Assembly (NCBI RefSeq): GCF_000014145.1 | Contig: NC_008255.1 | Span: 2,868,001-2,932,000 of the forward strand | Length of the DNA: 64,000 nt | From: Cytophaga hutchinsonii ATCC 33406 | GTDB lineage: Bacteria; Bacteroidota; Bacteroidia; Cytophagales; Cytophagaceae | Reading direction: 5' to 3' | Shown here: positions 1 to 64,000 of the stretch, in pieces | Position numbering within the stretch: the first letter of the stretch is position 1 | Layout of the letters: each line of letters starts with the position of its first letter | Translations under genes and position numbers: made by a program | The notes under the pieces: generated by a model | The model's input: the letters and a program-made list of their open reading frames with translations, nothing else | The model's database searches: none | Told to the model about the DNA's origin: nothing

Positions 1-3000
1 GAAAGCCATCCGCATGCACTTTTTCTGCTGCCAATCAATCCGGAGAACCTGAAGCCGCAACCATACAGGTAAAAGTTTTCAAGCTGGCAGCGCCTGCTAA
101 AGCATTACGTGAACGTTTATGGGAAGCACCGGACAAGCCCCTGTTAAGCGAGGAGGCGTTCCGGAAATTATTCCCGGAAGATGTATATGCAAATGAAACG
201 GATCAGGAAAATTTTCCTCAGAAATTAATCTTCGAAACAACCCTGCAGGCAACCAAAGAAAAAGGCGCGGTATGGAATGTACCTGAAAACTGGGAAACCG
301 GACAGTATCTTGTAAAAGCAACAGCACTGGATAAAGATAAAACCGAAAGTGAAACACAAACGACATTCACTAAAACAGATCCGTCAGGCAGCAAACTTCC
401 ATATGCCATGCAAAAATGGACAAACGTTTTACCTGCCAGTACACAACCGCTGCAGAAAGCCATGTTTGAGATCGGCTCATCTTTCTCTGACGTACATGTG
501 ATCTGCGAAGTGGAACGTGACGGAGTAATTATCCGCAAAGAATTTATTACACTGAAAAATGATATTAAAAAATTTGAACAGCTTATTACTGAAGCAGACC
601 GTGGCGGCTTAGCTGTGCATTATGTATTCGTGCATAATAACCGTTTGTACGGCGGCACAGAAAACATATCCATACCGTTTAGCAATAAAGACGTAACGAT
701 AAAATGGGAAACCTTCCGAAGCAAGCTGCAGCCGGGGCAGGCAGAGCAGTGGCGTGTAATCATCAATAAAAAGGATGGAGAAAAACAGGCTGCAGAATTT
801 TTAGCTACGATGTATGATGCTTCGCTGGATGCCTTTGCATCCCATTCCTGGTTTGTAAACCTATACCGTGCCAATTACGGCAAACTCAGCTGGATGAATA
901 ATCCCGCTACTTTCGGTTCCGAAGCGTTTACCGTATGGGATTATTATGGACATGGAGGTTATGGTTCGTATAAGTATTATGACCAATTCAACTGGTTTGG
1001 TTATTCCTTTGGCTATCACTATGGCGGCCGTACACGCAATGGAGAGCTGCGTAAAAAATCAGCACCTGGCGGCGGCGGGGAACTTCACGAAGAGGCGGAA
1101 ATGGATATGGCAGCCCCAATGATGTCGGCTGTTGCAAAAGAAGAATCCAGAAATGAACGTGTAAATTTTCTTCCGCCTGTTGTAAAAGCAGATTCAGAAG
1201 TGCTTGCTGTGAAAGAACCTGAAGCGGTTGAACAGCCTGCGATCCGGAAAGATTTCCGTGAAACGGCTTTCTTTTTCCCGGATCTGAAAACAGATGCTGA
1301 AGGCAATGTAGTGTTAAACTTCACCATGCCGGAAGCACTCACACGCTGGAAAATGTTGGGGTTTGCGCATACCAAAGATATGAGCTACGGCTTCACGCAA
1401 CAGGAAGTGGTGACGCAGAAAGAGCTGATGGTAGTGCCGAATGCACCACGTTTTTTACGTGAAGGAGATCAGCTTGTTTTATCTGCAAAAGTAACAAACC
1501 TGAGCGGTGCACCAATGAAAGGTACAGTAACACTACAGCTGTTTGATGCGGCAACCATGCAGCCGATTGATAAAGAATTAGGAAACACAGCACCATTGAA
1601 AGTATTTGGCGATGCCAACACACCAAGCGAAGTTAAAACATGGTCGATCCAGGTACCGGGGGGCTTTCAGGCGATTACTTACCGCGTAGTTGCCGCGGCA
1701 GGAAACTATAGCGATGGCGAAGAAAACGTAATACCGGTATTTTCAAATCGCATGCTGGTAACAGAAAGCATTCCAATGGTGATTACCAAAGGCCAGACCA
1801 AAACATATAATCTGGATAAACTTGCCACCACTACATCTAAAACACTTGTTAATCATCGTCTGACCTTAGAGCTGACGCCAAATCCGGTATGGTACGCCGT
1901 GCAGGCCTTGCCGTATCTGGCGGAGTATCCGTATGAATGTGCGGAACAAACGTTCAGCCACTATTATGCAAATTCGCTTGCAGGCTTTGTTGCCAACAGC
2001 AGTCCGGCCTTGAAACGCATGTTTGACTTATGGAAAAAAATGGAACCGGATGCTTTGCTTTCAAATCTTGAAAAAAATCAGGAATTGAAAATGCTCTTGC
2101 TGGAACAGACACCTTGGTTACGCGACGCAGAAAATGAGACGGAACAGAAAAGACGTATCGGTTTATTGTTTGACCTGACGCGCATGAACAGCGAACTTGA
2201 CCGTGCTATCGGCAAGCTTGAAAAAATGCAGCTGGGTAACGGAGCGTGGCCATGGTTCACCGGGATGCGCGAAGACCGTTATATCACACAGCATATTCTT
2301 ATTGGTTTAGGCCATCTGAAACATTTAGGCGCACAGGGCCGACATGATGAACAGATCGCAGACATGACCCGGAAAGCACTGGATTACAGCGATGCAAAGC
2401 TGCTGATGGATTATAAAGAATTAGTAAGACGTGTACAGGTTGATAAACTTAAAATAGAAGAAGTGCGTCCGTCGTCTCTTGAAGTACATTATCTGTACGG
2501 AAGAAGTTTCTTTTCTGTAAAAGCAGAAGGAGAACTTGCAACAGCCATTCAGTTTTACAAAGACCAGTCGCGCAAATACTGGACAGAATACGCCTTATAC
2601 GAGCAGGCTTTGATCGGACTTACTGCCTACCGCGATGGCACTACAACGTTCTCTGATGCGCTGCATAAATCCTTTACAGAACGTGCAATCAGTACAGAAG
2701 ATAAAGGCATGTACTGGAAAACCAATCCGGGCTATTATTGGTATGAAGCGCCGATCGAACGCCAGGCAATACTGATCGAATTCTTTGAAGAAGCGGCTAA
2801 AGACCGTATTTCTGTAGATAAAATGCGTTTCTGGCTGCTCACACAAAAACAAACGACACACTGGAAAACAACCAAAGCTACTACAGAAGCTTGTTATGCC
2901 TTATTGCTGAACGGAACTTCCTGGTTAAGCGCAGATGAAAGCCTTACGGTACAGGTTGCCAATACCAACGTAGTTTTCCCGAAAAGTGAACTGAATCCTA

Positions 3001-3566
3001 CGCTGACAAAAGTGTGGAACACAACAGAGATTAAACCACAGATGGCTAAGGTAACATTAAGCAAACAAGGTGAAGGTGTGGCATGGGGCGCCTTACACTG
3101 GCAATATTACGAAGACCTCGATAAGATCACCACACATAAAAATGATCAGATTCAATTAACAAAAGAACTGATGCTTGAAGTACAGACTGCCGGCGGTAAG
3201 GTATTGACCCCTATAACGGCTGCAACAACTCTGAAAGCCGGTGATCTGGTAAAAGTGAAACTGGTGATCCGCTCAGACCGTGATCTGGAGTATGTACATG
3301 TACAGGACATGCGTGCAGCAGGTTTCGAGCCCTTAAATGTATTATCCGGAGCAAAATGGAACGGAAACTTTGGCTATTATGAAAGCACCCGTGATGCTTC
3401 TACCGATTTCTTTATCGGGTTCCTGCCAAGAGGTACTTATGTGTTTGAATACAGCCTGCGTGTGAATAATGCAGGTAACTTCTCGAACGGCATTACCAAT
3501 ATCCAGTGCATGTATGCCCCTGAATTTAATGCGCATTCACAGGGTATCCGAGTAGAAATCAAATAG
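1..3566 (+). CDS. Alpha-2-macroglobulin family protein, 5' end outside window
   Basis: The reading frame is open from base 3, so the gene starts before the window. The visible part is about 1187 residues. It has a Gly/Tyr/Phe-rich linker (nt 930-1080), an A2M-type region (FFPDLKTDAEGNVVLNFTMP) and the thioester-type motif CAEQ at nt 1938-1949 (ECAEQTF), followed by an alpha-toroid-like helical region and a C-terminal beta domain. Bacterial A2M proteins are envelope protease traps that bind attacking proteases covalently through the Cys-Gln thioester. I infer a periplasmic or outer-membrane location; the signal peptide is out of view. The frame also has ATG codons inside, but coding clearly runs on upstream of the one at 408. 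Confidence 0.9.
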   Translation, partial: KPSACTFSAANQSGEPEAATIQVKVFKLAAPAKALRERLWEAPDKPLLSEEAFRKLFPEDVYANETDQENFPQKLIFETTLQATKEKGAVWNVPENWETGQYLVKATALDKDKTESETQTTFTKTDPSGSKLPYAMQKWTNVLPASTQPLQKAMFEIGSSFSDVHVICEVERDGVIIRKEFITLKNDIKKFEQLITEADRGGLAVHYVFVHNNRLYGGTENISIPFSNKDVTIKWETFRSKLQPGQAEQWRVIINKKDGEKQAAEFLATMYDASLDAFASHSWFVNLYRANYGKLSWMNNPATFGSEAFTVWDYYGHGGYGSYKYYDQFNWFGYSFGYHYGGRTRNGELRKKSAPGGGGELHEEAEMDMAAPMMSAVAKEESRNERVNFLPPVVKADSEVLAVKEPEAVEQPAIRKDFRETAFFFPDLKTDAEGNVVLNFTMPEALTRWKMLGFAHTKDMSYGFTQQEVVTQKELMVVPNAPRFLREGDQLVLSAKVTNLSGAPMKGTVTLQLFDAATMQPIDKELGNTAPLKVFGDANTPSEVKTWSIQVPGGFQAITYRVVAAAGNYSDGEENVIPVFSNRMLVTESIPMVITKGQTKTYNLDKLATTTSKTLVNHRLTLELTPNPVWYAVQALPYLAEYPYECAEQTFSHYYANSLAGFVANSSPALKRMFDLWKKMEPDALLSNLEKNQELKMLLLEQTPWLRDAENETEQKRRIGLLFDLTRMNSELDRAIGKLEKMQLGNGAWPWFTGMREDRYITQHILIGLGHLKHLGAQGRHDEQIADMTRKALDYSDAKLLMDYKELVRRVQVDKLKIEEVRPSSLEVHYLYGRSFFSVKAEGELATAIQFYKDQSRKYWTEYALYEQALIGLTAYRDGTTTFSDALHKSFTERAISTEDKGMYWKTNPGYYWYEAPIERQAILIEFFEEAAKDRISVDKMRFWLLTQKQTTHWKTTKATTEACYALLLNGTSWLSADESLTVQVANTNVVFPKSELNPTLTKVWNTTEIKPQMAKVTLSKQGEGVAWGALHWQYYEDLDKITTHKNDQIQLTKELMLEVQTAGGKVLTPITAATTLKAGDLVKVKLVIRSDRDLEYVHVQDMRAAGFEPLNVLSGAKWNGNFGYYESTRDASTDFFIGFLPRGTYVFEYSLRVNNAGNFSNGITNIQCMYAPEFNAHSQGIRVEIK

Positions 3567-3675
3567 ATATCTATGCAATAAAAAAACACGGGGAAAATCG
3601 GGAAATCCTCTTTTTAAGTATGTATCTTAGTATAGCTATTATTACATGAACATGCTACAATTTCCCAAATCATAC

Positions 3676-3704
3676 GATGCTACATCTGTGTTAGATGTAG
3701 CATC
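3676..3704. repeat. Perfect 12-bp inverted repeat just before the next gene
   Basis: GATGCTACATCT and AGATGTAGCATC pair perfectly around a 5-nt loop (gtgtt). An outer ATACGA/TCGTAT pairing is possible with a bulge. The hairpin ends 10 nt before the ATG at 3715 and has no T-tract. It is either a weak terminator for the upstream gene or a 5' UTR structure that occludes the start of the next gene. Confidence 0.6.
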
Positions 3705-3714
3705 TTCGTATTAA

Positions 3715-4245
3715 ATGAATAAAAAGAAAAACATTCTACTCAGGGGCAGATTTACTCCTTTTGATATTTACCTGCTTCAGACATGTTTTATTCTGATTGT
3801 GATATTAATTTTACTCTATCAGATTTTATCTTCCGATGCTTCACTCCTGGATATAGGAAACATTGAAAGCATTCTCTGCCTTTTTACATTTACGGCCCTG
3901 TTTGCATTTATGTATTGGGTACTATCAGAAAGATACTTTTATTACGAATTCAGCCAGGATAGACTTACCGTACGGAATGTTTTAAAGAAACATCAACACA
4001 ATTTCTTTTATACGGACATCATAAAAATTATATTCATAGGAAAAATCGAATATCCCTTTATATATAAAAATACGATTCATATTATATTCAGGGAAAACAA
4101 CATTAAAAAATCTTGCGACTACCAATCTATACAGCTGGAAACAAAAGACTGGATTGATTTTTTTAAAATAGCCCGGTCACTCAATATCGTATGGGAAGAT
4201 TCGGATCAGCAAAACCTTACGTATATAGAAAATCATTTAGAATAA
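3715..4245 (+). CDS. Two-TM membrane protein with PH-like C-terminal domain, unknown
   Basis: 176 residues. After a basic N-terminus (MNKKKNILLRGRF) there are two hydrophobic segments (about residues 17-39 and 52-74), then a soluble, beta-rich stretch (YFYYEFSQDRLTVRNVLKK onward). A TM hairpin followed by a strand-rich domain resembles bacterial YcxB/bPH-type membrane proteins, but I do not recognise a specific family. It stands alone, downstream of the A2M gene and a strong hairpin, with only 4 nt between the outer pairing and the ATG. Function unknown. Confidence 0.7.
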   Translation: MNKKKNILLRGRFTPFDIYLLQTCFILIVILILLYQILSSDASLLDIGNIESILCLFTFTALFAFMYWVLSERYFYYEFSQDRLTVRNVLKKHQHNFFYTDIIKIIFIGKIEYPFIYKNTIHIIFRENNIKKSCDYQSIQLETKDWIDFFKIARSLNIVWEDSDQQNLTYIENHLE

Positions 4246-4389
4246 CGGAACAGGTACGTTTAGAAATAAAACCGGCTGCAAAATACACACGCAACTGTTG
4301 GATCATCGATTATTCACGGCTCTTTTATGTTTCATTTTTTTCATTATTTTTATATAGGAGTTTCTTTAAAAACCTAATCAGCTACTATT

Positions 4390-4797
4390 ATGGAAAATCA
4401 GCTAAAACATCTGAATCCGGAAGGACTATTCAAAAGCCCGGCATTTTCTCAGGTTGTAACTACAGAGGGAAGCGGCAAAACGATTTATATCGGCGGCCAA
4501 AATGCAGTTAACAGTAAAGCCGAACTGGTAGGTAAAGGCGATCTTTCGTTGCAAACCGAGCAGGTAATGAAGAATATTGAAATAGCGCTGCAGGCTGCCG
4601 GCGCTACTTTCAGCGATTTAGTAAAACTGAATATTAATCTTGTACATGGGCAGGATGCCATGCAAGGGTTTGCAGCGGCACAAAAATTTTTAAGTAATGC
4701 ATCCAAGCCACCCGCAGTAACGGTATTATTTGTAGCAGCCCTGGGGCAACCTGATTATCTGCTGGAAATAGAAGCTATTGCATTTGTCGGAAAGTAA
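4390..4797 (+). CDS. RidA/YjgF-family protein without the catalytic arginine
   Basis: 135 residues, the usual length for the family, with its hallmarks: YIGGQNAV near residue 33, QTEQVMKNIEIAL near 55 and the C-terminal LEIEAIAFV. True RidA enamine/imine deaminases have PAR(S/T) before the last strands, where Arg binds the substrate carboxylate. Here the matching stretch is PPAVTVLFVAAL, with Val110 in the Arg position. The protein is therefore probably a Rid paralogue outside the RidA subgroup, and deaminase activity should not be assumed. The start is the only ATG that gives the full domain. Confidence 0.88.
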   Translation: MENQLKHLNPEGLFKSPAFSQVVTTEGSGKTIYIGGQNAVNSKAELVGKGDLSLQTEQVMKNIEIALQAAGATFSDLVKLNINLVHGQDAMQGFAAAQKFLSNASKPPAVTVLFVAALGQPDYLLEIEAIAFVGK

Positions 4798-4992
4798 CAC
4801 GGTATACAAATCAATTATTTTATGCGCGTTCCTTCCGGTTATTTTATATACTATAATTAAGCGAAAAAAGCGCTGAGGTTGCGGTAAAGACCACGAAGAT
4901 ATCTTTCACTATTTTAGATAGAACCATACAGATCCGATCAAACATCTGTATATTCAGCAAAAAAATATTCGGTAAGATCTTCCTTATAATTT

Positions 4993-5439
4993 ATGATCAT
5001 CAGAAAAATTCAGGCAGCAGATATTCAACACCTATCGGTATTATTTGATGCTTACAGAATATTTTATAAAAAAGAAAGTGATGTGCCTGCGGCTGAAAAA
5101 TTTCTGACCGAACGTTTTCAGAATAAGGAATCAGAAATCTTTGTAGCAGAAACGGATCAGAAAAAATTGGTTGGTTTCGTGCACTTGTACCCGCTCTTCT
5201 CCTCTACCCGAATGAAGTGCCTGTGGCTGCTCAATGACCTGTTTGTTGATTTCAATTACAGAGGCAAAGGAATCTCTGTGCGCTTGATTGATGCAGCAAA
5301 AAAATTATGCATGGAAACCAATGCCTGCGGTTTCATGCTTGAAACTGAAAAATCAAATACGATTGGAAATAATTTATATCAGCGCACAGGTCTTTCACTG
5401 GATGCGGAACATAATTATTATTCGTGGGATAACGTGTAA
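4993..5439 (+). CDS. GNAT family N-acetyltransferase
   Basis: 148 residues forming one GNAT domain. Motif A is visible as LFVDFNYRGKGISVRLIDAA (about residues 78-97), where RGKGIS is the acetyl-CoA pyrophosphate-binding loop, followed by GFMLETEKSN and the C-terminal NLYQRTGL. These enzymes transfer acetyl groups from acetyl-CoA to amines; the substrate cannot be read from sequence. The lipoprotein gene at 5445 starts 5 nt after the stop, so the two are probably co-transcribed. Confidence 0.85.
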   Translation: MIIRKIQAADIQHLSVLFDAYRIFYKKESDVPAAEKFLTERFQNKESEIFVAETDQKKLVGFVHLYPLFSSTRMKCLWLLNDLFVDFNYRGKGISVRLIDAAKKLCMETNACGFMLETEKSNTIGNNLYQRTGLSLDAEHNYYSWDNV

Positions 5440-5444
5440 CACCT

Positions 5445-6047
5445 ATGAAATACTTTTTTCTATTACTTTTATTGAGTGCAGGCTGCTACCAGCAAACAGC
5501 TGTCCATACCACCATTACGGAAACAGACACAACAACATCTGTCAGTTCAACCAATAATAACCATGTAGTAGAACCAGAGCAATGGGATACGATCGCATGC
5601 GGTGATCTCAATACGGACGGTATTGCAGATACTGCTTTTTTATATACACCTCCAACGGTTAAACAAGTTGATGTAAACGGAACACTGGAATCTTATTTCG
5701 GCTGCGATACGGTGTGTTTTAACCGGATCACATTTTCATGTAATCTCCCTGAAATCATTTTCAACACATCGGTTTGGGGCCAAATAGAAAATATCGGAGA
5801 TTTAAACAGCGACGGCATTCATGAACTGATCTTTTGTCCATTGTGGTTTCATAGCTGCCGGGGACAATTATATGTGTATAGTTTAAAAAATAACAAATGG
5901 GAAATTGTTGCTCAGGTTGCTGCAAACCGTTGTGAAGATACGCCGCTGAAAGATCATATTATTAAAATTAAAAAGAATTATTTTTTAGCAGGTGAAAAAT
6001 TTGAAGATGGCGATATTGTAAAATACAACATGGCTATTAATCTTTAA
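5445..6047 (+). CDS. Lipoprotein with two FG-GAP/VCBS-like motifs
   Basis: 200 residues. The N-terminus MKYFFLLLLLSAGCYQQ is a lipoprotein signal peptide with lipobox LSAGC (Cys15). Two Asp-rich repeats, GDLNTDGIADTAF and GDLNSDGIHELIF, match the calcium-binding loop style of FG-GAP/VCBS beta-propeller blades. The protein is too short for a full propeller. It is probably anchored in the envelope; function unknown. It follows the GNAT gene by 5 nt and ends at a bidirectional terminator. Confidence 0.75.
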   Translation: MKYFFLLLLLSAGCYQQTAVHTTITETDTTTSVSSTNNNHVVEPEQWDTIACGDLNTDGIADTAFLYTPPTVKQVDVNGTLESYFGCDTVCFNRITFSCNLPEIIFNTSVWGQIENIGDLNSDGIHELIFCPLWFHSCRGQLYVYSLKNNKWEIVAQVAANRCEDTPLKDHIIKIKKNYFLAGEKFEDGDIVKYNMAINL

Positions 6048-6085
6048 TACTAAAAAATATTCTTGTAAAATTTCCTTATAAATAA

Positions 6086-6120
6086 AAAGAGGAGTAAAAC
6101 CAGCAGCTTCACTCCTCTTT
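6086..6120. terminator. Bidirectional terminator between convergent genes
   Basis: AAAGAGGAGT and ACTCCTCTTT form a perfect 10-bp stem with a 15-nt loop. It lies between the lipoprotein gene (+) ending at 6047 and efp (-) ending at 6140. An A-run on one side and T-rich sequence on the other allow termination in both directions. Confidence 0.8.
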
Positions 6121-6139
6121 CATATATTTTTTAAATAAC

Positions 6140-6703
6140 TTATTTCACACGCTCCACGTATTCACCTGTTTCTGTATTGATACGAAGCTTATCCCCTGTT
6201 TCTACAAACAACGGAACCTGAACATTGATGCCGCCTTCAACCTCTGCTGCTTTCAATGACTTAGATGTTGAATCACCTTTGATGCCGTTCTCTGTGTAGG
6301 TAACAACCAATTCAACATGCTTTGGAAGTACACCATCCAATGGCTGCTCATCATCATCAAAACGGATTGAAAGAATCATTTCTTCTTTCACAAATTTAAT
6401 TGCATCACCAAAAGCTACTTTAGGAACGGATATCTGTTCAAATGTTTCCTGATTCATACAAACCAGTGAATCACCTTCTTCATATAAATACTGCATTTCA
6501 ACAATCGTCACCCGAACAATATCCACCTTTTCGCCGGATCTGAAACGGACTTCACTTTGTTTACCCGTTTTAACGTTGCGGCATTTAGTAGAATAAATTG
6601 CATTGCCTTTTCCGGGTGTAATATGATCGTAACTTAATACCGTTAGCAGTTCACCATCCTGCTTGAAAAAACACCCTTTTGAGATATCTGAAGTAGTTGC
6701 CAT
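6140..6703 (-). CDS. efp: Translation elongation factor P
   Basis: 187 residues, full family length. The N-terminal KOW-like domain has the tip loop HITPGKGNA, with Lys32 at the position modified in other EF-Ps. The OB domains carry QYLYEEGDSLVCMN, ETFEQI and the C-terminal signature GDKLRINTETGEYVERVK. EF-P enters the ribosomal E site and relieves stalling at polyproline. A Lys at the tip means that either lysylation or another modification is possible; no modification gene is in the window. The gene is divergent from the SRPBCC gene, with 199 bp between them. Confidence 0.97.
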   Translation of the reverse strand: MATTSDISKGCFFKQDGELLTVLSYDHITPGKGNAIYSTKCRNVKTGKQSEVRFRSGEKVDIVRVTIVEMQYLYEEGDSLVCMNQETFEQISVPKVAFGDAIKFVKEEMILSIRFDDDEQPLDGVLPKHVELVVTYTENGIKGDSTSKSLKAAEVEGGINVQVPLFVETGDKLRINTETGEYVERVK

Positions 6704-6902
6704 TGTTTTAATTTAAAGTCTAAGGTTAAAGGTATTGACAGAATCCGAGATTGGCAAATTAATTCTCGCCGAAAGAACACAACAATCTATATACTAAATA
6801 CTTATAAAAAATAAGAACGTGCAGTACACGGAAATAACGCTGCGCTTTTGAAGCTTCCGGCATATTCGTTTTATTTGTATCTCGGCACCCAAAAAGATGT
6901 AA

Positions 6903-7370
6903 ATGACGCGAATAAAACTTGAAACAACGATCCATGCTTCTCTTGAAATTTGCTTTGACGTTTCAAGAGATATTGATGTACATGTAGAATCTACAAAACA
7001 TACCGGCGAAACGGCTATTGCCGGCACTACAAGCGGACTGATCGGGTTGGGTGAATCTGTTACCTGGCGTGCAAAACATTTAGGCATCTGGCAAACACTC
7101 AGTACGAAGATCACGTCCTTTACCTATCCTACGTATTTTGTAGACGAAATGACGGACGGAGCTTTTGCTTCTATGAAACACGAACATATTTTTGAACGGG
7201 AACAAACGTATACCCGCATGACCGATATATTTGTATTTGAATCTCCGCTTGGTTTCCTTGGCAAGCTTTTCAATACACTTTATTTAACCCGTTACATGCA
7301 CAATTTACTGCAGCACCGCAATGACGTTATCAAACAGGAAGCAGAACGCCGGGCCGCCTCACACGCTTAA
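6903..7370 (+). CDS. SRPBCC (START-like) family protein
   Basis: 155 residues. It starts with the typical beta-strand and helix (RIKLETTIHASLEICFDVSRDIDVHVES), has a middle ESVTWRAKHLGIWQTLSTKI and a long C-terminal helix, all fitting the SRPBCC/polyketide-cyclase-like fold that forms a deep ligand pocket. Ligand and role are unknown. The last 4 nt overlap the end of the DUF6526 gene on the other strand, with no room for a separate terminator. Confidence 0.78.
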   Translation: MTRIKLETTIHASLEICFDVSRDIDVHVESTKHTGETAIAGTTSGLIGLGESVTWRAKHLGIWQTLSTKITSFTYPTYFVDEMTDGAFASMKHEHIFEREQTYTRMTDIFVFESPLGFLGKLFNTLYLTRYMHNLLQHRNDVIKQEAERRAASHA

Positions 7371-7804
7371 GCCCGCATATAATCAGGCTTCCAATACTTA
7401 ATAGATTTTTTTATGTGATCGGGAGACAGTTTTTCGCTGATCGTACGTTCCGTTAACGCCACAAATTCTTCATCAGATGCAAAACGTAACGCTGCCAATT
7501 GGCCGAATGATAGGGGTTCAATCAATGTATCCAGACGTTTACCTGTGCTTGCAAAATAGCGGTAATATACTTCAAGCCGTACAATGCGGTTCTGATTATT
7601 CAGTGCATAATGCTGACGCATCATAAACGACAAAGCTGCCAGTAATAAAAACAAGCCTGTAAATGCCAGCCAGATGAGCACCTGTCCTTGCTGAGCAAAC
7701 ATCAAATAGATGCACACCGCCGTACAGGTTAATACTACAGGGTAAAACACGAAATGATGTGGTGTATAATAGCGGATATGATTTGAATAATTCTGAGTTT
7801 CCAT
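7367..7804 (-). CDS. DUF6526 family membrane protein
   Basis: 145 residues. The N-terminus METQNYSNHIRYYTPHHF is characteristic of DUF6526 proteins of Bacteroidota. Two hydrophobic segments (about residues 20-38 and 43-62) are followed by a soluble charged domain with ILEVYY-like and FGQLAALRFASDEEF stretches. Function is not known for the family. It converges with the SRPBCC gene (4-nt overlap) and is divergent from the GS-like gene. Confidence 0.75.
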   Translation of the reverse strand: METQNYSNHIRYYTPHHFVFYPVVLTCTAVCIYLMFAQQGQVLIWLAFTGLFLLLAALSFMMRQHYALNNQNRIVRLEVYYRYFASTGKRLDTLIEPLSFGQLAALRFASDEEFVALTERTISEKLSPDHIKKSIKYWKPDYMRA

Positions 7805-7943
7805 AGCACGGTTTTACAGTTAGTGGTTTATTATAATTTGAAGTAGATATTACTCAATTTTCATATAAAATATGCTAAATTGTGCATAAATGAAAGATTT
7901 TTATCTGCCATTTCAGTACAGTATCCTTTTAATTTAAGCTCGT

Positions 7944-9302
7944 ATGACTGAAAAAGAAATCGTTGATTATATTAAGAACAATGACATTCAAAAGATAAAA
8001 TTTGCCTTTGCAGATATAGATGGTGTCTTACGCGGCAAACTCATTCATACCGATAAATTTTTAGATGGTTTAAAAGAAGGCCTGGGATTTTGTGATGTTG
8101 TCTTCGGCTGGGATAGTGCAGATGCTGGCTACGATAATGTATCCGCTACAGGCTGGCACACGGGTTACCCCGATAAACTTGCGCAGATAGATCTTTCTAC
8201 ATTCCGTTTAATTCCCTGGGAAAACAATACACCGTTCTTCTTAGCTGATTATAAAAACAACGACCAGACAGCTTTGCCTATCTGCCCGCGTACTTTATTA
8301 AAAAGGATCGCTCAGGAATGCTCTGCTATGGGCTACCATGCAGCGTTTGCACAGGAGTTTGAATGGTTTAATTTCAGAGAAACGCAACAGTCGCTCGTTG
8401 AAAAAAACTTTCACGACCTCACTCCTCTAACCAACGGCATGTTCGGCTATTCAATCCTTCGCCCTTCATTAGAAGATGCCTATTACAATGACCTGTTTGA
8501 TCTGTTAGGTGCATTTGATATTCCGCTGGAAGGGCTGCATACAGAAACAGGTCCGGGTGTGTATGAGTGTGCTTACTTCCACGATGAAGTAGTACGCGCT
8601 GCTGATAAAGCAACCTTACTAAAAACCGCTGTAAAAGAAATCGCCAATAAACATGGTATCATTGCTACGTTTATGGCTAAGATCAGTGACAAGCTTCCGG
8701 GCTGCAGCGGTCATATCCACCAGAGCTTATGGAATACCGGTAAAACAGAAAATTTATTTTATGATCCGAATCAGGAACATAACATGAGTGACCTGTTTAA
8801 ACACTATGTAGCCGGACAATTATATTGCCTGCCGCATATTGTTCCCATGCTTGCACCTACCGTGAACAGTTACAAACGCCTGGTCGAAGGTGCCTGGGCG
8901 CCCACAACCCTCACCTGGGGTTTTGATAACCGCACAACTGCCTTGCGTGTATTAAATCATTCGAAAAAAACTGCCCGTCTCGAACAACGTGTTTCCGGAT
9001 CAGATACCAATCCGTATTTAGCTATAGCGGCTTCGCTTGCATCGGGTTTATACGGTATTAAGCATAAACTTTCATTAGACGTTCCCCCTACTACAGGTAA
9101 TGGCTATGCCAACAAAAGCAACGGCTCTATTGCATCCAACTTAATGGATGCAACCCAATTAATGAAAAATTCGTCTATAGCAAAAGAATTATTCGGAGAG
9201 GCGTTTGTTCAGCATTTTACTGCTACACGTGAATGGGAATGGAGACAATTTTCCAAACACGTAAGTGATTGGGAAATGAAGCGCTACATGGAAATTATTT
9301 AA
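7944..9302 (+). CDS. Glutamine-synthetase family ligase (GlnA-like)
   Basis: 452 residues. All core GS blocks are visible: an N-terminal FADIDGVLRGKLI beta-grasp region, EFEWFNF (metal Glu residues), TETGPGVYECAYF, GCSGHIHQSLW (metal/ATP His), NSYKRLVEGAWAPTTLTWGFDNRTTALRV (split here only by my description) and the closing NPYLAIAASLASGLYGI. The FADIDGVLRGK start is closer to gamma-glutamyl-amine ligases (PuuA/GlnA3-type) than to housekeeping GS. I infer ATP-dependent gamma-glutamylation of an amine. A kinase-like gene follows after 24 bp, so it is probably the first gene of a three-gene operon. Confidence 0.9.
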   Translation: MTEKEIVDYIKNNDIQKIKFAFADIDGVLRGKLIHTDKFLDGLKEGLGFCDVVFGWDSADAGYDNVSATGWHTGYPDKLAQIDLSTFRLIPWENNTPFFLADYKNNDQTALPICPRTLLKRIAQECSAMGYHAAFAQEFEWFNFRETQQSLVEKNFHDLTPLTNGMFGYSILRPSLEDAYYNDLFDLLGAFDIPLEGLHTETGPGVYECAYFHDEVVRAADKATLLKTAVKEIANKHGIIATFMAKISDKLPGCSGHIHQSLWNTGKTENLFYDPNQEHNMSDLFKHYVAGQLYCLPHIVPMLAPTVNSYKRLVEGAWAPTTLTWGFDNRTTALRVLNHSKKTARLEQRVSGSDTNPYLAIAASLASGLYGIKHKLSLDVPPTTGNGYANKSNGSIASNLMDATQLMKNSSIAKELFGEAFVQHFTATREWEWRQFSKHVSDWEMKRYMEII

Positions 9303-9326
9303 AATCATTAACACATATACACCCCA

Positions 9327-10373
9327 ATGGAATTAAACAATTTGTCAGACATTATTACGAAGGCCTGGCAAGGATTTGATAGCAGCAAAGAAATAAAAAA
9401 AGTTGAAGATATCAGTGCAAAGGTATCTACCAATCACGTATACAGAGTTACCTTTGTAGATGACGATATCGTCATTGCAAAAATTTCTTTTTTTGGTCAA
9501 TACGAAAACTTCAAAGAGGATCACCGCATCATTCATGCGTTATCTAATAATTTATTATATCCGTTTGAAAATGTATTAGGTAAATCGTTGTTAAAAAACA
9601 ATCAGGTATATACCTTCCGTTATCAGGAAAACAAGATGGATGCCTGGGTTGTTTTTTATAACCCGATCCGCACGCAGCACAGGCTTCCCAAACGCTTAAG
9701 CGAATCCGACATCCGTAAGCTTGGCGAACAGATGGGAAAATTTCATAAGGCCTGTGCCAAATTAAGAAACGTTATTCCAAAATCTTCCAAGACACTCCGC
9801 ACCGATATCTATAAACTGCTGGAATCGCTGGATGCTAATCCAACCTTATTCGGAACACGCGCGAAGGGAGATTATCTGAAACATCATTGTGAACAGTTTT
9901 TAAAAAACAGAAATAAGTTAAAAGTACGGGAATTCGATATTATGCCAGTATTCATTGACTGGAATATTGGTAATTTCTCTGTAACAGATAAGCTGGACCT
10001 ATTCTCCCGCTGGGACTACGATTGGTTCAGAATGAGCTACCGCATGCTTGACTTCTATTTCTTCAGCCGTGTGGTTTCAGACATAGGCGACCGTACCGTA
10101 TTCAGTTATGTAATCGGGCCGTTAATGGAAGACCGTTTCATTATTTTCTTACAGGAATACCATAAAGTAAATCCATTAACCAAAAATGAAATTTTATTCC
10201 TGAAAGAAGGGTATCGTTTCTTCATCTTAAATTATGTAATGAAAGACGGAAACTATTTCTTTAATGAAAAGTATGCAAGCAAATTACAGGCTGAAGCGTT
10301 TGAAATATACTTGCCTTCTATAGACAGAGACTTTGACGCAACCAGAATTCTGGAAGCGTTACACTTAAATTAA
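9327..10373 (+). CDS. APH/choline-kinase-like phosphotransferase
   Basis: 348 residues. The N-lobe has NHVYRVTF and DDDIVIAKI (candidate ATP Lys). The C-lobe has IDWNIGNF, a Brenner-type motif with Asp211 and Asn216 retained but without the usual His two residues before the Asp. It then has RWDYDWFRMSYRMLDFYFFS, the metal-Asp region. The family phosphorylates small alcohols, aminoglycosides, choline or homoserine; the substrate here is unknown. It sits 24 bp after the GS-like gene and 57 bp before the HAD-like gene, which suggests one pathway. Confidence 0.8.
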   Translation: MELNNLSDIITKAWQGFDSSKEIKKVEDISAKVSTNHVYRVTFVDDDIVIAKISFFGQYENFKEDHRIIHALSNNLLYPFENVLGKSLLKNNQVYTFRYQENKMDAWVVFYNPIRTQHRLPKRLSESDIRKLGEQMGKFHKACAKLRNVIPKSSKTLRTDIYKLLESLDANPTLFGTRAKGDYLKHHCEQFLKNRNKLKVREFDIMPVFIDWNIGNFSVTDKLDLFSRWDYDWFRMSYRMLDFYFFSRVVSDIGDRTVFSYVIGPLMEDRFIIFLQEYHKVNPLTKNEILFLKEGYRFFILNYVMKDGNYFFNEKYASKLQAEAFEIYLPSIDRDFDATRILEALHLN

Positions 10374-10430
10374 TACCATTTTACATTCCGTACAACGCTG
10401 CCATCAGCAGTACTGTACAACCGAAACCGT

Positions 10431-11282
10431 ATGCAGATCGAATCATTCAAATCCCTCTTACCTAAATACAAATGCATTTTCTTTGACGCATTTGGTGTGT
10501 TAAAAACCTACAATGGTTTATTGCCCGGCATTGAAAATACATTTGATTATTTAAAAGCGCAGGGACAGGATTATTATATTGTTACCAACGATGCTTCCAG
10601 AAGTCCGGAACAATTAGCTGACTCGTATCACAAGCTTGGCTTGTTTTCGATAACGGCAGATAAAATTATTTCGTCGGGAATGATCACCAAGGAATACATT
10701 GATCTTAAAGTAGACGGTGGTATTGTTGCATACCTGGGTACAGCAAACTCTGCAAACTACCTGGTAAGTGATGGCATAAAAATGCTTCCGGTAAGTGCTA
10801 TTGACGATAGTAATATCGGTGAAGTAAATGCGCTGGTTTTATTGGATGATGAAGGCTTTAACTGGTTTCATGACCTCAATAAAACGGTAAACTTACTGCG
10901 TAAGCGTACCATTCCTGCAATTGTTGCCAATACAGATAATACCTATCCATTAACCAAAACGGATGTGGCTATTGCTATTGGCGGTGTTGCTACCATGATC
11001 GAAAGTATTTTGGGCAGGCGTTTTATCCGTTTCGGTAAACCCGACTCGCAAATGTTCATGTTTGCCTATGATATGCTGCGGCAAAAAATGGAGATCAGCA
11101 AACGCGAAATTCTGATGGTTGGCGATACACTGCATACCGATATATTAGGCGGAAATAAATTCGGACTCGATACAGCGCTTGTGCTGACGGGTAATACACG
11201 GATTGATGATGCCGAAACTAAAATTAAATCGACGGGTATTGTACCAACACACATTTGTGAGTCTGCCGTAATTGAATTGTAA
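10431..11282 (+). CDS. HAD-superfamily class IIA protein (TIGR01459-like)
   Basis: 283 residues. Motif I is FFDAFGVLKTYNG with nucleophile Asp19, but the +2 position is Phe21, not the acid/base Asp of HAD phosphatases. D-x-(W/F)-G-V is typical of the TIGR01459 group. Other motifs are YIVTNDASRSP (motif II), RFGKPDSQMF (Lys) and ILMVGDTLHTDILGG (motif IV), and the cap sits between motifs II and III as in NagD-type class IIA. Phosphatase activity is uncertain. It is the last gene of the GS/kinase/HAD cluster. Confidence 0.85.
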   Translation: MQIESFKSLLPKYKCIFFDAFGVLKTYNGLLPGIENTFDYLKAQGQDYYIVTNDASRSPEQLADSYHKLGLFSITADKIISSGMITKEYIDLKVDGGIVAYLGTANSANYLVSDGIKMLPVSAIDDSNIGEVNALVLLDDEGFNWFHDLNKTVNLLRKRTIPAIVANTDNTYPLTKTDVAIAIGGVATMIESILGRRFIRFGKPDSQMFMFAYDMLRQKMEISKREILMVGDTLHTDILGGNKFGLDTALVLTGNTRIDDAETKIKSTGIVPTHICESAVIEL

Positions 11283-11314
11283 AAAATCACTTCAACCCCA
11301 AATACACATACCTT

Positions 11315-12082
11315 ATGAAAAAACTTTTTATTACCGCATGTCTGCTGGCTGCGTCTCAGAATATTTTCGCGCAATTGAGTGCGGGCATGGTCGCAGTTGG
11401 CCTTACGTCTGCCATAACAGCAAATAAAACATCCAACGAATATAATTTCAACAGCGGAAATCCGAATAAATATTATTCTGAATATGTTGTTAAACAATCA
11501 ACATTTAATGTATCGCCAAGTGTGAGTTATTTTCTTTCCAATCGTTTCGCGGTAGGTGCGCAGGTTGGCTATGTTGGTTATGCAAATACAACAGAAACAA
11601 CTGATAAGTATAATGCTCTTCCGCTTACTGATTATTCCTACACAAAAACGACCTCTGCCGGAATCAGTGTCATGCCGTATGTAACATATTATATTCCGTT
11701 GAACGATAGCAACAAAGTATATTTTTTTGTAAAGGGTTCATATAATTTCCAAAACAGTACAGGAAAAACATCTGGATATACAGAAACAACTTCATATGAT
11801 GGTTCCGGAAATGTAACAAATGTAGTGCGCAGCGATGAATACGGTCCGAATAAAACAAATACTATCGGTATGCAATTAGGTATCAGCCCGGGTTTATTAT
11901 TTATGCCAGGCAAAAAAATCGGTATTGAATTTTCATTGGGAAATTTACTTGGCATCAACTCAACAATCAGTAAAACAGATGATGATAATGGAAACACCAG
12001 TAAAGCAACAACAACCAATCTGGAATACTTTAACTTCAATACGTTAAGCGTAGGAACAGGTATTTATTATTTCTTCAGATAA
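11315..12082 (+). CDS. Outer-membrane beta-barrel protein
   Basis: 255 residues. The signal peptide MKKLFITACLLAASQNIFA is followed by alternating polar/hydrophobic strands (FAVGAQVGYVGY, GISVMPYVTYYIP, TIGMQLGISPGLLFMP) and the C-terminal aromatic TGIYYFFR typical of barrels. It resembles the OMP_b-brl/PorT-like proteins of Bacteroidota. It follows the HAD gene by 32 bp and may be read through from it, but no functional link is evident. Confidence 0.8.
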   Translation: MKKLFITACLLAASQNIFAQLSAGMVAVGLTSAITANKTSNEYNFNSGNPNKYYSEYVVKQSTFNVSPSVSYFLSNRFAVGAQVGYVGYANTTETTDKYNALPLTDYSYTKTTSAGISVMPYVTYYIPLNDSNKVYFFVKGSYNFQNSTGKTSGYTETTSYDGSGNVTNVVRSDEYGPNKTNTIGMQLGISPGLLFMPGKKIGIEFSLGNLLGINSTISKTDDDNGNTSKATTTNLEYFNFNTLSVGTGIYYFFR

Positions 12083-12165
12083 TATTTCTAGATTAATTAT
12101 CTATATAACCTGGCATTCAAACATCTTGTATGCTTTAACCAACATTAACCGCTAGCTAAAGCAAA

Positions 12166-12220
12166 ACGGCAATGAAGCAAGGCAGATCTTTTAATAAGAT
12201 ACGACGCGTTTCATTGCCGT
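12166..12220. terminator. Long hairpin between convergent genes
   Basis: ACGGCAATGAA and TTCATTGCCGT pair perfectly (11 bp). A small inner stem (ATCTT/AAGAT) sits in the 33-nt loop. It lies between the beta-barrel gene (+) and the GT2 gene (-). There is no clean T-tract, so termination is inferred from position. Confidence 0.5.
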
Positions 12221-12252
12221 ATCATTTATTGAGACGAAAGCATATAATATTT

Positions 12253-13182
12253 TTAGATGTATTTTTTAACTGACAGCAACACCCATGCCACAGGAGCATA
12301 CAAATAATAGTACGGATCAACTTCTTTCAGTACCGTTAAATATTCTTTAACAATCTTTCCATAGCCATAGTTAAGCGCCTGTCTGGTCTCATAGCGGCAA
12401 CGTACTACAAGAGCTTTCTTTTCTGATTCGGTAGAACATAGCCACCATGCCTTTTTACAAACCACCAGCGTAGAAGCAAACATGCGTTCCTGGTTTTTTT
12501 TATAAAACAAACCGGATAACGAATCCGGCGTAAGGCGTTTGGCAGATAAGATTTCCGGCAAATACACATAGTTAAAAAGTCTGGACGAACGGATCCAGAA
12601 ATCAAAGTCTTCATAGGCTAACTGTTCATCGTATCCATTCAGTTTATCGAAAACAGTTCTGCGAGCCAGCATGCTCACCGGATTGATGTAATACCTGCTC
12701 AATACAGCTTCAAACACCTCACCTTCCGGAATGGCTGTTCTATGCAAAGGATGATAATACGCCGGATAATGCGTTTGAAGCAGATTGCCTTTTTTATCCA
12801 TAATATCAACATTGGTAAACACCACGCCAACGTTATCAGCTGCCGCTTCTAATACGTTAACTTGTTTTTTGATTCGATCCGGATACAATATGTCGTCTAA
12901 AGCAAAATCAACAATATATTTCCCCTTCGCTATTTTCAAAGCGCTGTTGAACGAAATACAATTACCCTGATTGATATGGTTTTGAATGAAAACAATATTC
13001 TTTCCCTGAATCAATTCCTGAATAATAGCAGCACTTCCATCGGTGCTTGCATCATCTACCAGAATAATTTCTATGTTGGAATACGACTGATTAAATAGAG
13101 AGATTAAAGCAGCTTTTATATAAGGAGCGTGATTGTAACTTAAACCAATGATGGTGACTAGCGGCTCTCTTTCAGCATCCAT
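12253..13182 (-). CDS. Family 2 glycosyltransferase
   Basis: 309 residues. The N-terminal GT-A domain starts VTIIGLSYNHAPYIKAALIS, then IEIILVDDASTDGSA and KGKYIVDFALDDILYPDRI, giving the nucleotide-sugar and D-x-D-type Asp residues. ARRTVFDKLNGYDEQLAYEDFDFW is the acceptor region with the ED motif. It probably adds a sugar to a surface glycan on the inner leaflet. Its start overlaps the end of the flippase gene by 25 nt, showing translational coupling. Last gene of the 15794-12253 operon. Confidence 0.92.
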   Translation of the reverse strand: MDAEREPLVTIIGLSYNHAPYIKAALISLFNQSYSNIEIILVDDASTDGSAAIIQELIQGKNIVFIQNHINQGNCISFNSALKIAKGKYIVDFALDDILYPDRIKKQVNVLEAAADNVGVVFTNVDIMDKKGNLLQTHYPAYYHPLHRTAIPEGEVFEAVLSRYYINPVSMLARRTVFDKLNGYDEQLAYEDFDFWIRSSRLFNYVYLPEILSAKRLTPDSLSGLFYKKNQERMFASTLVVCKKAWWLCSTESEKKALVVRCRYETRQALNYGYGKIVKEYLTVLKEVDPYYYLYAPVAWVLLSVKKYI

Positions 13183-14432
13183 ACACGTTTATAATAAAAA
13201 AGCATCAGTATTGAATAGACGATGTAACGGATCAGGTTTGCCACCGCCATTACTTCCCAGCTAAAATAATCCGTTCCTAAAATAAAGACAAGAATAAATA
13301 CGACACCGGAAATAATTTCAAATAAAATAAAACGACGCGTATCGGAAGAAGCCATCAGCAAATAGCCGCCTACCCACGACAAACAACGCAGCCAATCGCC
13401 GATCAGGATCAATAAGAAGTATTTATCTGCCTGTATGAATTCTTCTGAAAATAAAATCTGAAATAATAATCCTTTCAGTATAAACATCGCTGCTACACCA
13501 ATCAATGTAACAGGAGCATACAGCAGCATAAACTTTTTCACATAATTATGTAAGGCTGATTTATCTTTAATGCACTCTGATGCATACGGATAAAAGATGG
13601 TTGATAGAAATGCACCACATAAAAATACAAACGCTTGTGAGATCTTCACCGCCGATTGCCACAAGCCGGTTTCATACGGACCGATTAAATCAAAGGCAAT
13701 TTCACGAACAATATAATCCAGCAACTTGCCGGAAATGAGCGATACAGCCCCCATGATGATAAGCGGCATAAAATAATCCTTACCATCAAACAGATCTTTT
13801 ACATCGTTCCAGGAGTAATGAAACTTTCTGTAAACGGTAAGGCACATGTATATGAACACCGGAAAGTTCGATAACGTAACGGCTAAAATAATCCAGTATA
13901 AAGAATGTGAAACATTAAAGTATACACAACAGAACATACCAATCACCGATGTAATGCCCAATAAAAAAGTATAAACGGCATAGCGTTTCAGCTTATGGCG
14001 TGCTACCATCCACGAAGATGCCAGTAAATTCAATACAAAAAGAAAAAAAGAAACACCGATCAGCAAAGAAGCTTTCCAGTCAACGAATAATTCTTCCAGC
14101 GGCGATTCGGCCCAATACATGTATACAAGCAGACACACCCATTGCATTAAAAATATAATAACGTTCCATACAACCGTATGAACAATAATTTTTCCTGTAT
14201 ATTTTTTACTGTCCTCTTCCTGCGTCAGCTGATTGATGAACGCTTTATGAATTCCTTCCTGCGGAATGTGCATGAAGAAGGCAACTAAATTCTGATAGTG
14301 TGTTAATAAGGATAAACCGATCGGACCAAAATAAACAGATACGATTTTATTGTAGACAAACCCAAAGGCTACGTTTAAAAAGATACTGATTAAAGAAAAA
14401 AAGCTGTTCCGGATTTGATTCATACGCAGCAA
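13158..14432 (-). CDS. Wzx-like polysaccharide flippase (MOP superfamily)
   Basis: 424 residues with about 12 hydrophobic segments. The N-terminus NSFFSLISIFLNVAFGFVYNKIVSVYFGP is the classical start of O-antigen flippases, and the conserved STIFYPYASEC stretch is in the middle. These proteins move lipid-linked oligosaccharide across the inner membrane. It overlaps the GT2 gene and is preceded by a FemAB-like GNAT and an FdtA-like cupin, consistent with a small surface-glycan operon. No polymerase or priming transferase is next to it. Confidence 0.87.
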   Translation of the reverse strand: MLRMNQIRNSFFSLISIFLNVAFGFVYNKIVSVYFGPIGLSLLTHYQNLVAFFMHIPQEGIHKAFINQLTQEEDSKKYTGKIIVHTVVWNVIIFLMQWVCLLVYMYWAESPLEELFVDWKASLLIGVSFFLFVLNLLASSWMVARHKLKRYAVYTFLLGITSVIGMFCCVYFNVSHSLYWIILAVTLSNFPVFIYMCLTVYRKFHYSWNDVKDLFDGKDYFMPLIIMGAVSLISGKLLDYIVREIAFDLIGPYETGLWQSAVKISQAFVFLCGAFLSTIFYPYASECIKDKSALHNYVKKFMLLYAPVTLIGVAAMFILKGLLFQILFSEEFIQADKYFLLILIGDWLRCLSWVGGYLLMASSDTRRFILFEIISGVVFILVFILGTDYFSWEVMAVANLIRYIVYSILMLFYYKRVWMLKESR

Positions 14433-14483
14433 AGGTACGGATTCAAATCAAAATTATATAATCCGCCTGCAGGCTTGTTTCGC

Positions 14484-15386
14484 TTAACATAAAAGCCCAT
14501 AGGTATTTTTCTGAGAATCAATCCCCCCGACATTGCGTTTAAAAAAATGGAGGCCTTCGTTTAACACGCCTTCAATGGAAGAAACACCCAGATCAATGAT
14601 TTTAATACCTTCGGCACAGGCCCGGTCGTATAGGGCCTCAATCAACATAATAGACGGACTAAACACATCATAATCCGGGTCTGAAGCCGCCAGAAAATAA
14701 TATACAATATCTTTTGTAACCTGTACCCACACAGCATTGGCAATAAGTTTACCGTCTAAAAATACCCCTACATACCGATAAGCATCGGGAAGTTTTGTAC
14801 TGAGTAAATCGTATTGTTCTTTTGAAATCGTAACAGGGTAATTTTTATACTTTCGTGATTTCAGGTACAGCGCATACCAGATATCTGATTCTATGGCATT
14901 AAAAAATACTGCCTGCGCGCCTTTCTGTTTTAGTATCCGCAGCGATCTGCGTTTCTGGTAATCAATGCTGCCTATAAATGATTTAGCTGCATCAACAGGT
15001 AAATACTGATTAACATCTGTATGCAAAAGTTTAAATCCATTGCTGCGTAAGGCTGCATCAATATCTGCAGCTACTGCTGTGTGGTAAAAAACCGGTGCTT
15101 GTTTTATGAATATTTCTCCGTCGCCACGTTTGCGGTAAGTTTCTACAAGTTCTTTTACCAATGTATCCAGCGCGTTTGTATCCGAACATTCAATACCGGC
15201 AAAGGGTGCGCGCAAGCCGCTTATATACATTTTGGGCAATGCTTCAATCATGTTAATGAAACACATCGGCGAGGATGCCTTATCTGCAAACGTTAAAGCC
15301 GTTAAACTATTTGCCTGTAAATATCTATTCTGGTTGAATAAAAAATGTGCTGTTTCCGTATCCAGCCGATTCGATTCGATGATCAT
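14484..15386 (-). CDS. FemAB-like GNAT acyltransferase
   Basis: 300 residues. The pattern YQKRRSLRILKQKGAQAVFF, WYALYLKSRKYKNYPVTISKEQY and the C-terminal SIMLIEALYDRACAEGIKIIDLG (described as one run of the FemAB/BioF2-like GNAT fold) fits proteins that acylate amino sugars or peptidoglycan-like substrates. Given its place between the FdtA-like cupin and the flippase, I infer acylation of an amino-deoxysugar made by this cluster. The cupin gene stops 3 bp upstream of it. Confidence 0.72.
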   Translation of the reverse strand: MIIESNRLDTETAHFLFNQNRYLQANSLTALTFADKASSPMCFINMIEALPKMYISGLRAPFAGIECSDTNALDTLVKELVETYRKRGDGEIFIKQAPVFYHTAVAADIDAALRSNGFKLLHTDVNQYLPVDAAKSFIGSIDYQKRRSLRILKQKGAQAVFFNAIESDIWYALYLKSRKYKNYPVTISKEQYDLLSTKLPDAYRYVGVFLDGKLIANAVWVQVTKDIVYYFLAASDPDYDVFSPSIMLIEALYDRACAEGIKIIDLGVSSIEGVLNEGLHFFKRNVGGIDSQKNTYGLLC

Positions 15387-15389
15387 ATG

Positions 15390-15794
15390 TTACTTTTTAT
15401 AAGCAGCAAAATCATTATAACTGCGGATATAATCTGTTTCTTCAAAATCATGTGACGCCAGGCATAACAATACCGCACCTTTTGACAGACGAATTCTGCG
15501 CCAGTGCATTACCGGAACAAACAGCCCCATCGACGGCGCATGGAGTTGAAATAGTTCTTTTTCACCCCGTATATTTTCCAGTTCAACGTCAACAGCACCG
15601 GCGGCGGCTATTAAGATCTGCCGGCATGCCTTGTGTGCATGGTTGCCGCGTTCTATGTATTCAGGGGTATGATATACCCAATACACCCGTTTGATCTCAA
15701 AAGGCACATGACGGTTACTTTGCGCAACCGAAATATATCCTACTTCTTCGTCACCGATTCCCGTAAAATGTATCCAATGAGGTTTTTCCAACAT
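15390..15794 (-). CDS. FdtA/QdtA-type sugar 3,4-ketoisomerase (cupin)
   Basis: 134 residues forming a single cupin. Family marks are RVYWVYHTPEYIERGNHAHK, with the HAHK catalytic/metal-site histidines, then QILIAAAGAVDVEL and GLFVPVMHWRRI. The family isomerises dTDP-4-keto-6-deoxyglucose to the 3-keto sugar, the first step to dTDP-3-amino-3,6-dideoxyhexoses such as Fuc3NAc or Qui3NAc. The matching aminotransferase is not in the window, so the sugar is inferred. First gene of the minus-strand glycan operon. Confidence 0.82.
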   Translation of the reverse strand: MLEKPHWIHFTGIGDEEVGYISVAQSNRHVPFEIKRVYWVYHTPEYIERGNHAHKACRQILIAAAGAVDVELENIRGEKELFQLHAPSMGLFVPVMHWRRIRLSKGAVLLCLASHDFEETDYIRSYNDFAAYKK

Positions 15795-15872
15795 AGAAAT
15801 TCTTTAACTTTGGTAAATATAGTGATTTACACGAATTGTCGTAAATACGCTGCAATCGTTTACCTGTAAGCA

Positions 15873-16754
15873 ATGACCTATCTCTTTTTAACCATCCTTT
15901 GTACGTCTGCTCTGTTCATTTTATTTCGGTTATACAGTAATCTGAAAATTGATATATTTCAAAGTATTGTATGGAACTATGTAACATGCTCTGTTACCGG
16001 CGTGATACATCAGTACAATAGCCTTACGGAAACGCATTACATAAAACACATGGATACGGTAGTTGCTGCAAGCCTGCTTGGCAGTTGTTTTCTTCCTTCC
16101 TTTTTTCTGATCGGCACATCTACTCATCGGGCAGGTTTAACACCTACTACAATGGCGAATAAACTATCCATGGTCATTCCCGCATGCTTTGCACTTATTA
16201 CCGGCATGGCTGTATTCAGCTGGATGCAGGTAATAGCTTTTCTGCTGGGCATTGTTGCGGTGTATCTGGTAACACAAAAAAATGCCGGATCAATTTCAAC
16301 CAATGTGACAGCATCAAACCGTTACCTGCCCTGGCTTGTATTTATATCAGCAGGTTTATTAGATCTGGCGATCCTGTATGTTAACGGGCATATCGCACAT
16401 CCGGAAAGTATAGGATTGTTTTCACTGCATACCTTTACAGCTGCCGCAAGCTGGGGTACGCTCACCTTACTTATTCTGTTACTATTCAAAAAATCTTCGT
16501 TTCAATCCAAAGCCATACTCAGCGGTATTGCATTAGGTATACCCAATTATTTTTCGGTGTATTATTTATTAAAAACACTGAACTATTTTCAGCACGATGG
16601 ATCCTTTGTTTTCCCAATGCTTAACCTTTCCATCATTTTATTTACAGCACTTATTTCCTATCTCTTCTTTAAAGAAAAATTTACGGCAAAGCTTATCCTT
16701 GGTTTGGCACTTGCTTCAACATCCATTCTCTTATTATATCTGATCAAAGCTTAA
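15873..16754 (+). CDS. EamA/DMT-superfamily transporter
   Basis: 293 residues with ten hydrophobic segments in two five-TM halves, the DMT duplication. The stretch FLPSFFLIGTSTHRAGLTPTTMANKLSMVIP ends the first EamA half (shown as two runs: FLPSFFLIGTSTHRAG and LTPTTMANKLSMVIP), and the C-terminal FKEKFTAKLILGLALAS is a typical EamA end. It is probably an inner-membrane metabolite exporter; the substrate is unknown. The next gene starts 2 nt after the stop, so they form a transcriptional unit. Confidence 0.85.
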   Translation: MTYLFLTILCTSALFILFRLYSNLKIDIFQSIVWNYVTCSVTGVIHQYNSLTETHYIKHMDTVVAASLLGSCFLPSFFLIGTSTHRAGLTPTTMANKLSMVIPACFALITGMAVFSWMQVIAFLLGIVAVYLVTQKNAGSISTNVTASNRYLPWLVFISAGLLDLAILYVNGHIAHPESIGLFSLHTFTAAASWGTLTLLILLLFKKSSFQSKAILSGIALGIPNYFSVYYLLKTLNYFQHDGSFVFPMLNLSIILFTALISYLFFKEKFTAKLILGLALASTSILLLYLIKA

Positions 16755-16755
16755 T

Positions 16756-17367
16756 ATGAAGGATGATTTTTATTTTACCATTGCAGCATCTACAACTGCT
16801 GAATACAAAGAGAAAGGCAGCAAATTTCTGACCTTCTCGTATGCGGTTTCTACTGAGCAGGAAATAAAAGAAATCCTTCAGGAAACACGAAAAAAATATT
16901 ACGATGCGCGCCATGTTTGCTACGGCTACATCATCGGTACAGAAGACCGGGTCATGAAATGCCAGGACGACGGAGAGCCAGCACATACTGCAGGCACGCC
17001 GATTTTAAACCAGATCCGGTCTAAAAATTTAACACAGACGCTGGTAGTAGTTGTGCGTTATTTTGGTGGAACTAAATTAGGAGTAAGCGGGTTGATTGAG
17101 GCATACAAAGAATCAGCCAAAGCATGCCTGAACAAAGCAACCATCCTTGAAAAATACCTTTCAGACACCCTGCACATTACCTTTGAAGCTGCTCTTCAAG
17201 GCGAAGTAATGCGGATGGTAAAAGAATTCAATGGACAGATCATCTCCCTGGATTATCAAAACAAGGTTATACTGCAGGTAGAAATCCGTAAAAGCATCAC
17301 TCCTAAGTTCTTACAAAATCCTATTCTTGGAGTTACCGTGGAAATAGAGTGCAACAAGGAAGAATAA
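16756..17367 (+). CDS. YigZ/IMPACT family protein
   Basis: 203 residues. The N-terminal UPF0029 domain shows EKGSKFLTFSY, ARHVCYGYIIG, CQDDGEPAHTAGTPIL and VVVVRYFGGTKLGVSGLIEAY, all signature blocks. The C-terminal part is the DUF1949 ferredoxin-like domain (residues about 135-200). The biochemical role is unsettled; eukaryotic IMPACT homologues regulate GCN2. Gap to the transporter is 1 nt, so they are co-transcribed. Confidence 0.93.
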   Translation: MKDDFYFTIAASTTAEYKEKGSKFLTFSYAVSTEQEIKEILQETRKKYYDARHVCYGYIIGTEDRVMKCQDDGEPAHTAGTPILNQIRSKNLTQTLVVVVRYFGGTKLGVSGLIEAYKESAKACLNKATILEKYLSDTLHITFEAALQGEVMRMVKEFNGQIISLDYQNKVILQVEIRKSITPKFLQNPILGVTVEIECNKEE

Positions 17368-17449
17368 GGAATGGTTAAACTCTTGCTGTTCCTTTTATTT
17401 CCCTTTAAATACTGTTAATTTTAAATTCAGAAACTAATCTTATAAAAAA

Positions 17450-18322
17450 TTGAATAAGAAAGTAAACGTTGGTTTGGTTCAATTGTCCTGCAGCAGCAAT
17501 GTTAAAGACAATTTTGAAAAGAATGTACAAGGCATCCGTGAAGCAGCCGCGAAAGGTGCGCAGATCATTTGCCTGCAGGAATTGTTCGGTTCACTCTACT
17601 TTTGTGATGTAGAAGATTACGACAATTTCAAATTAGCAGAATCAATTCCCGGTCCGGCTACGGATGCGTTTCAGGCGCTGGCGAAAGAACTGGGTGTAGT
17701 GATCATCGCTTCACTGTTTGAAAAACGTGCAGAAGGTCTGTATCATAATACAACAGCAGTGATCGATGCGGACGGCAGTTATTTGGGTAAGTACCGCAAG
17801 ATGCACATTCCGGATGATCCGGGTTATTATGAAAAATTCTATTTCACACCTGGTGATCTTGGATATAAAGTTTTCAAAACAAAGTTTGCTACCGTAGGTG
17901 TGTTGATCTGCTGGGACCAGTGGTATCCGGAAGCTGCACGTATTACGTCTTTAATGGGTGCAGACATCCTCTTCTACCCGACCGCTATCGGCTGGGCAGA
18001 CCACCAGACAGAAGAAGTCAATACCGATCAGTACAATGCATGGCAAACGATTCAGCGTTCGCACTCGGTTGCTAACGGCACACCTGTTGTATCCGTTAAC
18101 AGAACCGGAGTTGAAGCCGGCATGCAGTTTTGGGGCGGCTCCTTTGTATCCAATGCGCAGGGCCGCGTACTATACCAGGCACCGCATTTAACAGAAGAGA
18201 TCCATGTACAGGAAATTGATATGTCTCAAACCGATTATTACCGTACTCACTGGCCTTTCCTGCGTGACAGACGCATTGATTCGTATGCGCCGATACAGAA
18301 AAGGTTTATTGATGGCGAGTAA
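17450..18322 (+). CDS. aguB: N-carbamoylputrescine amidohydrolase
   Basis: 290 residues, full length for AguB. The nitrilase triad is visible: Glu44 (CLQELFGS), Lys117 (YRKMHIPDD) and Cys154 (VLICWDQWYPE). The CDEDYDNF-like and FYFTPGD stretches match the AguB subgroup. The enzyme converts N-carbamoylputrescine to putrescine, CO2 and ammonia. Its usual partner, agmatine deiminase (aguA), is not in the window. The start is a TTG, the only candidate that keeps the first beta strand (KVNVGLVQLSC) whole. Confidence 0.93.
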   Translation: MNKKVNVGLVQLSCSSNVKDNFEKNVQGIREAAAKGAQIICLQELFGSLYFCDVEDYDNFKLAESIPGPATDAFQALAKELGVVIIASLFEKRAEGLYHNTTAVIDADGSYLGKYRKMHIPDDPGYYEKFYFTPGDLGYKVFKTKFATVGVLICWDQWYPEAARITSLMGADILFYPTAIGWADHQTEEVNTDQYNAWQTIQRSHSVANGTPVVSVNRTGVEAGMQFWGGSFVSNAQGRVLYQAPHLTEEIHVQEIDMSQTDYYRTHWPFLRDRRIDSYAPIQKRFIDGE

Positions 18323-18416
18323 GCTTAAAGCGGAATGTTCAAGGCCTAACGCTAAAAGCTCAATGGTTAAGAGCAGCGTTTAACCGTAAAGTTTCTTTCT
18401 AATAAATATGATAAGT

Positions 18417-18454
18417 AAAAAGGTCGTCCCGCTATTTGCAGGACGACCTTTTTT
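18417..18454. terminator. Strong bidirectional terminator after aguB
   Basis: AAAAAGGTCGTCC pairs perfectly with GGACGACCTTTTT around an 11-nt loop, with A/T tracts on both sides. It serves aguB (+) and possibly the minus-strand RND operon. Confidence 0.9.
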
Positions 18455-18518
18455 AATTTTAAGCTTTTCGCGTTAAGCCTTGAGCTAAAAGTTCTTTGTA
18501 ACAAATACTTTATAAAAC

Positions 18519-18556
18519 AAAAAGCCGCCCCGCTGATGAGCGGGACGACCTTTTTT
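18519..18556. terminator. Second, related terminator hairpin
   Basis: CCCGCT (18529-18534) pairs with AGCGGG (18539-18544), flanked by A- and T-tracts. The right arm AGCGGGACGACCTTTTTT shares GGGACGACCTTTTTT-like sequence with the hairpin at 18417. The left arm has mismatches, so this looks like a partly decayed or recombined copy. It sits 34 bp after the end of the RND gene (-). Confidence 0.7.
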
Positions 18557-18589
18557 AGCTTTAAGCCTTTAGCTTCAGGCGTTCCGCCT

Positions 18590-21500
18590 TTACGACAGTT
18601 TCTCCACCTTAACGCCAAACCAGCCTTTAATTTTTCTGCTGGCTTTGTAGTTGATATAGTACATGATCGGTACTAAGATCAATGTTAAGAACGTAGCAAA
18701 AGCTAACCCGTGAATCATTGTCCATGCCAGAGGGCCCCAGAATGCAACGCTGTCGCCACCAAAGAAAATATGCGGATTACCTTCTGCGAATAACCGTACG
18801 AAGTCGATATTCAGACCTACAGCTAATGGAATCAAACCAAGAATGGTTGCCGTAGCCGTAAGCAATACCGGCGTCATACGCACTTTACCTGCGTGAACGA
18901 TCGCGTATTTCAGGTCGTGGCCTTCTTCCATGATAATATCGGTGAACTCAACCAGGATAATACCGTTACGAACTACAATACCTGCGAGTGCAATGATACC
19001 AACACCAGTCATTACAACCGAAATAGACATTCCGAAAATAGCTACCCCCAGCAATACCCCAATAACACTGAATCCGATTTCAGAAATAATCAGCAACGGT
19101 TTACTGATCGAGTTGAATTGTGTTACAAGAATGAATAAGATCATGATGAATGAAGTCAGCATAGCCATTCCAAGGAATGCCCCTGTTTCAGCCTGTTCTT
19201 CCTGTGCACCTGTTAACTGAATCAATACCTCTGTCGGCTTCTTGAAGCCAGGGATCAGTTTTTTGATCTCTGCATTGATTTCATTTGAATTGGCACCGGA
19301 TAATACGTTAGATGATAACGTTACGATACGACGCTGATTTTTACGTTTGATACCGCCATATGAATTGTCAAAACGCGCTTTCGCAATAGATGATAAAGGA
19401 ATCTGGCGGATCGCGCCACCCATGTTCATATCACGGAACGTAATTTTTGAATTCATCAGATCATCGATGTTTGTCCGCTGACCGAATGTGTATCTCAATT
19501 CAATATCATATTCATCATCCTTATCACGGAATTTAGAAACATCTTTTCCAAACACTGCATAGCGTAATTCCATACCGATCTGGGCTACAGAAACACCTTC
19601 TGCATTAGCTTTCTCTTTATCAATGTCAATTACAATTTCCGGTTTGTTTTTAACAACATCCGATTTCAGATCTTCAATTCCCTGGATACCTGAATTATCA
19701 ATCGTTCTTTTTAACTTTTCAGAAACTTCAATCAATTCATCGTAATCATCACCAATAATTTCAATGTTGATCTCCTTACCCGTTGGCGGACCGCCTTGTT
19801 CCTGATCAACGATGATCTGTGTTCCGGGAATACCTTTCACAGCCTCACGGATCTTGCCCAAATAAGGTACTGTTGATTCACCTTTACGGTGTGCAAACTC
19901 AACAAAAGCAACCGTTACTTTTGCTTTGTGCGGAGCCGTACTTAAATCCATCTCATTTGCATCACCCGCGCCGATCGCAACGTTCGTAATGACTGAAGAT
20001 ACAATAGGGTTCTCGTGGCCAATGACTTTAAAAATGCGGTTTTCAACTACCTGAGAGATCGAATCTGTATAAGACTGATCCGTACCAATCGGTAAATTGA
20101 TGTATGCGTAAATAAAATTCGGATCACTTGACGGGAAGAAAACCACTTTAGGTTTAACAATACCTGTTAAGATAATTGAAAAGATAAACATGAAAACAAT
20201 ACCACCTAACAATAGGAAAGGTCTTGCACCAACCAGACACCACTCAAGCACTTTTTCATATTTATTTTGTACACCCGGCCAGATATCGTCCTGGAAATGC
20301 TGGATCACATCTATGAGTACAAATTTATTTAATGAATACAGAAGCGCAAGAACAACCACAAAATTACCAAAACCGAATGAACCTGCTGCATAACCTAATA
20401 AAGCGATAACAGCAAATACAATCATCGTAATGATATAACCACGTGTAATTTTTTTATGGCTTTCATCATGCGCGTGCGGCTTCATGAAATCAACCGCAAA
20501 TACCGGGTTGATAATATATGCAACCAATAACGATGCAAGCAAGGTTACAATCAATGTAACAGGCAGGAAGTACATGAACTTACCAATGATCCCTTTCCAG
20601 AATAACAACGGAACGAATGGAGCCAATGTAGTCATCGTACCGGAGAATACCGGCATGAATACCTCGCCTGCCGCTTGTTTCGCAGCCTGCTTGATCGGAA
20701 CTTTTCCGTTTTCATAGATACGGTGCGTATTCTCTATAACCACAATCGCATCATCCACCACAATACCGAGTGCGAGCAGGAAGGCAAAGAGTACGATCAT
20801 ATTCAGCGTGATGCCCATCGTAGGCAGAACAATGAATGCGATCGCCATGGATAATGGTACAGACAAACCAACAAAGATGGCGTTGGTTGTACCCATGAAG
20901 AACATTAAGATGATAACTACAAGGATAAACCCAATGATGATCGTATTGATCAGATCATGCAGGGTTGTACGTGTTGCATCCGACTGGTCACCGGTGATCG
21001 TTATTTTTAAACCATCCGGTAATTTTGTCTTTTGCTGGTTTGCAATCAATTCCTGAATTTTATCAGAAGCATCGATCAGGTTCATCCCGCCGCGTTTAAT
21101 TACGTTCAGGGTAATTACGTTCTTACCATTCAAACGGGCAAAGCTTTCTGCTTCTTTGTACGTGTCTTTTACACCACCATTCTCAAGAATGTCTTTCAGA
21201 TATGTTTTAGCGCCTGACTGTGATAAGATCAAGAGGTTATTGATCTGATCCATCTCATCAAATTCACCTGTAACAGTAATGTTTCGTTTGATACCATCCA
21301 TTTTAATGGTACCGCCGGAGATCGTTAAGTTCTGGCTTTGTACAGCGCGCTCAATATCCGAAAATGTAATATTCGCCGCTTCCATTTTGTATTTATCCAC
21401 GTTGATCTGAATCTCACGCTCCGGTGCTCCGATGATGTCTACACGACGGATCTCTCTCATCGATTCGATCTGATCCTGCATATCATCCGCATACTTTTTA

Positions 21501-21967
21501 AGTTTGCTTAATTCATAATCACCCGAAAGGTTGATACCCATGATCGGAACCTGAGAAACGTCTACTTCAATTACCTGCGGATCATCCGGTAAGTCTGTCG
21601 GTAAATCATTCTTCGCCTGATCTACCGCATCTTTAACTTTCTGTTTCGCAATATTTACATCCACATCTGTATTGAATTCTACCAATACACTTGAATAATC
21701 CTGGATGGAATTACTGGTGATTTTTTTAACACCGGAAATACCCTTTACCTGTTTTTCAATGTGCTTGGTAACCAACTTCTCCATATCACTTGGCGAAGTA
21801 CCGGGATATATGGTAGCAACATACATCTGAGGAAATACGATCTCAGGGAATTGCTCTTTGGGCATATTGAAATAAGACATCAAACCAAAAATCGAAAGGA
21901 TGATGGTGAGTACATAAATACTTGTCTTATTATCAATGGACCAGCTACTGACTTTAAACTCTTTCAT
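18590..21967 (-). CDS. RND efflux transporter, inner-membrane pump (AcrB-like)
   Basis: 1125 residues from the chosen ATG (MKEFKVSSWSIDNKTS); an in-frame ATG at 21994 would add nine residues that do not look like family sequence. It has the HAE-type layout of TM1, a large periplasmic loop, TM2-6, a second loop and TM7-12. TM4 has LGIVVDDAIVVIENTHRIYE with the proton-relay Asp pair, and TM10-11 has GIIALAGIVVRNGIILVEF. It exports drugs or other amphiphiles by proton antiport together with the adaptor and TolC proteins encoded just upstream. A 63-bp gap separates it from the adaptor gene. Confidence 0.95.
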   Translation of the reverse strand: MKEFKVSSWSIDNKTSIYVLTIILSIFGLMSYFNMPKEQFPEIVFPQMYVATIYPGTSPSDMEKLVTKHIEKQVKGISGVKKITSNSIQDYSSVLVEFNTDVDVNIAKQKVKDAVDQAKNDLPTDLPDDPQVIEVDVSQVPIMGINLSGDYELSKLKKYADDMQDQIESMREIRRVDIIGAPEREIQINVDKYKMEAANITFSDIERAVQSQNLTISGGTIKMDGIKRNITVTGEFDEMDQINNLLILSQSGAKTYLKDILENGGVKDTYKEAESFARLNGKNVITLNVIKRGGMNLIDASDKIQELIANQQKTKLPDGLKITITGDQSDATRTTLHDLINTIIIGFILVVIILMFFMGTTNAIFVGLSVPLSMAIAFIVLPTMGITLNMIVLFAFLLALGIVVDDAIVVIENTHRIYENGKVPIKQAAKQAAGEVFMPVFSGTMTTLAPFVPLLFWKGIIGKFMYFLPVTLIVTLLASLLVAYIINPVFAVDFMKPHAHDESHKKITRGYIITMIVFAVIALLGYAAGSFGFGNFVVVLALLYSLNKFVLIDVIQHFQDDIWPGVQNKYEKVLEWCLVGARPFLLLGGIVFMFIFSIILTGIVKPKVVFFPSSDPNFIYAYINLPIGTDQSYTDSISQVVENRIFKVIGHENPIVSSVITNVAIGAGDANEMDLSTAPHKAKVTVAFVEFAHRKGESTVPYLGKIREAVKGIPGTQIIVDQEQGGPPTGKEINIEIIGDDYDELIEVSEKLKRTIDNSGIQGIEDLKSDVVKNKPEIVIDIDKEKANAEGVSVAQIGMELRYAVFGKDVSKFRDKDDEYDIELRYTFGQRTNIDDLMNSKITFRDMNMGGAIRQIPLSSIAKARFDNSYGGIKRKNQRRIVTLSSNVLSGANSNEINAEIKKLIPGFKKPTEVLIQLTGAQEEQAETGAFLGMAMLTSFIMILFILVTQFNSISKPLLIISEIGFSVIGVLLGVAIFGMSISVVMTGVGIIALAGIVVRNGIILVEFTDIIMEEGHDLKYAIVHAGKVRMTPVLLTATATILGLIPLAVGLNIDFVRLFAEGNPHIFFGGDSVAFWGPLAWTMIHGLAFATFLTLILVPIMYYINYKASRKIKGWFGVKVEKLS

Positions 21968-22030
21968 ATGTGTAAGATTATTATTTGTGTGCAAAATGAC
22001 TGCACATATATATCTATTGAGTTATACTGA

Positions 22031-23146
22031 TTATTCAAATTTAATTGGCTGGCCTTCTACTAAGTCCTGATACCCGATCGTGATCAATTTTTCACCTTCT
22101 TTCAAACCGTCTAATACCTCTACAGAGTTATCATAATACTGTCCAAGTGTTATGAAACGCTTTGCAGAAATATTTCCGTCAACAACATATACATAATTTT
22201 TGTCGTTGTTGCGCTGTACAAGATTTACAGGAATTACAATCACAGCTGGATTTGAATAATCTTTGATCTTGATATAGGAAATCATATTTGCTTTCAGCAG
22301 ATTTTTATCCTGTTTCAGATCAAGATCAACCTGGAACGTTCTGTTTGTCGGATCAATCACATCACCAACTACTTTCACACGTGTTTTGATTTCCTTATTG
22401 ATGTCCGGGAACGTAACAATCGCTTCCTGATTTACTTTCACTTTACTTACATAAGATTCAGAAACAGCAGCAACTAATTTAAGATCACCTGTATTTACCA
22501 ATCTGAATGCAGGCATGCCGGGCGCTAACATTTGTCCTTCTTTCGTATACACCTCGTCAATTACACCTGAGAACGGTGCGCGAATGGATGTTTTTGAATA
22601 TTGTTCCTGTAACGTAGCTTTTCTGCTTTCTGCTGCTTCTTTCTGATTCTTCGCATTTAAATACTGAACTTCCGTTCCGATCTGCTGATCCCACAACCGT
22701 TTTTGTTTATCATATAACTGATTCAGGAGTTCAAGTTGTTTGTCTACTTCCTGAATACCTTTCATTAATTGATCGCCATCTGTTTTAGCAAGCAATGCAC
22801 CCTTTTGTACCTGCTGTCCTTTTACAACATAAACCTGGTCTACAGAACCACCTACAGAAGAACTGATCTCAACATTTTTATCTGAATCAATTTTACCCTG
22901 AATCTGAAGATAATGTGTGAATGGTTTTTTCTTCACCTGTTCAAAACCTACAACAATATATTTTGTTGCCGCTCCTGCCGATGTATCCGTTTTTTTAATT
23001 TCTTCTTCTAGTGTTTTTATCTTTTCAGCTAACGTAGTCTGTTCTGATTTCAATTTTTCCAACTCAGCTTTTTTATCCGGTGCACCGCATGAAATGGCTA
23101 CTGCCAGCAAGCTTAAACTTAAATATGTATATGTTCTGTTTTTCAT
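22031..23146 (-). CDS. RND periplasmic adaptor lipoprotein (MFP)
   Basis: 371 residues. The N-terminus MKNRTYTYLSLSLLAVAISC is a lipoprotein signal with the lipid Cys at position 20, followed by a coiled coil (KAELEKLKSEQTTLAEKIKT, then EEEIKK). A lipoyl-like half-motif (VGGSVDQVYVVKGQQVQKGA), an alpha-hairpin (QLELLNQLYDKQKRL), the second lipoyl half (IRAPFSGVIDEVYTKEGQML) and beta-barrel/membrane-proximal domains complete the MFP layout. It links the RND pump to TolC. It lies in order TetR-TolC-MFP-RND. Confidence 0.94.
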   Translation of the reverse strand: MKNRTYTYLSLSLLAVAISCGAPDKKAELEKLKSEQTTLAEKIKTLEEEIKKTDTSAGAATKYIVVGFEQVKKKPFTHYLQIQGKIDSDKNVEISSSVGGSVDQVYVVKGQQVQKGALLAKTDGDQLMKGIQEVDKQLELLNQLYDKQKRLWDQQIGTEVQYLNAKNQKEAAESRKATLQEQYSKTSIRAPFSGVIDEVYTKEGQMLAPGMPAFRLVNTGDLKLVAAVSESYVSKVKVNQEAIVTFPDINKEIKTRVKVVGDVIDPTNRTFQVDLDLKQDKNLLKANMISYIKIKDYSNPAVIVIPVNLVQRNNDKNYVYVVDGNISAKRFITLGQYYDNSVEVLDGLKEGEKLITIGYQDLVEGQPIKFE

Positions 23147-23184
23147 AACGAATGTTTTTTTAAGAGTAAAATATTCTAAAAGAA

Positions 23185-24576
23185 TTATTCTGTAAATAAT
23201 GATCCTGTTGCTTTTTGATAATCAATTAATGAAACGAGTGCATTGTATACCGCATCGTAATAATTTGTCTGTGCGTTTTTAAATGAATTCTCTGCATCAA
23301 CTACTTCCAGGTTTGATCCAACGCCTTCATCGTATTTGATTTTTGTTTGTTTAATCACCTGCTCAGCTAATTCTAAATTGCGTTTCTGCGATTTGATATT
23401 TTCCAGGTTGTTATCCAGTATAATCTTTGTCTGCTGTACCTGAAGATCAATCGCGTCTTCCATAAGTTCCATGTTATTTTCAACCTTCTTTACTTTAAGT
23501 TTAGCCCCCTGCTGCTGGTAATAGTGATTACCACCTGTAAAGATCGGCACGGTAAGTTTTGCGCCTACAAACCCATATCCATAATATTTGGTTGAATATA
23601 ATTTCATATAGTCGTTATTCATGTTTATAATTCCGGCTGTACCAAAAGCAACCAGTTTCGGATAGCTAAGCGCCCGTGTATTTTTATAATTCAATTCTTC
23701 CAGCCTTTTCTGCGTTTTCAATAAAGAATATTCGATACGCGTATTGTAATCAAAGGCACCGGTAGAAGGATTGCTTACTGTATTTAAACGTGCCACTAAT
23801 TCATCCAGTGTACCGCTCAATTTCAATTCCTGATTTACCGGATAGCTCATCTGGTATTTCAACAATGCATAGGTAAGAATCAATTGGTTCTGAACATTCA
23901 GACGATCTGTTTTTAAATTGTTTGAAGTTACTTCCAGACGGTTAACATCAAGACCTTCGGCAAAACCGCTTTTATTTACTTCTTTCAATTGTTTTAACGA
24001 AGTATCAATACGCGCAATATTAGCATCCAGCAATTTCATACGTTGTTCATTAATTAAAACCAGGTAAAATCCTTTCGTTATTTTATCTGTCGTCTCAATT
24101 TTTGTTTGTGTCATGGATTTTGTTGCAAGCTCGTTATATGTTTTTGAAGCTTTTAATCCAACGAGATAAGAACCGTCAAATATAATCTGAGAAGCATTCA
24201 GTGTTGCTGTATTTGACGCTTTCAACTGAAACAGATTCGGGATAACACGCGTACCATTCGGATCAACCCCTGGCGGTAAAGGCGCGCCTCCATTGATAAA
24301 TTGATTAGCCGTTTCATTTGTCATGAACATTGGCTGCAACGCAACATTATACATGCTGCTCCCTTCAAAATTAATCTGAGGCAAACCATAGGCCCGTGTT
24401 TCATTCACTTTGTTCTTTGAAATCTGCTGGTCCAGTGAGGCATTTTTAACATCTGCCTGATTTGTAAAGGCATAATTGATGCATTCATCCAGTGTAAAAA
24501 CGGAGTCCTGCTGTGCCTGCGCACCATGATAAAAAATCATGGCGACGAGTAAAGATAAAATTGATAGCTTCTTCAT
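23185..24576 (-). CDS. TolC-family outer-membrane efflux protein
   Basis: 463 residues. The signal peptide MKKLSILSLLVAMIFYHGAQA precedes FTLDECINYAFTNQADVKNA, the usual OEP start. Two OEP repeats follow, each with long amphipathic helices; IKYDEGVGSNLEVVDAENSF near the end is the repeat-2 hallmark. It forms the trimeric outer-membrane channel of the efflux system. The gap to the MFP gene is 38 bp and to tetR 36 bp. Confidence 0.94.
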   Translation of the reverse strand: MKKLSILSLLVAMIFYHGAQAQQDSVFTLDECINYAFTNQADVKNASLDQQISKNKVNETRAYGLPQINFEGSSMYNVALQPMFMTNETANQFINGGAPLPPGVDPNGTRVIPNLFQLKASNTATLNASQIIFDGSYLVGLKASKTYNELATKSMTQTKIETTDKITKGFYLVLINEQRMKLLDANIARIDTSLKQLKEVNKSGFAEGLDVNRLEVTSNNLKTDRLNVQNQLILTYALLKYQMSYPVNQELKLSGTLDELVARLNTVSNPSTGAFDYNTRIEYSLLKTQKRLEELNYKNTRALSYPKLVAFGTAGIINMNNDYMKLYSTKYYGYGFVGAKLTVPIFTGGNHYYQQQGAKLKVKKVENNMELMEDAIDLQVQQTKIILDNNLENIKSQKRNLELAEQVIKQTKIKYDEGVGSNLEVVDAENSFKNAQTNYYDAVYNALVSLIDYQKATGSLFTE

Positions 24577-24612
24577 AGTTCGTATTAGTATATAGTCGTT
24601 TGTTCGTGTTCG

Positions 24613-25227
24613 TTATTCTTCTTCCTGTATCTGTTTGTATTTATTAATAAGCTTATGTCCTTTCAGTGTACAGATCCCGTATAGAAAATGCTCTAACAAT
24701 TGAATCTGAACATCTGAGAAATATTTGCCTTCTTTAAATATCCGCGGGTTAAACCCCCATTCTACCTGCTCCATCCGCAGGCGGGATAAAATATCAATAT
24801 TGATCTGTGTTCTGTAATAACCCATCGTTATTCCCCACTTCAAATTTTCTGACATCGAATTAATGATGCATTTTTCTTTAAAGCTCAGATAGTTTTCATA
24901 GGCTTTCGGATAATAGCGCTGAATCTCCATTAACAAAAACGGATTCATATTTGAAAACAATCCACGCATATATTCCGATAATTTCAATACCTCATCAATC
25001 GGATCCTTCGCTGTTGCATGGATCACATCTACCTGAGATTCCTGACTTTCCATGCTTAGTTTTACCGCTAATGTTACTAATTCATCTTTATCAGAAACAT
25101 GCTGATAAATCGTTTTTTTAGAAACACCCAGTTTTTTAGCTACTTCATCCATCGTGATAGATTTTACTCCATAAGCCAGGAATAAAGATTCCGCTCCTGA
25201 AATAATTCTATTTTTCATTTCATCCAT
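24613..25227 (-). CDS. TetR/AcrR-family regulator of the efflux operon
   Basis: 204 residues. The N-terminal TetR HTH reads AESLFLAYGVKSITMDEVAK then KLGVSKKTIYQHVSDKDELV. The C-terminal ligand domain is diverged, as usual. The first gene of the efflux operon; an alternative start (MKNRI) lies three codons in. The promoter in front overlaps a perfect inverted repeat (25252-25293), so I infer autorepression of the whole operon that is relieved by an efflux substrate. Confidence 0.93.
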   Translation of the reverse strand: MDEMKNRIISGAESLFLAYGVKSITMDEVAKKLGVSKKTIYQHVSDKDELVTLAVKLSMESQESQVDVIHATAKDPIDEVLKLSEYMRGLFSNMNPFLLMEIQRYYPKAYENYLSFKEKCIINSMSENLKWGITMGYYRTQINIDILSRLRMEQVEWGFNPRIFKEGKYFSDVQIQLLEHFLYGICTLKGHKLINKYKQIQEEE

Positions 25228-25249
25228 TGGCTTTTCACTTTTACCAATG

Positions 25250-25293
25250 CAAAACTATGGAAACTTTTTACATATCAATAGTTTCCATAGTTT
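25250..25293 (-). promoter_or_regulatory. Efflux operon promoter inside a TetR-type operator
   Basis: On the plus strand AAACTATGGAAAC (25252-25264) and GTTTCCATAGTTT (25281-25293) form a perfect 13-bp inverted repeat with a 16-nt spacer. Read on the minus strand, TAGTTTTG (25250-25257) fits the Bacteroidota -7 box TAnnTTTG. A TTG (25276-25278) lies 18 nt upstream as the -33 box. The two half-sites therefore cover both promoter elements, a layout that suits repression by the TetR protein encoded from 25227. Confidence 0.8.
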
Positions 25294-25422
25294 ATTTTAT
25301 AAAATATCCAAAATGAGGGTATTAGAGTGTTTTTAATATAAAAATATCTGTAAAAAATTAAACTATTCCATTTTTATGGAGTCAAATAAATAAAATAAAA
25401 CCCTTTACTGAATAAAGGCTTC

Positions 25423-27258
25423 CTACCGGGTAACTTGGATCCATCCTTTTTTTACTTCATCATTCAGATCAATGGAATAATAGTAGATACCATCACTTTC
25501 CTTGGGAAACCATTGAAAAAACCTATCCTGACTATAGTATACACGTGATCCCCAGCGGTTGTATATTTCTATGCCTTTGAAATATTTTGAACAGTTGCCA
25601 ACGGGAATGTCACGCACCTGGTAAAAATCATTTAACCCGTCTCCGTTTGGTGTTACCAAATTTGTAATCTCCATTCCAGCAAAGGAAACTTCATTTTCGA
25701 ATACAACAATGCGTTGCTGCACCGTATCTGCGTGTCCATAAATACAGCTGTTATCGTTTATTAAAAAATAAATATCATATATACCCGGGTACAGGTCATT
25801 GCAGTTGGGTATCCAGCTAAACGTTGAACGGATCGTAGAAGTACTGTCAAAAACATTTTGAAAATTCATGCTGCGTTGTGCATTCTGTATGGTAAGGGAT
25901 AATACATCTGCAGGATCTGCATCTGCACCAAACACATCAAACGTAAGCAGTGAATCAACGCGCACCACCTGCGGATTAAGCGATGGAGAAATGAAAACTT
26001 CAGGTACTGCATTTTGCGGCACAAGCACTTTTACTATAAAATCGAGCGTATCATATTGTGCCGGGCAGCGTATATCATTAATAATAATATGAAAGTTAAA
26101 ATCTGTTGTTGCTTTGAGTTGCTCCATCAAACAGGGATTGATGCACAGGTTCGAAACAATGGTATCATCAACCGGATTCAATGTTAATTGATTGATAAAA
26201 TTCCATTTTCCTGACGGAAAATCACTTGTCGTTCTTACATTGATAAATTCACTCCTGCCGAATTGTGATGCATCAACATCTGTTATGTAAATGGGGATAC
26301 AGCTTTCACCTTTGACCGGTACTTCAATAACAGCGCCTGTATGAAGTGGGGTGTTTCCAAAATCAATAACAGGTTTATTATTTGGAGCGCATGACTGCAC
26401 ATTAAACTGAAAATCTTTACGTACTTCACTCAGCAATATGTTATTTCTGTATTCGAATACTCTGATGCCAAAAAGAAATGTACCAGACTGCGAAGGATTA
26501 AATATCATTTGCCCGGTATGTTTGTCAATACGCATAGGAACCGTTCCCGGAACGGGGCTGTTGCCGCTGTATCCGCTAAGCCATTGTACGTTGCGGCCGT
26601 TTGATTCCTGTGGTGAAACTAAACTATATACCAGACTATCTCCTTCTGCATCTGCTGCGCTCATATCAAATGTATTGAGTGCATCCAGACAAAAATATTC
26701 GTTATTTAAGCGTTTGAAAAATGGCGTTGTGTTTTTTATTTTCCCTTCGTATTTTGTTGTAAATAAAAATATCTCCTGTTCTTGACTATAACTATTGCTA
26801 CTGCTACTATACAATTTGGCAATATTTGTAATATCCGAACTTCTGCAGCACTGCACCCACCTTACTTTACATGCATCATAGGAATTAAATTCATTCAGGG
26901 TTACAACACTCTGATACACCTGTAAACTTGTTTTAACAATAGTTGAATTGACACAATAATTATTGTTATTGACCAGAAGTGTATTCGATATCAACGCTAG
27001 ATATTCTGTGCGGATAACTGTAGTATTATTACCATTTGAAAATTCAAGCGTAACTGTTTCAATAGCGTCCGGACCATAAATTTCCTGATAATAACCTCTT
27101 TCATTTACATATTTATTTAATATGATCTGGTAACGATTATCTGTTCCTGTCCATCGGATAAAAATATCCCCTCCAACGATGTGTGTAGCGTAGCCATTGA
27201 ACTGAAAAAACAATGCCGTTACCAGGAAGAATAGTAACCTCAACAACAATTTATCCAT
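25423..27258 (-). CDS. Secreted gliding-motility-type protein with T9SS type B (CHU_C) domain
   Basis: 611 residues from MDKLLLRLLFF; an upstream ATG at 27270 adds four residues. After the signal peptide comes GYATHIVGGDIFIRWTGTDN, the common start of this Bacteroidota family. Several Ig-like/cadherin-like segments follow (for example FNMSAADAEGDSLVYSLVSP). The C-terminus has VTPNGDGLNDFYQ, IEIYNRWGSRVYY and DGIYYYSIDLNDEVKKGWIQ, the CHU_C/T9SS type B sorting domain. It is exported by type 9 secretion and held at or released from the cell surface. Its role in adhesion is only inferred. Confidence 0.9.
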   Translation of the reverse strand: MDKLLLRLLFFLVTALFFQFNGYATHIVGGDIFIRWTGTDNRYQIILNKYVNERGYYQEIYGPDAIETVTLEFSNGNNTTVIRTEYLALISNTLLVNNNNYCVNSTIVKTSLQVYQSVVTLNEFNSYDACKVRWVQCCRSSDITNIAKLYSSSSNSYSQEQEIFLFTTKYEGKIKNTTPFFKRLNNEYFCLDALNTFDMSAADAEGDSLVYSLVSPQESNGRNVQWLSGYSGNSPVPGTVPMRIDKHTGQMIFNPSQSGTFLFGIRVFEYRNNILLSEVRKDFQFNVQSCAPNNKPVIDFGNTPLHTGAVIEVPVKGESCIPIYITDVDASQFGRSEFINVRTTSDFPSGKWNFINQLTLNPVDDTIVSNLCINPCLMEQLKATTDFNFHIIINDIRCPAQYDTLDFIVKVLVPQNAVPEVFISPSLNPQVVRVDSLLTFDVFGADADPADVLSLTIQNAQRSMNFQNVFDSTSTIRSTFSWIPNCNDLYPGIYDIYFLINDNSCIYGHADTVQQRIVVFENEVSFAGMEITNLVTPNGDGLNDFYQVRDIPVGNCSKYFKGIEIYNRWGSRVYYSQDRFFQWFPKESDGIYYYSIDLNDEVKKGWIQVTR

Positions 27259-27444
27259 ACTTTCCCTCAAAAGATACCTGAATATACGCTTTACGCTGAT
27301 TTTTCCAGAAAGTTCCCGCTATTTCTGCTAACAACCCGTTCCTATCACCCGCTTTATCGTAATAAAAACATGTAAATAACTCGTTATGCCACGCTTCAAA
27401 TCCTAAAAAGTATCTACCGGATAAATTAGAACAAATATATTCCG

Positions 27445-27452
27445 TATTTTTG
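27445..27452 (+). promoter_or_regulatory. -7 promoter box of rlmD
   Basis: TATTTTTG matches TAnnTTTG and ends 7 nt before the rlmD ATG. No clear TTG is seen at -33. Transcription would start at or almost at the start codon (leaderless or nearly so). Confidence 0.5.
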
Positions 27453-27459
27453 TAGCCTT

Positions 27460-28899
27460 ATGTTAGAAAGAGGTCAAATATTAGAATCTGTAGCGATTGA
27501 AGAATTAGGCGCAGAAGGTAAATGTGTAAGCAGATACAACAACATTGTTATTTTTTCGGAAAGAACAGTTCCGGGAGATGTTGTAGATTTAAAAGTAACA
27601 CATTTTAAAAAGAAGAAATTCGGAGAAGCCAACGTTTATAAAATCATTACACCATCGGAACATCGTGTAGAAGCTAAATGCCAGCACTTTGGATTATGCG
27701 GAGGCTGTAAATTACAACACATCGATTACAGTACGCAATTACATTTCAAACAGAAACAGGTAAAAGACAACCTCGAACGGTTGGGTAAAATTGAGATACC
27801 GGAGATCATGCCGATTGTAGGTTCAGGCAAAACATATGAATACCGTAACAAGCTTGATTTTACCTTCTCTAACAAACGCTGGCTGCTGGAAGAAGAAATG
27901 AGCCTTGAACATGATACTCTGTATGGATTAGGGTTTCACCTTCCGGGAAAATTTGACCGGGTGATTGATATTTCAACATGCCACCTGCAGCCTGAACCCT
28001 CTAATTCAATCCGCCTGGAAGTAAAAGCATATGCATTAAAACATGGACTAACCTTTTATAATGTCCGTGCACACGAAGGGTTGATGCGTAATCTGATCAT
28101 CCGTACCACAAACACACATGAAGTTATGGTATTGGTGCAGTTTGGAGAAGATAACAAACCAGCCATTCAGGGATTACTTTCACATCTGATCACTACATTC
28201 CCCCAGATCACTTCGCTGGTATATTTTATCAATACAAAAAAGAATGATACCTATTCCGATCTGGATGTGCATGTCTTCCACGGTCCTGGCTACATACAGG
28301 AAGAAATGGAAGGATTGATCTTCCGTGTCGGACCAAAATCTTTTTACCAGACAAACTCTGATCAGGCATACGAATTATATAAAGTAACGCGCGACTTTGC
28401 CGGATTAACGGGCAATGAAGTGGTATACGATTTATATACCGGTACAGGAACCATTGCAAATTTTGTTGCAAAAAAAGCGAAACAGGTTATCGGCATTGAA
28501 TATGTTGCCGATGCAATCGAAGATGCAAAAGTAAATTCGAAGATAAACAACATCGATAACACGTTGTTTTATGCGGGTGACATGAAAGATGTCTTAAATA
28601 AAGAATTCATTGCGCAGCATCAGCGCCCGGATGTGATCATTACAGATCCGCCGAGAGCAGGCATGCATGAAGACGTAATCAATACCTTGTTATTTATCGG
28701 TGCCCCAAAAATTGTTTATGTAAGCTGTAACCCGGCAACACAGGCGCGCGACTTATCGATGCTTGATTCGGATTATGAAGTAAGCAGGATCCAGCCGGTA
28801 GATATGTTTCCGCATACAGCGCATGTGGAAAATGTTGTGCTGCTGACAAAAAGAGCGGTTAAAAAAATTATCCAGAAGCCTGTTAGTGAGCCGGCATAA
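27460..28899 (+). CDS. rlmD: 23S rRNA (uracil-C5)-methyltransferase, RlmD-type
   Basis: 479 residues. An N-terminal TRAM domain (about 1-60) is followed by the [4Fe-4S] cysteines in CQHFGLCGGCKLQH. The SAM domain has YDLYTGTGTIANFVAKKA and ITDPPRAGMHEDV. The nucleophile is Cys423 in VYVSCNPATQARDL. The family methylates U1939 (RlmD) or U747 (RlmC) of 23S rRNA in E. coli; in a single-copy Gram-negative setting RlmD is the usual call, but the exact U is not provable from sequence. Confidence 0.9.
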   Translation: MLERGQILESVAIEELGAEGKCVSRYNNIVIFSERTVPGDVVDLKVTHFKKKKFGEANVYKIITPSEHRVEAKCQHFGLCGGCKLQHIDYSTQLHFKQKQVKDNLERLGKIEIPEIMPIVGSGKTYEYRNKLDFTFSNKRWLLEEEMSLEHDTLYGLGFHLPGKFDRVIDISTCHLQPEPSNSIRLEVKAYALKHGLTFYNVRAHEGLMRNLIIRTTNTHEVMVLVQFGEDNKPAIQGLLSHLITTFPQITSLVYFINTKKNDTYSDLDVHVFHGPGYIQEEMEGLIFRVGPKSFYQTNSDQAYELYKVTRDFAGLTGNEVVYDLYTGTGTIANFVAKKAKQVIGIEYVADAIEDAKVNSKINNIDNTLFYAGDMKDVLNKEFIAQHQRPDVIITDPPRAGMHEDVINTLLFIGAPKIVYVSCNPATQARDLSMLDSDYEVSRIQPVDMFPHTAHVENVVLLTKRAVKKIIQKPVSEPA

Positions 28900-28960
28900 T
28901 GATTATGAAATTTGAATTCAAATAGTTAAATTCAGTAACATCAAAAACTGAATAAAAGCT

Positions 28961-29170
28961 ATGGAATTAAACATCAATACAATCAGAGCACTGGCACAAG
29001 ACAACATGCTGGCAAGTACAATAAAGCTTGAAGATTCTTTTATTGTGAATGAAAATGACAAGACTGAAATTGAAGCATTTTTAAGAAATGCAAAAATCGG
29101 ATATCAATGTATTACACAATCCGGCGATAATGTACTATTTATCATCCAACCCTACGGAGAACAAGGCTGA
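28961..29170 (+). CDS. Small conserved-style hypothetical protein
   Basis: 69 residues, acidic and soluble, without signal peptide or TM segment. The second half (VNENDKTEIEAFLRNAKIG, YQCITQSGDNVLFIIQPYGE) reads like an alpha/beta fold. I do not recognise a family. It lies between rlmD and another small unknown gene (38 bp), same strand, and may be co-transcribed with both. Confidence 0.6.
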   Translation: MELNINTIRALAQDNMLASTIKLEDSFIVNENDKTEIEAFLRNAKIGYQCITQSGDNVLFIIQPYGEQG

Positions 29171-29208
29171 TATAAACTATACAACACATACATTTCTAAT
29201 TTAAACGA

Positions 29209-29586
29209 ATGAGTGACCAATCAAACGACCCCGAAATCAATGGTAAATTTTTAGGGACCGTATCTTCAGATTTTATAAAAGTATGTGACACCCTGAAAGA
29301 AGCAGCCTATCAATTAAAAGCGCGCGGCATTTCAGAATATCCGATCTTCCCGATCTGCAAAGCCAGCTTACCTTTCGGGCAATTGCTGCTTGGAAAAACA
29401 GAAGTAGAGACACAATGGAATTATTACTTTTCTACCGGAGATGAATTCCAGCAACTGGGATTTATTGACAAAGATAAATTTGATGCTTTTCAATCTACCT
29501 ATAAAGACCCGGAAGAGTTCTGCTGCCTGTTTGTGGTAGATAAAGAGTTTACAAACTTTTTATTTATACCATATCCGGAAGATTAA
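29209..29586 (+). CDS. Hypothetical protein, soluble
   Basis: 125 residues. No signal or TM segment. Aromatic- and acidic-rich, with the stretch FPICKASLPFGQLLLGKTEV and the C-terminal FCCLFVVDKEFTNFLFIPY. Length and composition are typical of Bacteroidota-only conserved hypothetical proteins. It is last in the plus-strand run, before the terminator at 29594 that separates it from thiL. Function unknown. Confidence 0.65.
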   Translation: MSDQSNDPEINGKFLGTVSSDFIKVCDTLKEAAYQLKARGISEYPIFPICKASLPFGQLLLGKTEVETQWNYYFSTGDEFQQLGFIDKDKFDAFQSTYKDPEEFCCLFVVDKEFTNFLFIPYPED

Positions 29587-29593
29587 ATTGGCC

Positions 29594-29631
29594 TAACGCG
29601 GAAAGCTAAAAGCATTAGGCTTTCTGCGTTA
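29594..29631. terminator. Hairpin between convergent genes (repeat-like)
   Basis: TAACGC-g-GAAAGC pairs with GCTTTC-t-GCGTTA: two 6-bp blocks around a single mismatch, with a 12-nt loop. It lies between the 125-aa gene (+) and thiL (-), and shares the word GGCCTAACGC...AAAGCT with the intergenic sequence at 18342-18361. Confidence 0.6.
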
Positions 29632-29635
29632 AGCA

Positions 29636-30676
29636 TTAAGCCTTAAAGTGATTCCAGCCCTGTGCCGTTACGGGTACTAAATGATCTCCCTTGGTATAAA
29701 TATTAACACCTTCATCTGCTGATTTTATATAACCGATCACAGAAATATCCGGATGGTTTCTGACTTTTTCATAATCCGCCTGCGGAATCGTGAACAGCAA
29801 TTCATAGTCTTCGCCTCCGTTCAGCATGATTGTTAGCGGGTCCAGTTCAAACTCCCGTGCGGTATCAAAAGTCATCGGATCAATGGGCAATTTATCTTCG
29901 TAGATATAGGCGCCTACGTTTGATTCTTTGCAGATATGCAGCAGTTCAGAAGCTAAACCATCCGACACATCAATCATGGCATTTGGTTTTAACCCTAACG
30001 TTTTAAAACTTTTAATAACATCAACACGTGCCTCCGGCCGTAACTGGCGCTGTACAATATATTCCTTATCCAGCAATTCAGGCTGCATCTCGGGGTTAGC
30101 CAGATATACCTGCTTTTCCCTTTCCAACACCTGAAGCCCCATAAACGCTGCTCCCAGATCGCCTGTTACGCAGATCAGATCATTCACCTGCGCACCGCTT
30201 CTGTACGCAACTTCTTCTTCCCTGCCTTCACCCACAACAGTAACAGAAATACCCAAGCCACTTCTGCTGGATGTAGTATCGCCGCCAACCAGATCAATGG
30301 AATAAGCATCACAGGCCAGTTTCATACCTGTATATAATTCTTCAATAGCTTCTACAGAAAAACGGTTACTCAAAGCAATTCCCACTACAATATGAGATGC
30401 AGTACCATTCATCGCTGCTATGTCAGAAACATTCACCGCTACTGATTTGTAGCCTAAATGTTTTAACGGTGTATAAGCAAGGTCAAAATGCACGCCTTCC
30501 ATCAATAAATCGGTAGAAATGAACTGAAATACATTTTCATCGGTTCTTATTACAGCTGCATCATCGCCGATAGACTTAATTACTTTATCCGATTTTGCGG
30601 GTAAAAACTCCTTTAATCGGTCAATAAGGCCAAATTCGCCAATTTCAGATAATTCTGTACGTTTTGAGCTGTCCAT
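29636..30676 (-). CDS. thiL: Thiamine-monophosphate kinase
   Basis: 346 residues. The AIRS-like fold is clear: GEFGLIDRLKEF, SIGDDAAVI, STDLLMEGVHFDL, VNVSDIAAMNG (metal Asp cluster), SIDLVGGDTTSSRSGLGISV and the C-terminal LNGGEDYELLFTIP. It phosphorylates thiamine monophosphate to the cofactor TPP in the cytoplasm. No other thi gene is adjacent. It is divergent from the tiny lipoprotein genes at 30745. Confidence 0.96.
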   Translation of the reverse strand: MDSSKRTELSEIGEFGLIDRLKEFLPAKSDKVIKSIGDDAAVIRTDENVFQFISTDLLMEGVHFDLAYTPLKHLGYKSVAVNVSDIAAMNGTASHIVVGIALSNRFSVEAIEELYTGMKLACDAYSIDLVGGDTTSSRSGLGISVTVVGEGREEEVAYRSGAQVNDLICVTGDLGAAFMGLQVLEREKQVYLANPEMQPELLDKEYIVQRQLRPEARVDVIKSFKTLGLKPNAMIDVSDGLASELLHICKESNVGAYIYEDKLPIDPMTFDTAREFELDPLTIMLNGGEDYELLFTIPQADYEKVRNHPDISVIGYIKSADEGVNIYTKGDHLVPVTAQGWNHFKA

Positions 30677-30680
30677 TAAT

Positions 30681-30711
30681 TTGAATTAATTGGTTACTTT
30701 TTATAACTTTA
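30681..30711 (+). promoter_or_regulatory. Candidate promoter for the tiny lipoprotein genes
   Basis: TTG (30681-30683) is followed 20 nt later by TAACTTTA (30704-30711), one base off TAnnTTTG. It lies 33 bp before the ATG at 30745. Confidence 0.45.
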
Positions 30712-30744
30712 CTAGTATTAACTCGACTAATAAGCGTTAAATTT

Positions 30745-30885
30745 ATGAAAAAAATAGCACTCTTCCTTATACTTGCTTTTACAGTGGGAACGTTTACTGA
30801 TTGTGTTAAATCAAGTAAAACATGTCGCCAGAATGTGAAAAAAATCAAGAAAAGAAGAAAAAATGATCCTCACTTCAAAGTATAA
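30745..30885 (+). CDS. Tiny basic lipoprotein-like peptide, copy 1
   Basis: 46 residues, too short for most gene finders. The hydrophobic N-terminus MKKIALFLILAFTVGTFTDC acts as a signal peptide. The box before Cys20 (TFTD) is a poor lipobox, so lipidation is uncertain. The mature part starts CVKSSKTCRQNVKKIKKRRK and is strongly basic. It matches the next gene's product in the pattern C-V-x-x-S-K-x-C followed by basic repeats, so the two are tandem paralogues. Function unknown. Confidence 0.65.
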   Translation: MKKIALFLILAFTVGTFTDCVKSSKTCRQNVKKIKKRRKNDPHFKV

Positions 30886-30904
30886 TTTATAATCCTCCAC
30901 TCAC

Positions 30905-31036
30905 ATGAAAACAAAACAAATCCTTATTGGCTTAACAATACTCCTGTTCTTAGGTGCTAGTTGTGTGCGTGCCAGCAAAAGCTGTAAAAAAGATTACAAA
31001 AAAGTAAGAAAAAGCAAGAGTGCCTGGACAAACTAA
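30905..31036 (+). CDS. Tiny basic lipoprotein, copy 2
   Basis: 43 residues. The signal MKTKQILIGLTILLFLGASC has a canonical lipobox (LGAS-C, Cys20). The mature peptide is CVRASKSCKKDYKKVRKSKS plus AWTN, a lysine/arginine-rich tail carrying a second Cys six residues after the first. It starts 19 bp after copy 1. Lipid-anchored and basic, it could bind peptidoglycan, LPS or nucleic acid; this is only inference. Confidence 0.7.
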   Translation: MKTKQILIGLTILLFLGASCVRASKSCKKDYKKVRKSKSAWTN

Positions 31037-31138
31037 GGCGCTTATTTTCTTACTTATTTCATCATTCAACGAATTCCTTTGTACATTTACAACGTTAAAC
31101 AAGAACTCTTTATGCTTTTTTAACGTTACGTATAAAAG

Positions 31139-31146
31139 TAATTTTG
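31139..31146 (+). promoter_or_regulatory. -7 promoter box of the IscA-type gene
   Basis: TAATTTTG matches TAnnTTTG exactly and ends 7 nt before the ATG at 31154. A T-run at 31115-31120 stands where the -33 box should be. Confidence 0.5.
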
Positions 31147-31153
31147 TAAAACC

Positions 31154-31480
31154 ATGATTTCAATAACAGATAAAGCAAAAAATCACGTAGCCGATCTTCG
31201 CGCACGTGAAGGATACACAGAAGAGTATAACATTCGTGTTTCTGTTAAGGGCGGCGGTTGTTCTGGCTTGATGTATGATTTGGATTTTGACAATAAAATT
31301 GATGAAGCCGATCAGGTTTTTGAAGATAAAGGTGTAAAAATCTTAGTGGACAAAAAAAGCTTACTGTATCTGCTGGGTACAACACTTGACTTTACAGATG
31401 GCTTGAATGGCAAAGGATTTCATTTCGTAAATCCAAATGCCAGCAGAACCTGTGGTTGCGGAGAAAGTTTCTCTGTTTAA
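31154..31480 (+). CDS. A-type iron-sulfur carrier (IscA/SufA/ErpA family)
   Basis: 108 residues. The three conserved cysteines are in VKGGGCSGLMYDL and the C-terminal SRTCGCGESF, with the usual GFHFVNPNA before them. A-type carriers pass [2Fe-2S] or [4Fe-4S] clusters to apo-proteins. Which of IscA, SufA or ErpA it matches cannot be told here; no isc or suf genes are adjacent. It ends at a strong terminator. Confidence 0.95.
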   Translation: MISITDKAKNHVADLRAREGYTEEYNIRVSVKGGGCSGLMYDLDFDNKIDEADQVFEDKGVKILVDKKSLLYLLGTTLDFTDGLNGKGFHFVNPNASRTCGCGESFSV

Positions 31481-31498
31481 CATCCTTTCTATATCAAT

Positions 31499-31537
31499 AA
31501 AAAAGTCATCACGCTTAACGCGTGATGACTTTTTTTA
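31499..31537. terminator. Strong bidirectional terminator
   Basis: GTCATCACGC (31505-31514) pairs perfectly with GCGTGATGAC (31520-31529) around a 5-nt loop. A-run before and T-run after; lies between convergent genes. Confidence 0.93.
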
Positions 31538-31538
31538 T

Positions 31539-33110
31539 TTAATGATTATCATCTTCATCTTTTTTGTTCAGCCAGCGCAGCTCATATAAATCATTGCGCC
31601 GCGTTTCCATATTACGAACCGAACCAAACTTACGCTGACGCTTCAACAGATCCAGATCCAGGTCAGCGATCAAGGTTGTTTCTGTATTCGGCGTTGCTTC
31701 AGCCAGTGTAGCGTCATGCGGGAATATAAAATCAGATGGAGAAAATATGCCTGACTGTGCATATTGAATATCCATATTCTCAACACCCGGTAAATTACCA
31801 ACACTGCCTGAAATTGCAACATAACATTCGTTTTCAATGGCACGTGCCTGCGCACAGCGCTGTACACGAATGAACGCAGACTTGGTATCGGTTAAGAACG
31901 GAACGAAAATAATGTTCACGCCCTTATCGGCAAGTAAGCGCGATAGTTCAGGGAATTCAATATCGAAACAAATCAGGATCGCAATCTTTCCGGCATCTGT
32001 TTCAAATACCTTTAATTTATCTCCGCCCTGTAAACCCCAGTAATTGGCTTCATCAGGTGTTACATGCAATTTATACTGATAATCCCACGTACCATCTCTA
32101 CGGCATAAATAAGAAACGTTGTACAGACCATCATCTTCATATTTAGGCATACTGCCTGCAATAATATTGATGTTATACGATACAGCCAGTTCCATCATTT
32201 TAGCACGGATCTCTTCCGTATAATCTGCTAAGGCACGCACCGCATCAGAAGCAGAGTTCTGATTGTATCTGGCCATTAACGGGGCATTAAAGAATTCCGG
32301 GAATACACAGAAATCCGCTTTATAACCGGAAACGGTATCTACAAAAAATTCGATCATGCGGTAAAGCTCATCAACAGAAGCCATGTTACGCATTTTCCAC
32401 TGCACCAAACCTACACGTACCAGCGATTTATTTCCGCCAAACAATGTTTCTTCAATTTCATACAAGGCATTTTTCCATTCCAGTAATGCGGCGTATGCCT
32501 TTGAATCGCGGTCATCCGGAAGGTATCCCTGAATGATTTTCCGCAAGTGAAAATCATTGGCCAACTGAAATGTCAATACCGGATCAAAGATTTCTTTTTT
32601 CTTAACTTCTTCAATGTATTGACGCGGTGTTAATTTTTTAGCGAAATTTTTATAGCCCGGAATTCTGCCGCCCACAATGATTGCACGAAGGTTTAATTTT
32701 TCACACAGTTCTTTACGCGCATCATACAAACGGCGCCCCAATCGTAAGCCCCTGAATTCGGGATGTACAAAGATATCTATTCCATACAGCGTATCTCCTT
32801 CCGGATCGTGATTGGTTAAAAGCCCGTCGCCGGTTATCTGCTGATACGTATGTTTATCTCCATAATTGGAATAGTTCACAATCAGACTGAATGCAGCCGC
32901 AATCACTTTACCATTATCTTCAATACAGATTTGCCCTTCAGGAAAATGGTTTAAATGTGAACGCAGTTCTTTTTTCGTCCAGGGGCCGCCGATATCAGCG
33001 TATACAGATTCCATGATCTCAAAAATATCATCGTAGTCACTCAGTTTTATATTCCTGATTTTTAATTTATGTTCGGAGGAGCCTACTTCAGGTTCTTTAT
33101 TTTTTGCCAT
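31539..33110 (-). CDS. GNAT acetyltransferase fused to a nitrilase-family hydrolase
   Basis: 523 residues in two domains. The first (about 15-215) is a GNAT: FEIMESVYADIGG, then GIDIFVHPEFRGLRLGRRLY with the acetyl-CoA loop. The second (about 225-510) is a carbon-nitrogen hydrolase with the triad Glu in CVFPEFFNAPLM, Lys in YQYKLHVTPDE and Cys in ILICFDIEFPELSR. This fused family is known in bacteria, but its substrate is not. The layout suggests that a small amide is cleaved and an amine acetylated, or the reverse. It is alone in its transcription unit. Confidence 0.9.
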   Translation of the reverse strand: MAKNKEPEVGSSEHKLKIRNIKLSDYDDIFEIMESVYADIGGPWTKKELRSHLNHFPEGQICIEDNGKVIAAAFSLIVNYSNYGDKHTYQQITGDGLLTNHDPEGDTLYGIDIFVHPEFRGLRLGRRLYDARKELCEKLNLRAIIVGGRIPGYKNFAKKLTPRQYIEEVKKKEIFDPVLTFQLANDFHLRKIIQGYLPDDRDSKAYAALLEWKNALYEIEETLFGGNKSLVRVGLVQWKMRNMASVDELYRMIEFFVDTVSGYKADFCVFPEFFNAPLMARYNQNSASDAVRALADYTEEIRAKMMELAVSYNINIIAGSMPKYEDDGLYNVSYLCRRDGTWDYQYKLHVTPDEANYWGLQGGDKLKVFETDAGKIAILICFDIEFPELSRLLADKGVNIIFVPFLTDTKSAFIRVQRCAQARAIENECYVAISGSVGNLPGVENMDIQYAQSGIFSPSDFIFPHDATLAEATPNTETTLIADLDLDLLKRQRKFGSVRNMETRRNDLYELRWLNKKDEDDNH

Positions 33111-33357
33111 AGAAATGTTGTCAATACTGGATAATTCGTATTTCGAAGTTACGGATCAAAAGCTGAAGTAAAAACCTTCGATCCGAATAAATCAATAATT
33201 TAACACCCGGATACAGATTAAACAGATTTAAACGAATCACTTCTGCTGCCTGACACATATTTACCTCATAATTTTCATCTGGAAAGGTTACTTTTTACGT
33301 ATGTTAGCTATTATACAGATAACTTAGTTATTTCCTGTTTAGGACAACATCCACACG

Positions 33358-36300
33358 ATGAAACACATTATAACCATTAGATTTCAACACATTGCAGGTA
33401 TACTTTTTTTGATTTTCAGCAGCCTGAATGTGTATGCACAAAAAAAAGCTGTTCCGGCAGATTTTGAAGCAAACATCCTGTTAATTAAAGTGAAACCGGA
33501 ATTCATCACATTTTTCAAGGATGCAAACAGTGTGGAAACATTTAAGATAAAAATTGCGCCGGCAATTCTTAAAACGGTGTGTAAAACATTTCCTGGTATT
33601 GAAGCGCCAACAGAACCGGATCACGTAGACTTATCACGTATTTATACAATAACCCTTGAAGGCAAAACAAAAGAAGAACTCCCCTCTTTTGCACGTTTAG
33701 TAATGTCCTTCGGCTATTTTGATTATGTAGAATTAAACTATATTCAGGAAAAACAAGCGGAATTTTATCCCAACGATCCGGCAGTTACCAGCGGCAACCA
33801 GCATTATTTAGGCCGTATGGGTGCGTATAAAGCCTGGGCCATTGAACAGGGAAACCCGAACGTTGTTATTGGCATCATTGATACCGGGGTTGATTTTACG
33901 CACAACGACATTAAAGATAATATTGCCTACAACCTGGCAGATCCGATCAATGGTATAGATGACGACGGAGATGGATATGTTGATAATTATCAGGGCTGGG
34001 ATCTAGCCAATGGCGACAACGACCCGAATGTTTCTCCTTCTGCAAACCACGGAGCCACCGTAGCAGGCGTAGCGGGCGCTACGGCAAACAATTCGCTGGG
34101 CGGAGCAGGTATTGCATACAACTCAAAAATACTTCCTATTAAAGCATCGCTGGACGGCACTTCCGGTGCCATTAGTAAAGGGTATGATGGTATAATTTAT
34201 GCAGCAAACCACAATTGCAAAGTAATCAATTTGTCCTGGGGCGGAGTAGGAAATTATTCATCCGTTGATCAGGATGTGATTAATTATGCAGCCATCAATA
34301 AAGATGTGTTACTTGTAGCAGCCGCCGGCAACACAGACCAGGAGGCCGATTATTATCCTGCGGCATATGATAATGTACTTTCTGTTATTGCAATGGATAC
34401 CATGTTCTCTTCCGCTGCAAATAAATACATTGATACCCGTGCAAGTTTTACAAACTGGGCATGCTGCTACAAGGCAACGTATGCACGTTCTGTTGACATT
34501 GGTGCGCAGGGAATGAATTTGTATACAACAATTCCAGGTAACGGCTACATGAAACAGGACGGCTCGTCTGCTGCAAGCCCGGTTGTTGCAGGAGCGGCAG
34601 CGCTGGTGCGTTCGCATTTTCCGAACATTTCTGCCTTACAGGCTGCAGAATTATTACGTGTAACGGCCGACATCGTTGATACATTCCCCGAAAATGCACT
34701 GTATAAGGAAAAAATGGGCAAAGGAAGAATCAATGTCTACAGAGCATTAACTGATACGCAATCTCCTGCTATCCGCTATAAAAATTTAGTGCTGAAATCT
34801 GCTTACAGCAATCTGTTGTATACAGGAGATACCGTATATGTAACAGCAGATTTTTTTAACTATTTACGACCTTCTGCTACTTTAACCATTGATCTGTCTT
34901 GTACTTCACCGGATATAACTGTTATTTCAAACACATTTCAGGCATCGGTCATAGACAGTCTGCAGGCTAAATCAAATGCTTCCTCACCGTTTAAATTTGT
35001 TATAAAAAATACCGCGCAGAATGATCAGGTCATTGAGTTTCGCATTGGTTATACAGATCCGGCGAAAGCATACACCGATTATCAATATTTCAAGATCCAG
35101 ATCAACCCTGCCTATACAACACTATACAACGATCATGTGCAAACCACTATCACTTCAAACGGACGGTTTGGCTATCAGGATATGTACAACACGGTTGGCA
35201 TAGGTTTTCTTTCAGAGGGAATTAATGTTATTTATGAAGGAGGTTTACTGATCGGTCAATCGCCAACAAAAATTTCCGATTGCGTACGCGGAACTACAAC
35301 AACGGAAATGGATTTCAAATCACTCACTACACCTGGTTTCTTTTCCAGCCCTATCAAGTACCGCGAAGTAGTATCCCGATTCAATGATTCTTCTTCAACC
35401 AATACAAACATACAGGGTATTGAATGTATTCAGCGCTCGTATGCCTTCAATACTTCAGATCAGGCTAATACCCTATTCCTGGAATATAAAATTATTAATC
35501 ATTCTTTGACACAAATTGATTCGTTATATGTGGGTCATTTTATCGATTGGGATATAGAAAATTATTATTCCAACCGTGCCGGATATGATGTAGATGCACG
35601 CTTGGGATATGCCTATAATATCACCTCAAATGACTTATATGCCGGCATCTCCTTATTAACAAATCAAACGGTTAACTATTACGCCATGGACAATTCATTT
35701 GTGGGTGGAACAAACATAAACCCGAATGATGGGTATGACGATGCCGAAAAATTCAGATCCATATCAAGCGGCTTCGGCCGTTTCGCTGCCGGAACAAATT
35801 CAAGCGGAAACGATATCTCAATGACCATGGCCGGGCGCATCAATCATTTAAAACCGAACGATACCGTTACCATTGCCTTTGCATTACTTACTTCCCACAC
35901 CACTTTGCTAAACCTAAAACTTGCAGCAGCACGGGCAAGACAAAAATTTATTGAAATACATACAGCCCCTGTACCTAAAGCAGATTCTGTAAAAATCTGC
36001 CGCAATGATGCCACTGATTTAATCATAAAACCAACACCCGGCCAACTATTTAATTTTTATTCAGAAAAACCTGTACTGGCATCTGTGCCAGTATTTAAAG
36101 GAAATGCCTATACACTGGCCAATGTTTCTGTTGCTGATACCATTTACATTACAAGTATGGATTCCTTATATGAATCTGCATTTTCAACGTATGCAATTCT
36201 TGATAAAAGACCTGTAGCAGCATTTAGTTATACTACAGCAACAGCAACAAATGAATCTGCATTCATTAATGAAACGCCACAATACCAATCCCTTCTTTGG

Positions 36301-36708
36301 GATTTCGGAGACGGCCAGACATCAACCGATGAAAATCCGATGCATGCATATGCGCTGCCGGATATGTATACGGTAATATTAAAGGCAAGTAACGAAGCCT
36401 GTATCGATTCTGTTGAGCATACCTTTGTGATCACCTCTCCTCCCTTAAATACTACCGGTCAGCTGAATACGACAGATGTCCGCGTGTTTCCCATACCCGC
36501 GCAGGACGTGTTGATTCTTGAGTTTCAAAGTAATGTTTCCGAAACGATTGATGTGGAATTATTTAATGCAACAGGACAATTCATTTCAGAGAAAAAAAAT
36601 ATTCATAGCGCGAACAATCAAGTTCAGCTGAATGTTTCTAACTTGGCTGCAGGACTTTATTTCATTCAAATTAAAAACACAAATACAGTACTTCGTTTTG
36701 TGAAGTAA
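33358..36708 (+). CDS. Secreted S8 subtilisin-like protease with PKD and T9SS type A sorting domain
   Basis: 1116 residues. The signal peptide ends near VYA-QKK (residue 27). The S8 triad is Asp175 (GIIDTGVDF), His231 (ANHGATVAG) and Ser404 (DGSSAASPVV). A long beta-rich middle follows, then a PKD domain with LLWDFGDGQTSTDENPMHAY. The C-terminus (VRVFPIPAQDVLILEF ... GLYFIQIKNTNTVLRFVK) is the T9SS type A sorting signal. It is therefore exported by type 9 secretion and probably digests extracellular protein. cinA starts 6 nt after its stop, perhaps by read-through. Confidence 0.95.
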   Translation: MKHIITIRFQHIAGILFLIFSSLNVYAQKKAVPADFEANILLIKVKPEFITFFKDANSVETFKIKIAPAILKTVCKTFPGIEAPTEPDHVDLSRIYTITLEGKTKEELPSFARLVMSFGYFDYVELNYIQEKQAEFYPNDPAVTSGNQHYLGRMGAYKAWAIEQGNPNVVIGIIDTGVDFTHNDIKDNIAYNLADPINGIDDDGDGYVDNYQGWDLANGDNDPNVSPSANHGATVAGVAGATANNSLGGAGIAYNSKILPIKASLDGTSGAISKGYDGIIYAANHNCKVINLSWGGVGNYSSVDQDVINYAAINKDVLLVAAAGNTDQEADYYPAAYDNVLSVIAMDTMFSSAANKYIDTRASFTNWACCYKATYARSVDIGAQGMNLYTTIPGNGYMKQDGSSAASPVVAGAAALVRSHFPNISALQAAELLRVTADIVDTFPENALYKEKMGKGRINVYRALTDTQSPAIRYKNLVLKSAYSNLLYTGDTVYVTADFFNYLRPSATLTIDLSCTSPDITVISNTFQASVIDSLQAKSNASSPFKFVIKNTAQNDQVIEFRIGYTDPAKAYTDYQYFKIQINPAYTTLYNDHVQTTITSNGRFGYQDMYNTVGIGFLSEGINVIYEGGLLIGQSPTKISDCVRGTTTTEMDFKSLTTPGFFSSPIKYREVVSRFNDSSSTNTNIQGIECIQRSYAFNTSDQANTLFLEYKIINHSLTQIDSLYVGHFIDWDIENYYSNRAGYDVDARLGYAYNITSNDLYAGISLLTNQTVNYYAMDNSFVGGTNINPNDGYDDAEKFRSISSGFGRFAAGTNSSGNDISMTMAGRINHLKPNDTVTIAFALLTSHTTLLNLKLAAARARQKFIEIHTAPVPKADSVKICRNDATDLIIKPTPGQLFNFYSEKPVLASVPVFKGNAYTLANVSVADTIYITSMDSLYESAFSTYAILDKRPVAAFSYTTATATNESAFINETPQYQSLLWDFGDGQTSTDENPMHAYALPDMYTVILKASNEACIDSVEHTFVITSPPLNTTGQLNTTDVRVFPIPAQDVLILEFQSNVSETIDVELFNATGQFISEKKNIHSANNQVQLNVSNLAAGLYFIQIKNTNTVLRFVK

Positions 36709-36714
36709 TTTATC

Positions 36715-37971
36715 ATGAATACACATATATACGCCGATATCATAACCATTGGTGATGAGATCTTATACGGACAGATTACAGATACAAATTCTCAATGGAT
36801 CAGTGCTGAATTAGATAAGCTTGGAATTAAAACACGCCGGAAGTCTTCAGTAAGCGACAAAGCAGACGAAATCTTACAAATGCTGCGCGAAGCAAGTCAG
36901 CGTTCCAGCATTGTTATATTAACCGGTGGCCTTGGTCCTACCAACGATGATATCACAAAAAAAACGTTGTGTACCTATTTTAAAACCGAATTGGTTTGGA
37001 ATGATGCAGTACTGGCGCATCTCGAAAATCTTTTTTTTATCCGTGGCCGTGTTATGAATGCATTAAACAAAGAACAGGCACTGATACCCTCTAACTGTGA
37101 GGTTTTGACCAATAGACATGGTACAGCACCAGGTATGTGGTTTGATGTAAATGGCGTGGTTTATATTTCGTTACCCGGTGTTCCTTTTGAAATGAAAGGG
37201 ATTTTAAGTGATGTTGGTTTTGATAAACTTAAACACCGGTTTCAGACACCTCATATTATACACCGTGTTATTAAAACAAGCGGTGTAGGTGAAACAACAC
37301 TCGCGGAACTGATTGCTGATTGGGAAGCTGCGTTACCGCCGTACATGGGCCTCGCCTACTTACCCTCTGCAGGAGAAGTAAAATTACGGCTAACCGGCTC
37401 CGGTGATAACCTTGAACAGCTGCAGGCTGAAATTCAACAGCAGGTAGACTCAGTACTTCCTTCCATTGAAAAATATGTATATGGCTTTGATGCAGATACG
37501 CTGGAATATACCGTTGGTCAATTACTGAAAAAACAAAACAAAACCATCGCTACGGCAGAGAGCTGTACCGGTGGTTACCTGGCACATCTGCTCACTTCTG
37601 TAGCAGGCGCTTCAGCGTATTATTCCGGGTCTGTTGTTGCTTATCAAAATAAAATCAAAACAGATTTTTTAGATGTACCTGCTGAAGTTTTATCCAAATA
37701 CGGCGCTGTAAGCGAAGAGACTGTCAAAATAATGGCTGCTGAAGTACGCAAAAAATTCGGCGCATCCATTGGTGTTTCGGCAAGCGGAATAGCCGGCCCG
37801 GATGGCGGCACAGAAGAAAAGCCTGTAGGTACCATATGGATTGCATATGCCGATGAATCAAAAGTTGTGACACTAAAACTTCAGCTTTCAAACATTCGTG
37901 AAAACAATATCCGGATGACAGCGTTAGCCATTCTGAATCTTGTCCGCAGACAATTAAAAGAAGTAAAATAA
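36715..37971 (+). CDS. cinA: CinA-family protein (nicotinamide-nucleotide amidase domain)
   Basis: 418 residues. The N-terminal MoCF/COG1058 domain starts ADIITIGDEILYGQITDTNS and has ILTGGLGPTNDDITKK. The C-terminal PncC domain has ATAESCTGGYLAHLLTSVAG, GSVVAYQNKIK and GVSASGIAGPDGGTEEKPVG. The pair acts on NMN and ADP-ribose-type nucleotides in pyridine-nucleotide recycling. It follows the protease gene by 6 nt. Confidence 0.95.
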   Translation: MNTHIYADIITIGDEILYGQITDTNSQWISAELDKLGIKTRRKSSVSDKADEILQMLREASQRSSIVILTGGLGPTNDDITKKTLCTYFKTELVWNDAVLAHLENLFFIRGRVMNALNKEQALIPSNCEVLTNRHGTAPGMWFDVNGVVYISLPGVPFEMKGILSDVGFDKLKHRFQTPHIIHRVIKTSGVGETTLAELIADWEAALPPYMGLAYLPSAGEVKLRLTGSGDNLEQLQAEIQQQVDSVLPSIEKYVYGFDADTLEYTVGQLLKKQNKTIATAESCTGGYLAHLLTSVAGASAYYSGSVVAYQNKIKTDFLDVPAEVLSKYGAVSEETVKIMAAEVRKKFGASIGVSASGIAGPDGGTEEKPVGTIWIAYADESKVVTLKLQLSNIRENNIRMTALAILNLVRRQLKEVK

Positions 37972-38122
37972 CGGTTACCACTAACTGTTAAGCCTTTACC
38001 TTTTGTTTTCAACTAAAAAGTTCTTTAAAAAGAGTGATAGGGTTTTATCTGTGAGAATGATCCTTTGGGGATTATTCTGGGATTCACGTTCTATAAAAGC
38101 ATGCGACTTAATAAAAAAAGCG

Positions 38123-38130
38123 TATTTTTG
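38123..38130 (+). promoter_or_regulatory. -7 promoter box of the E2 gene
   Basis: TATTTTTG matches TAnnTTTG, 31 bp before the ATG at 38162. No clear -33 TTG at the expected distance. Confidence 0.5.
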
Positions 38131-38161
38131 TACCTAGTAATTAAATAAAATTCCGTCATTC

Positions 38162-39544
38162 ATGGCCTTGGTTGAATTGGTAATGCCCAAAATGGGAGAA
38201 AGCGTAATGGAAGGAACGATTTTAAACTGGTTGAAAAAACCGGGAGATCGTATCCAACAAGATGAATCTGTTTTGGAAGTAGCTACAGACAAAGTAGACA
38301 CAGAAGTGCCTTCTCCATTTAACGGAATTTTAAAAGAAATAAAAGCGAATCAGGGTGATGTTGTTCAGGTAGGAACAGCGATAGCTCTTATTGAAACCGA
38401 CGTCAATCAGGCGGCAAATAGTGAGCCTGCAACCACTGCTCCTGCGGCAAATACAAATTCTGGTACGGCAACTACACAAACAGTACAACAGACAGCTGTG
38501 GCTGAAAAAATACCTGTCTCCACTCCTCAGACTCATATCCCCGCTCATACAGCTGGTGCCAAAGGCGGAAGATTCTATTCGCCATTGGTTTTAAATATTG
38601 CTCGCCAGGAAAATATATCTTTGGCGGAAGTTGAAACCATTGCCGGTACAGGCAAAGACGGACGTGTTACAAAAAATGATCTGTTCGATTACCTGCAGGC
38701 TAAAAAAGAAGGTAAGGTAACGGCTGTTACTCAGGAAACTGTTGTTAACGAAACACCACAGGCAACGGAACAAAAAGCACCAGTTGCTGAACCTGTTTAT
38801 GTGAACAAACCTGCTTCTTCTCAAAGCGGTAATGTAGAAATCATACAAATGGATCGCATGCGTAAGATGATTGCAGACCGCATGGTTGAATCAAAACGCA
38901 TTTCTCCGCACGTTACATCTTTTGTTGAAGCAGATGTAACCAATATTGTATACTGGAGAAACCGCTGGAAAAATGATTTCATGGAACGTGAAAATGTTGC
39001 CTTAACATTTACACCTATTTTCATTGAAGCCGTTGTTAAAGCAATAAAAGATTACCCGATGGTTAACATCTCTATTGAAGACGATAAAATCATTGTAAAA
39101 AAAGATATCAATATCGGTATAGCGGTTGCACTTCCGAATGGTAATTTAATTGTTCCTGTAATTAAAAATGCAGATCAGTTAAACATTGTAGGACTTACTA
39201 AAAAAGTAAATGACCTGGCAAAGCGTGCCCGTCAGAATAAACTTACAGCGGATGATCTTTCCGGAGGAACCTATACCGTTTCAAATGTCGGCTCTTTCGG
39301 TAATTTAATGGGAACGCCTATCATTGTTCAGCCTCAGGCAGCCATTCTTGCGTTGGGTGCTGTGGTTAAAAAACCTGCTGTTATTGAAACACCACAAGGC
39401 GATACACTTGGTATCCGCCATATGATGTTCTTATCACACTCTTACGATCATCGCGCAATTGATGGTTCACTAGGCGGTATGTTTGTTCGCAGAGTGGCTG
39501 ATTTCTTAGAAAACTTTGATGTAAACAGAAAAATATTTGTCTAA
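38162..39544 (+). CDS. 2-oxo acid dehydrogenase E2 (dihydrolipoamide acyltransferase)
   Basis: 460 residues. The lipoyl domain has EVATDKVDTEVPSPFNG with lipoyl Lys44. An Ala/Thr/Gln-rich linker is followed by the E1/E3-binding domain (about residues 137-178: RFYSPLVLNIARQENI ... GKDGRVTKNDLFDYL). The catalytic domain ends in HSYDHRAIDG, His430 being the CoA-acyl transfer base. The type (pyruvate, branched-chain or oxoglutarate) is not decidable. E1 and E3 are not adjacent, as is common in Bacteroidota. Confidence 0.93.
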   Translation: MALVELVMPKMGESVMEGTILNWLKKPGDRIQQDESVLEVATDKVDTEVPSPFNGILKEIKANQGDVVQVGTAIALIETDVNQAANSEPATTAPAANTNSGTATTQTVQQTAVAEKIPVSTPQTHIPAHTAGAKGGRFYSPLVLNIARQENISLAEVETIAGTGKDGRVTKNDLFDYLQAKKEGKVTAVTQETVVNETPQATEQKAPVAEPVYVNKPASSQSGNVEIIQMDRMRKMIADRMVESKRISPHVTSFVEADVTNIVYWRNRWKNDFMERENVALTFTPIFIEAVVKAIKDYPMVNISIEDDKIIVKKDINIGIAVALPNGNLIVPVIKNADQLNIVGLTKKVNDLAKRARQNKLTADDLSGGTYTVSNVGSFGNLMGTPIIVQPQAAILALGAVVKKPAVIETPQGDTLGIRHMMFLSHSYDHRAIDGSLGGMFVRRVADFLENFDVNRKIFV

Positions 39545-39572
39545 AGCAGAGTAAGCTGTTTTTAAATAAATC

Positions 39573-39628
39573 AACATAAAAAGAAAGAGGTTCGTTATCT
39601 GTATAACGAACCTCTTTCTTTTTATGTT
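39573..39628. terminator. Very strong bidirectional terminator
   Basis: A perfect 26-bp inverted repeat (39573-39598 and 39603-39628) with a 4-nt loop (ctgt). The core is GAAAGAGGTTCGTTAT/ATAACGAACCTCTTTC. It lies between the E2 gene (+) and the giant gene (-). Confidence 0.95.
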
Positions 39629-39634
39629 TAAAAC

Positions 39635-42600
39635 TTAATTAGATTTAGCTAAAATCTGAAGCCAGCCTTTGTATTCCTCGTGACCGCAGCCTGGTTTTAA
39701 ATAATAATAATAAACTCCGTCTTCTGTGTTATCCGCCTTCCATGTTCCGTCGTAATTATTGGCTTCATACACACGGTTTCCCCAACGATTATAGATCTCA
39801 ATGTAAGAGTTTGCAGAGAACATTTTTTTATCATAATTATTCACCTCAACAATTTTCAATTCATCGTTCTTACCATCCTCATTTGGTGTAATCAGATTTG
39901 GAATAAGAAGCATTTGTTTATCAATCGCGTGAATGGTAAGGGTATCCTGAAACGTTCTGCAACCAGCCTGGTCTAAATCGTTCACATATACATAATAAAT
40001 ATTATCCATGCCATCCGGAACAATATCGAGGTAATTCCGGTAGGTTGTGATGGTATCCTTCGTTGCTGCGTTGATCCATGCATAGCTATAATGGTCAGAG
40101 CCGCCGGTAGCAAAAGCTTCTACCCTTCTGGATACACCAACACATAAGGTATCCATCGGAATCTGCAACGATGTAATATCAAAATCAGGCAGACCAGCCC
40201 GAATACTAATCGTATCTGATTTTTCACGTCCGCATCCTTCAGAAACAGTAAAGATAAACGAATAGGTTGAACCTGCCTGCAAGCCAAGTACACGAACATT
40301 GTTTGAATCTGTTTTACTGGCAAACGTTGTAGCAATTGCTTCATATACCGACCACTTGCCTTTACCTACTGCAGGCGTTACAGCATGCAGATCAATATAG
40401 TTCTGACAGGTTACGATATCTTTTCCTAAATCGACAGGAGAATTATCAGGGGAATAACGTATCGAAAATTCTTTTGAAAGGTTTGCCGCACAGCCTGCAT
40501 CCGTTTTAAAGTATACCCGATAATTACCTGCTTCACTTAATGTAACAGCAGCATCGGTACCCAATGAAACATCTTCTTTAAACCATTCAAATGTACCTGT
40601 AAAATTTGTTGTCACGGCAGACATGGTAACTGTTTCTCCCGGACAGAATGTTAATGGGCCGTCTGCTTGTACAGCAGGCTGCGGAGGTATTGGGTTAACG
40701 GTAACTTCAATAGTATCTGAAGCTGCAGAAGGGCAATCATTTGATGAAGTATACGTAACCGCATATTTACCGGATGCAGTTACTTTTAATGGGTTATCGG
40801 CTGAACCATTAGACCAGTTAAATGTTCCTCCAGTAAAACCAGCGCTCGATGCTGAAAGAACGACAGAACCACCCATGCAGAAAACAGTTGGGCCGTCAGT
40901 ATCTATTCTTGGCGCCGGCGGAATCGGATTCACCGTTACTTCAATGCTATCCGAAGCTGCAGATGGGCAATCGTTTGATGACGTATACGTAACGGAATAT
41001 TTACCGGATGCAGTTACTTTTAATGGATTAACCGCCGAACCATTAGACCAGTTAAATGTTCCTCCGCTAAAACCCAAACTGCTTGCACGAAGTATAATTG
41101 AATCTCCTGAACAGAACGTTGCCGGTGTAGTAGTTGCGATTTCAGGTTTTGGCGGAATTGGATTCACCGTTACTTCAATACTATCCGAAGCGGCAGATGG
41201 GCAATCGTTTGATGACGTATACGTAACGGAATATTTACCGGATGCAGTTACTTTTAATGGATTAACCGCCGAACCATTAGACCAGTTAAATGTTCCTCCG
41301 CTAAAACCTAAACTGCTTGCACGAAGTATAATTGAATCTCCCGAACAAAACGTTGCCGGTGTAGTAGTTGCTATTTCGGGCTTTGGAGGGATTGGATTAA
41401 CCGTTACTTCAATGCTATCCGAAGCTGCAGAGGGGCAATCATTTGATGACGTATACGTAACGGAATATTTACCGGATGCAGTTACTTTTAATGGATTAAC
41501 CGCTGAACCATTAGACCAGTTAAATGTTCCTCCGCTAAAACCCAAACTGCTTGCACGAAGTATAATTGAATCTCCTGAACAAAACGTTGCGGGTGTAGTA
41601 GTTGCGATTTCAGGTTTTGGCGGAATTGGATTAACCGTTACTTCAATGCTATCCGAAGCTGCAGAGGGGCAATCGTTTGATGACGTATACGTAACGGAAT
41701 ATTTACCGGATGCAGTTACTTTTAATGGATTAACCGCTGAACCATTAGACCAGTTAAATGTTCCTCCGCTAAAACCCAAACTGCTTGCACGAAGTATAAT
41801 TGAATCTCCCGAACAAAACGTTGCCGGTGTAGTAGTTGCTATTTCGGGCTTTGGAGGGATTGGATTAACCGTTACTTCAATACTATCCGAAGCTGCAGAG
41901 GGGCAATCATTTGATGACGTATACGTAACGGAATATTTACCGGATGCAGTTACTTTTAATGGATTAACCGCTGAACCATTAGACCAGTTAAATGTTCCTC
42001 CGCTAAAACCCAAACTGCTTGCACGAAGTATAATTGAATCTCCTGAACAAAACGTTGCGGGTGTAGTAGTTGCGATTTCAGGTTTTGGCGGAATTGGATT
42101 CACCGTTACCGTTGTTGAAGCTGAAGTTGGTGCAGGACAATCTACGTCTGATTTATAATCCACTTTGTAGATGCCCGATGTAGTTACAATCAATGCATTA
42201 CCTGTTGCTCCATTTGACCAGGTATACGTACCACCTGTATATCCTGCTGTAGATGCAGTAAGGGTTACCGAGCCGCCGTTACAGAAGGTTGTCGGAACGC
42301 TTGCTGTTACTGTGGGCTGCGGCGGAATCGGATTCACCGTTACTGTTGTTGAAGCTGAAGTTGGTGCAGGACAATCTGCGCCGGATTTATAATCAACCGT
42401 ATACGTTCCTGAAGTACTTACAACCAGCGAACTGCCTGTTGCTCCATTTGACCAGGTATACGTACCACCTGTATATCCTGCCATAGATGCAGTAAGGGTT
42501 ACCGAGCCGCCGTTACAGAAGGTTGTCGGACCATTTGCTGTTACGGTAGGCTGCGGCGGAATCGGATTCACCGTTACCGTTGTGGATGCCGAAGTTGGCG

Positions 42601-45600
42601 CCGTACAGTCTGCGGCCGATTTATAGATTACGGAATACGTTCCTGAAGTACTTACAACTAATGAATTACCTGTTGCTCCATTTGACCAGGTATACGTACC
42701 ACCTGTATATCCTGCTGTAGATGCAGTAAGGGTTACAGAACCACCGTTACAGAAGGTTGTCGGATCGCTTGCTGTTACTGTGGGTTGCGGCGGAATCGGA
42801 TTTACCGTTACTGTTGTGGATGCCGAAGTTGGCGCCGTACAATCTGCGCCGGATTTATAATCAACCGTATACGTTCCTGATGTAGTTACAACCAATGAAT
42901 TACCGGTTGCTCCGTTTGACCATGTGTATGTACCGCCGGTATAACCTGCGGTTGATGCAGTAAGGGTTACCGAGCCGCCGTTACAGAAGGTTGTCGGAAC
43001 GCTTGCTGTTACGGTAGGCTGCGGCGGAATCGGATTTACCGTTACTGTTGTTGAAGCTGAAGTTGGCGCCGTACAATCTGCGCCGGATTTATAATCAACC
43101 GTATACGTTCCTGATGTAGTTACAACCAATGCATTACCGGTTGCTCCATTTGACCAGGTATACGTACCACCTGTATATCCTGCCGTAGATGCAGTAAGGG
43201 TTACAGAACCACCGTTACAGAAGGTTGTCGGACCATTTGCTGTTACGGTAGGCTGCGGCGGAATCGGATTTACCGTTACTGTTGTGGATGCCGAAGTTGG
43301 CGCCGTACAGTCTGCGGCCGATTTATAGATTACGGAATACGTTCCTGAAGTACTTACAACTAATGAATTACCTGTTGCTCCATTTGACCAGGTATACGTA
43401 CCACCTGTATATCCTGCTGTAGATGCAGTAAGGGTTACAGAACCACCGTTACAGAAGGTTGTCGGATCGCTTGCTGTTACTGTGGGTTGCGGCGGAATCG
43501 GATTCACCGTTACCGTTGTGGATGCCGAAGTTGGCGCAGGACAGTCTGCGGCCGATTTATAGATTACGGAATATGTTCCTGAAGTACTTACAACCAGCGA
43601 ACTGCCGGTTGCTCCGTTTGACCAGGTATACGTACCACCTGTATATCCTGCGGTTGATGCGGTAAACGTTACCGAACCGCCATTACAGAAGGTTGTCGGA
43701 CCGCTTGTTGTTACGGTAGGCTGCGGCGGAATCGGATTCACCGTTACCGTTGTGGATGCCGAAGTTGGCGCAGGACAATCTGCGGCTGATTTATAGATTA
43801 CGGAATATGTTCCTGAAGTACTTACAACCAGCGAACTGCCGGTTGCTCCGTTTGACCATGTGTATGTACCGCCGGTATAACCTGCGGTTGATGCGGTAAG
43901 GGTTACCGAACCGCCATTACAGAAGATTAAGGGACCGCTTGCTGTTACGGTAGGCTGCGGCGGAATCGGATTTACCGTTACTGTTGTTGAAGCTGAAGTT
44001 GGTGCCGTACAGTCCGCTCCCGATTTATAGATTACGGAATACGTTCCTGATGTAGTTACAACCAATGAACTGCCGGTTGCGCCGGTTGACCACGTATATG
44101 TACCGCCGGTATAACCTGCGGTTGATGCGGTAAGGGTTACCGAGCCACCATTACAGAAGATTAAGGGACCGCTTGCTGTTACGGTAGGCTGCGGCGGAAT
44201 CGGATTTACCGTTACTGTTGTGGATGCCGAAGTTGGCGCCGTACAGTCTGCGGCCGATTTATAGATTACGGAATATGTTCCTGAAGTACTTACAACCAGC
44301 GAACTGCCGGTTGCTCCGTTTGACCACGTATACGTACCGCCGGTATATCCTGCGGTTGATGCGGTAAGCGTTACCGAGCCACCGTTACAGAAGATTAACG
44401 GACCGCTTGCTGTTACGGTAGGCTGCGGCGGAATCGGATTTACCGTTACTGTTGTGGATTCTGAAGTTGGTGCCGTACAGTCTGCGGCCGATTTATAGAT
44501 TACGGAATATGTTCCTGAAGTACTTACAACCAGCGAACTGCCGGTTGCTCCGTTTGACCAGGTATACGTACCGCCGGTATATCCTGCGGTTGATGCGGTA
44601 AGCGTTACCGAGCCACCGTTACAGAAGATTAACGGACCGCTTGCTGTTACGGTAGGCTGCGGCGGAATCGGATTTACCGTTACTGTTGTGGATGCTGAAG
44701 TTGGTGCAGGACAATCTGCGGCCGATTTATAGATTACGGAATATGTTCCTGAAGTAGTTACAACCAGCGAACTGCCGGTTGCGCCGGTTGACCAGGTATA
44801 CGTACCACCTGTATACCCTGCGGTTGATGCGGTAAGCGTTACCGAGCCACCGTTACAGAAGGTTGTCGGACCATTTGCTGTTACGGTAGGCTGCGGCGGA
44901 ATCGGATTTACCGTTACTGTTGTGGATGCCGAAGTTGGCGCCGTACAGTCTGCGGCCGATTTATAGATTACGGAATATGTTCCTGATGTAGTTACAACCA
45001 GCGAACTGCCGGTGGCGCCGGTTGACCACGTGTATGTACCGCCCGTATAACCTGCGGTTGATGCGGTAAGCGTTACAGAGCCACCGTTACAGAAGGTTAA
45101 CGGACCGCTTGGCGTTACGGTAGGCTGCGGCGGAATCGGATTTACTGTAAATGTAAAGCCGCTCGTATTTTGGGTAGAACAGGCAGCAGGCTTAATGGTA
45201 TTTGCAACAACAACAAAATAGGTGGCGCTCTCTGAAACAGTAAGTGTATTCGTGTTTGTATTAGTCACGATCAGGTTTGCGGGAACAACACTGTTTTTAT
45301 ACCAGCTGTATGTATAGGTATCCCCTGCTTTCAATCCACTTGCATTCGCTGTTAATACCGTTGAACTTCCCGCACATACATTGTTCACGGGAGCAGTGAT
45401 CGTTACTGCTGTAGGTGGCAGGCAAAGAGGCGTACATAATGCTTTATCCGAAATACAGTTACAATCCGGTGTTGCCTGTCCTAATTGTGTAGCAGTTGCT
45501 GAAGGTCCGCAATATTTAATTTTAGAAGAATTCGACAAGGCAGAGTTAAATGAACCGTAAGAAGTTATTTTAAATAACGCACACTCCCCGGCAGGAATAC

Positions 45601-46447
45601 TATCTCCTCTGAATAAATTCGGGGTATTATTTGTTTCCAGATTTGTGGCTTGCATCACAGCACCTTCATTCATGTAAATCGGTCCTGCATTTGCATTGAT
45701 TGCAATGGTTCCTGCAATAACAGTTCCTGCATTATATATTCTACCACTATTGATGATCAGCTTTCCGCCAATGGTTATCTTCGATTCGCCACAAAAATTT
45801 GTCAGCGCGTTTCCACCGTTCTGTACAGTAAAATCTCCTGAAGCAGTAAGTTCTCCATTATTCAAAACGAACCCTTCATTTTGAAGGATCACTTTTCCGG
45901 TTGAGTTAAAGTGAGCGTTTTTCCCGACAATAATTCTACCGCCTTGATTGGATGTAATTTCCTGTGTGTTTATGGTTGAATTTTCTTCCGCAGTAAAAAA
46001 TATCTGCCCGCCCGGATTTAAATTCTGAGAAATCGTAAGTATGGCTCCTGTTGTAGTAAGGAAAGACGACTTGCCGTTAATGGTTGCACTAGACAAAAGT
46101 GCGCCTGTATTATGAGCAATAAATGAAAAGGTATCCGCTTCTGCTACCAGGGAAGTTATATGGGTATTGTCTCCAAAACTTTCAATTGTATTGCTCAGGG
46201 CGGTTGTTCCGACCTGAACATTGGTCAGTTGAACATTCGGAGCGCAGATTTTCAACCGTACATTTCTATACGTAGAAATAAATGTAAATGAACTTCCTCC
46301 GGAAATACAAATTACCTGATTATTAGCTGTTGCAACAATTGCAGCATTTGAAGCATAAGAAGTTGTACAATTATTACATTGGGCATATCCCTGTATACTA
46401 GCGCAAACAGCAAACAGAAATGTTAGAATTCCGATTTTCATATTCAT
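39635..46447 (-). CDS. Giant secreted repeat protein with CHU_C (T9SS type B) domain
   Basis: 2270 residues. Two start ATGs are possible (46447 or 46441). The signal peptide ends at GYA-QCNN. Residues about 25-330 form a beta-solenoid-like region (repeated INTQEITSNQGGRIIVGK, IYNAGTVIAGT). An Ig-like domain covers about 346-438, then 13 type A repeats (439-1452) and 5 type B repeats (1453-1842), each 78 residues, with a hybrid (1843-1920) and a diverged copy after. The C-terminal NLITPNEDGKNDELK, YIEIYNRWGNRVYEA and DGVYYYYLKPG mark the sorting domain. Probably a long surface adhesin or stalk; the TFC/C pair in each repeat suggests a disulfide. Confidence 0.95.
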   Translation of the reverse strand: MNMKIGILTFLFAVCASIQGYAQCNNCTTSYASNAAIVATANNQVICISGGSSFTFISTYRNVRLKICAPNVQLTNVQVGTTALSNTIESFGDNTHITSLVAEADTFSFIAHNTGALLSSATINGKSSFLTTTGAILTISQNLNPGGQIFFTAEENSTINTQEITSNQGGRIIVGKNAHFNSTGKVILQNEGFVLNNGELTASGDFTVQNGGNALTNFCGESKITIGGKLIINSGRIYNAGTVIAGTIAINANAGPIYMNEGAVMQATNLETNNTPNLFRGDSIPAGECALFKITSYGSFNSALSNSSKIKYCGPSATATQLGQATPDCNCISDKALCTPLCLPPTAVTITAPVNNVCAGSSTVLTANASGLKAGDTYTYSWYKNSVVPANLIVTNTNTNTLTVSESATYFVVVANTIKPAACSTQNTSGFTFTVNPIPPQPTVTPSGPLTFCNGGSVTLTASTAGYTGGTYTWSTGATGSSLVVTTSGTYSVIYKSAADCTAPTSASTTVTVNPIPPQPTVTANGPTTFCNGGSVTLTASTAGYTGGTYTWSTGATGSSLVVTTSGTYSVIYKSAADCPAPTSASTTVTVNPIPPQPTVTASGPLIFCNGGSVTLTASTAGYTGGTYTWSNGATGSSLVVSTSGTYSVIYKSAADCTAPTSESTTVTVNPIPPQPTVTASGPLIFCNGGSVTLTASTAGYTGGTYTWSNGATGSSLVVSTSGTYSVIYKSAADCTAPTSASTTVTVNPIPPQPTVTASGPLIFCNGGSVTLTASTAGYTGGTYTWSTGATGSSLVVTTSGTYSVIYKSGADCTAPTSASTTVTVNPIPPQPTVTASGPLIFCNGGSVTLTASTAGYTGGTYTWSNGATGSSLVVSTSGTYSVIYKSAADCPAPTSASTTVTVNPIPPQPTVTTSGPTTFCNGGSVTFTASTAGYTGGTYTWSNGATGSSLVVSTSGTYSVIYKSAADCPAPTSASTTVTVNPIPPQPTVTASDPTTFCNGGSVTLTASTAGYTGGTYTWSNGATGNSLVVSTSGTYSVIYKSAADCTAPTSASTTVTVNPIPPQPTVTANGPTTFCNGGSVTLTASTAGYTGGTYTWSNGATGNALVVTTSGTYTVDYKSGADCTAPTSASTTVTVNPIPPQPTVTASVPTTFCNGGSVTLTASTAGYTGGTYTWSNGATGNSLVVTTSGTYTVDYKSGADCTAPTSASTTVTVNPIPPQPTVTASDPTTFCNGGSVTLTASTAGYTGGTYTWSNGATGNSLVVSTSGTYSVIYKSAADCTAPTSASTTVTVNPIPPQPTVTANGPTTFCNGGSVTLTASMAGYTGGTYTWSNGATGSSLVVSTSGTYTVDYKSGADCPAPTSASTTVTVNPIPPQPTVTASVPTTFCNGGSVTLTASTAGYTGGTYTWSNGATGNALIVTTSGIYKVDYKSDVDCPAPTSASTTVTVNPIPPKPEIATTTPATFCSGDSIILRASSLGFSGGTFNWSNGSAVNPLKVTASGKYSVTYTSSNDCPSAASDSIEVTVNPIPPKPEIATTTPATFCSGDSIILRASSLGFSGGTFNWSNGSAVNPLKVTASGKYSVTYTSSNDCPSAASDSIEVTVNPIPPKPEIATTTPATFCSGDSIILRASSLGFSGGTFNWSNGSAVNPLKVTASGKYSVTYTSSNDCPSAASDSIEVTVNPIPPKPEIATTTPATFCSGDSIILRASSLGFSGGTFNWSNGSAVNPLKVTASGKYSVTYTSSNDCPSAASDSIEVTVNPIPPKPEIATTTPATFCSGDSIILRASSLGFSGGTFNWSNGSAVNPLKVTASGKYSVTYTSSNDCPSAASDSIEVTVNPIPPAPRIDTDGPTVFCMGGSVVLSASSAGFTGGTFNWSNGSADNPLKVTASGKYAVTYTSSNDCPSAASDTIEVTVNPIPPQPAVQADGPLTFCPGETVTMSAVTTNFTGTFEWFKEDVSLGTDAAVTLSEAGNYRVYFKTDAGCAANLSKEFSIRYSPDNSPVDLGKDIVTCQNYIDLHAVTPAVGKGKWSVYEAIATTFASKTDSNNVRVLGLQAGSTYSFIFTVSEGCGREKSDTISIRAGLPDFDITSLQIPMDTLCVGVSRRVEAFATGGSDHYSYAWINAATKDTITTYRNYLDIVPDGMDNIYYVYVNDLDQAGCRTFQDTLTIHAIDKQMLLIPNLITPNEDGKNDELKIVEVNNYDKKMFSANSYIEIYNRWGNRVYEANNYDGTWKADNTEDGVYYYYLKPGCGHEEYKGWLQILAKSN
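40922..42091 (-). repeat. Type B tandem array: 5 x 234 bp
   Basis: Five identical 78-residue units (PPKPEIATTTPATFCSGDSI ... IEVTVNPI). The DNA alternates between synonymous variants: units 2 and 4 from the left share ctatttcgggctttggaggg, units 1, 3 and 5 share cgatttcaggttttggcgga. A diverged sixth unit (PPAPRIDTDGPTVFC) follows at 40688-40921. Confidence 0.93.
42092..45133 (-). repeat. Type A tandem array: 13 x 234 bp
   Basis: Thirteen near-identical 78-residue units (PPQPTVTASGPTTFCNGGSV ... TTVTVNPI). Units 8-10 and 11-13 match as three-unit blocks (openings ASD, ANG, ASV in both), so there is a 702-bp higher-order period. The word tgggttgcgg occurs at 42781 and again at 43483, 702 bp apart. 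Confidence 0.95.
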
Positions 46448-46488
46448 ATGTTAAATAAAAAAGTATTGTAATTCGATGTATACAATTA

Positions 46489-46519
46489 CAAAATTAACTT
46501 ATATATAAGCATTTACAAA
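46489..46519 (-). promoter_or_regulatory. Promoter of the giant gene
   Basis: On the minus strand, TTTG (46516-46519) is followed after 19 nt by TAATTTTG (46489-46496), a full match to the Bacteroidota -33/-7 consensus. It lies 42 bp before the ATG at 46447. Confidence 0.75.
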
Positions 46520-46823
46520 ATTTAATATTGCACTAATAGGATATAACCCATTTTAAATTAAATTAATCCGAGAATGTGGGGTAAAAAATTGCAATCTATT
46601 TTTTTGTATTCCAAATGGATATATTACATATAATTATATATCATTCATATACTATTATTTTTTGTTTGAATGTTTACAGAATCTTTAATTATTACAAAAT
46701 AATTAACTTCACATCCAATAAAAAAACACTATTTATTGTGCTCCTAAAACATTCATTGTCATTTAGTTTTACCTATCTCTGATGAACTTTTCGGTTGCTT
46801 AATATCTTTCGTTTCTAAAGGAG
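46520..46823. other. AT-rich spacer with no gene seen
   Basis: About 300 bp between the giant gene's promoter and that of the SRP RNA gene. Very AT-rich; no open frame of note and no hairpin beyond short ones. Confidence 0.6.
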
Positions 46824-46854
46824 TTTGTATCGTAAGTAAATTTGAGTACATTTG
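46824..46854 (+). promoter_or_regulatory. Promoter of the SRP RNA gene
   Basis: TTTG (46824-46827), a 19-nt spacer, then TACATTTG (46847-46854): a full match to TTG-N19-TAnnTTTG. The RNA 5' end (GGCAGACTG) begins 5 nt downstream, the right distance. Confidence 0.85.
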
Positions 46855-46858
46855 TACC

Positions 46859-46957
46859 GGCAGACTGGTACGACCAGCTCCTGTGAACCTCCCCAGGTCC
46901 GGAAGGAAGCAAGGATAAGTGGTTGTAGCGGTGCGATATTCAGTTTGCCTTTTTATT
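46859..46957 (+). ncRNA. ffs: Small signal recognition particle RNA (4.5S type)
   Basis: The universal SRP domain IV core is present (AGGTCCGGAAGGAAGCAAGG at about 46894-46913), preceded by CTGTGAACCTCCCC. The ends pair: GGCAGACTG (46859-46867) with CAGTTTGCC (46941-46949), with one G:U. A T-rich stretch follows as terminator. The RNA binds Ffh and directs ribosomes making membrane proteins to FtsY. Confidence 0.95.
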
Positions 46958-47117
46958 TTTCTCTTCTTTTAGTCAATTTCTGTCCCTATCTTTCCAATTA
47001 AATCTCATTCAATTTCCTTGATGCTGTTTTGATGAAGTTCACTTCTATTAAATAGTTTCAGGATTATTGTAACCATTTATACCTTTTAACCGAATACATT
47101 AAAAATTTATCCTGTAT

Positions 47118-47774
47118 ATGAAATTCTTTATTGACACTGCCAACCTGAATGAAATTAGAGAAGCACAAGAGCTTGGTATTTTAGATGGTGTTACAACAAA
47201 CCCTTCGTTAATGGCCAAAGAAGGTATCTCTGGCAAAGATAATGTTTTCAAGCACTACAAAGCGATCTGTGATATTGTAGATGGTGATGTTAGTGCTGAA
47301 GTAATTGCAACCGATTATAAAGGTATTATCGAAGAAGGCGAAGAGCTTATTACGATTGATCCTAAGATTGTTGTGAAAGTACCTATGATTAAAGATGGTA
47401 TTAAAGCGATAAAATATTTCTCTCAGAAAGGTATCCGTACAAACTGTACATTGGTATTCTCTGCTGGCCAGGCACTACTTGCTGCCAAGGCTGGTGCAAC
47501 GTATGTATCTCCATTTATCGGCCGTCTGGACGACATCTCTCAGGATGGCATGGAACTGATTGCACAGATCGTCGGGATATACAGAAACTATGATTACCAG
47601 ACTGAAGTATTGGCTGCTTCTGTACGTCACACCATGCACTTAATTAACTGTGCAGAAGTAGGTGCAGATGTTGTTACGTGCCCGTTAAATGTAATCACCG
47701 GTTTATTGAACCACCCCCTTACAGATAGCGGCTTAGCTAAATTTTTAGCCGATCATAAAAAAGTAAACGGTTAA
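47118..47774 (+). CDS. Transaldolase / fructose-6-phosphate aldolase family
   Basis: 218 residues, the short TalC/FSA subfamily. [20 protein letters not shown] and [14 protein letters not shown] are family starts; the Schiff-base Lys87 is in IVVKVPM, and [20 protein letters not shown] plus [11 protein letters not shown] follow. Members act either as transaldolase (pentose phosphate pathway) or as F6P aldolase, and sequence alone does not settle which. It lies 160 bp after the SRP RNA gene. Confidence 0.95.
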
Positions 47775-47850
47775 TTTCATCTATAAAACATTGTTAATAG
47801 TCTTTCTATGAAGTAAATTCGTGGAAAGACTATTACATTTCTGAAATACC

Positions 47851-48099
47851 ATGGAAGAAGATATTTTCGTTAAAACCCCTGTCGGCTCTGATATGTTTAT
47901 TATCAAAGTAAAAGGGAAAGCGAAGATTCCGGACTATATTCAGTTACGTGATGAAAAAATGGTATTAGTTGCGTACTTCAGAGCAGACCGGCCTTTAAAA
48001 ATATTAAAAAAACTGGGGCTTGAAGGTAAAGAAGAAGCGTTCCTTCAACTGATCGACGAATTACCATTTGGCAAATTACAAAAATTCGCATTAGCCTGA
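47851..48099 (+). CDS. Small conserved-style protein next to ftsE-like gene
   Basis: 82 residues, basic, no signal peptide. It starts MEEDIFVKTPVGSDMFIIKV and ends ELPFGKLQKFALA. I do not recognise a family. The ABC ATPase gene starts 8 nt after the stop, so they are probably co-transcribed and may act together. Confidence 0.7.
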   Translation: MEEDIFVKTPVGSDMFIIKVKGKAKIPDYIQLRDEKMVLVAYFRADRPLKILKKLGLEGKEEAFLQLIDELPFGKLQKFALA

Positions 48100-48107
48100 A
48101 TGTAGAT

Positions 48108-48797
48108 ATGTTAGAATCGAATGAGACCGTATTGGAATTAGTAAACGCTGATATTTTTCAGGAAAATGAATTAGTATTAGACGATGTTACATTCAAAATA
48201 AACAAAGGCGAATTCGTATATCTCATCGGCAGAACAGGCTGCGGCAAGTCTTCCCTATTAAAAACACTTTATGCTGATCTGCTGAACCCAACGGGTAAAG
48301 TAACTGTTGCCGGGTTTCCCATTGAAAAAATCAAGCGTAAAAAAATCCCTTTCCTTCGCAGAAAACTGGGTATTATCTTCCAGGACTTTCAATTACTGAA
48401 CGACCGCAGTGTAGCAGAGAATCTGATTTTTGTGATGAAAGCAACCGGATGGAAAGATTCCGCTAAAATAAAAATCCGTTTAAATGATGTACTAATGCGT
48501 GTGGGCTTAACAAGTTCCATGAATAAAATGCCCTATCAGCTATCGGGTGGTGAACAGCAGCGTGTTGTTATTGCACGCGCCTTATTGAATGAGCCGCTTA
48601 TCTTACTGGCAGATGAACCTACTGGCAACCTGGATCCGGAAGTGGCAGAAGATATTCTGAAATTATTTTTTGAGATCAACCGCAACGGAACAGCTGTATT
48701 AATGGCCACGCACAATCACCAGTTCCTCTTAAAATATCCGGCACGTACCTTACGTGTAGCAGATAAGAAAGTGCTGGAACATGGAACACATGTGTAA
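48108..48797 (+). CDS. ftsE: FtsE-like ABC transporter ATPase
   Basis: 229 residues. Walker A is GRTGCGKSSLL (41-51), the signature LSGGEQQR and Walker B LILLADEPTGNLD. The NLDPEVAEDILKLFFEIN stretch, the final ATHN H-loop and the overall length fit FtsE/LolD-type MacB-family ATPases. FtsE with FtsX activates cell-wall hydrolases at division. FtsX is not adjacent, so FtsE versus LolD is a matter of inference. Its last base is the first base of the next ATG region (1-bp overlap). Confidence 0.8.
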   Translation: MLESNETVLELVNADIFQENELVLDDVTFKINKGEFVYLIGRTGCGKSSLLKTLYADLLNPTGKVTVAGFPIEKIKRKKIPFLRRKLGIIFQDFQLLNDRSVAENLIFVMKATGWKDSAKIKIRLNDVLMRVGLTSSMNKMPYQLSGGEQQRVVIARALLNEPLILLADEPTGNLDPEVAEDILKLFFEINRNGTAVLMATHNHQFLLKYPARTLRVADKKVLEHGTHV

Positions 48798-49699
48798 TGA
48801 AAGGCCTTTCAATTTTAATTCCAGTTCACGAATATAATCCTGCAACATTAGTAACAACGCTGCACAGACAATGTTCTTCATTGGGCATTCCTTTTGAACT
48901 CATTGTATTTGATGACGCCAGCAGCGTTGAAAGCTATACAAACTGGAAGCCTGGTCTGGACAAGGTTGTAAACCTGCACATTTACCGTACAGATAAAAAT
49001 ATCGGCCGTGCGGGCACACGCAATGAACTGATCAAAAAATCGTCGTACGAATGGCTGCTTTTTTTAGATGTAGATACCATTCCTACGAAGGAGGATTATT
49101 TAAAAAAATACCTGCCCTTCTTACACATCGTAAATACCTGCATATGCGGAGGCACTGCTTATACAAAAAATGTACCTGCACCCGATCAGAAATTGCGCTG
49201 GACCTACGGCATTGCACGGGAAGAAATTTCCGCTGAAAAAAGAAATCAAAATCCATTCGATACATTTACCTTAAATAATTTATTGATCCGCAAAGAGGTA
49301 TTGCTGAAATTTCCGTTAGACGACACGATTCAGAAATACGGTCATGAAGACACCTTATTAGGAATGACGCTGGCTGCAAATGGTATCAATATTGTACACA
49401 CCGACAATTTTGTATATCATGAAGGGCTTGATACCAATGCTGTTTTTTTAGACAAAATAAAACAATCCATTGAAACGCTGGTGGATTTATATAAGCAGCA
49501 AAAACTTCCGTCTAAAACAAAATTAATAAAACTGCATAGCAAATTAGCCGCATTAAAAATAAACGGATTGGTTACTTCGTGTATCGGGCTTTTCATTCCC
49601 GCGATTGAAAAAAATCTGCTGGGCCCCGCTCCTTCTATGTTCTATATGGATCTGCTGAAGTTGTGGTATTTTGAAAAATGTATGAAGGCTGAACTATGA
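48797..49699 (+). CDS. Family 2 glycosyltransferase
   Basis: 300 residues. The GT-A domain starts LSILIPVHEYNPATLVTTLH, then ELIVFDDASSVESYTNWKPG, GRAGTRNELIKKSSYEWLLF and the LDVDTIPTKEDY metal motif. YGHEDTLLGMTLAANGI is the ED acceptor region. It overlaps the ABC gene by one base (TGTAATG), a sign of translational coupling, but a functional link with FtsE is not established. Confidence 0.9.
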   Translation: MKGLSILIPVHEYNPATLVTTLHRQCSSLGIPFELIVFDDASSVESYTNWKPGLDKVVNLHIYRTDKNIGRAGTRNELIKKSSYEWLLFLDVDTIPTKEDYLKKYLPFLHIVNTCICGGTAYTKNVPAPDQKLRWTYGIAREEISAEKRNQNPFDTFTLNNLLIRKEVLLKFPLDDTIQKYGHEDTLLGMTLAANGINIVHTDNFVYHEGLDTNAVFLDKIKQSIETLVDLYKQQKLPSKTKLIKLHSKLAALKINGLVTSCIGLFIPAIEKNLLGPAPSMFYMDLLKLWYFEKCMKAEL

Positions 49700-49827
49700 T
49701 TCTTTTGATTTTCATGAAAGAATATGATTATTATTCCAATATATTTCAGTTAAATCAAATCAATCACAAAAATCGCAGTTCAGACAATTTTAATTCATAA
49801 TGTATAACTCATAACTTATAATTATTC

Positions 49828-50217
49828 ATGCTTGGATTAAAAACCGTCCACCACATCGCCATAATCTGTTCGGATTATGAACGCAGCAAAACATTCTACA
49901 CTGAAGTTCTTGGCTGTACCATTGTATTGGAAACATTTCGTGCGGAACGTAATTCCTATAAACTGGATCTGGCCATAAACGGCACGTATATCATTGAATT
50001 ATTTTCGTTTCCCGGGCCGCCTGCACGCCCGAGCCGCCCGGAAGCCTGCGGTTTAAGACACCTGGCCTTTTCTGTCGATAACATAGAAAATTCAATTGCG
50101 TATTTATCCGGTAAAGGCATTACCTGCGAACCTGTCCGCATCGATACCTTAACAAACAAACGTTTTACATTCTTCGCTGATCCGGATGGGCTTCCACTTG
50201 AGTTGTACGAAGGATAA
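49828..50217 (+). CDS. VOC-family protein (glyoxalase I-like)
   Basis: 129 residues, two beta-alpha-beta-beta-beta modules. HHIAIICSDYERSKTFYTEV starts the first, with a metal His; LRHLAFSVDNIENSIAYL starts the second; and FFADPDGLPLELYEG ends with the metal Glu. It resembles the YaeR/SMU1112c-like branch. The substrate is unknown. It is alone on its strand; the 128-bp gap upstream is AT-rich. Confidence 0.88.
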   Translation: MLGLKTVHHIAIICSDYERSKTFYTEVLGCTIVLETFRAERNSYKLDLAINGTYIIELFSFPGPPARPSRPEACGLRHLAFSVDNIENSIAYLSGKGITCEPVRIDTLTNKRFTFFADPDGLPLELYEG

Positions 50218-50273
50218 AGCGGTGCTTGAAATTTCAAATTACAAAAACAAATTTCAAACGGAGAACATAAATT

Positions 50274-50459
50274 ATGAGCTACATCGACGTTTTTATACCA
50301 TTTTTAGCAGGTGTTGTATTACTTGCATTTCCTGATATCCTTGTTCAGAAGCAGGATGCATCCTATCATAAGAAAAAATCATTATTCAAAAAAGGTGGTA
50401 TTATATTGTTAGGTGTATCGATTATTTACGTAGTGGTTTTGCTGTTCAGCAGCAAGTAA
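50274..50459 (+). CDS. Small two-TM membrane protein
   Basis: 61 residues. Two hydrophobic segments (about 4-22 and 42-58) flank a lysine-rich loop (QKQDASYHKKKSLFKKGG), so both ends probably face outwards from the cytoplasm-side loop. I do not recognise the family. It is 56 bp after the VOC gene and may share its transcript. Confidence 0.6.
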   Translation: MSYIDVFIPFLAGVVLLAFPDILVQKQDASYHKKKSLFKKGGIILLGVSIIYVVVLLFSSK

Positions 50460-50598
50460 TATATATCAGGCTGTAAGACGCTTTAGTAAGCAGCATTCTT
50501 AACATATAAGCCCGGATGTACCTGGTGTAACACGGTGGCATGAATCATGCAGCACAGGATTCATTCATTATAGATTTCACGATTGAAACCTTTGTATT

Positions 50599-50618
50599 CC
50601 CCGGGTTGAAACCCGGGG
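50599..50618. repeat. REP-like hairpin CCCCGGGTT-ga-AACCCGGGG
   Basis: A perfect 9-bp GC-rich stem with a 2-nt loop, flanked by ATT on the left and CTGGG on the right. In an AT-rich region this stands out. It is 15 bp after the end of the cca gene on the minus strand and may also serve as its terminator. Confidence 0.75.
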
Positions 50619-50633
50619 CTGGGTGATATATGT

Positions 50634-52061
50634 TTAATGCGTTTCCGGTTTCACGAGTCCGTATTTCTTTTCCGCCAGATTTATCATAAACGGAAACAGA
50701 ATCTCATATTCATTCTGCACATCGCCTTCCAGGATGGCTTCAATCAGATCAGCCTTAATGTCGCCGATTACTTTTCCGGGCTTGATATCAAATGTTTTCA
50801 TAATATCTTCGCCGCTCACTACGGGTTGGAAATTACGCTGCTGATCTTTTTCTTCTACTTCAATAACCTTGCGTTCTACCTTATCAAAATTTTCAAGGTA
50901 GCGCTTTACTTTATTATTGTTCTTTGATGTAACATCGGCACGGCATAAGATCATAAGATCTGAAAAATGTTCACCTGCTTCAAACATCAGCCTGCGTACG
51001 GCAGAATCGGTCACTTCATCTTTCACCAGAGAAATCGGGCGTAGATGCAGGCGGACCAGCTTCGCAACCATATCCATCTTTTCATTTAACGGCAGACGGA
51101 GCTTTCTGAAAATAGCGGGCACCATTCGCGCGCCCTTATCTTCATGTCCGTGGAATGTCCAGCCGATACGCTCTACAAAACGTTTGGTAAGAGGCTTTGC
51201 AATATCGTGCAGAATAGCTGCCCAGCGCAGCCACAGATCATCCGATACTTTTGCCACATTATCCAGTACCTGCAGTGTATGATAGAAATTATCCTTGTGT
51301 GATTTATTATCGATGGATTCCACACCATGCAGCGCCACAAATTCCGGAAAGATGTCTTTTAACACACCTGAAATATACAGCAGCTTAAACCCGTAAGAAG
51401 GCACAGGGGCCGAAATGATTTTATTCAATTCCTGCGAAATACGTTCCATGGAAACAATACTTAACCGATCTTTATTGGTGGCGATGGCCTGAAAGGTTGC
51501 CGCTTCAATATCAAAGTTCAGCTGGGTAGCAAAACGGACCGCACGGATCATTCGCAGCGGATCGTCTGAGAATGTCAGCAAGGCATCCTGCGGTGTTTTA
51601 ATAATTTTACGTTTAATATCACTCACACCATCAAATGGATCTACCAGCTCGCCGAAACGGGCTTTATTCAGGCAGATCGCCAATGCATTGATGGTAAAAT
51701 CACGGCGCAGCTGGTCATCTTCCAGTGTACCGCTCTCTACTGTGGGTTTGCGCGAATTGAAATCGTACGACTCTTTACGTGCTCCCACAAATTCAAGTTC
51801 CGTATCGCCGGCATTGATCATTGCCGTTCCGAAGGTTTTAAAAATATGCACCTGCACATGTTCGCCCATATTTGCAGCTACTTTCTGCGCCAGCTCTATA
51901 CCGCTGCCCAGACAAACAAAATCAATATCTTTATTATCGCGGTCCATGATCAGATCGCGCACATAGCCACCTACAATATATGTCTCGAGTCCAAGTTCAT
52001 CGGCGGCAGCTGCTACCGCACGGATATGAACATTATTCTCAATCGACGTTTTCAGATTCAT
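50634..52061 (-). CDS. cca: CCA tRNA nucleotidyltransferase with HD domain
   Basis: 475 residues from the MNLKTS start; an upstream ATG at 52073 adds four residues. The nucleotidyltransferase head has GLETYIVGGYVRDLIMDRDN, KDIDFVCLGSG (catalytic Asp pair) and LRRDFTINAL. The RNA-binding middle follows. A C-terminal HD domain is seen as ILHDIAKP and HGHEDKGARM. It adds or repairs the 3' CCA end of tRNA; the HD part gives phosphohydrolase activity in related enzymes. Confidence 0.93.
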   Translation of the reverse strand: MNLKTSIENNVHIRAVAAAADELGLETYIVGGYVRDLIMDRDNKDIDFVCLGSGIELAQKVAANMGEHVQVHIFKTFGTAMINAGDTELEFVGARKESYDFNSRKPTVESGTLEDDQLRRDFTINALAICLNKARFGELVDPFDGVSDIKRKIIKTPQDALLTFSDDPLRMIRAVRFATQLNFDIEAATFQAIATNKDRLSIVSMERISQELNKIISAPVPSYGFKLLYISGVLKDIFPEFVALHGVESIDNKSHKDNFYHTLQVLDNVAKVSDDLWLRWAAILHDIAKPLTKRFVERIGWTFHGHEDKGARMVPAIFRKLRLPLNEKMDMVAKLVRLHLRPISLVKDEVTDSAVRRLMFEAGEHFSDLMILCRADVTSKNNNKVKRYLENFDKVERKVIEVEEKDQQRNFQPVVSGEDIMKTFDIKPGKVIGDIKADLIEAILEGDVQNEYEILFPFMINLAEKKYGLVKPETH

Positions 52062-52130
52062 TCTGCAAAACACGTCATATAAATGACAAATTGCAACTTG
52101 TCTAAACGATGATTAACCACATTCAATATT

Positions 52131-52149
52131 CCCATGCTAAAGCCATGGG
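52131..52149. repeat. REP-like hairpin CCCATG-ctaaagc-CATGGG
   Basis: A 6-bp stem with GC pairing beyond it and a bulged C. The flanks ATT...GGGCTATG match those of the hairpin at 50599 (ATT...GGGGCTGGG), suggesting one family. The rest of 52074-52368, about 300 bp without a gene, is AT-rich and shows nothing else. Confidence 0.6.
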
Positions 52150-52368
52150 CTATGTCTTGCCGTTTGTTAACACTTTGCCTGCCTTGCAATTATCTTTATG
52201 CCCTTTGCGGTTAAATTATTATCTATTCGCTGCTGCAAACATGATTACGTGTAGTTATATAATGATAAAGCATTAAAAACCTGTTTCTTACATTCATAAT
52301 TTGTAATTCATAATTTATAATTATCCATCTTTCTTATCCCCAACCCTAGAAAAATTACCAGTTTTAGT

Positions 52369-52376
52369 TAACTTTG
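52369..52376 (+). promoter_or_regulatory. -7 promoter box of pyrG
   Basis: TAACTTTG matches TAnnTTTG, 26 bp before the pyrG ATG. No TTG at the expected -33. Confidence 0.5.
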
Positions 52377-52402
52377 TATCCCGTAAGTCAAAAAACGGGA
52401 TT

Positions 52403-54022
52403 ATGTCTGCAACTAAATATATTTTCGTAACCGGCGGGGTTACATCATCACTCGGAAAAGGCATTGTAGCCGCTTCTCTCGCCAAACTTCTTCAAGCAAG
52501 AGGTTTTTCTGTCACCATCCAAAAATTTGATCCATACCTGAATATTGACCCGGGTACATTGAATCCATACGAACATGGCGAATGTTATGTAACAGACGAT
52601 GGTGCGGAAACAGATTTAGATCTGGGACATTACGAACGTTTCTTAGGTACTCCTACTTCTCAGGGTAACAACATTACTACCGGAAGAATCTACAATACGG
52701 TTATTACGAAAGAGCGTCAGGGTGCTTTCTTAGGAAAAACGGTACAGGTTGTTCCGCACATTACTGATGAGATCAAGCGCAACATTCAGTTGCTGGGCGA
52801 ATCCGGCAAGTACGATATCGTGATTACTGAAATTGGGGGTTGCGTTGGTGATATTGAATCGCTTCCGTTCTTAGAAGCTGTACGTCAGTTCCGCTGGGAA
52901 ATGGGACCAACCGATACGTTGGTGATTCACTTAACATTGGTGCCGTATTTAAATGCAGCCAAAGAATTAAAAACAAAACCAACACAACACTCCGTTAAAT
53001 TATTGTCTGAAACAGGTATCCATCCGGATATTCTTGTTTGCAGAACCGAGCATCCCCTACCGGCAGAGCTGCGTAAAAAAGTTGCCTTATTCTGTAACGT
53101 AAACATTAATTCTGTAATCGAATCAATCGATGCAGAAACGATCTATGATGTGCCGTTATTAATGAAAAAAGAAAAACTGGATGAACGTGTATTATCTAAG
53201 TTAAAACTTTCAAGCAAAAACGAACCGGATCTTGAGAGCTGGAAAGTGTTTTTGGGTAAACTGAAGAATCCATTGTCGGAAGTAAACATTGCCCTGGTTG
53301 GTAAATATGTTGAACTTCCGGATGCCTATAAATCTATTTCTGAAGCATTCATTCATGCAGGTGCAATGAACGAATGCAAAGTAAAGATTCGCTGGATCTC
53401 TTCTGAGCAATTGCAAAAAGATAACCTGCAGCATCACTTAGGCTTTGCAGACGGTATTTTAGTTGCACCTGGCTTTGGCGAACGTGGTCTGGAAGGTAAA
53501 ATTGCAGCCGTAGAATTTGCCCGCGAAAACAATATTCCGTTTTTCGGAATCTGCCTGGGTATGCAATGTGCCGTAATTGAATTTGCACGTAACGTACTGG
53601 GTTTAAAAGATGCGAATTCTACAGAGATGAATAAAGACACAGCTAATCCGGTGATCAATATGATGGAATCTCAGAAGAACGTAACCATGAAAGGTGGAAC
53701 CATGCGTTTAGGTGCATATCCTTGCGAACTTACAAAAGGTTCTAAAGCACATGCGATCTATGGTAAGTCTAAGATCATGGAACGTCACCGTCACCGCTAT
53801 GAATTCAACAACAAATACCTGAAGCAATATGAAAAAGAAGGTATGCTTGCAACAGGTATCAATCCGGAGACAAAGCTCGTAGAGATTGTTGAATTAAGAG
53901 ATCATCCGTTCTTTATCGGCAGCCAGTTCCATCCGGAATTAAAAAGTACGGTAGAAAACCCGCACCCGATCTTTGTTAAGTTTGTAAAAGCTGCAAATGA
54001 TTTTGCGAAAGGAAAGAAATAA
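52403..54022 (+). CDS. pyrG: CTP synthase
   Basis: 539 residues, full length. The synthase domain has [20 protein letters not shown] (P-loop), [20 protein letters not shown] and [12 protein letters not shown]. The glutaminase domain has the Cys nucleophile in [16 protein letters not shown] and the His-Glu pair in [10 protein letters not shown]. It makes CTP from UTP, glutamine and ATP. Twelve nt after the stop an IS3 element begins, which separates the gene from its probable terminator at 55366. Confidence 0.98.
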
Positions 54023-54105
54023 TTAATTGATACTTGAATCGTCCTGAAATAGGTTGACAGATTTTAATACTAATCCCAGTTATCAAAAGTAACTGGGATT
54101 TTTGT

Positions 54106-54861
54106 TTAATGCACCATTTCTGGCGTTTTCATTTTTAATGATAAATGAGGTCTTACGTTATTATATAATTGTATTGCTTGCTCAGTAAGCTCTTTTGCTA
54201 CTTGTCTGGTTATTATTTTTTGACCTAATCCAAATTCTTCTTTGAGCGTTCTATTCATCCTTTCAGCTAACGCATTTTCATAAGGGTCAGATTGTTCGGT
54301 CATACTTATGCTTACTCCATTGCTATTTGACAATGCTACATATTCTTTACTGCAATACTGAAGCCCTCTGTCAGAATGATGAATCAATTTTGAATCAGGA
54401 TACTTTCTATTTTTCAATCCCATTTCAAACGCTTTTATCATGGATTCTGTATCCATAGAGTCTGCTATAGAGTAGCCCATTATTTTTCTGCTGTAGGCAT
54501 CAGTGACCATATTTAAATAGCAGTTTCCTTCATCTGTTTTTATGTATGTGATGTCACTAACCCATACCTGCTCAGGTCTATGTATGATGAGCCCTTTCAC
54601 TATATTGGGATATTTCCTGAGCCAATGCTTAGACATCGTTGTTTGAATATATCTGCGCCTGGGCTTAATAAGCATATCATAAAACCTTAATATTGAGAAG
54701 AGTTTATCCCGGCCAACTTTGAGTTCTGCCTGATCAATAAACGGCTTTATAATATGGTAAGTCTTTTTTCCTCCTAATCTAGGAAGCTGCTTTCTTTGTG
54801 TATCTACCAGTTGTTTGATAGCCTTTCTTCTGTCAATGAGTATCAACTCCTGCTTGAGCAT
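54106..54861 (-). CDS. IS3-family transposase OrfB (copy 1)
   Basis: 251 residues from the listed ATG. The rve integrase core has the DDE residues Asp in VWVSDITYI, Asp in HHSDRGLQY and Glu in PYENALAERMNRTLKEE. The same frame is open upstream of this ATG to 54990 and encodes a good OrfB N-terminus (GIASTLGYSRQYLYK), so the true product is most likely an OrfAB fusion made by -1 frameshifting. Confidence 0.95.
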   Translation of the reverse strand: MLKQELILIDRRKAIKQLVDTQRKQLPRLGGKKTYHIIKPFIDQAELKVGRDKLFSILRFYDMLIKPRRRYIQTTMSKHWLRKYPNIVKGLIIHRPEQVWVSDITYIKTDEGNCYLNMVTDAYSRKIMGYSIADSMDTESMIKAFEMGLKNRKYPDSKLIHHSDRGLQYCSKEYVALSNSNGVSISMTEQSDPYENALAERMNRTLKEEFGLGQKIITRQVAKELTEQAIQLYNNVRPHLSLKMKTPEMVH

Positions 54862-54908
54862 TTTGTATAAATACTGACGACTATAACCTAACGTTGAAGC
54901 TATACCTT

Positions 54909-55310
54909 TTACTGTGATAAATCTTCTTTGTTCCCCTTCTCTTTGAAAGCGGCTTCTGAGAGGGGCAAATACTTTTTTCTGATTTCTGTATCAAACAGCT
55001 CATCTGCTATGTCAATAGCGGCATTGAGAATTTCTTTCTCGGCTTCCAGGCGTTTTAGTTTACGCTCCAGTTCTTTGATTTGCTTATTGGGGGCCTTCTT
55101 TTTCATCTGGTCAGATTCTTTCCAATCCAATCTACCATGTTTTCGTAACCAAGTCAATACGGTACTTCTTCCCTGGATACCATATTTCAATTGTGCCTGC
55201 TTGTAGGTTAAGTCCCCTTTTTCTACTTCATCTACTAATTGTAGTTTAAAGGCTAAACTGTAATCTTTTTGAGTCCGCTTTACATAAACTCTTTTTCCTG
55301 TCTTTTCCAT
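54909..55310 (-). CDS. IS3-family OrfA (copy 1)
   Basis: 133 residues. An N-terminal HTH (YSLAFKLQLVDEVEKGDLTY KQAQLKYGI, RSTVLTWLRKHG) binds the element ends; a leucine-zipper-like coiled coil follows (KELERKLKRLEAEKEILNAA). Identical to the product at 57291. Confidence 0.95.
   Translation of the reverse strand: MEKTGKRVYVKRTQKDYSLAFKLQLVDEVEKGDLTYKQAQLKYGIQGRSTVLTWLRKHGRLDWKESDQMKKKAPNKQIKELERKLKRLEAEKEILNAAIDIADELFDTEIRKKYLPLSEAAFKEKGNKEDLSQ
54933..54978 (-). promoter_or_regulatory. Programmed -1 frameshift signal (IS copy 1)
   Basis: Mirror of the signal described at 57623-57668: slippery A_AAA_AAG (54972-54978) in OrfA frame and a downstream stem-loop (54933-54965). Confidence 0.75.
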
Positions 55311-55365
55311 AAGTTTGACTATTTTGTGTCAACTTATTTCAGGACGATACAACTATTGAATAGAC

Positions 55366-55398
55366 AAAGCCTCATGCTGTAAAGTGTGAGGCTTTTTT
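55366..55398 (+). terminator. Probable pyrG terminator, displaced by IS copy 1
   Basis: AAAGCCTCA (55366-55374) pairs with TGAGGCTTT (55387-55395), followed by a T-run. Removing the IS and one ACT brings this hairpin about 24 nt after the pyrG stop codon, the usual place for a terminator. Confidence 0.8.
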
Positions 55399-55615
55399 AT
55401 TAGTAACGTCGTTGAAGTTTAAACCCCGGTGGCGTTACTTCTTCTCCTTAAGCTTCTCGCTCAAATCCGTAGCGGCGGAGTTGAGCGAGCTTTAATAATA
55501 CGATTGATTTAATCTTACGAGCCTCACCGATCCATAGAGACAGTGAGTGAAGGGAGGGCCTGATTTTTATGTGTCTTGTCTTTCCGCACTGTCAAAAACA
55601 ATTATGTTTCTGATC

Positions 55616-55650
55616 ATTGTTTTTATACTCAAAAGAATTCATCTTTGGAT
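55616..55650 (+). promoter_or_regulatory. Promoter-like block shared with the kptA gene
   Basis: 31 of 35 bases match 59545-59579. Both hold TTG at the left, a 20-nt spacer and ATCTTT(G/A) at the right (CATCTTTG here, near TAnnTTTG), ending 17 bp before the regulator's ATG. Confidence 0.6.
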
Positions 55651-55667
55651 TACAACTTAACCCGAAA

Positions 55668-56252
55668 ATGAATACCGAAGAGCTAATAAAACAAGCATTT
55701 GATCCTTACTTCAATGTTCCTCTTGAAGCGTGGCAATCATTTACGGACTTAGGAGAAGTTATAGCAACCACTAAAGACCAAATCATAAAAAATCCGGACA
55801 CAACAGAAAAGTACCTGAGTTTTATTCTAAAAGGAAGTGGCGGAATCTTATTTTGGAATAATGCTAATTTTGTGTGTATTGACCTTTGCTACGAAGGAGA
55901 ATTTTTTGGTGATTATATGTCCTTTCTTAACCAACGACCAACACCGCTTGAAGTGATAACTTTTGAACCCTCCGAACTTTTCAGAATATCTAAAACCAAT
56001 TTTGACAAGCTAAGCAGCAATACAGAATTTGGAGATAAAATCTGCCGGTTTGCATCCGAAGGACTTTTCATTCACAAACAAAAGCAGCAAATAGATATAC
56101 TGTCAAAAACGGCAACAGAAAGATACATTGAATTGCAGGCCGAACAACCAACTATTATTCAGCGAACACCTCAAAAATACATTGCATCTTATCTCGGAAT
56201 AACGCCTCAAAGTTTGAGTAGAATAAGAAACGAGTGTGCACTTAAGCATTAG
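55668..56252 (+). CDS. Crp/Fnr-family transcriptional regulator
   Basis: 194 residues from MNTEELIKQ. A longer TTG reading (55617) would run through the promoter, so I reject it. The cyclic-nucleotide-binding beta roll covers about 20-110 (FILKGSGGILFW, YEGEFFGDYMSF). The C-terminal HTH reads TPQKYIASYLGITPQSLSRI. The effector residues of cAMP binding are not conserved. A perfect palindrome lies at its stop codon, before the CPBP gene, so I infer that the two genes form an operon or that the protein acts there. Confidence 0.88.
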   Translation: MNTEELIKQAFDPYFNVPLEAWQSFTDLGEVIATTKDQIIKNPDTTEKYLSFILKGSGGILFWNNANFVCIDLCYEGEFFGDYMSFLNQRPTPLEVITFEPSELFRISKTNFDKLSSNTEFGDKICRFASEGLFIHKQKQQIDILSKTATERYIELQAEQPTIIQRTPQKYIASYLGITPQSLSRIRNECALKH

Positions 56253-56267
56253 TTACCATATGGTAAC
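56252..56267. promoter_or_regulatory. Perfect 16-bp palindrome between regulator and CPBP gene
   Basis: GTTACCATATGGTAAC is fully self-complementary. It starts at the last base of the regulator's stop codon and covers an ATG (56260). It could be an operator for the Crp-family protein; it does not match the E. coli CRP site. Confidence 0.5.
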
Positions 56268-56313
56268 AGAAAAAGTATTTTTCAATCAGAACTTTGCAAA
56301 AACAAGATCTGAT

Positions 56314-57024
56314 ATGAAACTATTTTATACCCTTTTGATTACAGGAACTGCCACTCTCCTATTAGTAACTGCGCCAACTTTTACCAATTATATTTCCCTA
56401 CATATTCATTCTGATAATTTTGTTAATGGTTTAGCAACGTATCAGATTTTTGCTTTGACAGTAGCAACGTTAGCGACAATATCCATTCTGCTTTTAAACC
56501 CTGCCAGCAAACAGTTTATCCGCATAGGACAAATAAATACAATGGCCGAAAAAGAAAAATGGCTTGGAATAAACGGCAAATCTTCGTGGAAAGTAAACGG
56601 TCTTCAATTGTTGTTCTTTGTAAGTGCTGCAACTGGAATATGTATGTTCTTAGCCGTAAAATATACAAACAGCATGGACAATTTTACGTGGGGCTTTATG
56701 CCCTTCGTGTTAGTGTTTTCCCTGACAAACGCAGTGTCAGAAGAGTTGATTTTTCGTTTTGGTATTGTCGGCGGACTGTTCAATCAGTATTCGAAACCAA
56801 CCATATTGATTCTATCGGCTATATTATTCGGGCTGCCGCATTATTTTGGTTTTCCAAGTGGGTTTATTGGCATTTTAATGTCAGCAGTATTAGGTTATAT
56901 CTTATGCAAGGCGACAATAGAAACCAAAGGACTTTCAATTGCATGGACAATACATTTTATACAGGACATCATCATTTTTACAGCGTTGATGATGATGCAT
57001 GTTAAGCAAAATACATTGTTATAA
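56314..57024 (+). CDS. CPBP-family intramembrane glutamic protease
   Basis: 236 residues from MKLFYTLLITG. ATG 56260 and GTG 56236 are alternatives that would add 18-26 residues before TM1. About seven to eight hydrophobic segments. The Abi/CPBP motifs are NAVSEELIFRFGIVGGL (EExxxR) and LFGLPHYFGFPSG, plus SIAWTIHFIQD near the end (His). Family members process membrane proteins or confer bacteriocin immunity. It is next to the Crp-family regulator inside the IS-flanked segment. Confidence 0.87.
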   Translation: MKLFYTLLITGTATLLLVTAPTFTNYISLHIHSDNFVNGLATYQIFALTVATLATISILLLNPASKQFIRIGQINTMAEKEKWLGINGKSSWKVNGLQLLFFVSAATGICMFLAVKYTNSMDNFTWGFMPFVLVFSLTNAVSEELIFRFGIVGGLFNQYSKPTILILSAILFGLPHYFGFPSGFIGILMSAVLGYILCKATIETKGLSIAWTIHFIQDIIIFTALMMMHVKQNTLL

Positions 57025-57200
57025 GACAAAGAGTAACTTACAGCTGTTTGGCGAATCACTTTTCCAATGATGCTGACACCACACAACGTATACCGCAACG
57101 AACTAAAATAAAAAGAATCGTATATTTTTCGCTTTAATCATTTTTGTTTTTTATCAGAATGAAAAACAAAATAAACGATTTGTACTATACCAGCGTCTAA

Positions 57201-57238
57201 TAAAAAAGCACACCTCAACCAAGAAGTGTGCTTTTTTA
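57201..57238. terminator. Terminator, probably of the beta-barrel gene, displaced by IS copy 2
   Basis: AAAAAAGCACAC (57202-57213) pairs with GTGTGCTTTTTT (57226-57237), with one extra T:A pair outside. Both directions have a U-tract. Removing IS copy 2 places it about 24 nt after the stop of the minus-strand gene at 58582. Confidence 0.9.
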
Positions 57239-57290
57239 TGAAAATAAACTGTATCGTCCTGAAATAAGTTGACACAAAATAGTCAAACTT

Positions 57291-57692
57291 ATGGAAAAGA
57301 CAGGAAAAAGAGTTTATGTAAAGCGGACTCAAAAAGATTACAGTTTAGCCTTTAAACTACAATTAGTAGATGAAGTAGAAAAAGGGGACTTAACCTACAA
57401 GCAGGCACAATTGAAATATGGTATCCAGGGAAGAAGTACCGTATTGACTTGGTTACGAAAACATGGTAGATTGGATTGGAAAGAATCTGACCAGATGAAA
57501 AAGAAGGCCCCCAATAAGCAAATCAAAGAACTGGAGCGTAAACTAAAACGCCTGGAAGCCGAGAAAGAAATTCTCAATGCCGCTATTGACATAGCAGATG
57601 AGCTGTTTGATACAGAAATCAGAAAAAAGTATTTGCCCCTCTCAGAAGCCGCTTTCAAAGAGAAGGGGAACAAAGAAGATTTATCACAGTAA
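57291..57692 (+). CDS. IS3-family OrfA (copy 2)
   Basis: 133 residues, HTH plus coiled coil, identical to copy 1. The last part, after codon 113 (nt 57629), is the zero-frame product; a -1 shift at 57623-57629 would instead join it to OrfB. Confidence 0.95.
   Translation: MEKTGKRVYVKRTQKDYSLAFKLQLVDEVEKGDLTYKQAQLKYGIQGRSTVLTWLRKHGRLDWKESDQMKKKAPNKQIKELERKLKRLEAEKEILNAAIDIADELFDTEIRKKYLPLSEAAFKEKGNKEDLSQ
57623..57668 (+). promoter_or_regulatory. Programmed -1 frameshift signal (IS copy 2)
   Basis: The heptamer A_AAA_AAG (57623-57629) is in OrfA frame (codons 57624 and 57627). After a 6-nt spacer (tatttg), CCCCTCTC (57636-57643) pairs with GAGA-a-GGGG (57660-57668), an 8-bp stem with one bulged A. 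The -1 frame is open from 57611 to the OrfB stop. This is the standard IS3 recoding layout. Confidence 0.85.
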
Positions 57693-57739
57693 AAGGTATA
57701 GCTTCAACGTTAGGTTATAGTCGTCAGTATTTATACAAA

Positions 57740-58495
57740 ATGCTCAAGCAGGAGTTGATACTCATTGACAGAAGAAAGGCTATCAAACAACTGGTAGATA
57801 CACAAAGAAAGCAGCTTCCTAGATTAGGAGGAAAAAAGACTTACCATATTATAAAGCCGTTTATTGATCAGGCAGAACTCAAAGTTGGCCGGGATAAACT
57901 CTTCTCAATATTAAGGTTTTATGATATGCTTATTAAGCCCAGGCGCAGATATATTCAAACAACGATGTCTAAGCATTGGCTCAGGAAATATCCCAATATA
58001 GTGAAAGGGCTCATCATACATAGACCTGAGCAGGTATGGGTTAGTGACATCACATACATAAAAACAGATGAAGGAAACTGCTATTTAAATATGGTCACTG
58101 ATGCCTACAGCAGAAAAATAATGGGCTACTCTATAGCAGACTCTATGGATACAGAATCCATGATAAAAGCGTTTGAAATGGGATTGAAAAATAGAAAGTA
58201 TCCTGATTCAAAATTGATTCATCATTCTGACAGAGGGCTTCAGTATTGCAGTAAAGAATATGTAGCATTGTCAAATAGCAATGGAGTAAGCATAAGTATG
58301 ACCGAACAATCTGACCCTTATGAAAATGCGTTAGCTGAAAGGATGAATAGAACGCTCAAAGAAGAATTTGGATTAGGTCAAAAAATAATAACCAGACAAG
58401 TAGCAAAAGAGCTTACTGAGCAAGCAATACAATTATATAATAACGTAAGACCTCATTTATCATTAAAAATGAAAACGCCAGAAATGGTGCATTAA
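57740..58495 (+). CDS. IS3-family transposase OrfB (copy 2)
   Basis: 251 residues, DDE integrase core as in copy 1. The open frame reaches back to 57611, overlapping OrfA by 82 nt, in the -1 register. Confidence 0.95.
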   Translation: MLKQELILIDRRKAIKQLVDTQRKQLPRLGGKKTYHIIKPFIDQAELKVGRDKLFSILRFYDMLIKPRRRYIQTTMSKHWLRKYPNIVKGLIIHRPEQVWVSDITYIKTDEGNCYLNMVTDAYSRKIMGYSIADSMDTESMIKAFEMGLKNRKYPDSKLIHHSDRGLQYCSKEYVALSNSNGVSISMTEQSDPYENALAERMNRTLKEEFGLGQKIITRQVAKELTEQAIQLYNNVRPHLSLKMKTPEMVH

Positions 58496-58581
58496 ACAAA
58501 AATCCCAGTTACTTTTGATAACTGGGATTAGTATTAAAATCTGTCAACCTATTTCAGGACGATTCAAACTATATATGATTA

Positions 58582-59319
58582 CTACTCATCCTTTGTATCT
58601 CCAAAGAAGTACGTTAGACCAACAGTGAAACCATAATTTTTTGTAACAACATTACCTCTGTGTGCTTCCTGATCAGGATTAGAATAATGTGGTTCATTGT
58701 TGCTTAAGCCCATGTGATACTGGCCAGTAAATAATAACCCTTTCACCTGGTAACCGACACCGTAGTTAATACCCCAGTTAATCTGATTAAAGTATTTGTT
58801 AGTGCCGGTGTAGTTATCCGGCACATCACTTGTCTGTAATGTTCCTGATCTGTCTTCGCGGCGTCTCACACCAAAGAAACCAACAGCGCTGGAATCTGTA
58901 TTTGATGTGTATTTACCTCCTAAACCAAGGCTGAATTGAGGAGCCACAAAGACGTTAATTTTACCCGGACCTGCTTCAAACGTAGCAACAAAGTTCAACG
59001 GAATAGAAAGATAATCATATCTGTTTTTTAATACCTTCGTGTTACCTTCATCATCGCCATATTGAGTATCACCTCCCATTATGTTATATAAAACTTCAGG
59101 TCTGATAGAAAAATAATCGGATGTTTTAAGGTTGATTGCCACACCGGCCTGGTAACCAACTTTAGCTGTTCTAGATTGAACACGAGTGTTAGAAAGGTCG
59201 CCTGAAAACTCATAACTTTCATAATTCACATTTAATCCGACCTTTGGTCCAATGGTTACCTGTGCTTGAAGAGCTGAAGCTGCCAGTAAAAGACATAAAC
59301 TTGTGTATACTTTTTTCAT
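58582..59319 (-). CDS. Outer-membrane beta-barrel (PorT-like) protein
   Basis: 245 residues from MKKVYTSLCLLLAASALQA; an upstream start would only add non-signal residues. The signal peptide is followed by VTIGPKVGLNVNYESYEFSG, then alternating strands (INVFVAPQFSLGLGGKY, GINYGVGYQVKGLLFTGQYH) and an aromatic C-terminus (GLTYFFGD). The family is common in Bacteroidota. IS copy 2 lies 12 nt beyond its stop. Confidence 0.85.
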   Translation of the reverse strand: MKKVYTSLCLLLAASALQAQVTIGPKVGLNVNYESYEFSGDLSNTRVQSRTAKVGYQAGVAINLKTSDYFSIRPEVLYNIMGGDTQYGDDEGNTKVLKNRYDYLSIPLNFVATFEAGPGKINVFVAPQFSLGLGGKYTSNTDSSAVGFFGVRRREDRSGTLQTSDVPDNYTGTNKYFNQINWGINYGVGYQVKGLLFTGQYHMGLSNNEPHYSNPDQEAHRGNVVTKNYGFTVGLTYFFGDTKDE

Positions 59320-59544
59320 GTTGTTTATTTTTAGTTTAGGTTGAAAACACTGCACATTCAGATATTAAAAGGTATCACACTATATCGTTTAATCATGTGA
59401 TTCTCTTATATCATTTATATAACAGATCAAAGGTATAGATCCTATATCAGGCCTTTGTTGCATAATTTTTGAAAATCGTTATATGTTTTTATTGTTCGTT
59501 ATTTAAAAAAGCATGGGTCCATTTATAAAACACCTGTTGTTTTA

Positions 59545-59579
59545 ATTGTTTTTATTATCAAAAGAATTGATCTTTAGAT
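59545..59579 (+). promoter_or_regulatory. Promoter-like block of kptA
   Basis: See 55616-55650, with which it shares 31 of 35 bases. TTG (59546-59548), a 20-nt spacer and GATCTTTA (59569-59576); the ATG follows at 59582. Confidence 0.6.
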
Positions 59580-59581
59580 AC

Positions 59582-60133
59582 ATGATTACTGAAAAAGAAC
59601 AAATACGTATAAGTAAATTTTTAAGTCTTGTGTTAAGACATCAGCCGGAGTTAATCGGTCTGCAATTAAATGAACAAGGCTGGGCACATATAGAAACGCT
59701 GCTTGAAAAATCGGCTGCTTATGGCGTTTCCTTTGACAAGCAAACATTAAAGTACCTTGTTGCGACAAACTCAAAAAAACGCTTTGCCTTCAGCCCCGAT
59801 GCAGAATACGTACGTGCAAGTCAGGGACATTCCGTAGATATTGAATTAGGGTACAAAAATCAAAAGCCGCCTGAAATTTTATATCATGGAACAGCAGAAA
59901 AATTTATGCAATCGATTTTGGAAACAGGTCTTGAAAAATGCCGCAGACAGCATGTACATTTAAGCAGCACTATTGAAACTGCCATCCATGTTGGCCAGCG
60001 CCACGGAAAACCAGTTGTATTTACAGTTCTTGCACAACAGATGTATGCTAACGATTTCAGTTTTTATCTTTCGGATAATGGTGTCTGGCTTACAGATCAT
60101 GTTCCTGTTATATATTTAACTATTAACCCGTGA
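59582..60133 (+). CDS. kptA: RNA 2'-phosphotransferase (Tpt1/KptA)
   Basis: 183 residues from MITEKEQIRIS; the TTG-led longer reading overlaps the promoter block. The Tpt1 catalytic residues are in FLSLVLRHQPE (Arg), VRASQGHSVDIEL (His and Arg), ILYHGT and RQHVHLSS (Arg). It moves an internal RNA 2'-phosphate to NAD+, as the last step of eukaryotic tRNA splicing. Its role in bacteria that lack such splicing is open. Confidence 0.92.
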   Translation: MITEKEQIRISKFLSLVLRHQPELIGLQLNEQGWAHIETLLEKSAAYGVSFDKQTLKYLVATNSKKRFAFSPDAEYVRASQGHSVDIELGYKNQKPPEILYHGTAEKFMQSILETGLEKCRRQHVHLSSTIETAIHVGQRHGKPVVFTVLAQQMYANDFSFYLSDNGVWLTDHVPVIYLTINP

Positions 60134-60287
60134 AGATACTTAGAAAAACAACTTCAGAAGTTATTCCTACGTAACCTGCTAGTGTGTTATTTTCTGCTAA
60201 TGAAACCGATCTTTTACAAACCTTGATCAAGCGGGCAATCAAATAATTTTAACTATTTTTGTATTAATCGTTAATCATCAACAGCAT

Positions 60288-60602
60288 ATGTTCAAAAAAC
60301 CATTTTCATTTAACGGCCGTATCCGAAGAGCCGAATATTTTATAAGTTTTGTCATGTTCCTCTATTTTTTCGGAATGAGTTATTTAACAATGGCTTTATT
60401 TGGTTTCGCCGGTGTGATTATGTTATGCGTAGGATTTATTCCTGCTTGCTGGTTCATCCTTGCTCAGGGGGCTAAACGCTGTCATGATTTAGGCAACAGC
60501 GGCTTCTTTCAATACATACCATTTTACCGCCTCTTTTTACTTTTTGCTGATGGTCAAAAAGGTGAAAACGAATATGGCTTGAATCCAAAAGGCATTCAGT
60601 AG
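60288..60602 (+). CDS. DUF805 membrane protein
   Basis: 104 residues. PFSFNGRIRRAEYFISFVMF is the DUF805 start, followed by three hydrophobic segments and the conserved AKRCHDLGNSGFFQYIPFY. A -7 box TATTTTTG (60254-60261) is 26 bp upstream. Family function unknown (YhaH-like). Confidence 0.92.
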   Translation: MFKKPFSFNGRIRRAEYFISFVMFLYFFGMSYLTMALFGFAGVIMLCVGFIPACWFILAQGAKRCHDLGNSGFFQYIPFYRLFLLFADGQKGENEYGLNPKGIQ

Positions 60603-60726
60603 AATCAGTAATGATTGTACTTCAGTCTTGTGAAGAAAAGATAAGCGACGTTACGTTCATTTGTGGGACAACTTGTTTAGCGCATCTAAATTCGCTTCTG
60701 TATGAGCGGTAAATTAAGTAGAGAAT

Positions 60727-61524
60727 ATGAGAAAAGTTCTGGGATTAGCGAAAAGAATTATTAAATCAACAGTAGTTAAACTGCAGCAAATTTATTTTCA
60801 GATTTTTGGCAGTAAGGTTGAATGCAATATTTGTCACTACAAGGCAAATAAATTAAACAGTGACAGCTGGCATGCATACTGCACCTGCCCGAATTGTTCA
60901 TCCGGAGTGCGTCAACGGCTGCTGATGGCTTCTTTTACACTTCTTGACAGATTCAATTTTCACTCAATCATAGATAAGAAAAACGTACTGCACTTCGCCC
61001 CTGAAAAAGCATTAGGTGCATTAATACAACAGCGTGCCAAAGAATACCGGACAGCAGATTTTTTCGCCGAAGGATATTCTTATAAAAATATTGATTACAA
61101 CATCGATATTTCGGATATGAAAACCATACAAACAGAAACATTCGATTGTGTTATTGCCTGTGATGTGCTGGAACATGTACCCGATCATATTGGTGGTATC
61201 AGAGAAGTTTACAGAATACTAAAAAATGAAGGCTACTGCATATTTACAGTACCCCAAAAAGATCATCTGCAGGTAACCTTTGAAGACCTTTCCATTACAG
61301 ATAAAAAAGAACGGGAAAGAATATTCGGACAATACGATCACCTGAGAATATACGGAGACGATTTTACTACGATACTACAAAACGCCGGCTTTGAAGTTAC
61401 CGCAGTGGATGAACATTTTTTTGACAAACATGTTGCAGCGCATTATGTTTTGTTCCCGCCGGTTTTATCACAGCATCCGCTGGCAACAAATTACAGAAAA
61501 ATATTCTTTGGAAGGAAAATATAA
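60727..61524 (+). CDS. Class I SAM-dependent methyltransferase with zinc-ribbon-like N-terminus
   Basis: 265 residues. The N-terminal part has two CxxC pairs (CNICHYKAN, CTCPNCSSGVRQRL), likely a zinc site. The methyltransferase core has VLHFAPEKALGALIQQRAKE, DISDMKTIQTETFDCVIACD and LEHVPDHIGGIREVYRILKN. The target is not known; similar proteins lie in glycan clusters. Gaps to its neighbours are over 100 bp. Confidence 0.85.
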   Translation: MRKVLGLAKRIIKSTVVKLQQIYFQIFGSKVECNICHYKANKLNSDSWHAYCTCPNCSSGVRQRLLMASFTLLDRFNFHSIIDKKNVLHFAPEKALGALIQQRAKEYRTADFFAEGYSYKNIDYNIDISDMKTIQTETFDCVIACDVLEHVPDHIGGIREVYRILKNEGYCIFTVPQKDHLQVTFEDLSITDKKERERIFGQYDHLRIYGDDFTTILQNAGFEVTAVDEHFFDKHVAAHYVLFPPVLSQHPLATNYRKIFFGRKI

Positions 61525-61652
61525 ACACTGCTGCTTATTTGTCGGACCAAATTTATTGGCATCATCTGACATCTAGGTAGCTATTCTTTTTGGAATTCAG
61601 AAAGTAAAATAATTTATCTTAAATGAATAGTAAACAGTAACTCATTTGTGCG

Positions 61653-62273
61653 ATGACAGCCCTCGAAAGAAAAGAACAAACAGAAACATTTCTTAAAACA
61701 TTAGGTATTCCTGTACAGGATGAACTACCTGTGATCGAAGAAGAAAGCGACGTACACATCAGAACTGTTCAGGAGATCACAGCGCGCATCATGATCTTAA
61801 CGTATCTGAATTGTCTTGTAACGCAGGAAGAACTGCAGCCCATCATTCTGGAGTACCTGCAGACTCACGGCTTATGGGCAAAGGTTTCACCAAATGAAAA
61901 ACGCTTGTTTGAAAAAACGTCGTTTACTGATGAAGAAAAAGATCTGATCGCTATGCGGGCAGAATGCATTTGGGTATTACTTTGGTCGATTAATAAAGTT
62001 GAACGTCTTACATTGCCTACACGTGAAGTAAACGTTGATGAACTTTTTCCATTGCTCCCGCCATTCCTGGATGATCCATTCGATTATATCAAAGACGCGA
62101 GCCTTCGAACCGCAACGGAGATATTAAATGAAGCGGATTTTATATTCAGATTAAACTGGGCAATGAGTAAAACACCTGTGGAAGGTTTGAATGCGCACAT
62201 TGCTTTTGAACGGTACTTTACTGTAAACTGGATCACATCGGTGCGCATGGAATGGGAAGATCAGCCGGTTTAA
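61653..62273 (+). CDS. DUF4272 domain protein
   Basis: 206 residues, soluble. The pattern ERKEQTETFLKTLGIPVQDE, TVQEITARIMILTYLNCLVT and AECIWVLLWSINKVERLTLP fits DUF4272 proteins. No catalytic motif is apparent; function unknown. Separate transcription unit. Confidence 0.75.
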   Translation: MTALERKEQTETFLKTLGIPVQDELPVIEEESDVHIRTVQEITARIMILTYLNCLVTQEELQPIILEYLQTHGLWAKVSPNEKRLFEKTSFTDEEKDLIAMRAECIWVLLWSINKVERLTLPTREVNVDELFPLLPPFLDDPFDYIKDASLRTATEILNEADFIFRLNWAMSKTPVEGLNAHIAFERYFTVNWITSVRMEWEDQPV

Positions 62274-62424
62274 TTCGAAACGATGAATGGTTTTAAAAAT
62301 GACAAGCCAATAGGTTTGCGTTTATTTAAAACAATTGAGCCAAACCAATTGAATTATTGACAATAAAATTTCAATGCCATTTTTACAATACAGATTCTCA
62401 AACAAACAATTAACAAATCTGACT

Positions 62425-63219
62425 ATGCGATTAATCTATTTCTTTTTACTTACAGCATTACTACCGATATCTGTATCTGCACAGAATAAATTAGTTATGA
62501 AAAAATATTACAATTATACCTATATAGTTGAACAATCAACAAATCACAATGTAAATACCTCATATGATACCATTCTGACACATGTCAATCAAATATCCCT
62601 TCCTTTTTTTATTTCATCAGATGAATCAGAAAACAAGTATTTAGCCTACTATATACACAATCAGGGATTAGATTCAGATACATTCAATATGAATACATTA
62701 AACGCAACCTGGATTTCTACATTAGAAAATAAAAAACCAAGTCTTACCAAAATATATTATACAAAAAATATCCTCAGCAAAGATATCCTTAGTATAATGT
62801 TTTATAAAAATGAATATGATTGCTGCCAAAACAGTACACGTTTATCGCGCCAATTTAATTATGCCTTTACACTTGACTGCAATACAAACAAGGTATTGCT
62901 ATTAAAAGATGTTGTAGATACCGCTGTTTTTAAAAAAGAATATATTTCTATTCTTTCCTCTGTTCAAAAAGATATTTCGAATCCCGATTTCTACAAAGAG
63001 TTTATTTCAACGATAAAATTAGACGATATACTTACTGAACACATTTTATTAAATCATACAGGTATTCTGTTTTATTTGCCTGTAAAGATGGATACAAATA
63101 AATTAAAGGAATATGGGTTTTCCATAGAATATAAAACGCATGCAAAAATGATCCTTCCTTATATAAAAAAATACACAAACAATTACCCCCCGAAATCTTA
63201 TATAATAGATGTAGAATAA
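62425..63219 (+). CDS. Exported protein of unknown function
   Basis: 264 residues from MRLIYFFLLTALLPISVSAQ, a clean signal peptide; an ATG at 62374 would place 17 residues before it. The mature part is Asn/Lys/Tyr-rich, with a Cys pair (YDCCQNST) and no domain that I recognise. It ends at the terminator at 63274. Base composition is even more AT-rich than its neighbours. Confidence 0.7.
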   Translation: MRLIYFFLLTALLPISVSAQNKLVMKKYYNYTYIVEQSTNHNVNTSYDTILTHVNQISLPFFISSDESENKYLAYYIHNQGLDSDTFNMNTLNATWISTLENKKPSLTKIYYTKNILSKDILSIMFYKNEYDCCQNSTRLSRQFNYAFTLDCNTNKVLLLKDVVDTAVFKKEYISILSSVQKDISNPDFYKEFISTIKLDDILTEHILLNHTGILFYLPVKMDTNKLKEYGFSIEYKTHAKMILPYIKKYTNNYPPKSYIIDVE

Positions 63220-63273
63220 AAAATATTTCTTATTCAGGATTTATTATTGATGCATAAGTTATGTTATTTTTTT

Positions 63274-63322
63274 CATAAAAAAAGCTGCCTCTTCATAATA
63301 TGAAGAAGCAGCTTTTTTTATG
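63274..63322. terminator. Strong bidirectional terminator
   Basis: CATAAAAAAAGCTGC (63274-63288) pairs perfectly with GCAGCTTTTTTTATG (63308-63322); an inner TCTTCAT/ATGAAGA adds to it. Between convergent genes. Confidence 0.93.
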
Positions 63323-63332
63323 AATATATTTT

Positions 63333-64000
63333 TTAGAACATCCAGGTAATACCTGCATAACCGCCATATGTTTTTCTGGAAGCACTTACAATAACATTAT
63401 AAGTACCCTGTCCGTTTGTTGACGAATCCATATTTACAAGACCGTAAAAACCTCTGAAGCCTAAATCAAGACGTACGCTGTGACTTTTATTCAGTGCAAA
63501 CTCCAAACCTGCACCATAAGCTACACCTACATCCCCTTTTCTCAACGCAACTACTGCTGTTGTAGAATCCGTATTTCCGTTACCGGATGTTTCAAATTTA
63601 GAGCCTGCATTTATACCAAACTGCGGACCAGCTACAAGGTTTAAATTAACCGGAGCTGCTTTATTTGTGTTCAGCGATAACAATACGGGTATGTTGAAAT
63701 AATTAATTGTTAAATCGCGGTTTAAATTGCCATCCGCATATTTTTGATTGATTTGATAATAGTTCACTTCTGCCTGCACACCAATATTTTTAGTAAGATT
63801 AATACCGGCCATAACACCAAAGCCATGGCTCATTGTGAAGCTTCCTTCCACCACGCCCCCATCTGAAGTATTAAAATCAATAGAAGAAAACGTTGGCATA
63901 TAACGTACACCTAATTCAACATGACGTAATTCAACATCGTCATCCTGAATTGTTCTTAACGATCTGATTTTTTCAACATTGAATCTGCCTGAATAATGAG
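63333..64000 (-). CDS. Outer-membrane beta-barrel protein, 5' end outside window
   Basis: The frame stays open to the right edge beyond the internal Met at 63899 (YSGRFNVEKIRSL, ELRHVELGVRYMPTF), so the start is not visible. The strands GFGVMAGINLTKNIGVQAEV, FNIPVLLSL, LNLVAGPQFGINAG and the C-terminal YGGYAGITWMF are typical of OMP_b-brl/PorT-like barrels. No function can be assigned. Confidence 0.85.
   Translation of the reverse strand, partial: HYSGRFNVEKIRSLRTIQDDDVELRHVELGVRYMPTFSSIDFNTSDGGVVEGSFTMSHGFGVMAGINLTKNIGVQAEVNYYQINQKYADGNLNRDLTINYFNIPVLLSLNTNKAAPVNLNLVAGPQFGINAGSKFETSGNGNTDSTTAVVALRKGDVGVAYGAGLEFALNKSHSVRLDLGFRGFYGLVNMDSSTNGQGTYNVIVSASRKTYGGYAGITWMF

Follow-up and report, generated by a model that had tools for sequence, protein, structure and literature searches.

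A conserved inverted repeat at the promoter of a TetR–RND efflux operon in Cytophaga hutchinsonii is a predicted TetR operator

A long, widely spaced inverted repeat lies 24 bp upstream of a tetR gene in a 64,000-nucleotide stretch of the genome of Cytophaga hutchinsonii, a soil bacterium that feeds on cellulose (the stretch is hereafter referred to as the window), and the tetR gene heads an operon for an RND efflux pump. Which protein, if any, recognizes this repeat, which bases belong to the recognition site and which to the promoter, and how would a TetR-family regulator engage half-sites that stand so far apart? A sequence-only reading of the locus had proposed a TetR-type operator. Here we describe the repeat and its operon, compare the site among relatives within and beyond the order, and weigh the explanations that could account for it.

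The inverted repeat and its efflux operon

The repeat, AAACTATGGAAAC-N16-GTTTCCATAGTTT, occupies positions 25252–25293 of the window, which read AAACTATGGAAACTTTTTACATATCAATAGTTTCCATAGTTT, with its arms at 25252–25264 and 25281–25293. The perfect 13-bp inverted repeat with 16-nt spacing claimed from the sequence is present, and perfect pairing even reaches 1 bp further, so that the strict perfect arms measure 14 bp around a gap of 14 nt; with one mismatch allowed, the arms extend to 17 nt and the gap shrinks to 8 nt. Its 22 specified bases occur once in the 4.43-Mb genome (4,433,218 bp) at up to three mismatches (control, 0), and a genome-wide regulon in C. hutchinsonii was rejected because this 22-base pattern is single-copy. 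The looser pattern GGAAACN{4,30}GTTTCC is found 17 times genome-wide against 16 for its reversed control, that is, without enrichment. Two more exact GGAAACN16GTTTCC sites lie at 3188625 and 460713 (L188). Neither was accepted as a regulon member, the former falling within a long open frame that resembles a histidine kinase, nor was a half-site at 3398404 (L189), which has no partner half-site.

Ten simulated 64-kb windows contained two perfect inverted repeats whose arms measured 13 or more and whose gaps did not exceed 30 (approximately 0.2 per window), and the real window holds eight with arms of at least 12, several of which look terminator-like by eye. Since simulated windows also yield such repeats, the repeat alone is weak evidence, and comparison decides. 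Elsewhere in the window, positions 39573–39628 form a perfect hairpin with 26-bp arms and a 4-nt gap, possibly a bidirectional terminator.

The operon is encoded on the minus strand and begins with tetR (24613–25227, start at 25227), whose 204-residue product matches the N-terminal helix-turn-helix domain TetR_N (PF00440) with 41.4 bits (cut-off 24). It is followed by co-directional genes for a TolC-like outer membrane efflux protein (23185–24576; 463 residues; OEP, 119.5 bits), a periplasmic adaptor or membrane fusion protein (22031–23146; 371 residues; TIGR01730, 184.7 bits, cut-off 94.9) and an RND permease (18590–21994; 1,134 residues, start listed as TTG; ACR_tran, 617 bits), separated by intergenic gaps of 36, 38 and 36 bp, respectively. 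These domain matches, the gene order and the short gaps bear out the proposal that these genes form an efflux operon with tetR at its head. Approximately 136 bp past the RND gene, a 13-bp perfect hairpin with A/T-run flanks (18417–18453) is, judged from its sequence, the probable operon terminator. The upstream neighbour of tetR (25423–27270, minus strand) has a weak match to a T9SS type B sorting domain (26.3 bits; cut-off 35).

The predicted model of the TetR protein (pLDDT 89.2) comprises ten helices in an ordinary all-helical TetR fold with a C-terminal ligand and dimer domain, and its best structural matches are TetR-family proteins, with Z-scores of up to 18.1. Against the AcrR equivalog NF007949 the protein scores 26.2 bits (cut-off 271) and against the tetracycline repressor equivalog NF010319 20.5 bits (cut-off 265), which places it in neither of these two groups. 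Another C. hutchinsonii TetR protein matches PDB 3f0c with full identity across 210 residues. The locus thus combines the gene arrangement of an autoregulated TetR–RND efflux operon with, as read from the DNA, a palindromic site over the promoter of the regulator.

Conservation of the site and its spacing

TetR relatives (E ≤ 1e-20) were found in 195 of 241 genomes of the order and in 53 of 296 genomes sampled from the phylum. We compared the upstream regions of 101 loci with TetR relatives of the same order, 95 of them with distinct upstream regions, and took for each the best GGAAAC…GTTTCC pair with at most two mismatches, allowing gaps of 4–40 and resolving ties in favour of 16. The gap was 16 nt in 84 of the 95 unique loci (66 exact), 17 nt in three and another length in five, and three had no pair; of these last, L055 and L056 carry the site approximately 500 bp upstream, and L096 is cut by the contig end. 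Among 29 loci from the phylum search, which are the best-scoring part of the phylum matches, every one had the 16-nt gap with at most one mismatch, including all 18 of them that come from outside the order. In C. hutchinsonii this conserved operator core, GGAAAC-N16-GTTTCC (equivalent to GGAAACTTT-N10-AAAGTTTCC), spans 28 bp at 25259–25286. The three loci with a 17-nt gap (L072, L083 and L109) also have changed inner bases, and offer a natural test of spacing tolerance.

A chance repeat around a promoter, which the simulated frequency might have accommodated, is refuted by this conservation across the order and beyond, and we regard it as having practically no probability. The conservation of the repeat before tetR orthologs likewise supports the reading as a TetR-type operator, as a prediction from sequence. 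Of 232 genomes of the order, 157 contain exact GGAAACN16GTTTCC, usually as a single copy, and some TetR-bearing genomes lack the exact site. The reversed control pattern also occurs about once in many of these genomes, which means that the 12 bases by themselves carry information only when their position is considered as well; once the flanking T/A was included, the control fell to zero in all 12 genomes tested. The order TetR–TolC–adaptor–RND is kept in nine of the 11 loci from named genomes, and the other two (L017 and L020) show matching genes in the same order up to the end of the available sequence. The 18-base core was also found in 11 viral contigs, which we took as chance, with none of the 11 loci matching the four operon proteins.

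Copies away from a tetR gene were sought in genomes chosen for having several sites or for their nearness to such genomes, a sample that shows possibility and not frequency. One genome (G082) carries near-identical sites, one before tetR–tolC and one before an adaptor–RND pair. In three others (G101, G176 and G183, with four, four and three sites, respectively; two loci examined in each, L211–L213 and L219–L221), copies immediately precede adaptor or RND genes, and in G133 two of the four sites were examined, of which one precedes an adaptor gene and the other is close to an RND gene. In some relatives, split or additional efflux operons thus have a copy to themselves, and the site can, as read from these sequences, accompany efflux genes that have no neighbouring tetR. 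The examined copies in G101, G176 and G183 lack an adjacent tetR, and a multi-operon efflux regulon is possible there. Two genomes of one family (G004 and G006) hold a second 28-bp core (L190:1706–1733 and L191:2260–2287) upstream of a gene that, judged by eye, resembles those for TonB-dependent receptors and has an N-terminal part like a carboxypeptidase.

Such copies bear on whether some regulator other than the neighbouring TetR binds the repeat. That the site precedes a different TetR gene in one genome (G164; L215) and a TonB-type receptor gene in G004 and G006 would suit this explanation. The site nevertheless accompanies TetR orthologs down to approximately 32% identity, and the pattern occurs about once in most genomes examined, which makes another regulator a very unlikely reader of the repeat.

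Operator core, promoter and outer elements

The minus-strand promoter reads TTG-N18-TAGTTTTG, in which the −7 box TAGTTTTG (TAnnTTTG) lies at 25250–25257 and the −33 TTG, 18 nt away, at 25276–25278. In Flavobacterium psychrophilum, the −7 consensus TAnnTTTG is described as spanning −12 to −5 (PMC9723704), and this position would put the transcription start at about 25245, which is 18 nt upstream of the ATG. In 64 of 113 unique sites the −7 box keeps its offset, and 80 relatives gave 49 counts of a TTG at 18–20 nt from TAnnTTTG. Of the two arms, the one nearer the promoter overlaps the −7 box, and the −33 TTG falls in the spacer, next to the far arm. At the level of sequence, the repeat therefore does overlap a Bacteroidota promoter as had been proposed; the claimed coverage of the −7 and −33 boxes applies to the 42-bp site as a whole, but not to the two arms, given that the −33 TTG lies between them.

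The position of the promoter also bears on a reading at the RNA level. The inverted repeat is strong, as expected of an RNA hairpin or terminator, but it lies upstream of the inferred start, no terminator-like site was found in 24900–25600, no Rfam family matches at the site, and base identities are conserved rather than pairing alone. We rejected this reading on these grounds, and its probability is minute.

Alignment of 87 sites (effective number 67) revealed information peaks at GGAAACTTT, AAAGTTTCC, the left outer AAAC and the right TAGTTTTG, whereas the innermost bases are weakly conserved. Among the 113 unique sites, the −7 box falls in the right arm in 64 and further out in 16, and in 33 no TAnnTTTG was found. 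In all 16 sites with a more distant box, both half-sites match exactly, and two of these 16 retain the outer right GTTT. Because the core persists when the −7 box moves and the outer right GTTT mostly does not, the operator core is separable from the promoter, and the outermost right arm is mainly −7 box rather than operator.

The outer promoter-distal element (25290–25293; AAAC in the operon direction) behaves differently. AAAC is present in 54 of the 113 unique sites, comprising 34 of the 64 with the −7 box in the right arm, seven of the 16 with the box further out and 13 of the 33 with none found. Since it is present whether or not the −7 box sits in the right arm, it is conserved for a reason other than that box. 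A shift scan found it most like GGAAAC at 9 bp, as a 9-bp-spaced repeat of the half-site, and an exact tandem GGAAAC occurs in four of the 113 sites. After the TetR proteins had been thinned to below 60% identity, the positions 14.5 bp either side of the centre showed complementary covariation (41 of 74 where 27.3 were expected; permutation p = 0.0005), p values in this test ignoring remaining relatedness; positions 15.5, 16.5 and the others tested gave no significance after thinning.

A tentative reading, which we consider possible but doubtful, is that the operator has four GGAAAC-like elements, arranged as two tandem pairs 9 bp apart and mirrored across the 16-nt gap, with the fourth element doubling as the −7 box. 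The site would then represent an old Bacteroidota lineage of TetR operators with its own geometry of two dimers or more, and repressor contact and sigma contact would share the same bases.

Dimer number, proposed repression and known systems

The centres of the inverted half-sites are 22 bp apart. DNA-bound TetR-family dimers are described with their recognition helices 31–39 Å apart, approximately one helical turn (PMC4150764, PMC10636190), so one ordinary dimer could not touch both half-sites. Operators of dimer-of-dimers regulators are given as 22–32 bp long, with 28 bp for QacR (PMC4150764), and the 28-bp core falls within this range. On these two grounds, we consider two dimers per site likelier than one. 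A single TetR dimer of unusual geometry might instead span both half-sites, which are separated by two helical turns and share one DNA face; the almost invariant 16-nt gap, as for a rigid unit, and the weak conservation of the innermost bases speak for it. Given the helix distances of the known DNA-bound dimers and the ordinary TetR fold of the predicted model, we consider such a dimer unlikely.

We therefore favour, with a probability of roughly 0.88, the reading that the repeat is the operator of the adjacent TetR, which would autorepress the TetR–RND operon by promoter occlusion, probably with two dimers per site. In the absence of inducer, TetR would occupy the 28-bp core, most likely as two cooperating dimers, and cover the −33 and −7 boxes. 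The occupied site would keep RNA polymerase off the promoter, and TetR would thereby repress its own gene together with the tolC, adaptor and RND genes on one transcript, until a pump substrate in its ligand pocket releases it. In this explanation, we infer the binding, the repression, the two dimers and the inducer.

The operator is very likely, on its sequence and conservation, a broadly conserved new case of an ordinary switch, namely a local TetR operator that overlaps the promoter of an RND efflux operon; the switch is of an ordinary kind, yet old and little described. Our literature search (open-licence papers on TetR and efflux in C. hutchinsonii, Bacteroides, Flavobacterium and Riemerella, on QacR and on the motif) found no description of this operator, which does not establish it as unpublished, and found little on efflux control in Bacteroidota. 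The site supplies a recognition motif and a probable regulator for an RND efflux operon that is widely conserved in this phylum, and the motif enables regulon prediction in any genome of the group. Its fixed 28-bp geometry also makes it a clean test case for the use of two dimers on one operator by TetR proteins.

Among known systems, AcrR of Escherichia coli is likewise a local TetR-family repressor of an RND pump (acrAB); it differs in that the C. hutchinsonii TetR falls far below the AcrR cut-off and in that its gene is the first of the pump operon. The arrangement of acrR relative to its pump genes is not that of a tetR-first operon. The BmeR system of Bacteroides is a possible relative. 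Neither DarR nor CprB is known to be a local regulator of an RND operon. Both are TetR-family regulators described as binding as dimers of dimers, on operators of 20–22 bp that are shorter than the 28-bp core (PMC10636190, PMC4150764).

QacR is closer in geometry, with an operator equal to the core in length (PMC4150764). Its 28 bp qualify the claim, made by comparison with TetO and AcrR sites, that the spacing here is wide: the 16-nt gap is indeed kept in 84 of 95 and 18 of 18 loci, but it is not wider than in every known site. The TetR model superimposes on QacR in its DNA complex (PDB 1jt0) with a Z-score of 15.7, at 3.4 Å over 182 residues and 17% identity; two dimers are proven for QacR and suggested by sequence for C. 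hutchinsonii. The closest likeness in gene order, as described in PMC5727081, is the RaeR–RaeB locus of Riemerella anatipestifer (B739_0870 to B739_0873). The locus shares the order TetR, outer membrane factor, adaptor and RND, and the account there gives no operator. Deleting raeB made R. anatipestifer more susceptible to aminoglycosides and detergents, and the pump exports both (PMC5727081).

Follow-up and report, generated by a model that had tools for sequence, protein, structure and literature searches.

A tandem pair of conserved tiny basic peptides in Cytophaga hutchinsonii, probably members of an unnamed envelope protein family that appears restricted to Cytophagales

Judged by comparative sequence analysis, two tandem open reading frames of Cytophaga hutchinsonii, encoding peptides of 46 and 43 residues, are genuine conserved protein genes, and the peptides belong to an unnamed family of tiny, strongly basic and probably membrane-anchored envelope proteins. 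The genes lie in the window analysed here, a stretch of 64,000 nucleotides covering positions 2,868,001-2,932,000 of the single-contig genome of 4,433,218 bases. Both frames, proposed in an initial annotation of this DNA, are present at the locus, each with an ATG start and with a gap of 19 bp between them. In window coordinates, the locus comprises the following features:

29636..30676, minus strand: thiL-like gene, by our own reading a thiamine-monophosphate kinase gene, upstream of and divergent from copy 1 (tblastn)
30680..30710, plus strand: candidate Bacteroidota-type promoter, TTTG-N20-TAACTTT, 34 bp 5' of the copy 1 ATG
30745..30885, plus strand: copy 1 (A type), 46 residues; signal peptide up to TFTD-C, mature part CVKSSKTC followed by a predicted basic helix
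30905..31036, plus strand: copy 2 (B type), 43 residues; lipobox GAS-C, mature part CVRASKSC followed by a basic tail with a conserved Trp
31154..31480, plus strand: IscA/HesB-like gene (our own reading), downstream of copy 2

Each peptide opens with a signal peptide, and the pattern C-V-x-x-S-K-x-C that the initial annotation had described is found in both (CVKSSKTC and CVRASKSC), as are the Lys/Arg-rich tails, with 11 basic residues versus one acidic in 27 residues of copy 1 and nine versus one in 24 of copy 2. The proposed paralogy of the two copies holds beyond composition: their profiles cross-match, copy 2 being matched at E=1.8e-8 by a profile built from relatives of copy 1, and with mature-only profiles the median scores of the other subfamilies are about 15-22 bits, versus about 0 for control shuffles of the mature parts that hold both Cys residues in place. 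The best relatives were matched at E-values down to 1e-23. By within-genus pN/pS (0.03-0.17, with synonymous sites near saturation), the mature parts are under strong purifying selection, and in the same comparison the signal peptides evolve mostly faster than the mature parts. The notion that the copies are chance intergenic frames of no function, which their tiny size and the lack of a family model might encourage, is refuted by this conservation and retains practically no probability: homologues, a pN/pS well below 1, fixed synteny and a preserved frame all speak against it, and upstream of the scanned iscA-like genes an unrelated frame with a signal peptide and a Cys was seen only once. 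An RNA element in place of a protein was also rejected, Rfam giving one sub-threshold chance match and the pN/pS pattern being that of coding sequence.

The family pattern, a signal peptide followed by a Cys, six residues and a second Cys, is shared by almost all members, of which there are about 35, with spacing variants of C-x5-C in genomes G117 and G142 and C-x8-C at locus L031. Both copies show the mature-part homology, two Cys residues, signal peptide and basic tail of the family. The net charge of the mature part is +10 in copy 1 and +8 in copy 2, and ranges from +5 to +11 across the family, leaving out one A2 row whose charge was computed from an earlier Cys. Copy 1 ends in FKV and copy 2 in WTN, while tails in the family end in FKV, FTM or IKM, or in W-T-N. 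An AF2 model of copy 1 contains a cationic helix at residues 25-40 (block pLDDT 87); at a pTM of 0.37, only this local helix is usable, and we make no tertiary claim. Small lipoproteins are well known as a kind. That this family matches none described was borne out, as no Pfam or NCBIfam model scored above or near its cut-off and no description of the family was found in open-licence papers. The generic lipoprotein signal model LPAM_1 of Pfam reached only E ~0.25, for some relatives. The likeness to LPAM_1 and to signal peptidase II substrates lies in the canonical lipobox of copy 2; however, the model describes the signal and not the C-x6-C family, and copy 1 departs from it at -1. The small proteins of Bacteroidota envelopes are poorly known, and the family thus described adds to them an unnamed, conserved set of probable lipoproteins whose mature parts have about 25 residues and bear a clear signature.

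Among the 19 genomes searched from Cytophagaceae (the host's own family, f1), the A type is present in 18, G014 alone lacking it, which excludes the absence of homologues that the initial annotation had left open. By tblastn, this copy is divergent from thiL in 17 genomes, and in the 18th, G010, the contig ends. Copy 2 lies in tandem behind copy 1 in six (G000-G004 and G007), and an iscA-like gene is directly downstream of the family locus in nine. No further copies rose above noise in the host genome. A third subfamily, treated below, and further variants are found in Cytophagaceae and also in families f3, f16 and f20 of Cytophagales. The homologues sought in Bacteroidota therefore exist, but they are located in Cytophagales and not across the phylum: 395 genomes across the class and 395 across the phylum held nothing convincing outside Cytophagales, the weak matches aligning mostly to the signal peptide only and being set aside as noise. 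Since these searches yield only signal-peptide noise, the family appears restricted to Cytophagales. Linkage to iscA as a general rule was rejected, because outside Cytophagaceae it is shown only by G052, a genome of another family, in which an IscA-like gene follows a related tiny lipoprotein gene at a distance of 58 bp (L224:3115-3655); in the other non-Cytophagaceae upstream regions scanned, no family member was found upstream of iscA.

Copies 1 and 2 probably form one transcript, and the IscA/HesB-like gene probably has a promoter of its own, TAATTTTG immediately 5' of its ATG. The candidate promoter proposed upstream of copy 1 fared less evenly: the block, 34 bp from the ATG, is conserved in both congeners (G001 and G002), but its TTTG-N20-TAACTTT pattern is no commoner than chance, with 19 occurrences in the window versus 17.7 expected. 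A sigma-70 promoter scan gave fewer sites than in shuffles, and a search for terminators found none.

As a background for the lipoboxes, we used 35 candidate signal peptides from 864 kb of the host genome. The residue at -1 is S, A or G in 30 of them, which are lipoprotein-like, with S the commonest; it is D in one and V, I, F or Q in four. The lipobox of copy 2, G-A-S-C, is a proper one, as first described, with S at -1 as in the host's lipoprotein-like signal peptides. That of copy 1, TFTD-C, is degenerate in having none of G, A or S at -1, and we regard it as atypical because an acidic -1 residue occurs in none of the 30 lipoprotein-like signal peptides of the 864-kb sample. The lone D case, SAFSQ-DC, looks more like a place where signal peptidase I cuts just before a Gln, in accord with the Bacteroidetes Q-rule (PMC5837995).

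Asp or Glu at -1 occurs in 10 of the 18 A-type copies, from five genera (G000, G001, G002, G003, G005, G006, G009, G012, G015 and G017), so the Asp of copy 1 is unlikely to be a private defect. The other eight have an ordinary residue there (seven S and one G); in G003, copy 2 carries D as well. Because A-type copies with and without the acidic residue alike preserve the second Cys, its position and the basic tail, decay of the copy 1 lipobox is unlikely; the acidic -1 residue of the A type is more likely a tolerated or selected variant, and offers a natural test of whether lipoprotein processing in Bacteroidota copes with such a residue at this position. The earlier suggestion that the two copies go to different places thereby becomes one possibility only, since the acidic -1 residue is not private to copy 1. 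Surface lipoproteins of Bacteroidota carry a D/E-rich export signal (LES) just after the Cys (PMC5080379). An acidic LES at +2 to +6 is absent from both copies, in which VKSSK and VRASK follow the Cys, and surface display is therefore not predicted by that consensus, which derives from genera other than the host's.

A third subfamily, the C type, carries C-x6-C-KKAHKNIKKLHLKNW and the like, with the signature C-x6-C...LHLxNW. In 9/9 genomes, the LHLxNW-type gene lies directly 3' of a gene for a secreted, single-domain LIC11966-domain protein of about 130-180 residues, which matches NF047958, 'LIC11966 family surface protein', and constitutes a protein family separate from the tiny lipoproteins. 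The subfamily is thereby linked to LIC11966-domain surface proteins, for whose partners in free-living bacteria we know of no description. A narrow-alignment profile search of genome contigs gave eight named C-type loci. The two-gene unit of LIC11966 (NF047958) and a tiny basic lipoprotein was seen at L074, L075, L077, L078, L081, L082, L084, L085 and L200. At L081 (G104), three tandem tiny genes stand behind the LIC11966-domain gene. At L084:4095-4614, the LIC11966-domain gene of G142 stops early (...EYVCRRR) relative to the continuing frame of its close relative G117, probably through a frameshift or assembly error in this metagenome contig. The pair at L200, filed as Chitinophagaceae, and its neighbours closely resemble loci of Cytophagaceae MAGs, and may represent a mislabelled bin or a recent transfer. 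The host's only LIC11966 protein found is encoded at 733 kb, and the partner is absent from the locus of copies 1 and 2. The Leptospira protein LIC11966 reportedly binds complement factors H and I (PMC10794618), an activity on which the present analysis has no bearing for the Cytophagales proteins.

We tentatively propose, at somewhat below even probability, that the two copies are membrane-held, periplasm-facing cationic helices, possibly disulfide-paired, that serve as envelope adaptors. Both peptides would be exported by Sec. In copy 2, the first Cys would be lipidated before a signal peptidase II cut, and the peptide, having no acidic surface-export signal, would probably stay anchored in the outer membrane, facing the periplasm. 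Copy 1 would follow the same export route, but the Asp before its Cys might slow processing or retain it in the inner membrane. The short cationic helix of each copy could bind an anionic partner, whether peptidoglycan, LPS phosphates or an acidic envelope protein, and the conserved second Cys could pair two peptides by disulfide, A with B or like with like. By analogy with the C subfamily, an adaptor or partner role in the envelope may be supposed. The C-x6-C pattern, the charge, the low pN/pS, helix 25-40, the absent LES, the S/A/G-C ends that host lipoprotein-like signal peptides share with copy 2, and the position of the C subfamily 3' of LIC11966 all favour the adaptor reading. Against it stand the Asp of copy 1, which falls outside all 30 comparators, and the missing LIC11966 partner; the thiL and iscA neighbours point to no envelope role, which suggests a further count against it. 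As a long shot, the acidic -1 residue could be a selected signal that sorts the paralogues, one being retained in the inner membrane and the other passing on to the outer, so that a cationic pair of about 25 residues each would link or sense both membranes in a manner specific to Cytophagales.

A rather unlikely alternative to envelope adaptors is that the copies are abundant outer-membrane lipopeptides that attach to peptidoglycan through the basic tail, either by charge or by a covalent bond, in the manner of Braun lipoprotein Lpp. The likeness, one of working only, lies in the very small size, the probable lipid anchor and the probable periplasm-facing position, to which the basic tail, the absent LES and near-fixation in Cytophagaceae can be added. 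However, the copies are far more basic than Lpp, and none of the tail types in the family carries the Lpp-type terminal Lys, so a covalent linkage of the Lpp style is not expected; nor was any Lpp model matched in Pfam or NCBIfam.

The ecnA-ecnB layout consists of two tandem lipoproteins of 40-50 residues, and the arrangement of the copies resembles it. We consider it improbable that they form an entericidin-like pair, a toxin and antidote in tandem in which the membrane activity of one tiny lipoprotein is kept in check by the other. Their cationic helix might indeed disturb membranes, and entericidins have been described as proposed pore-forming lipopeptides (PMC7296081). Yet no Pfam or NCBIfam entericidin model was matched at E up to 1, and an obligate toxin-antidote pair is unlikely because 12/18 copy-1 genomes have no tandem copy 2. 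The family is mostly single-copy and, unlike most toxin pairs, strongly conserved at a fixed chromosomal site. To our knowledge, the second Cys and the Lys/Arg helix are not entericidin features.

The recurrent neighbours raise the further reading that the copies are small regulatory partners of the thiL or iscA products, with a metabolic or iron-sulfur link and the second Cys as a metal ligand. We hold this to be very unlikely in spite of the thiL divergence in 17 genomes and the iscA-like gene directly downstream in nine and in G052, as the signal peptide implies export away from cytoplasmic enzymes, G052 is the only genome outside Cytophagaceae with a member 5' of iscA among the upstream regions scanned, and other family members sit elsewhere. 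Equally far from probable, if not slightly more so, is a secreted pheromone-like signalling peptide released from either the signal peptide or the tail: the weak matches to Phr/AimP pheromone precursors that hint at it fall in the signal-peptide region, do not reach the cut-off and are of a sort that signal peptides typically give, while the mature part is strongly conserved and no receptor gene is adjacent.

Elsewhere in the window, at 40623-42158 (plus strand), we observed an open frame of 511 residues lying antisense within a 2270-residue open reading frame at 39635-46447 (minus strand).
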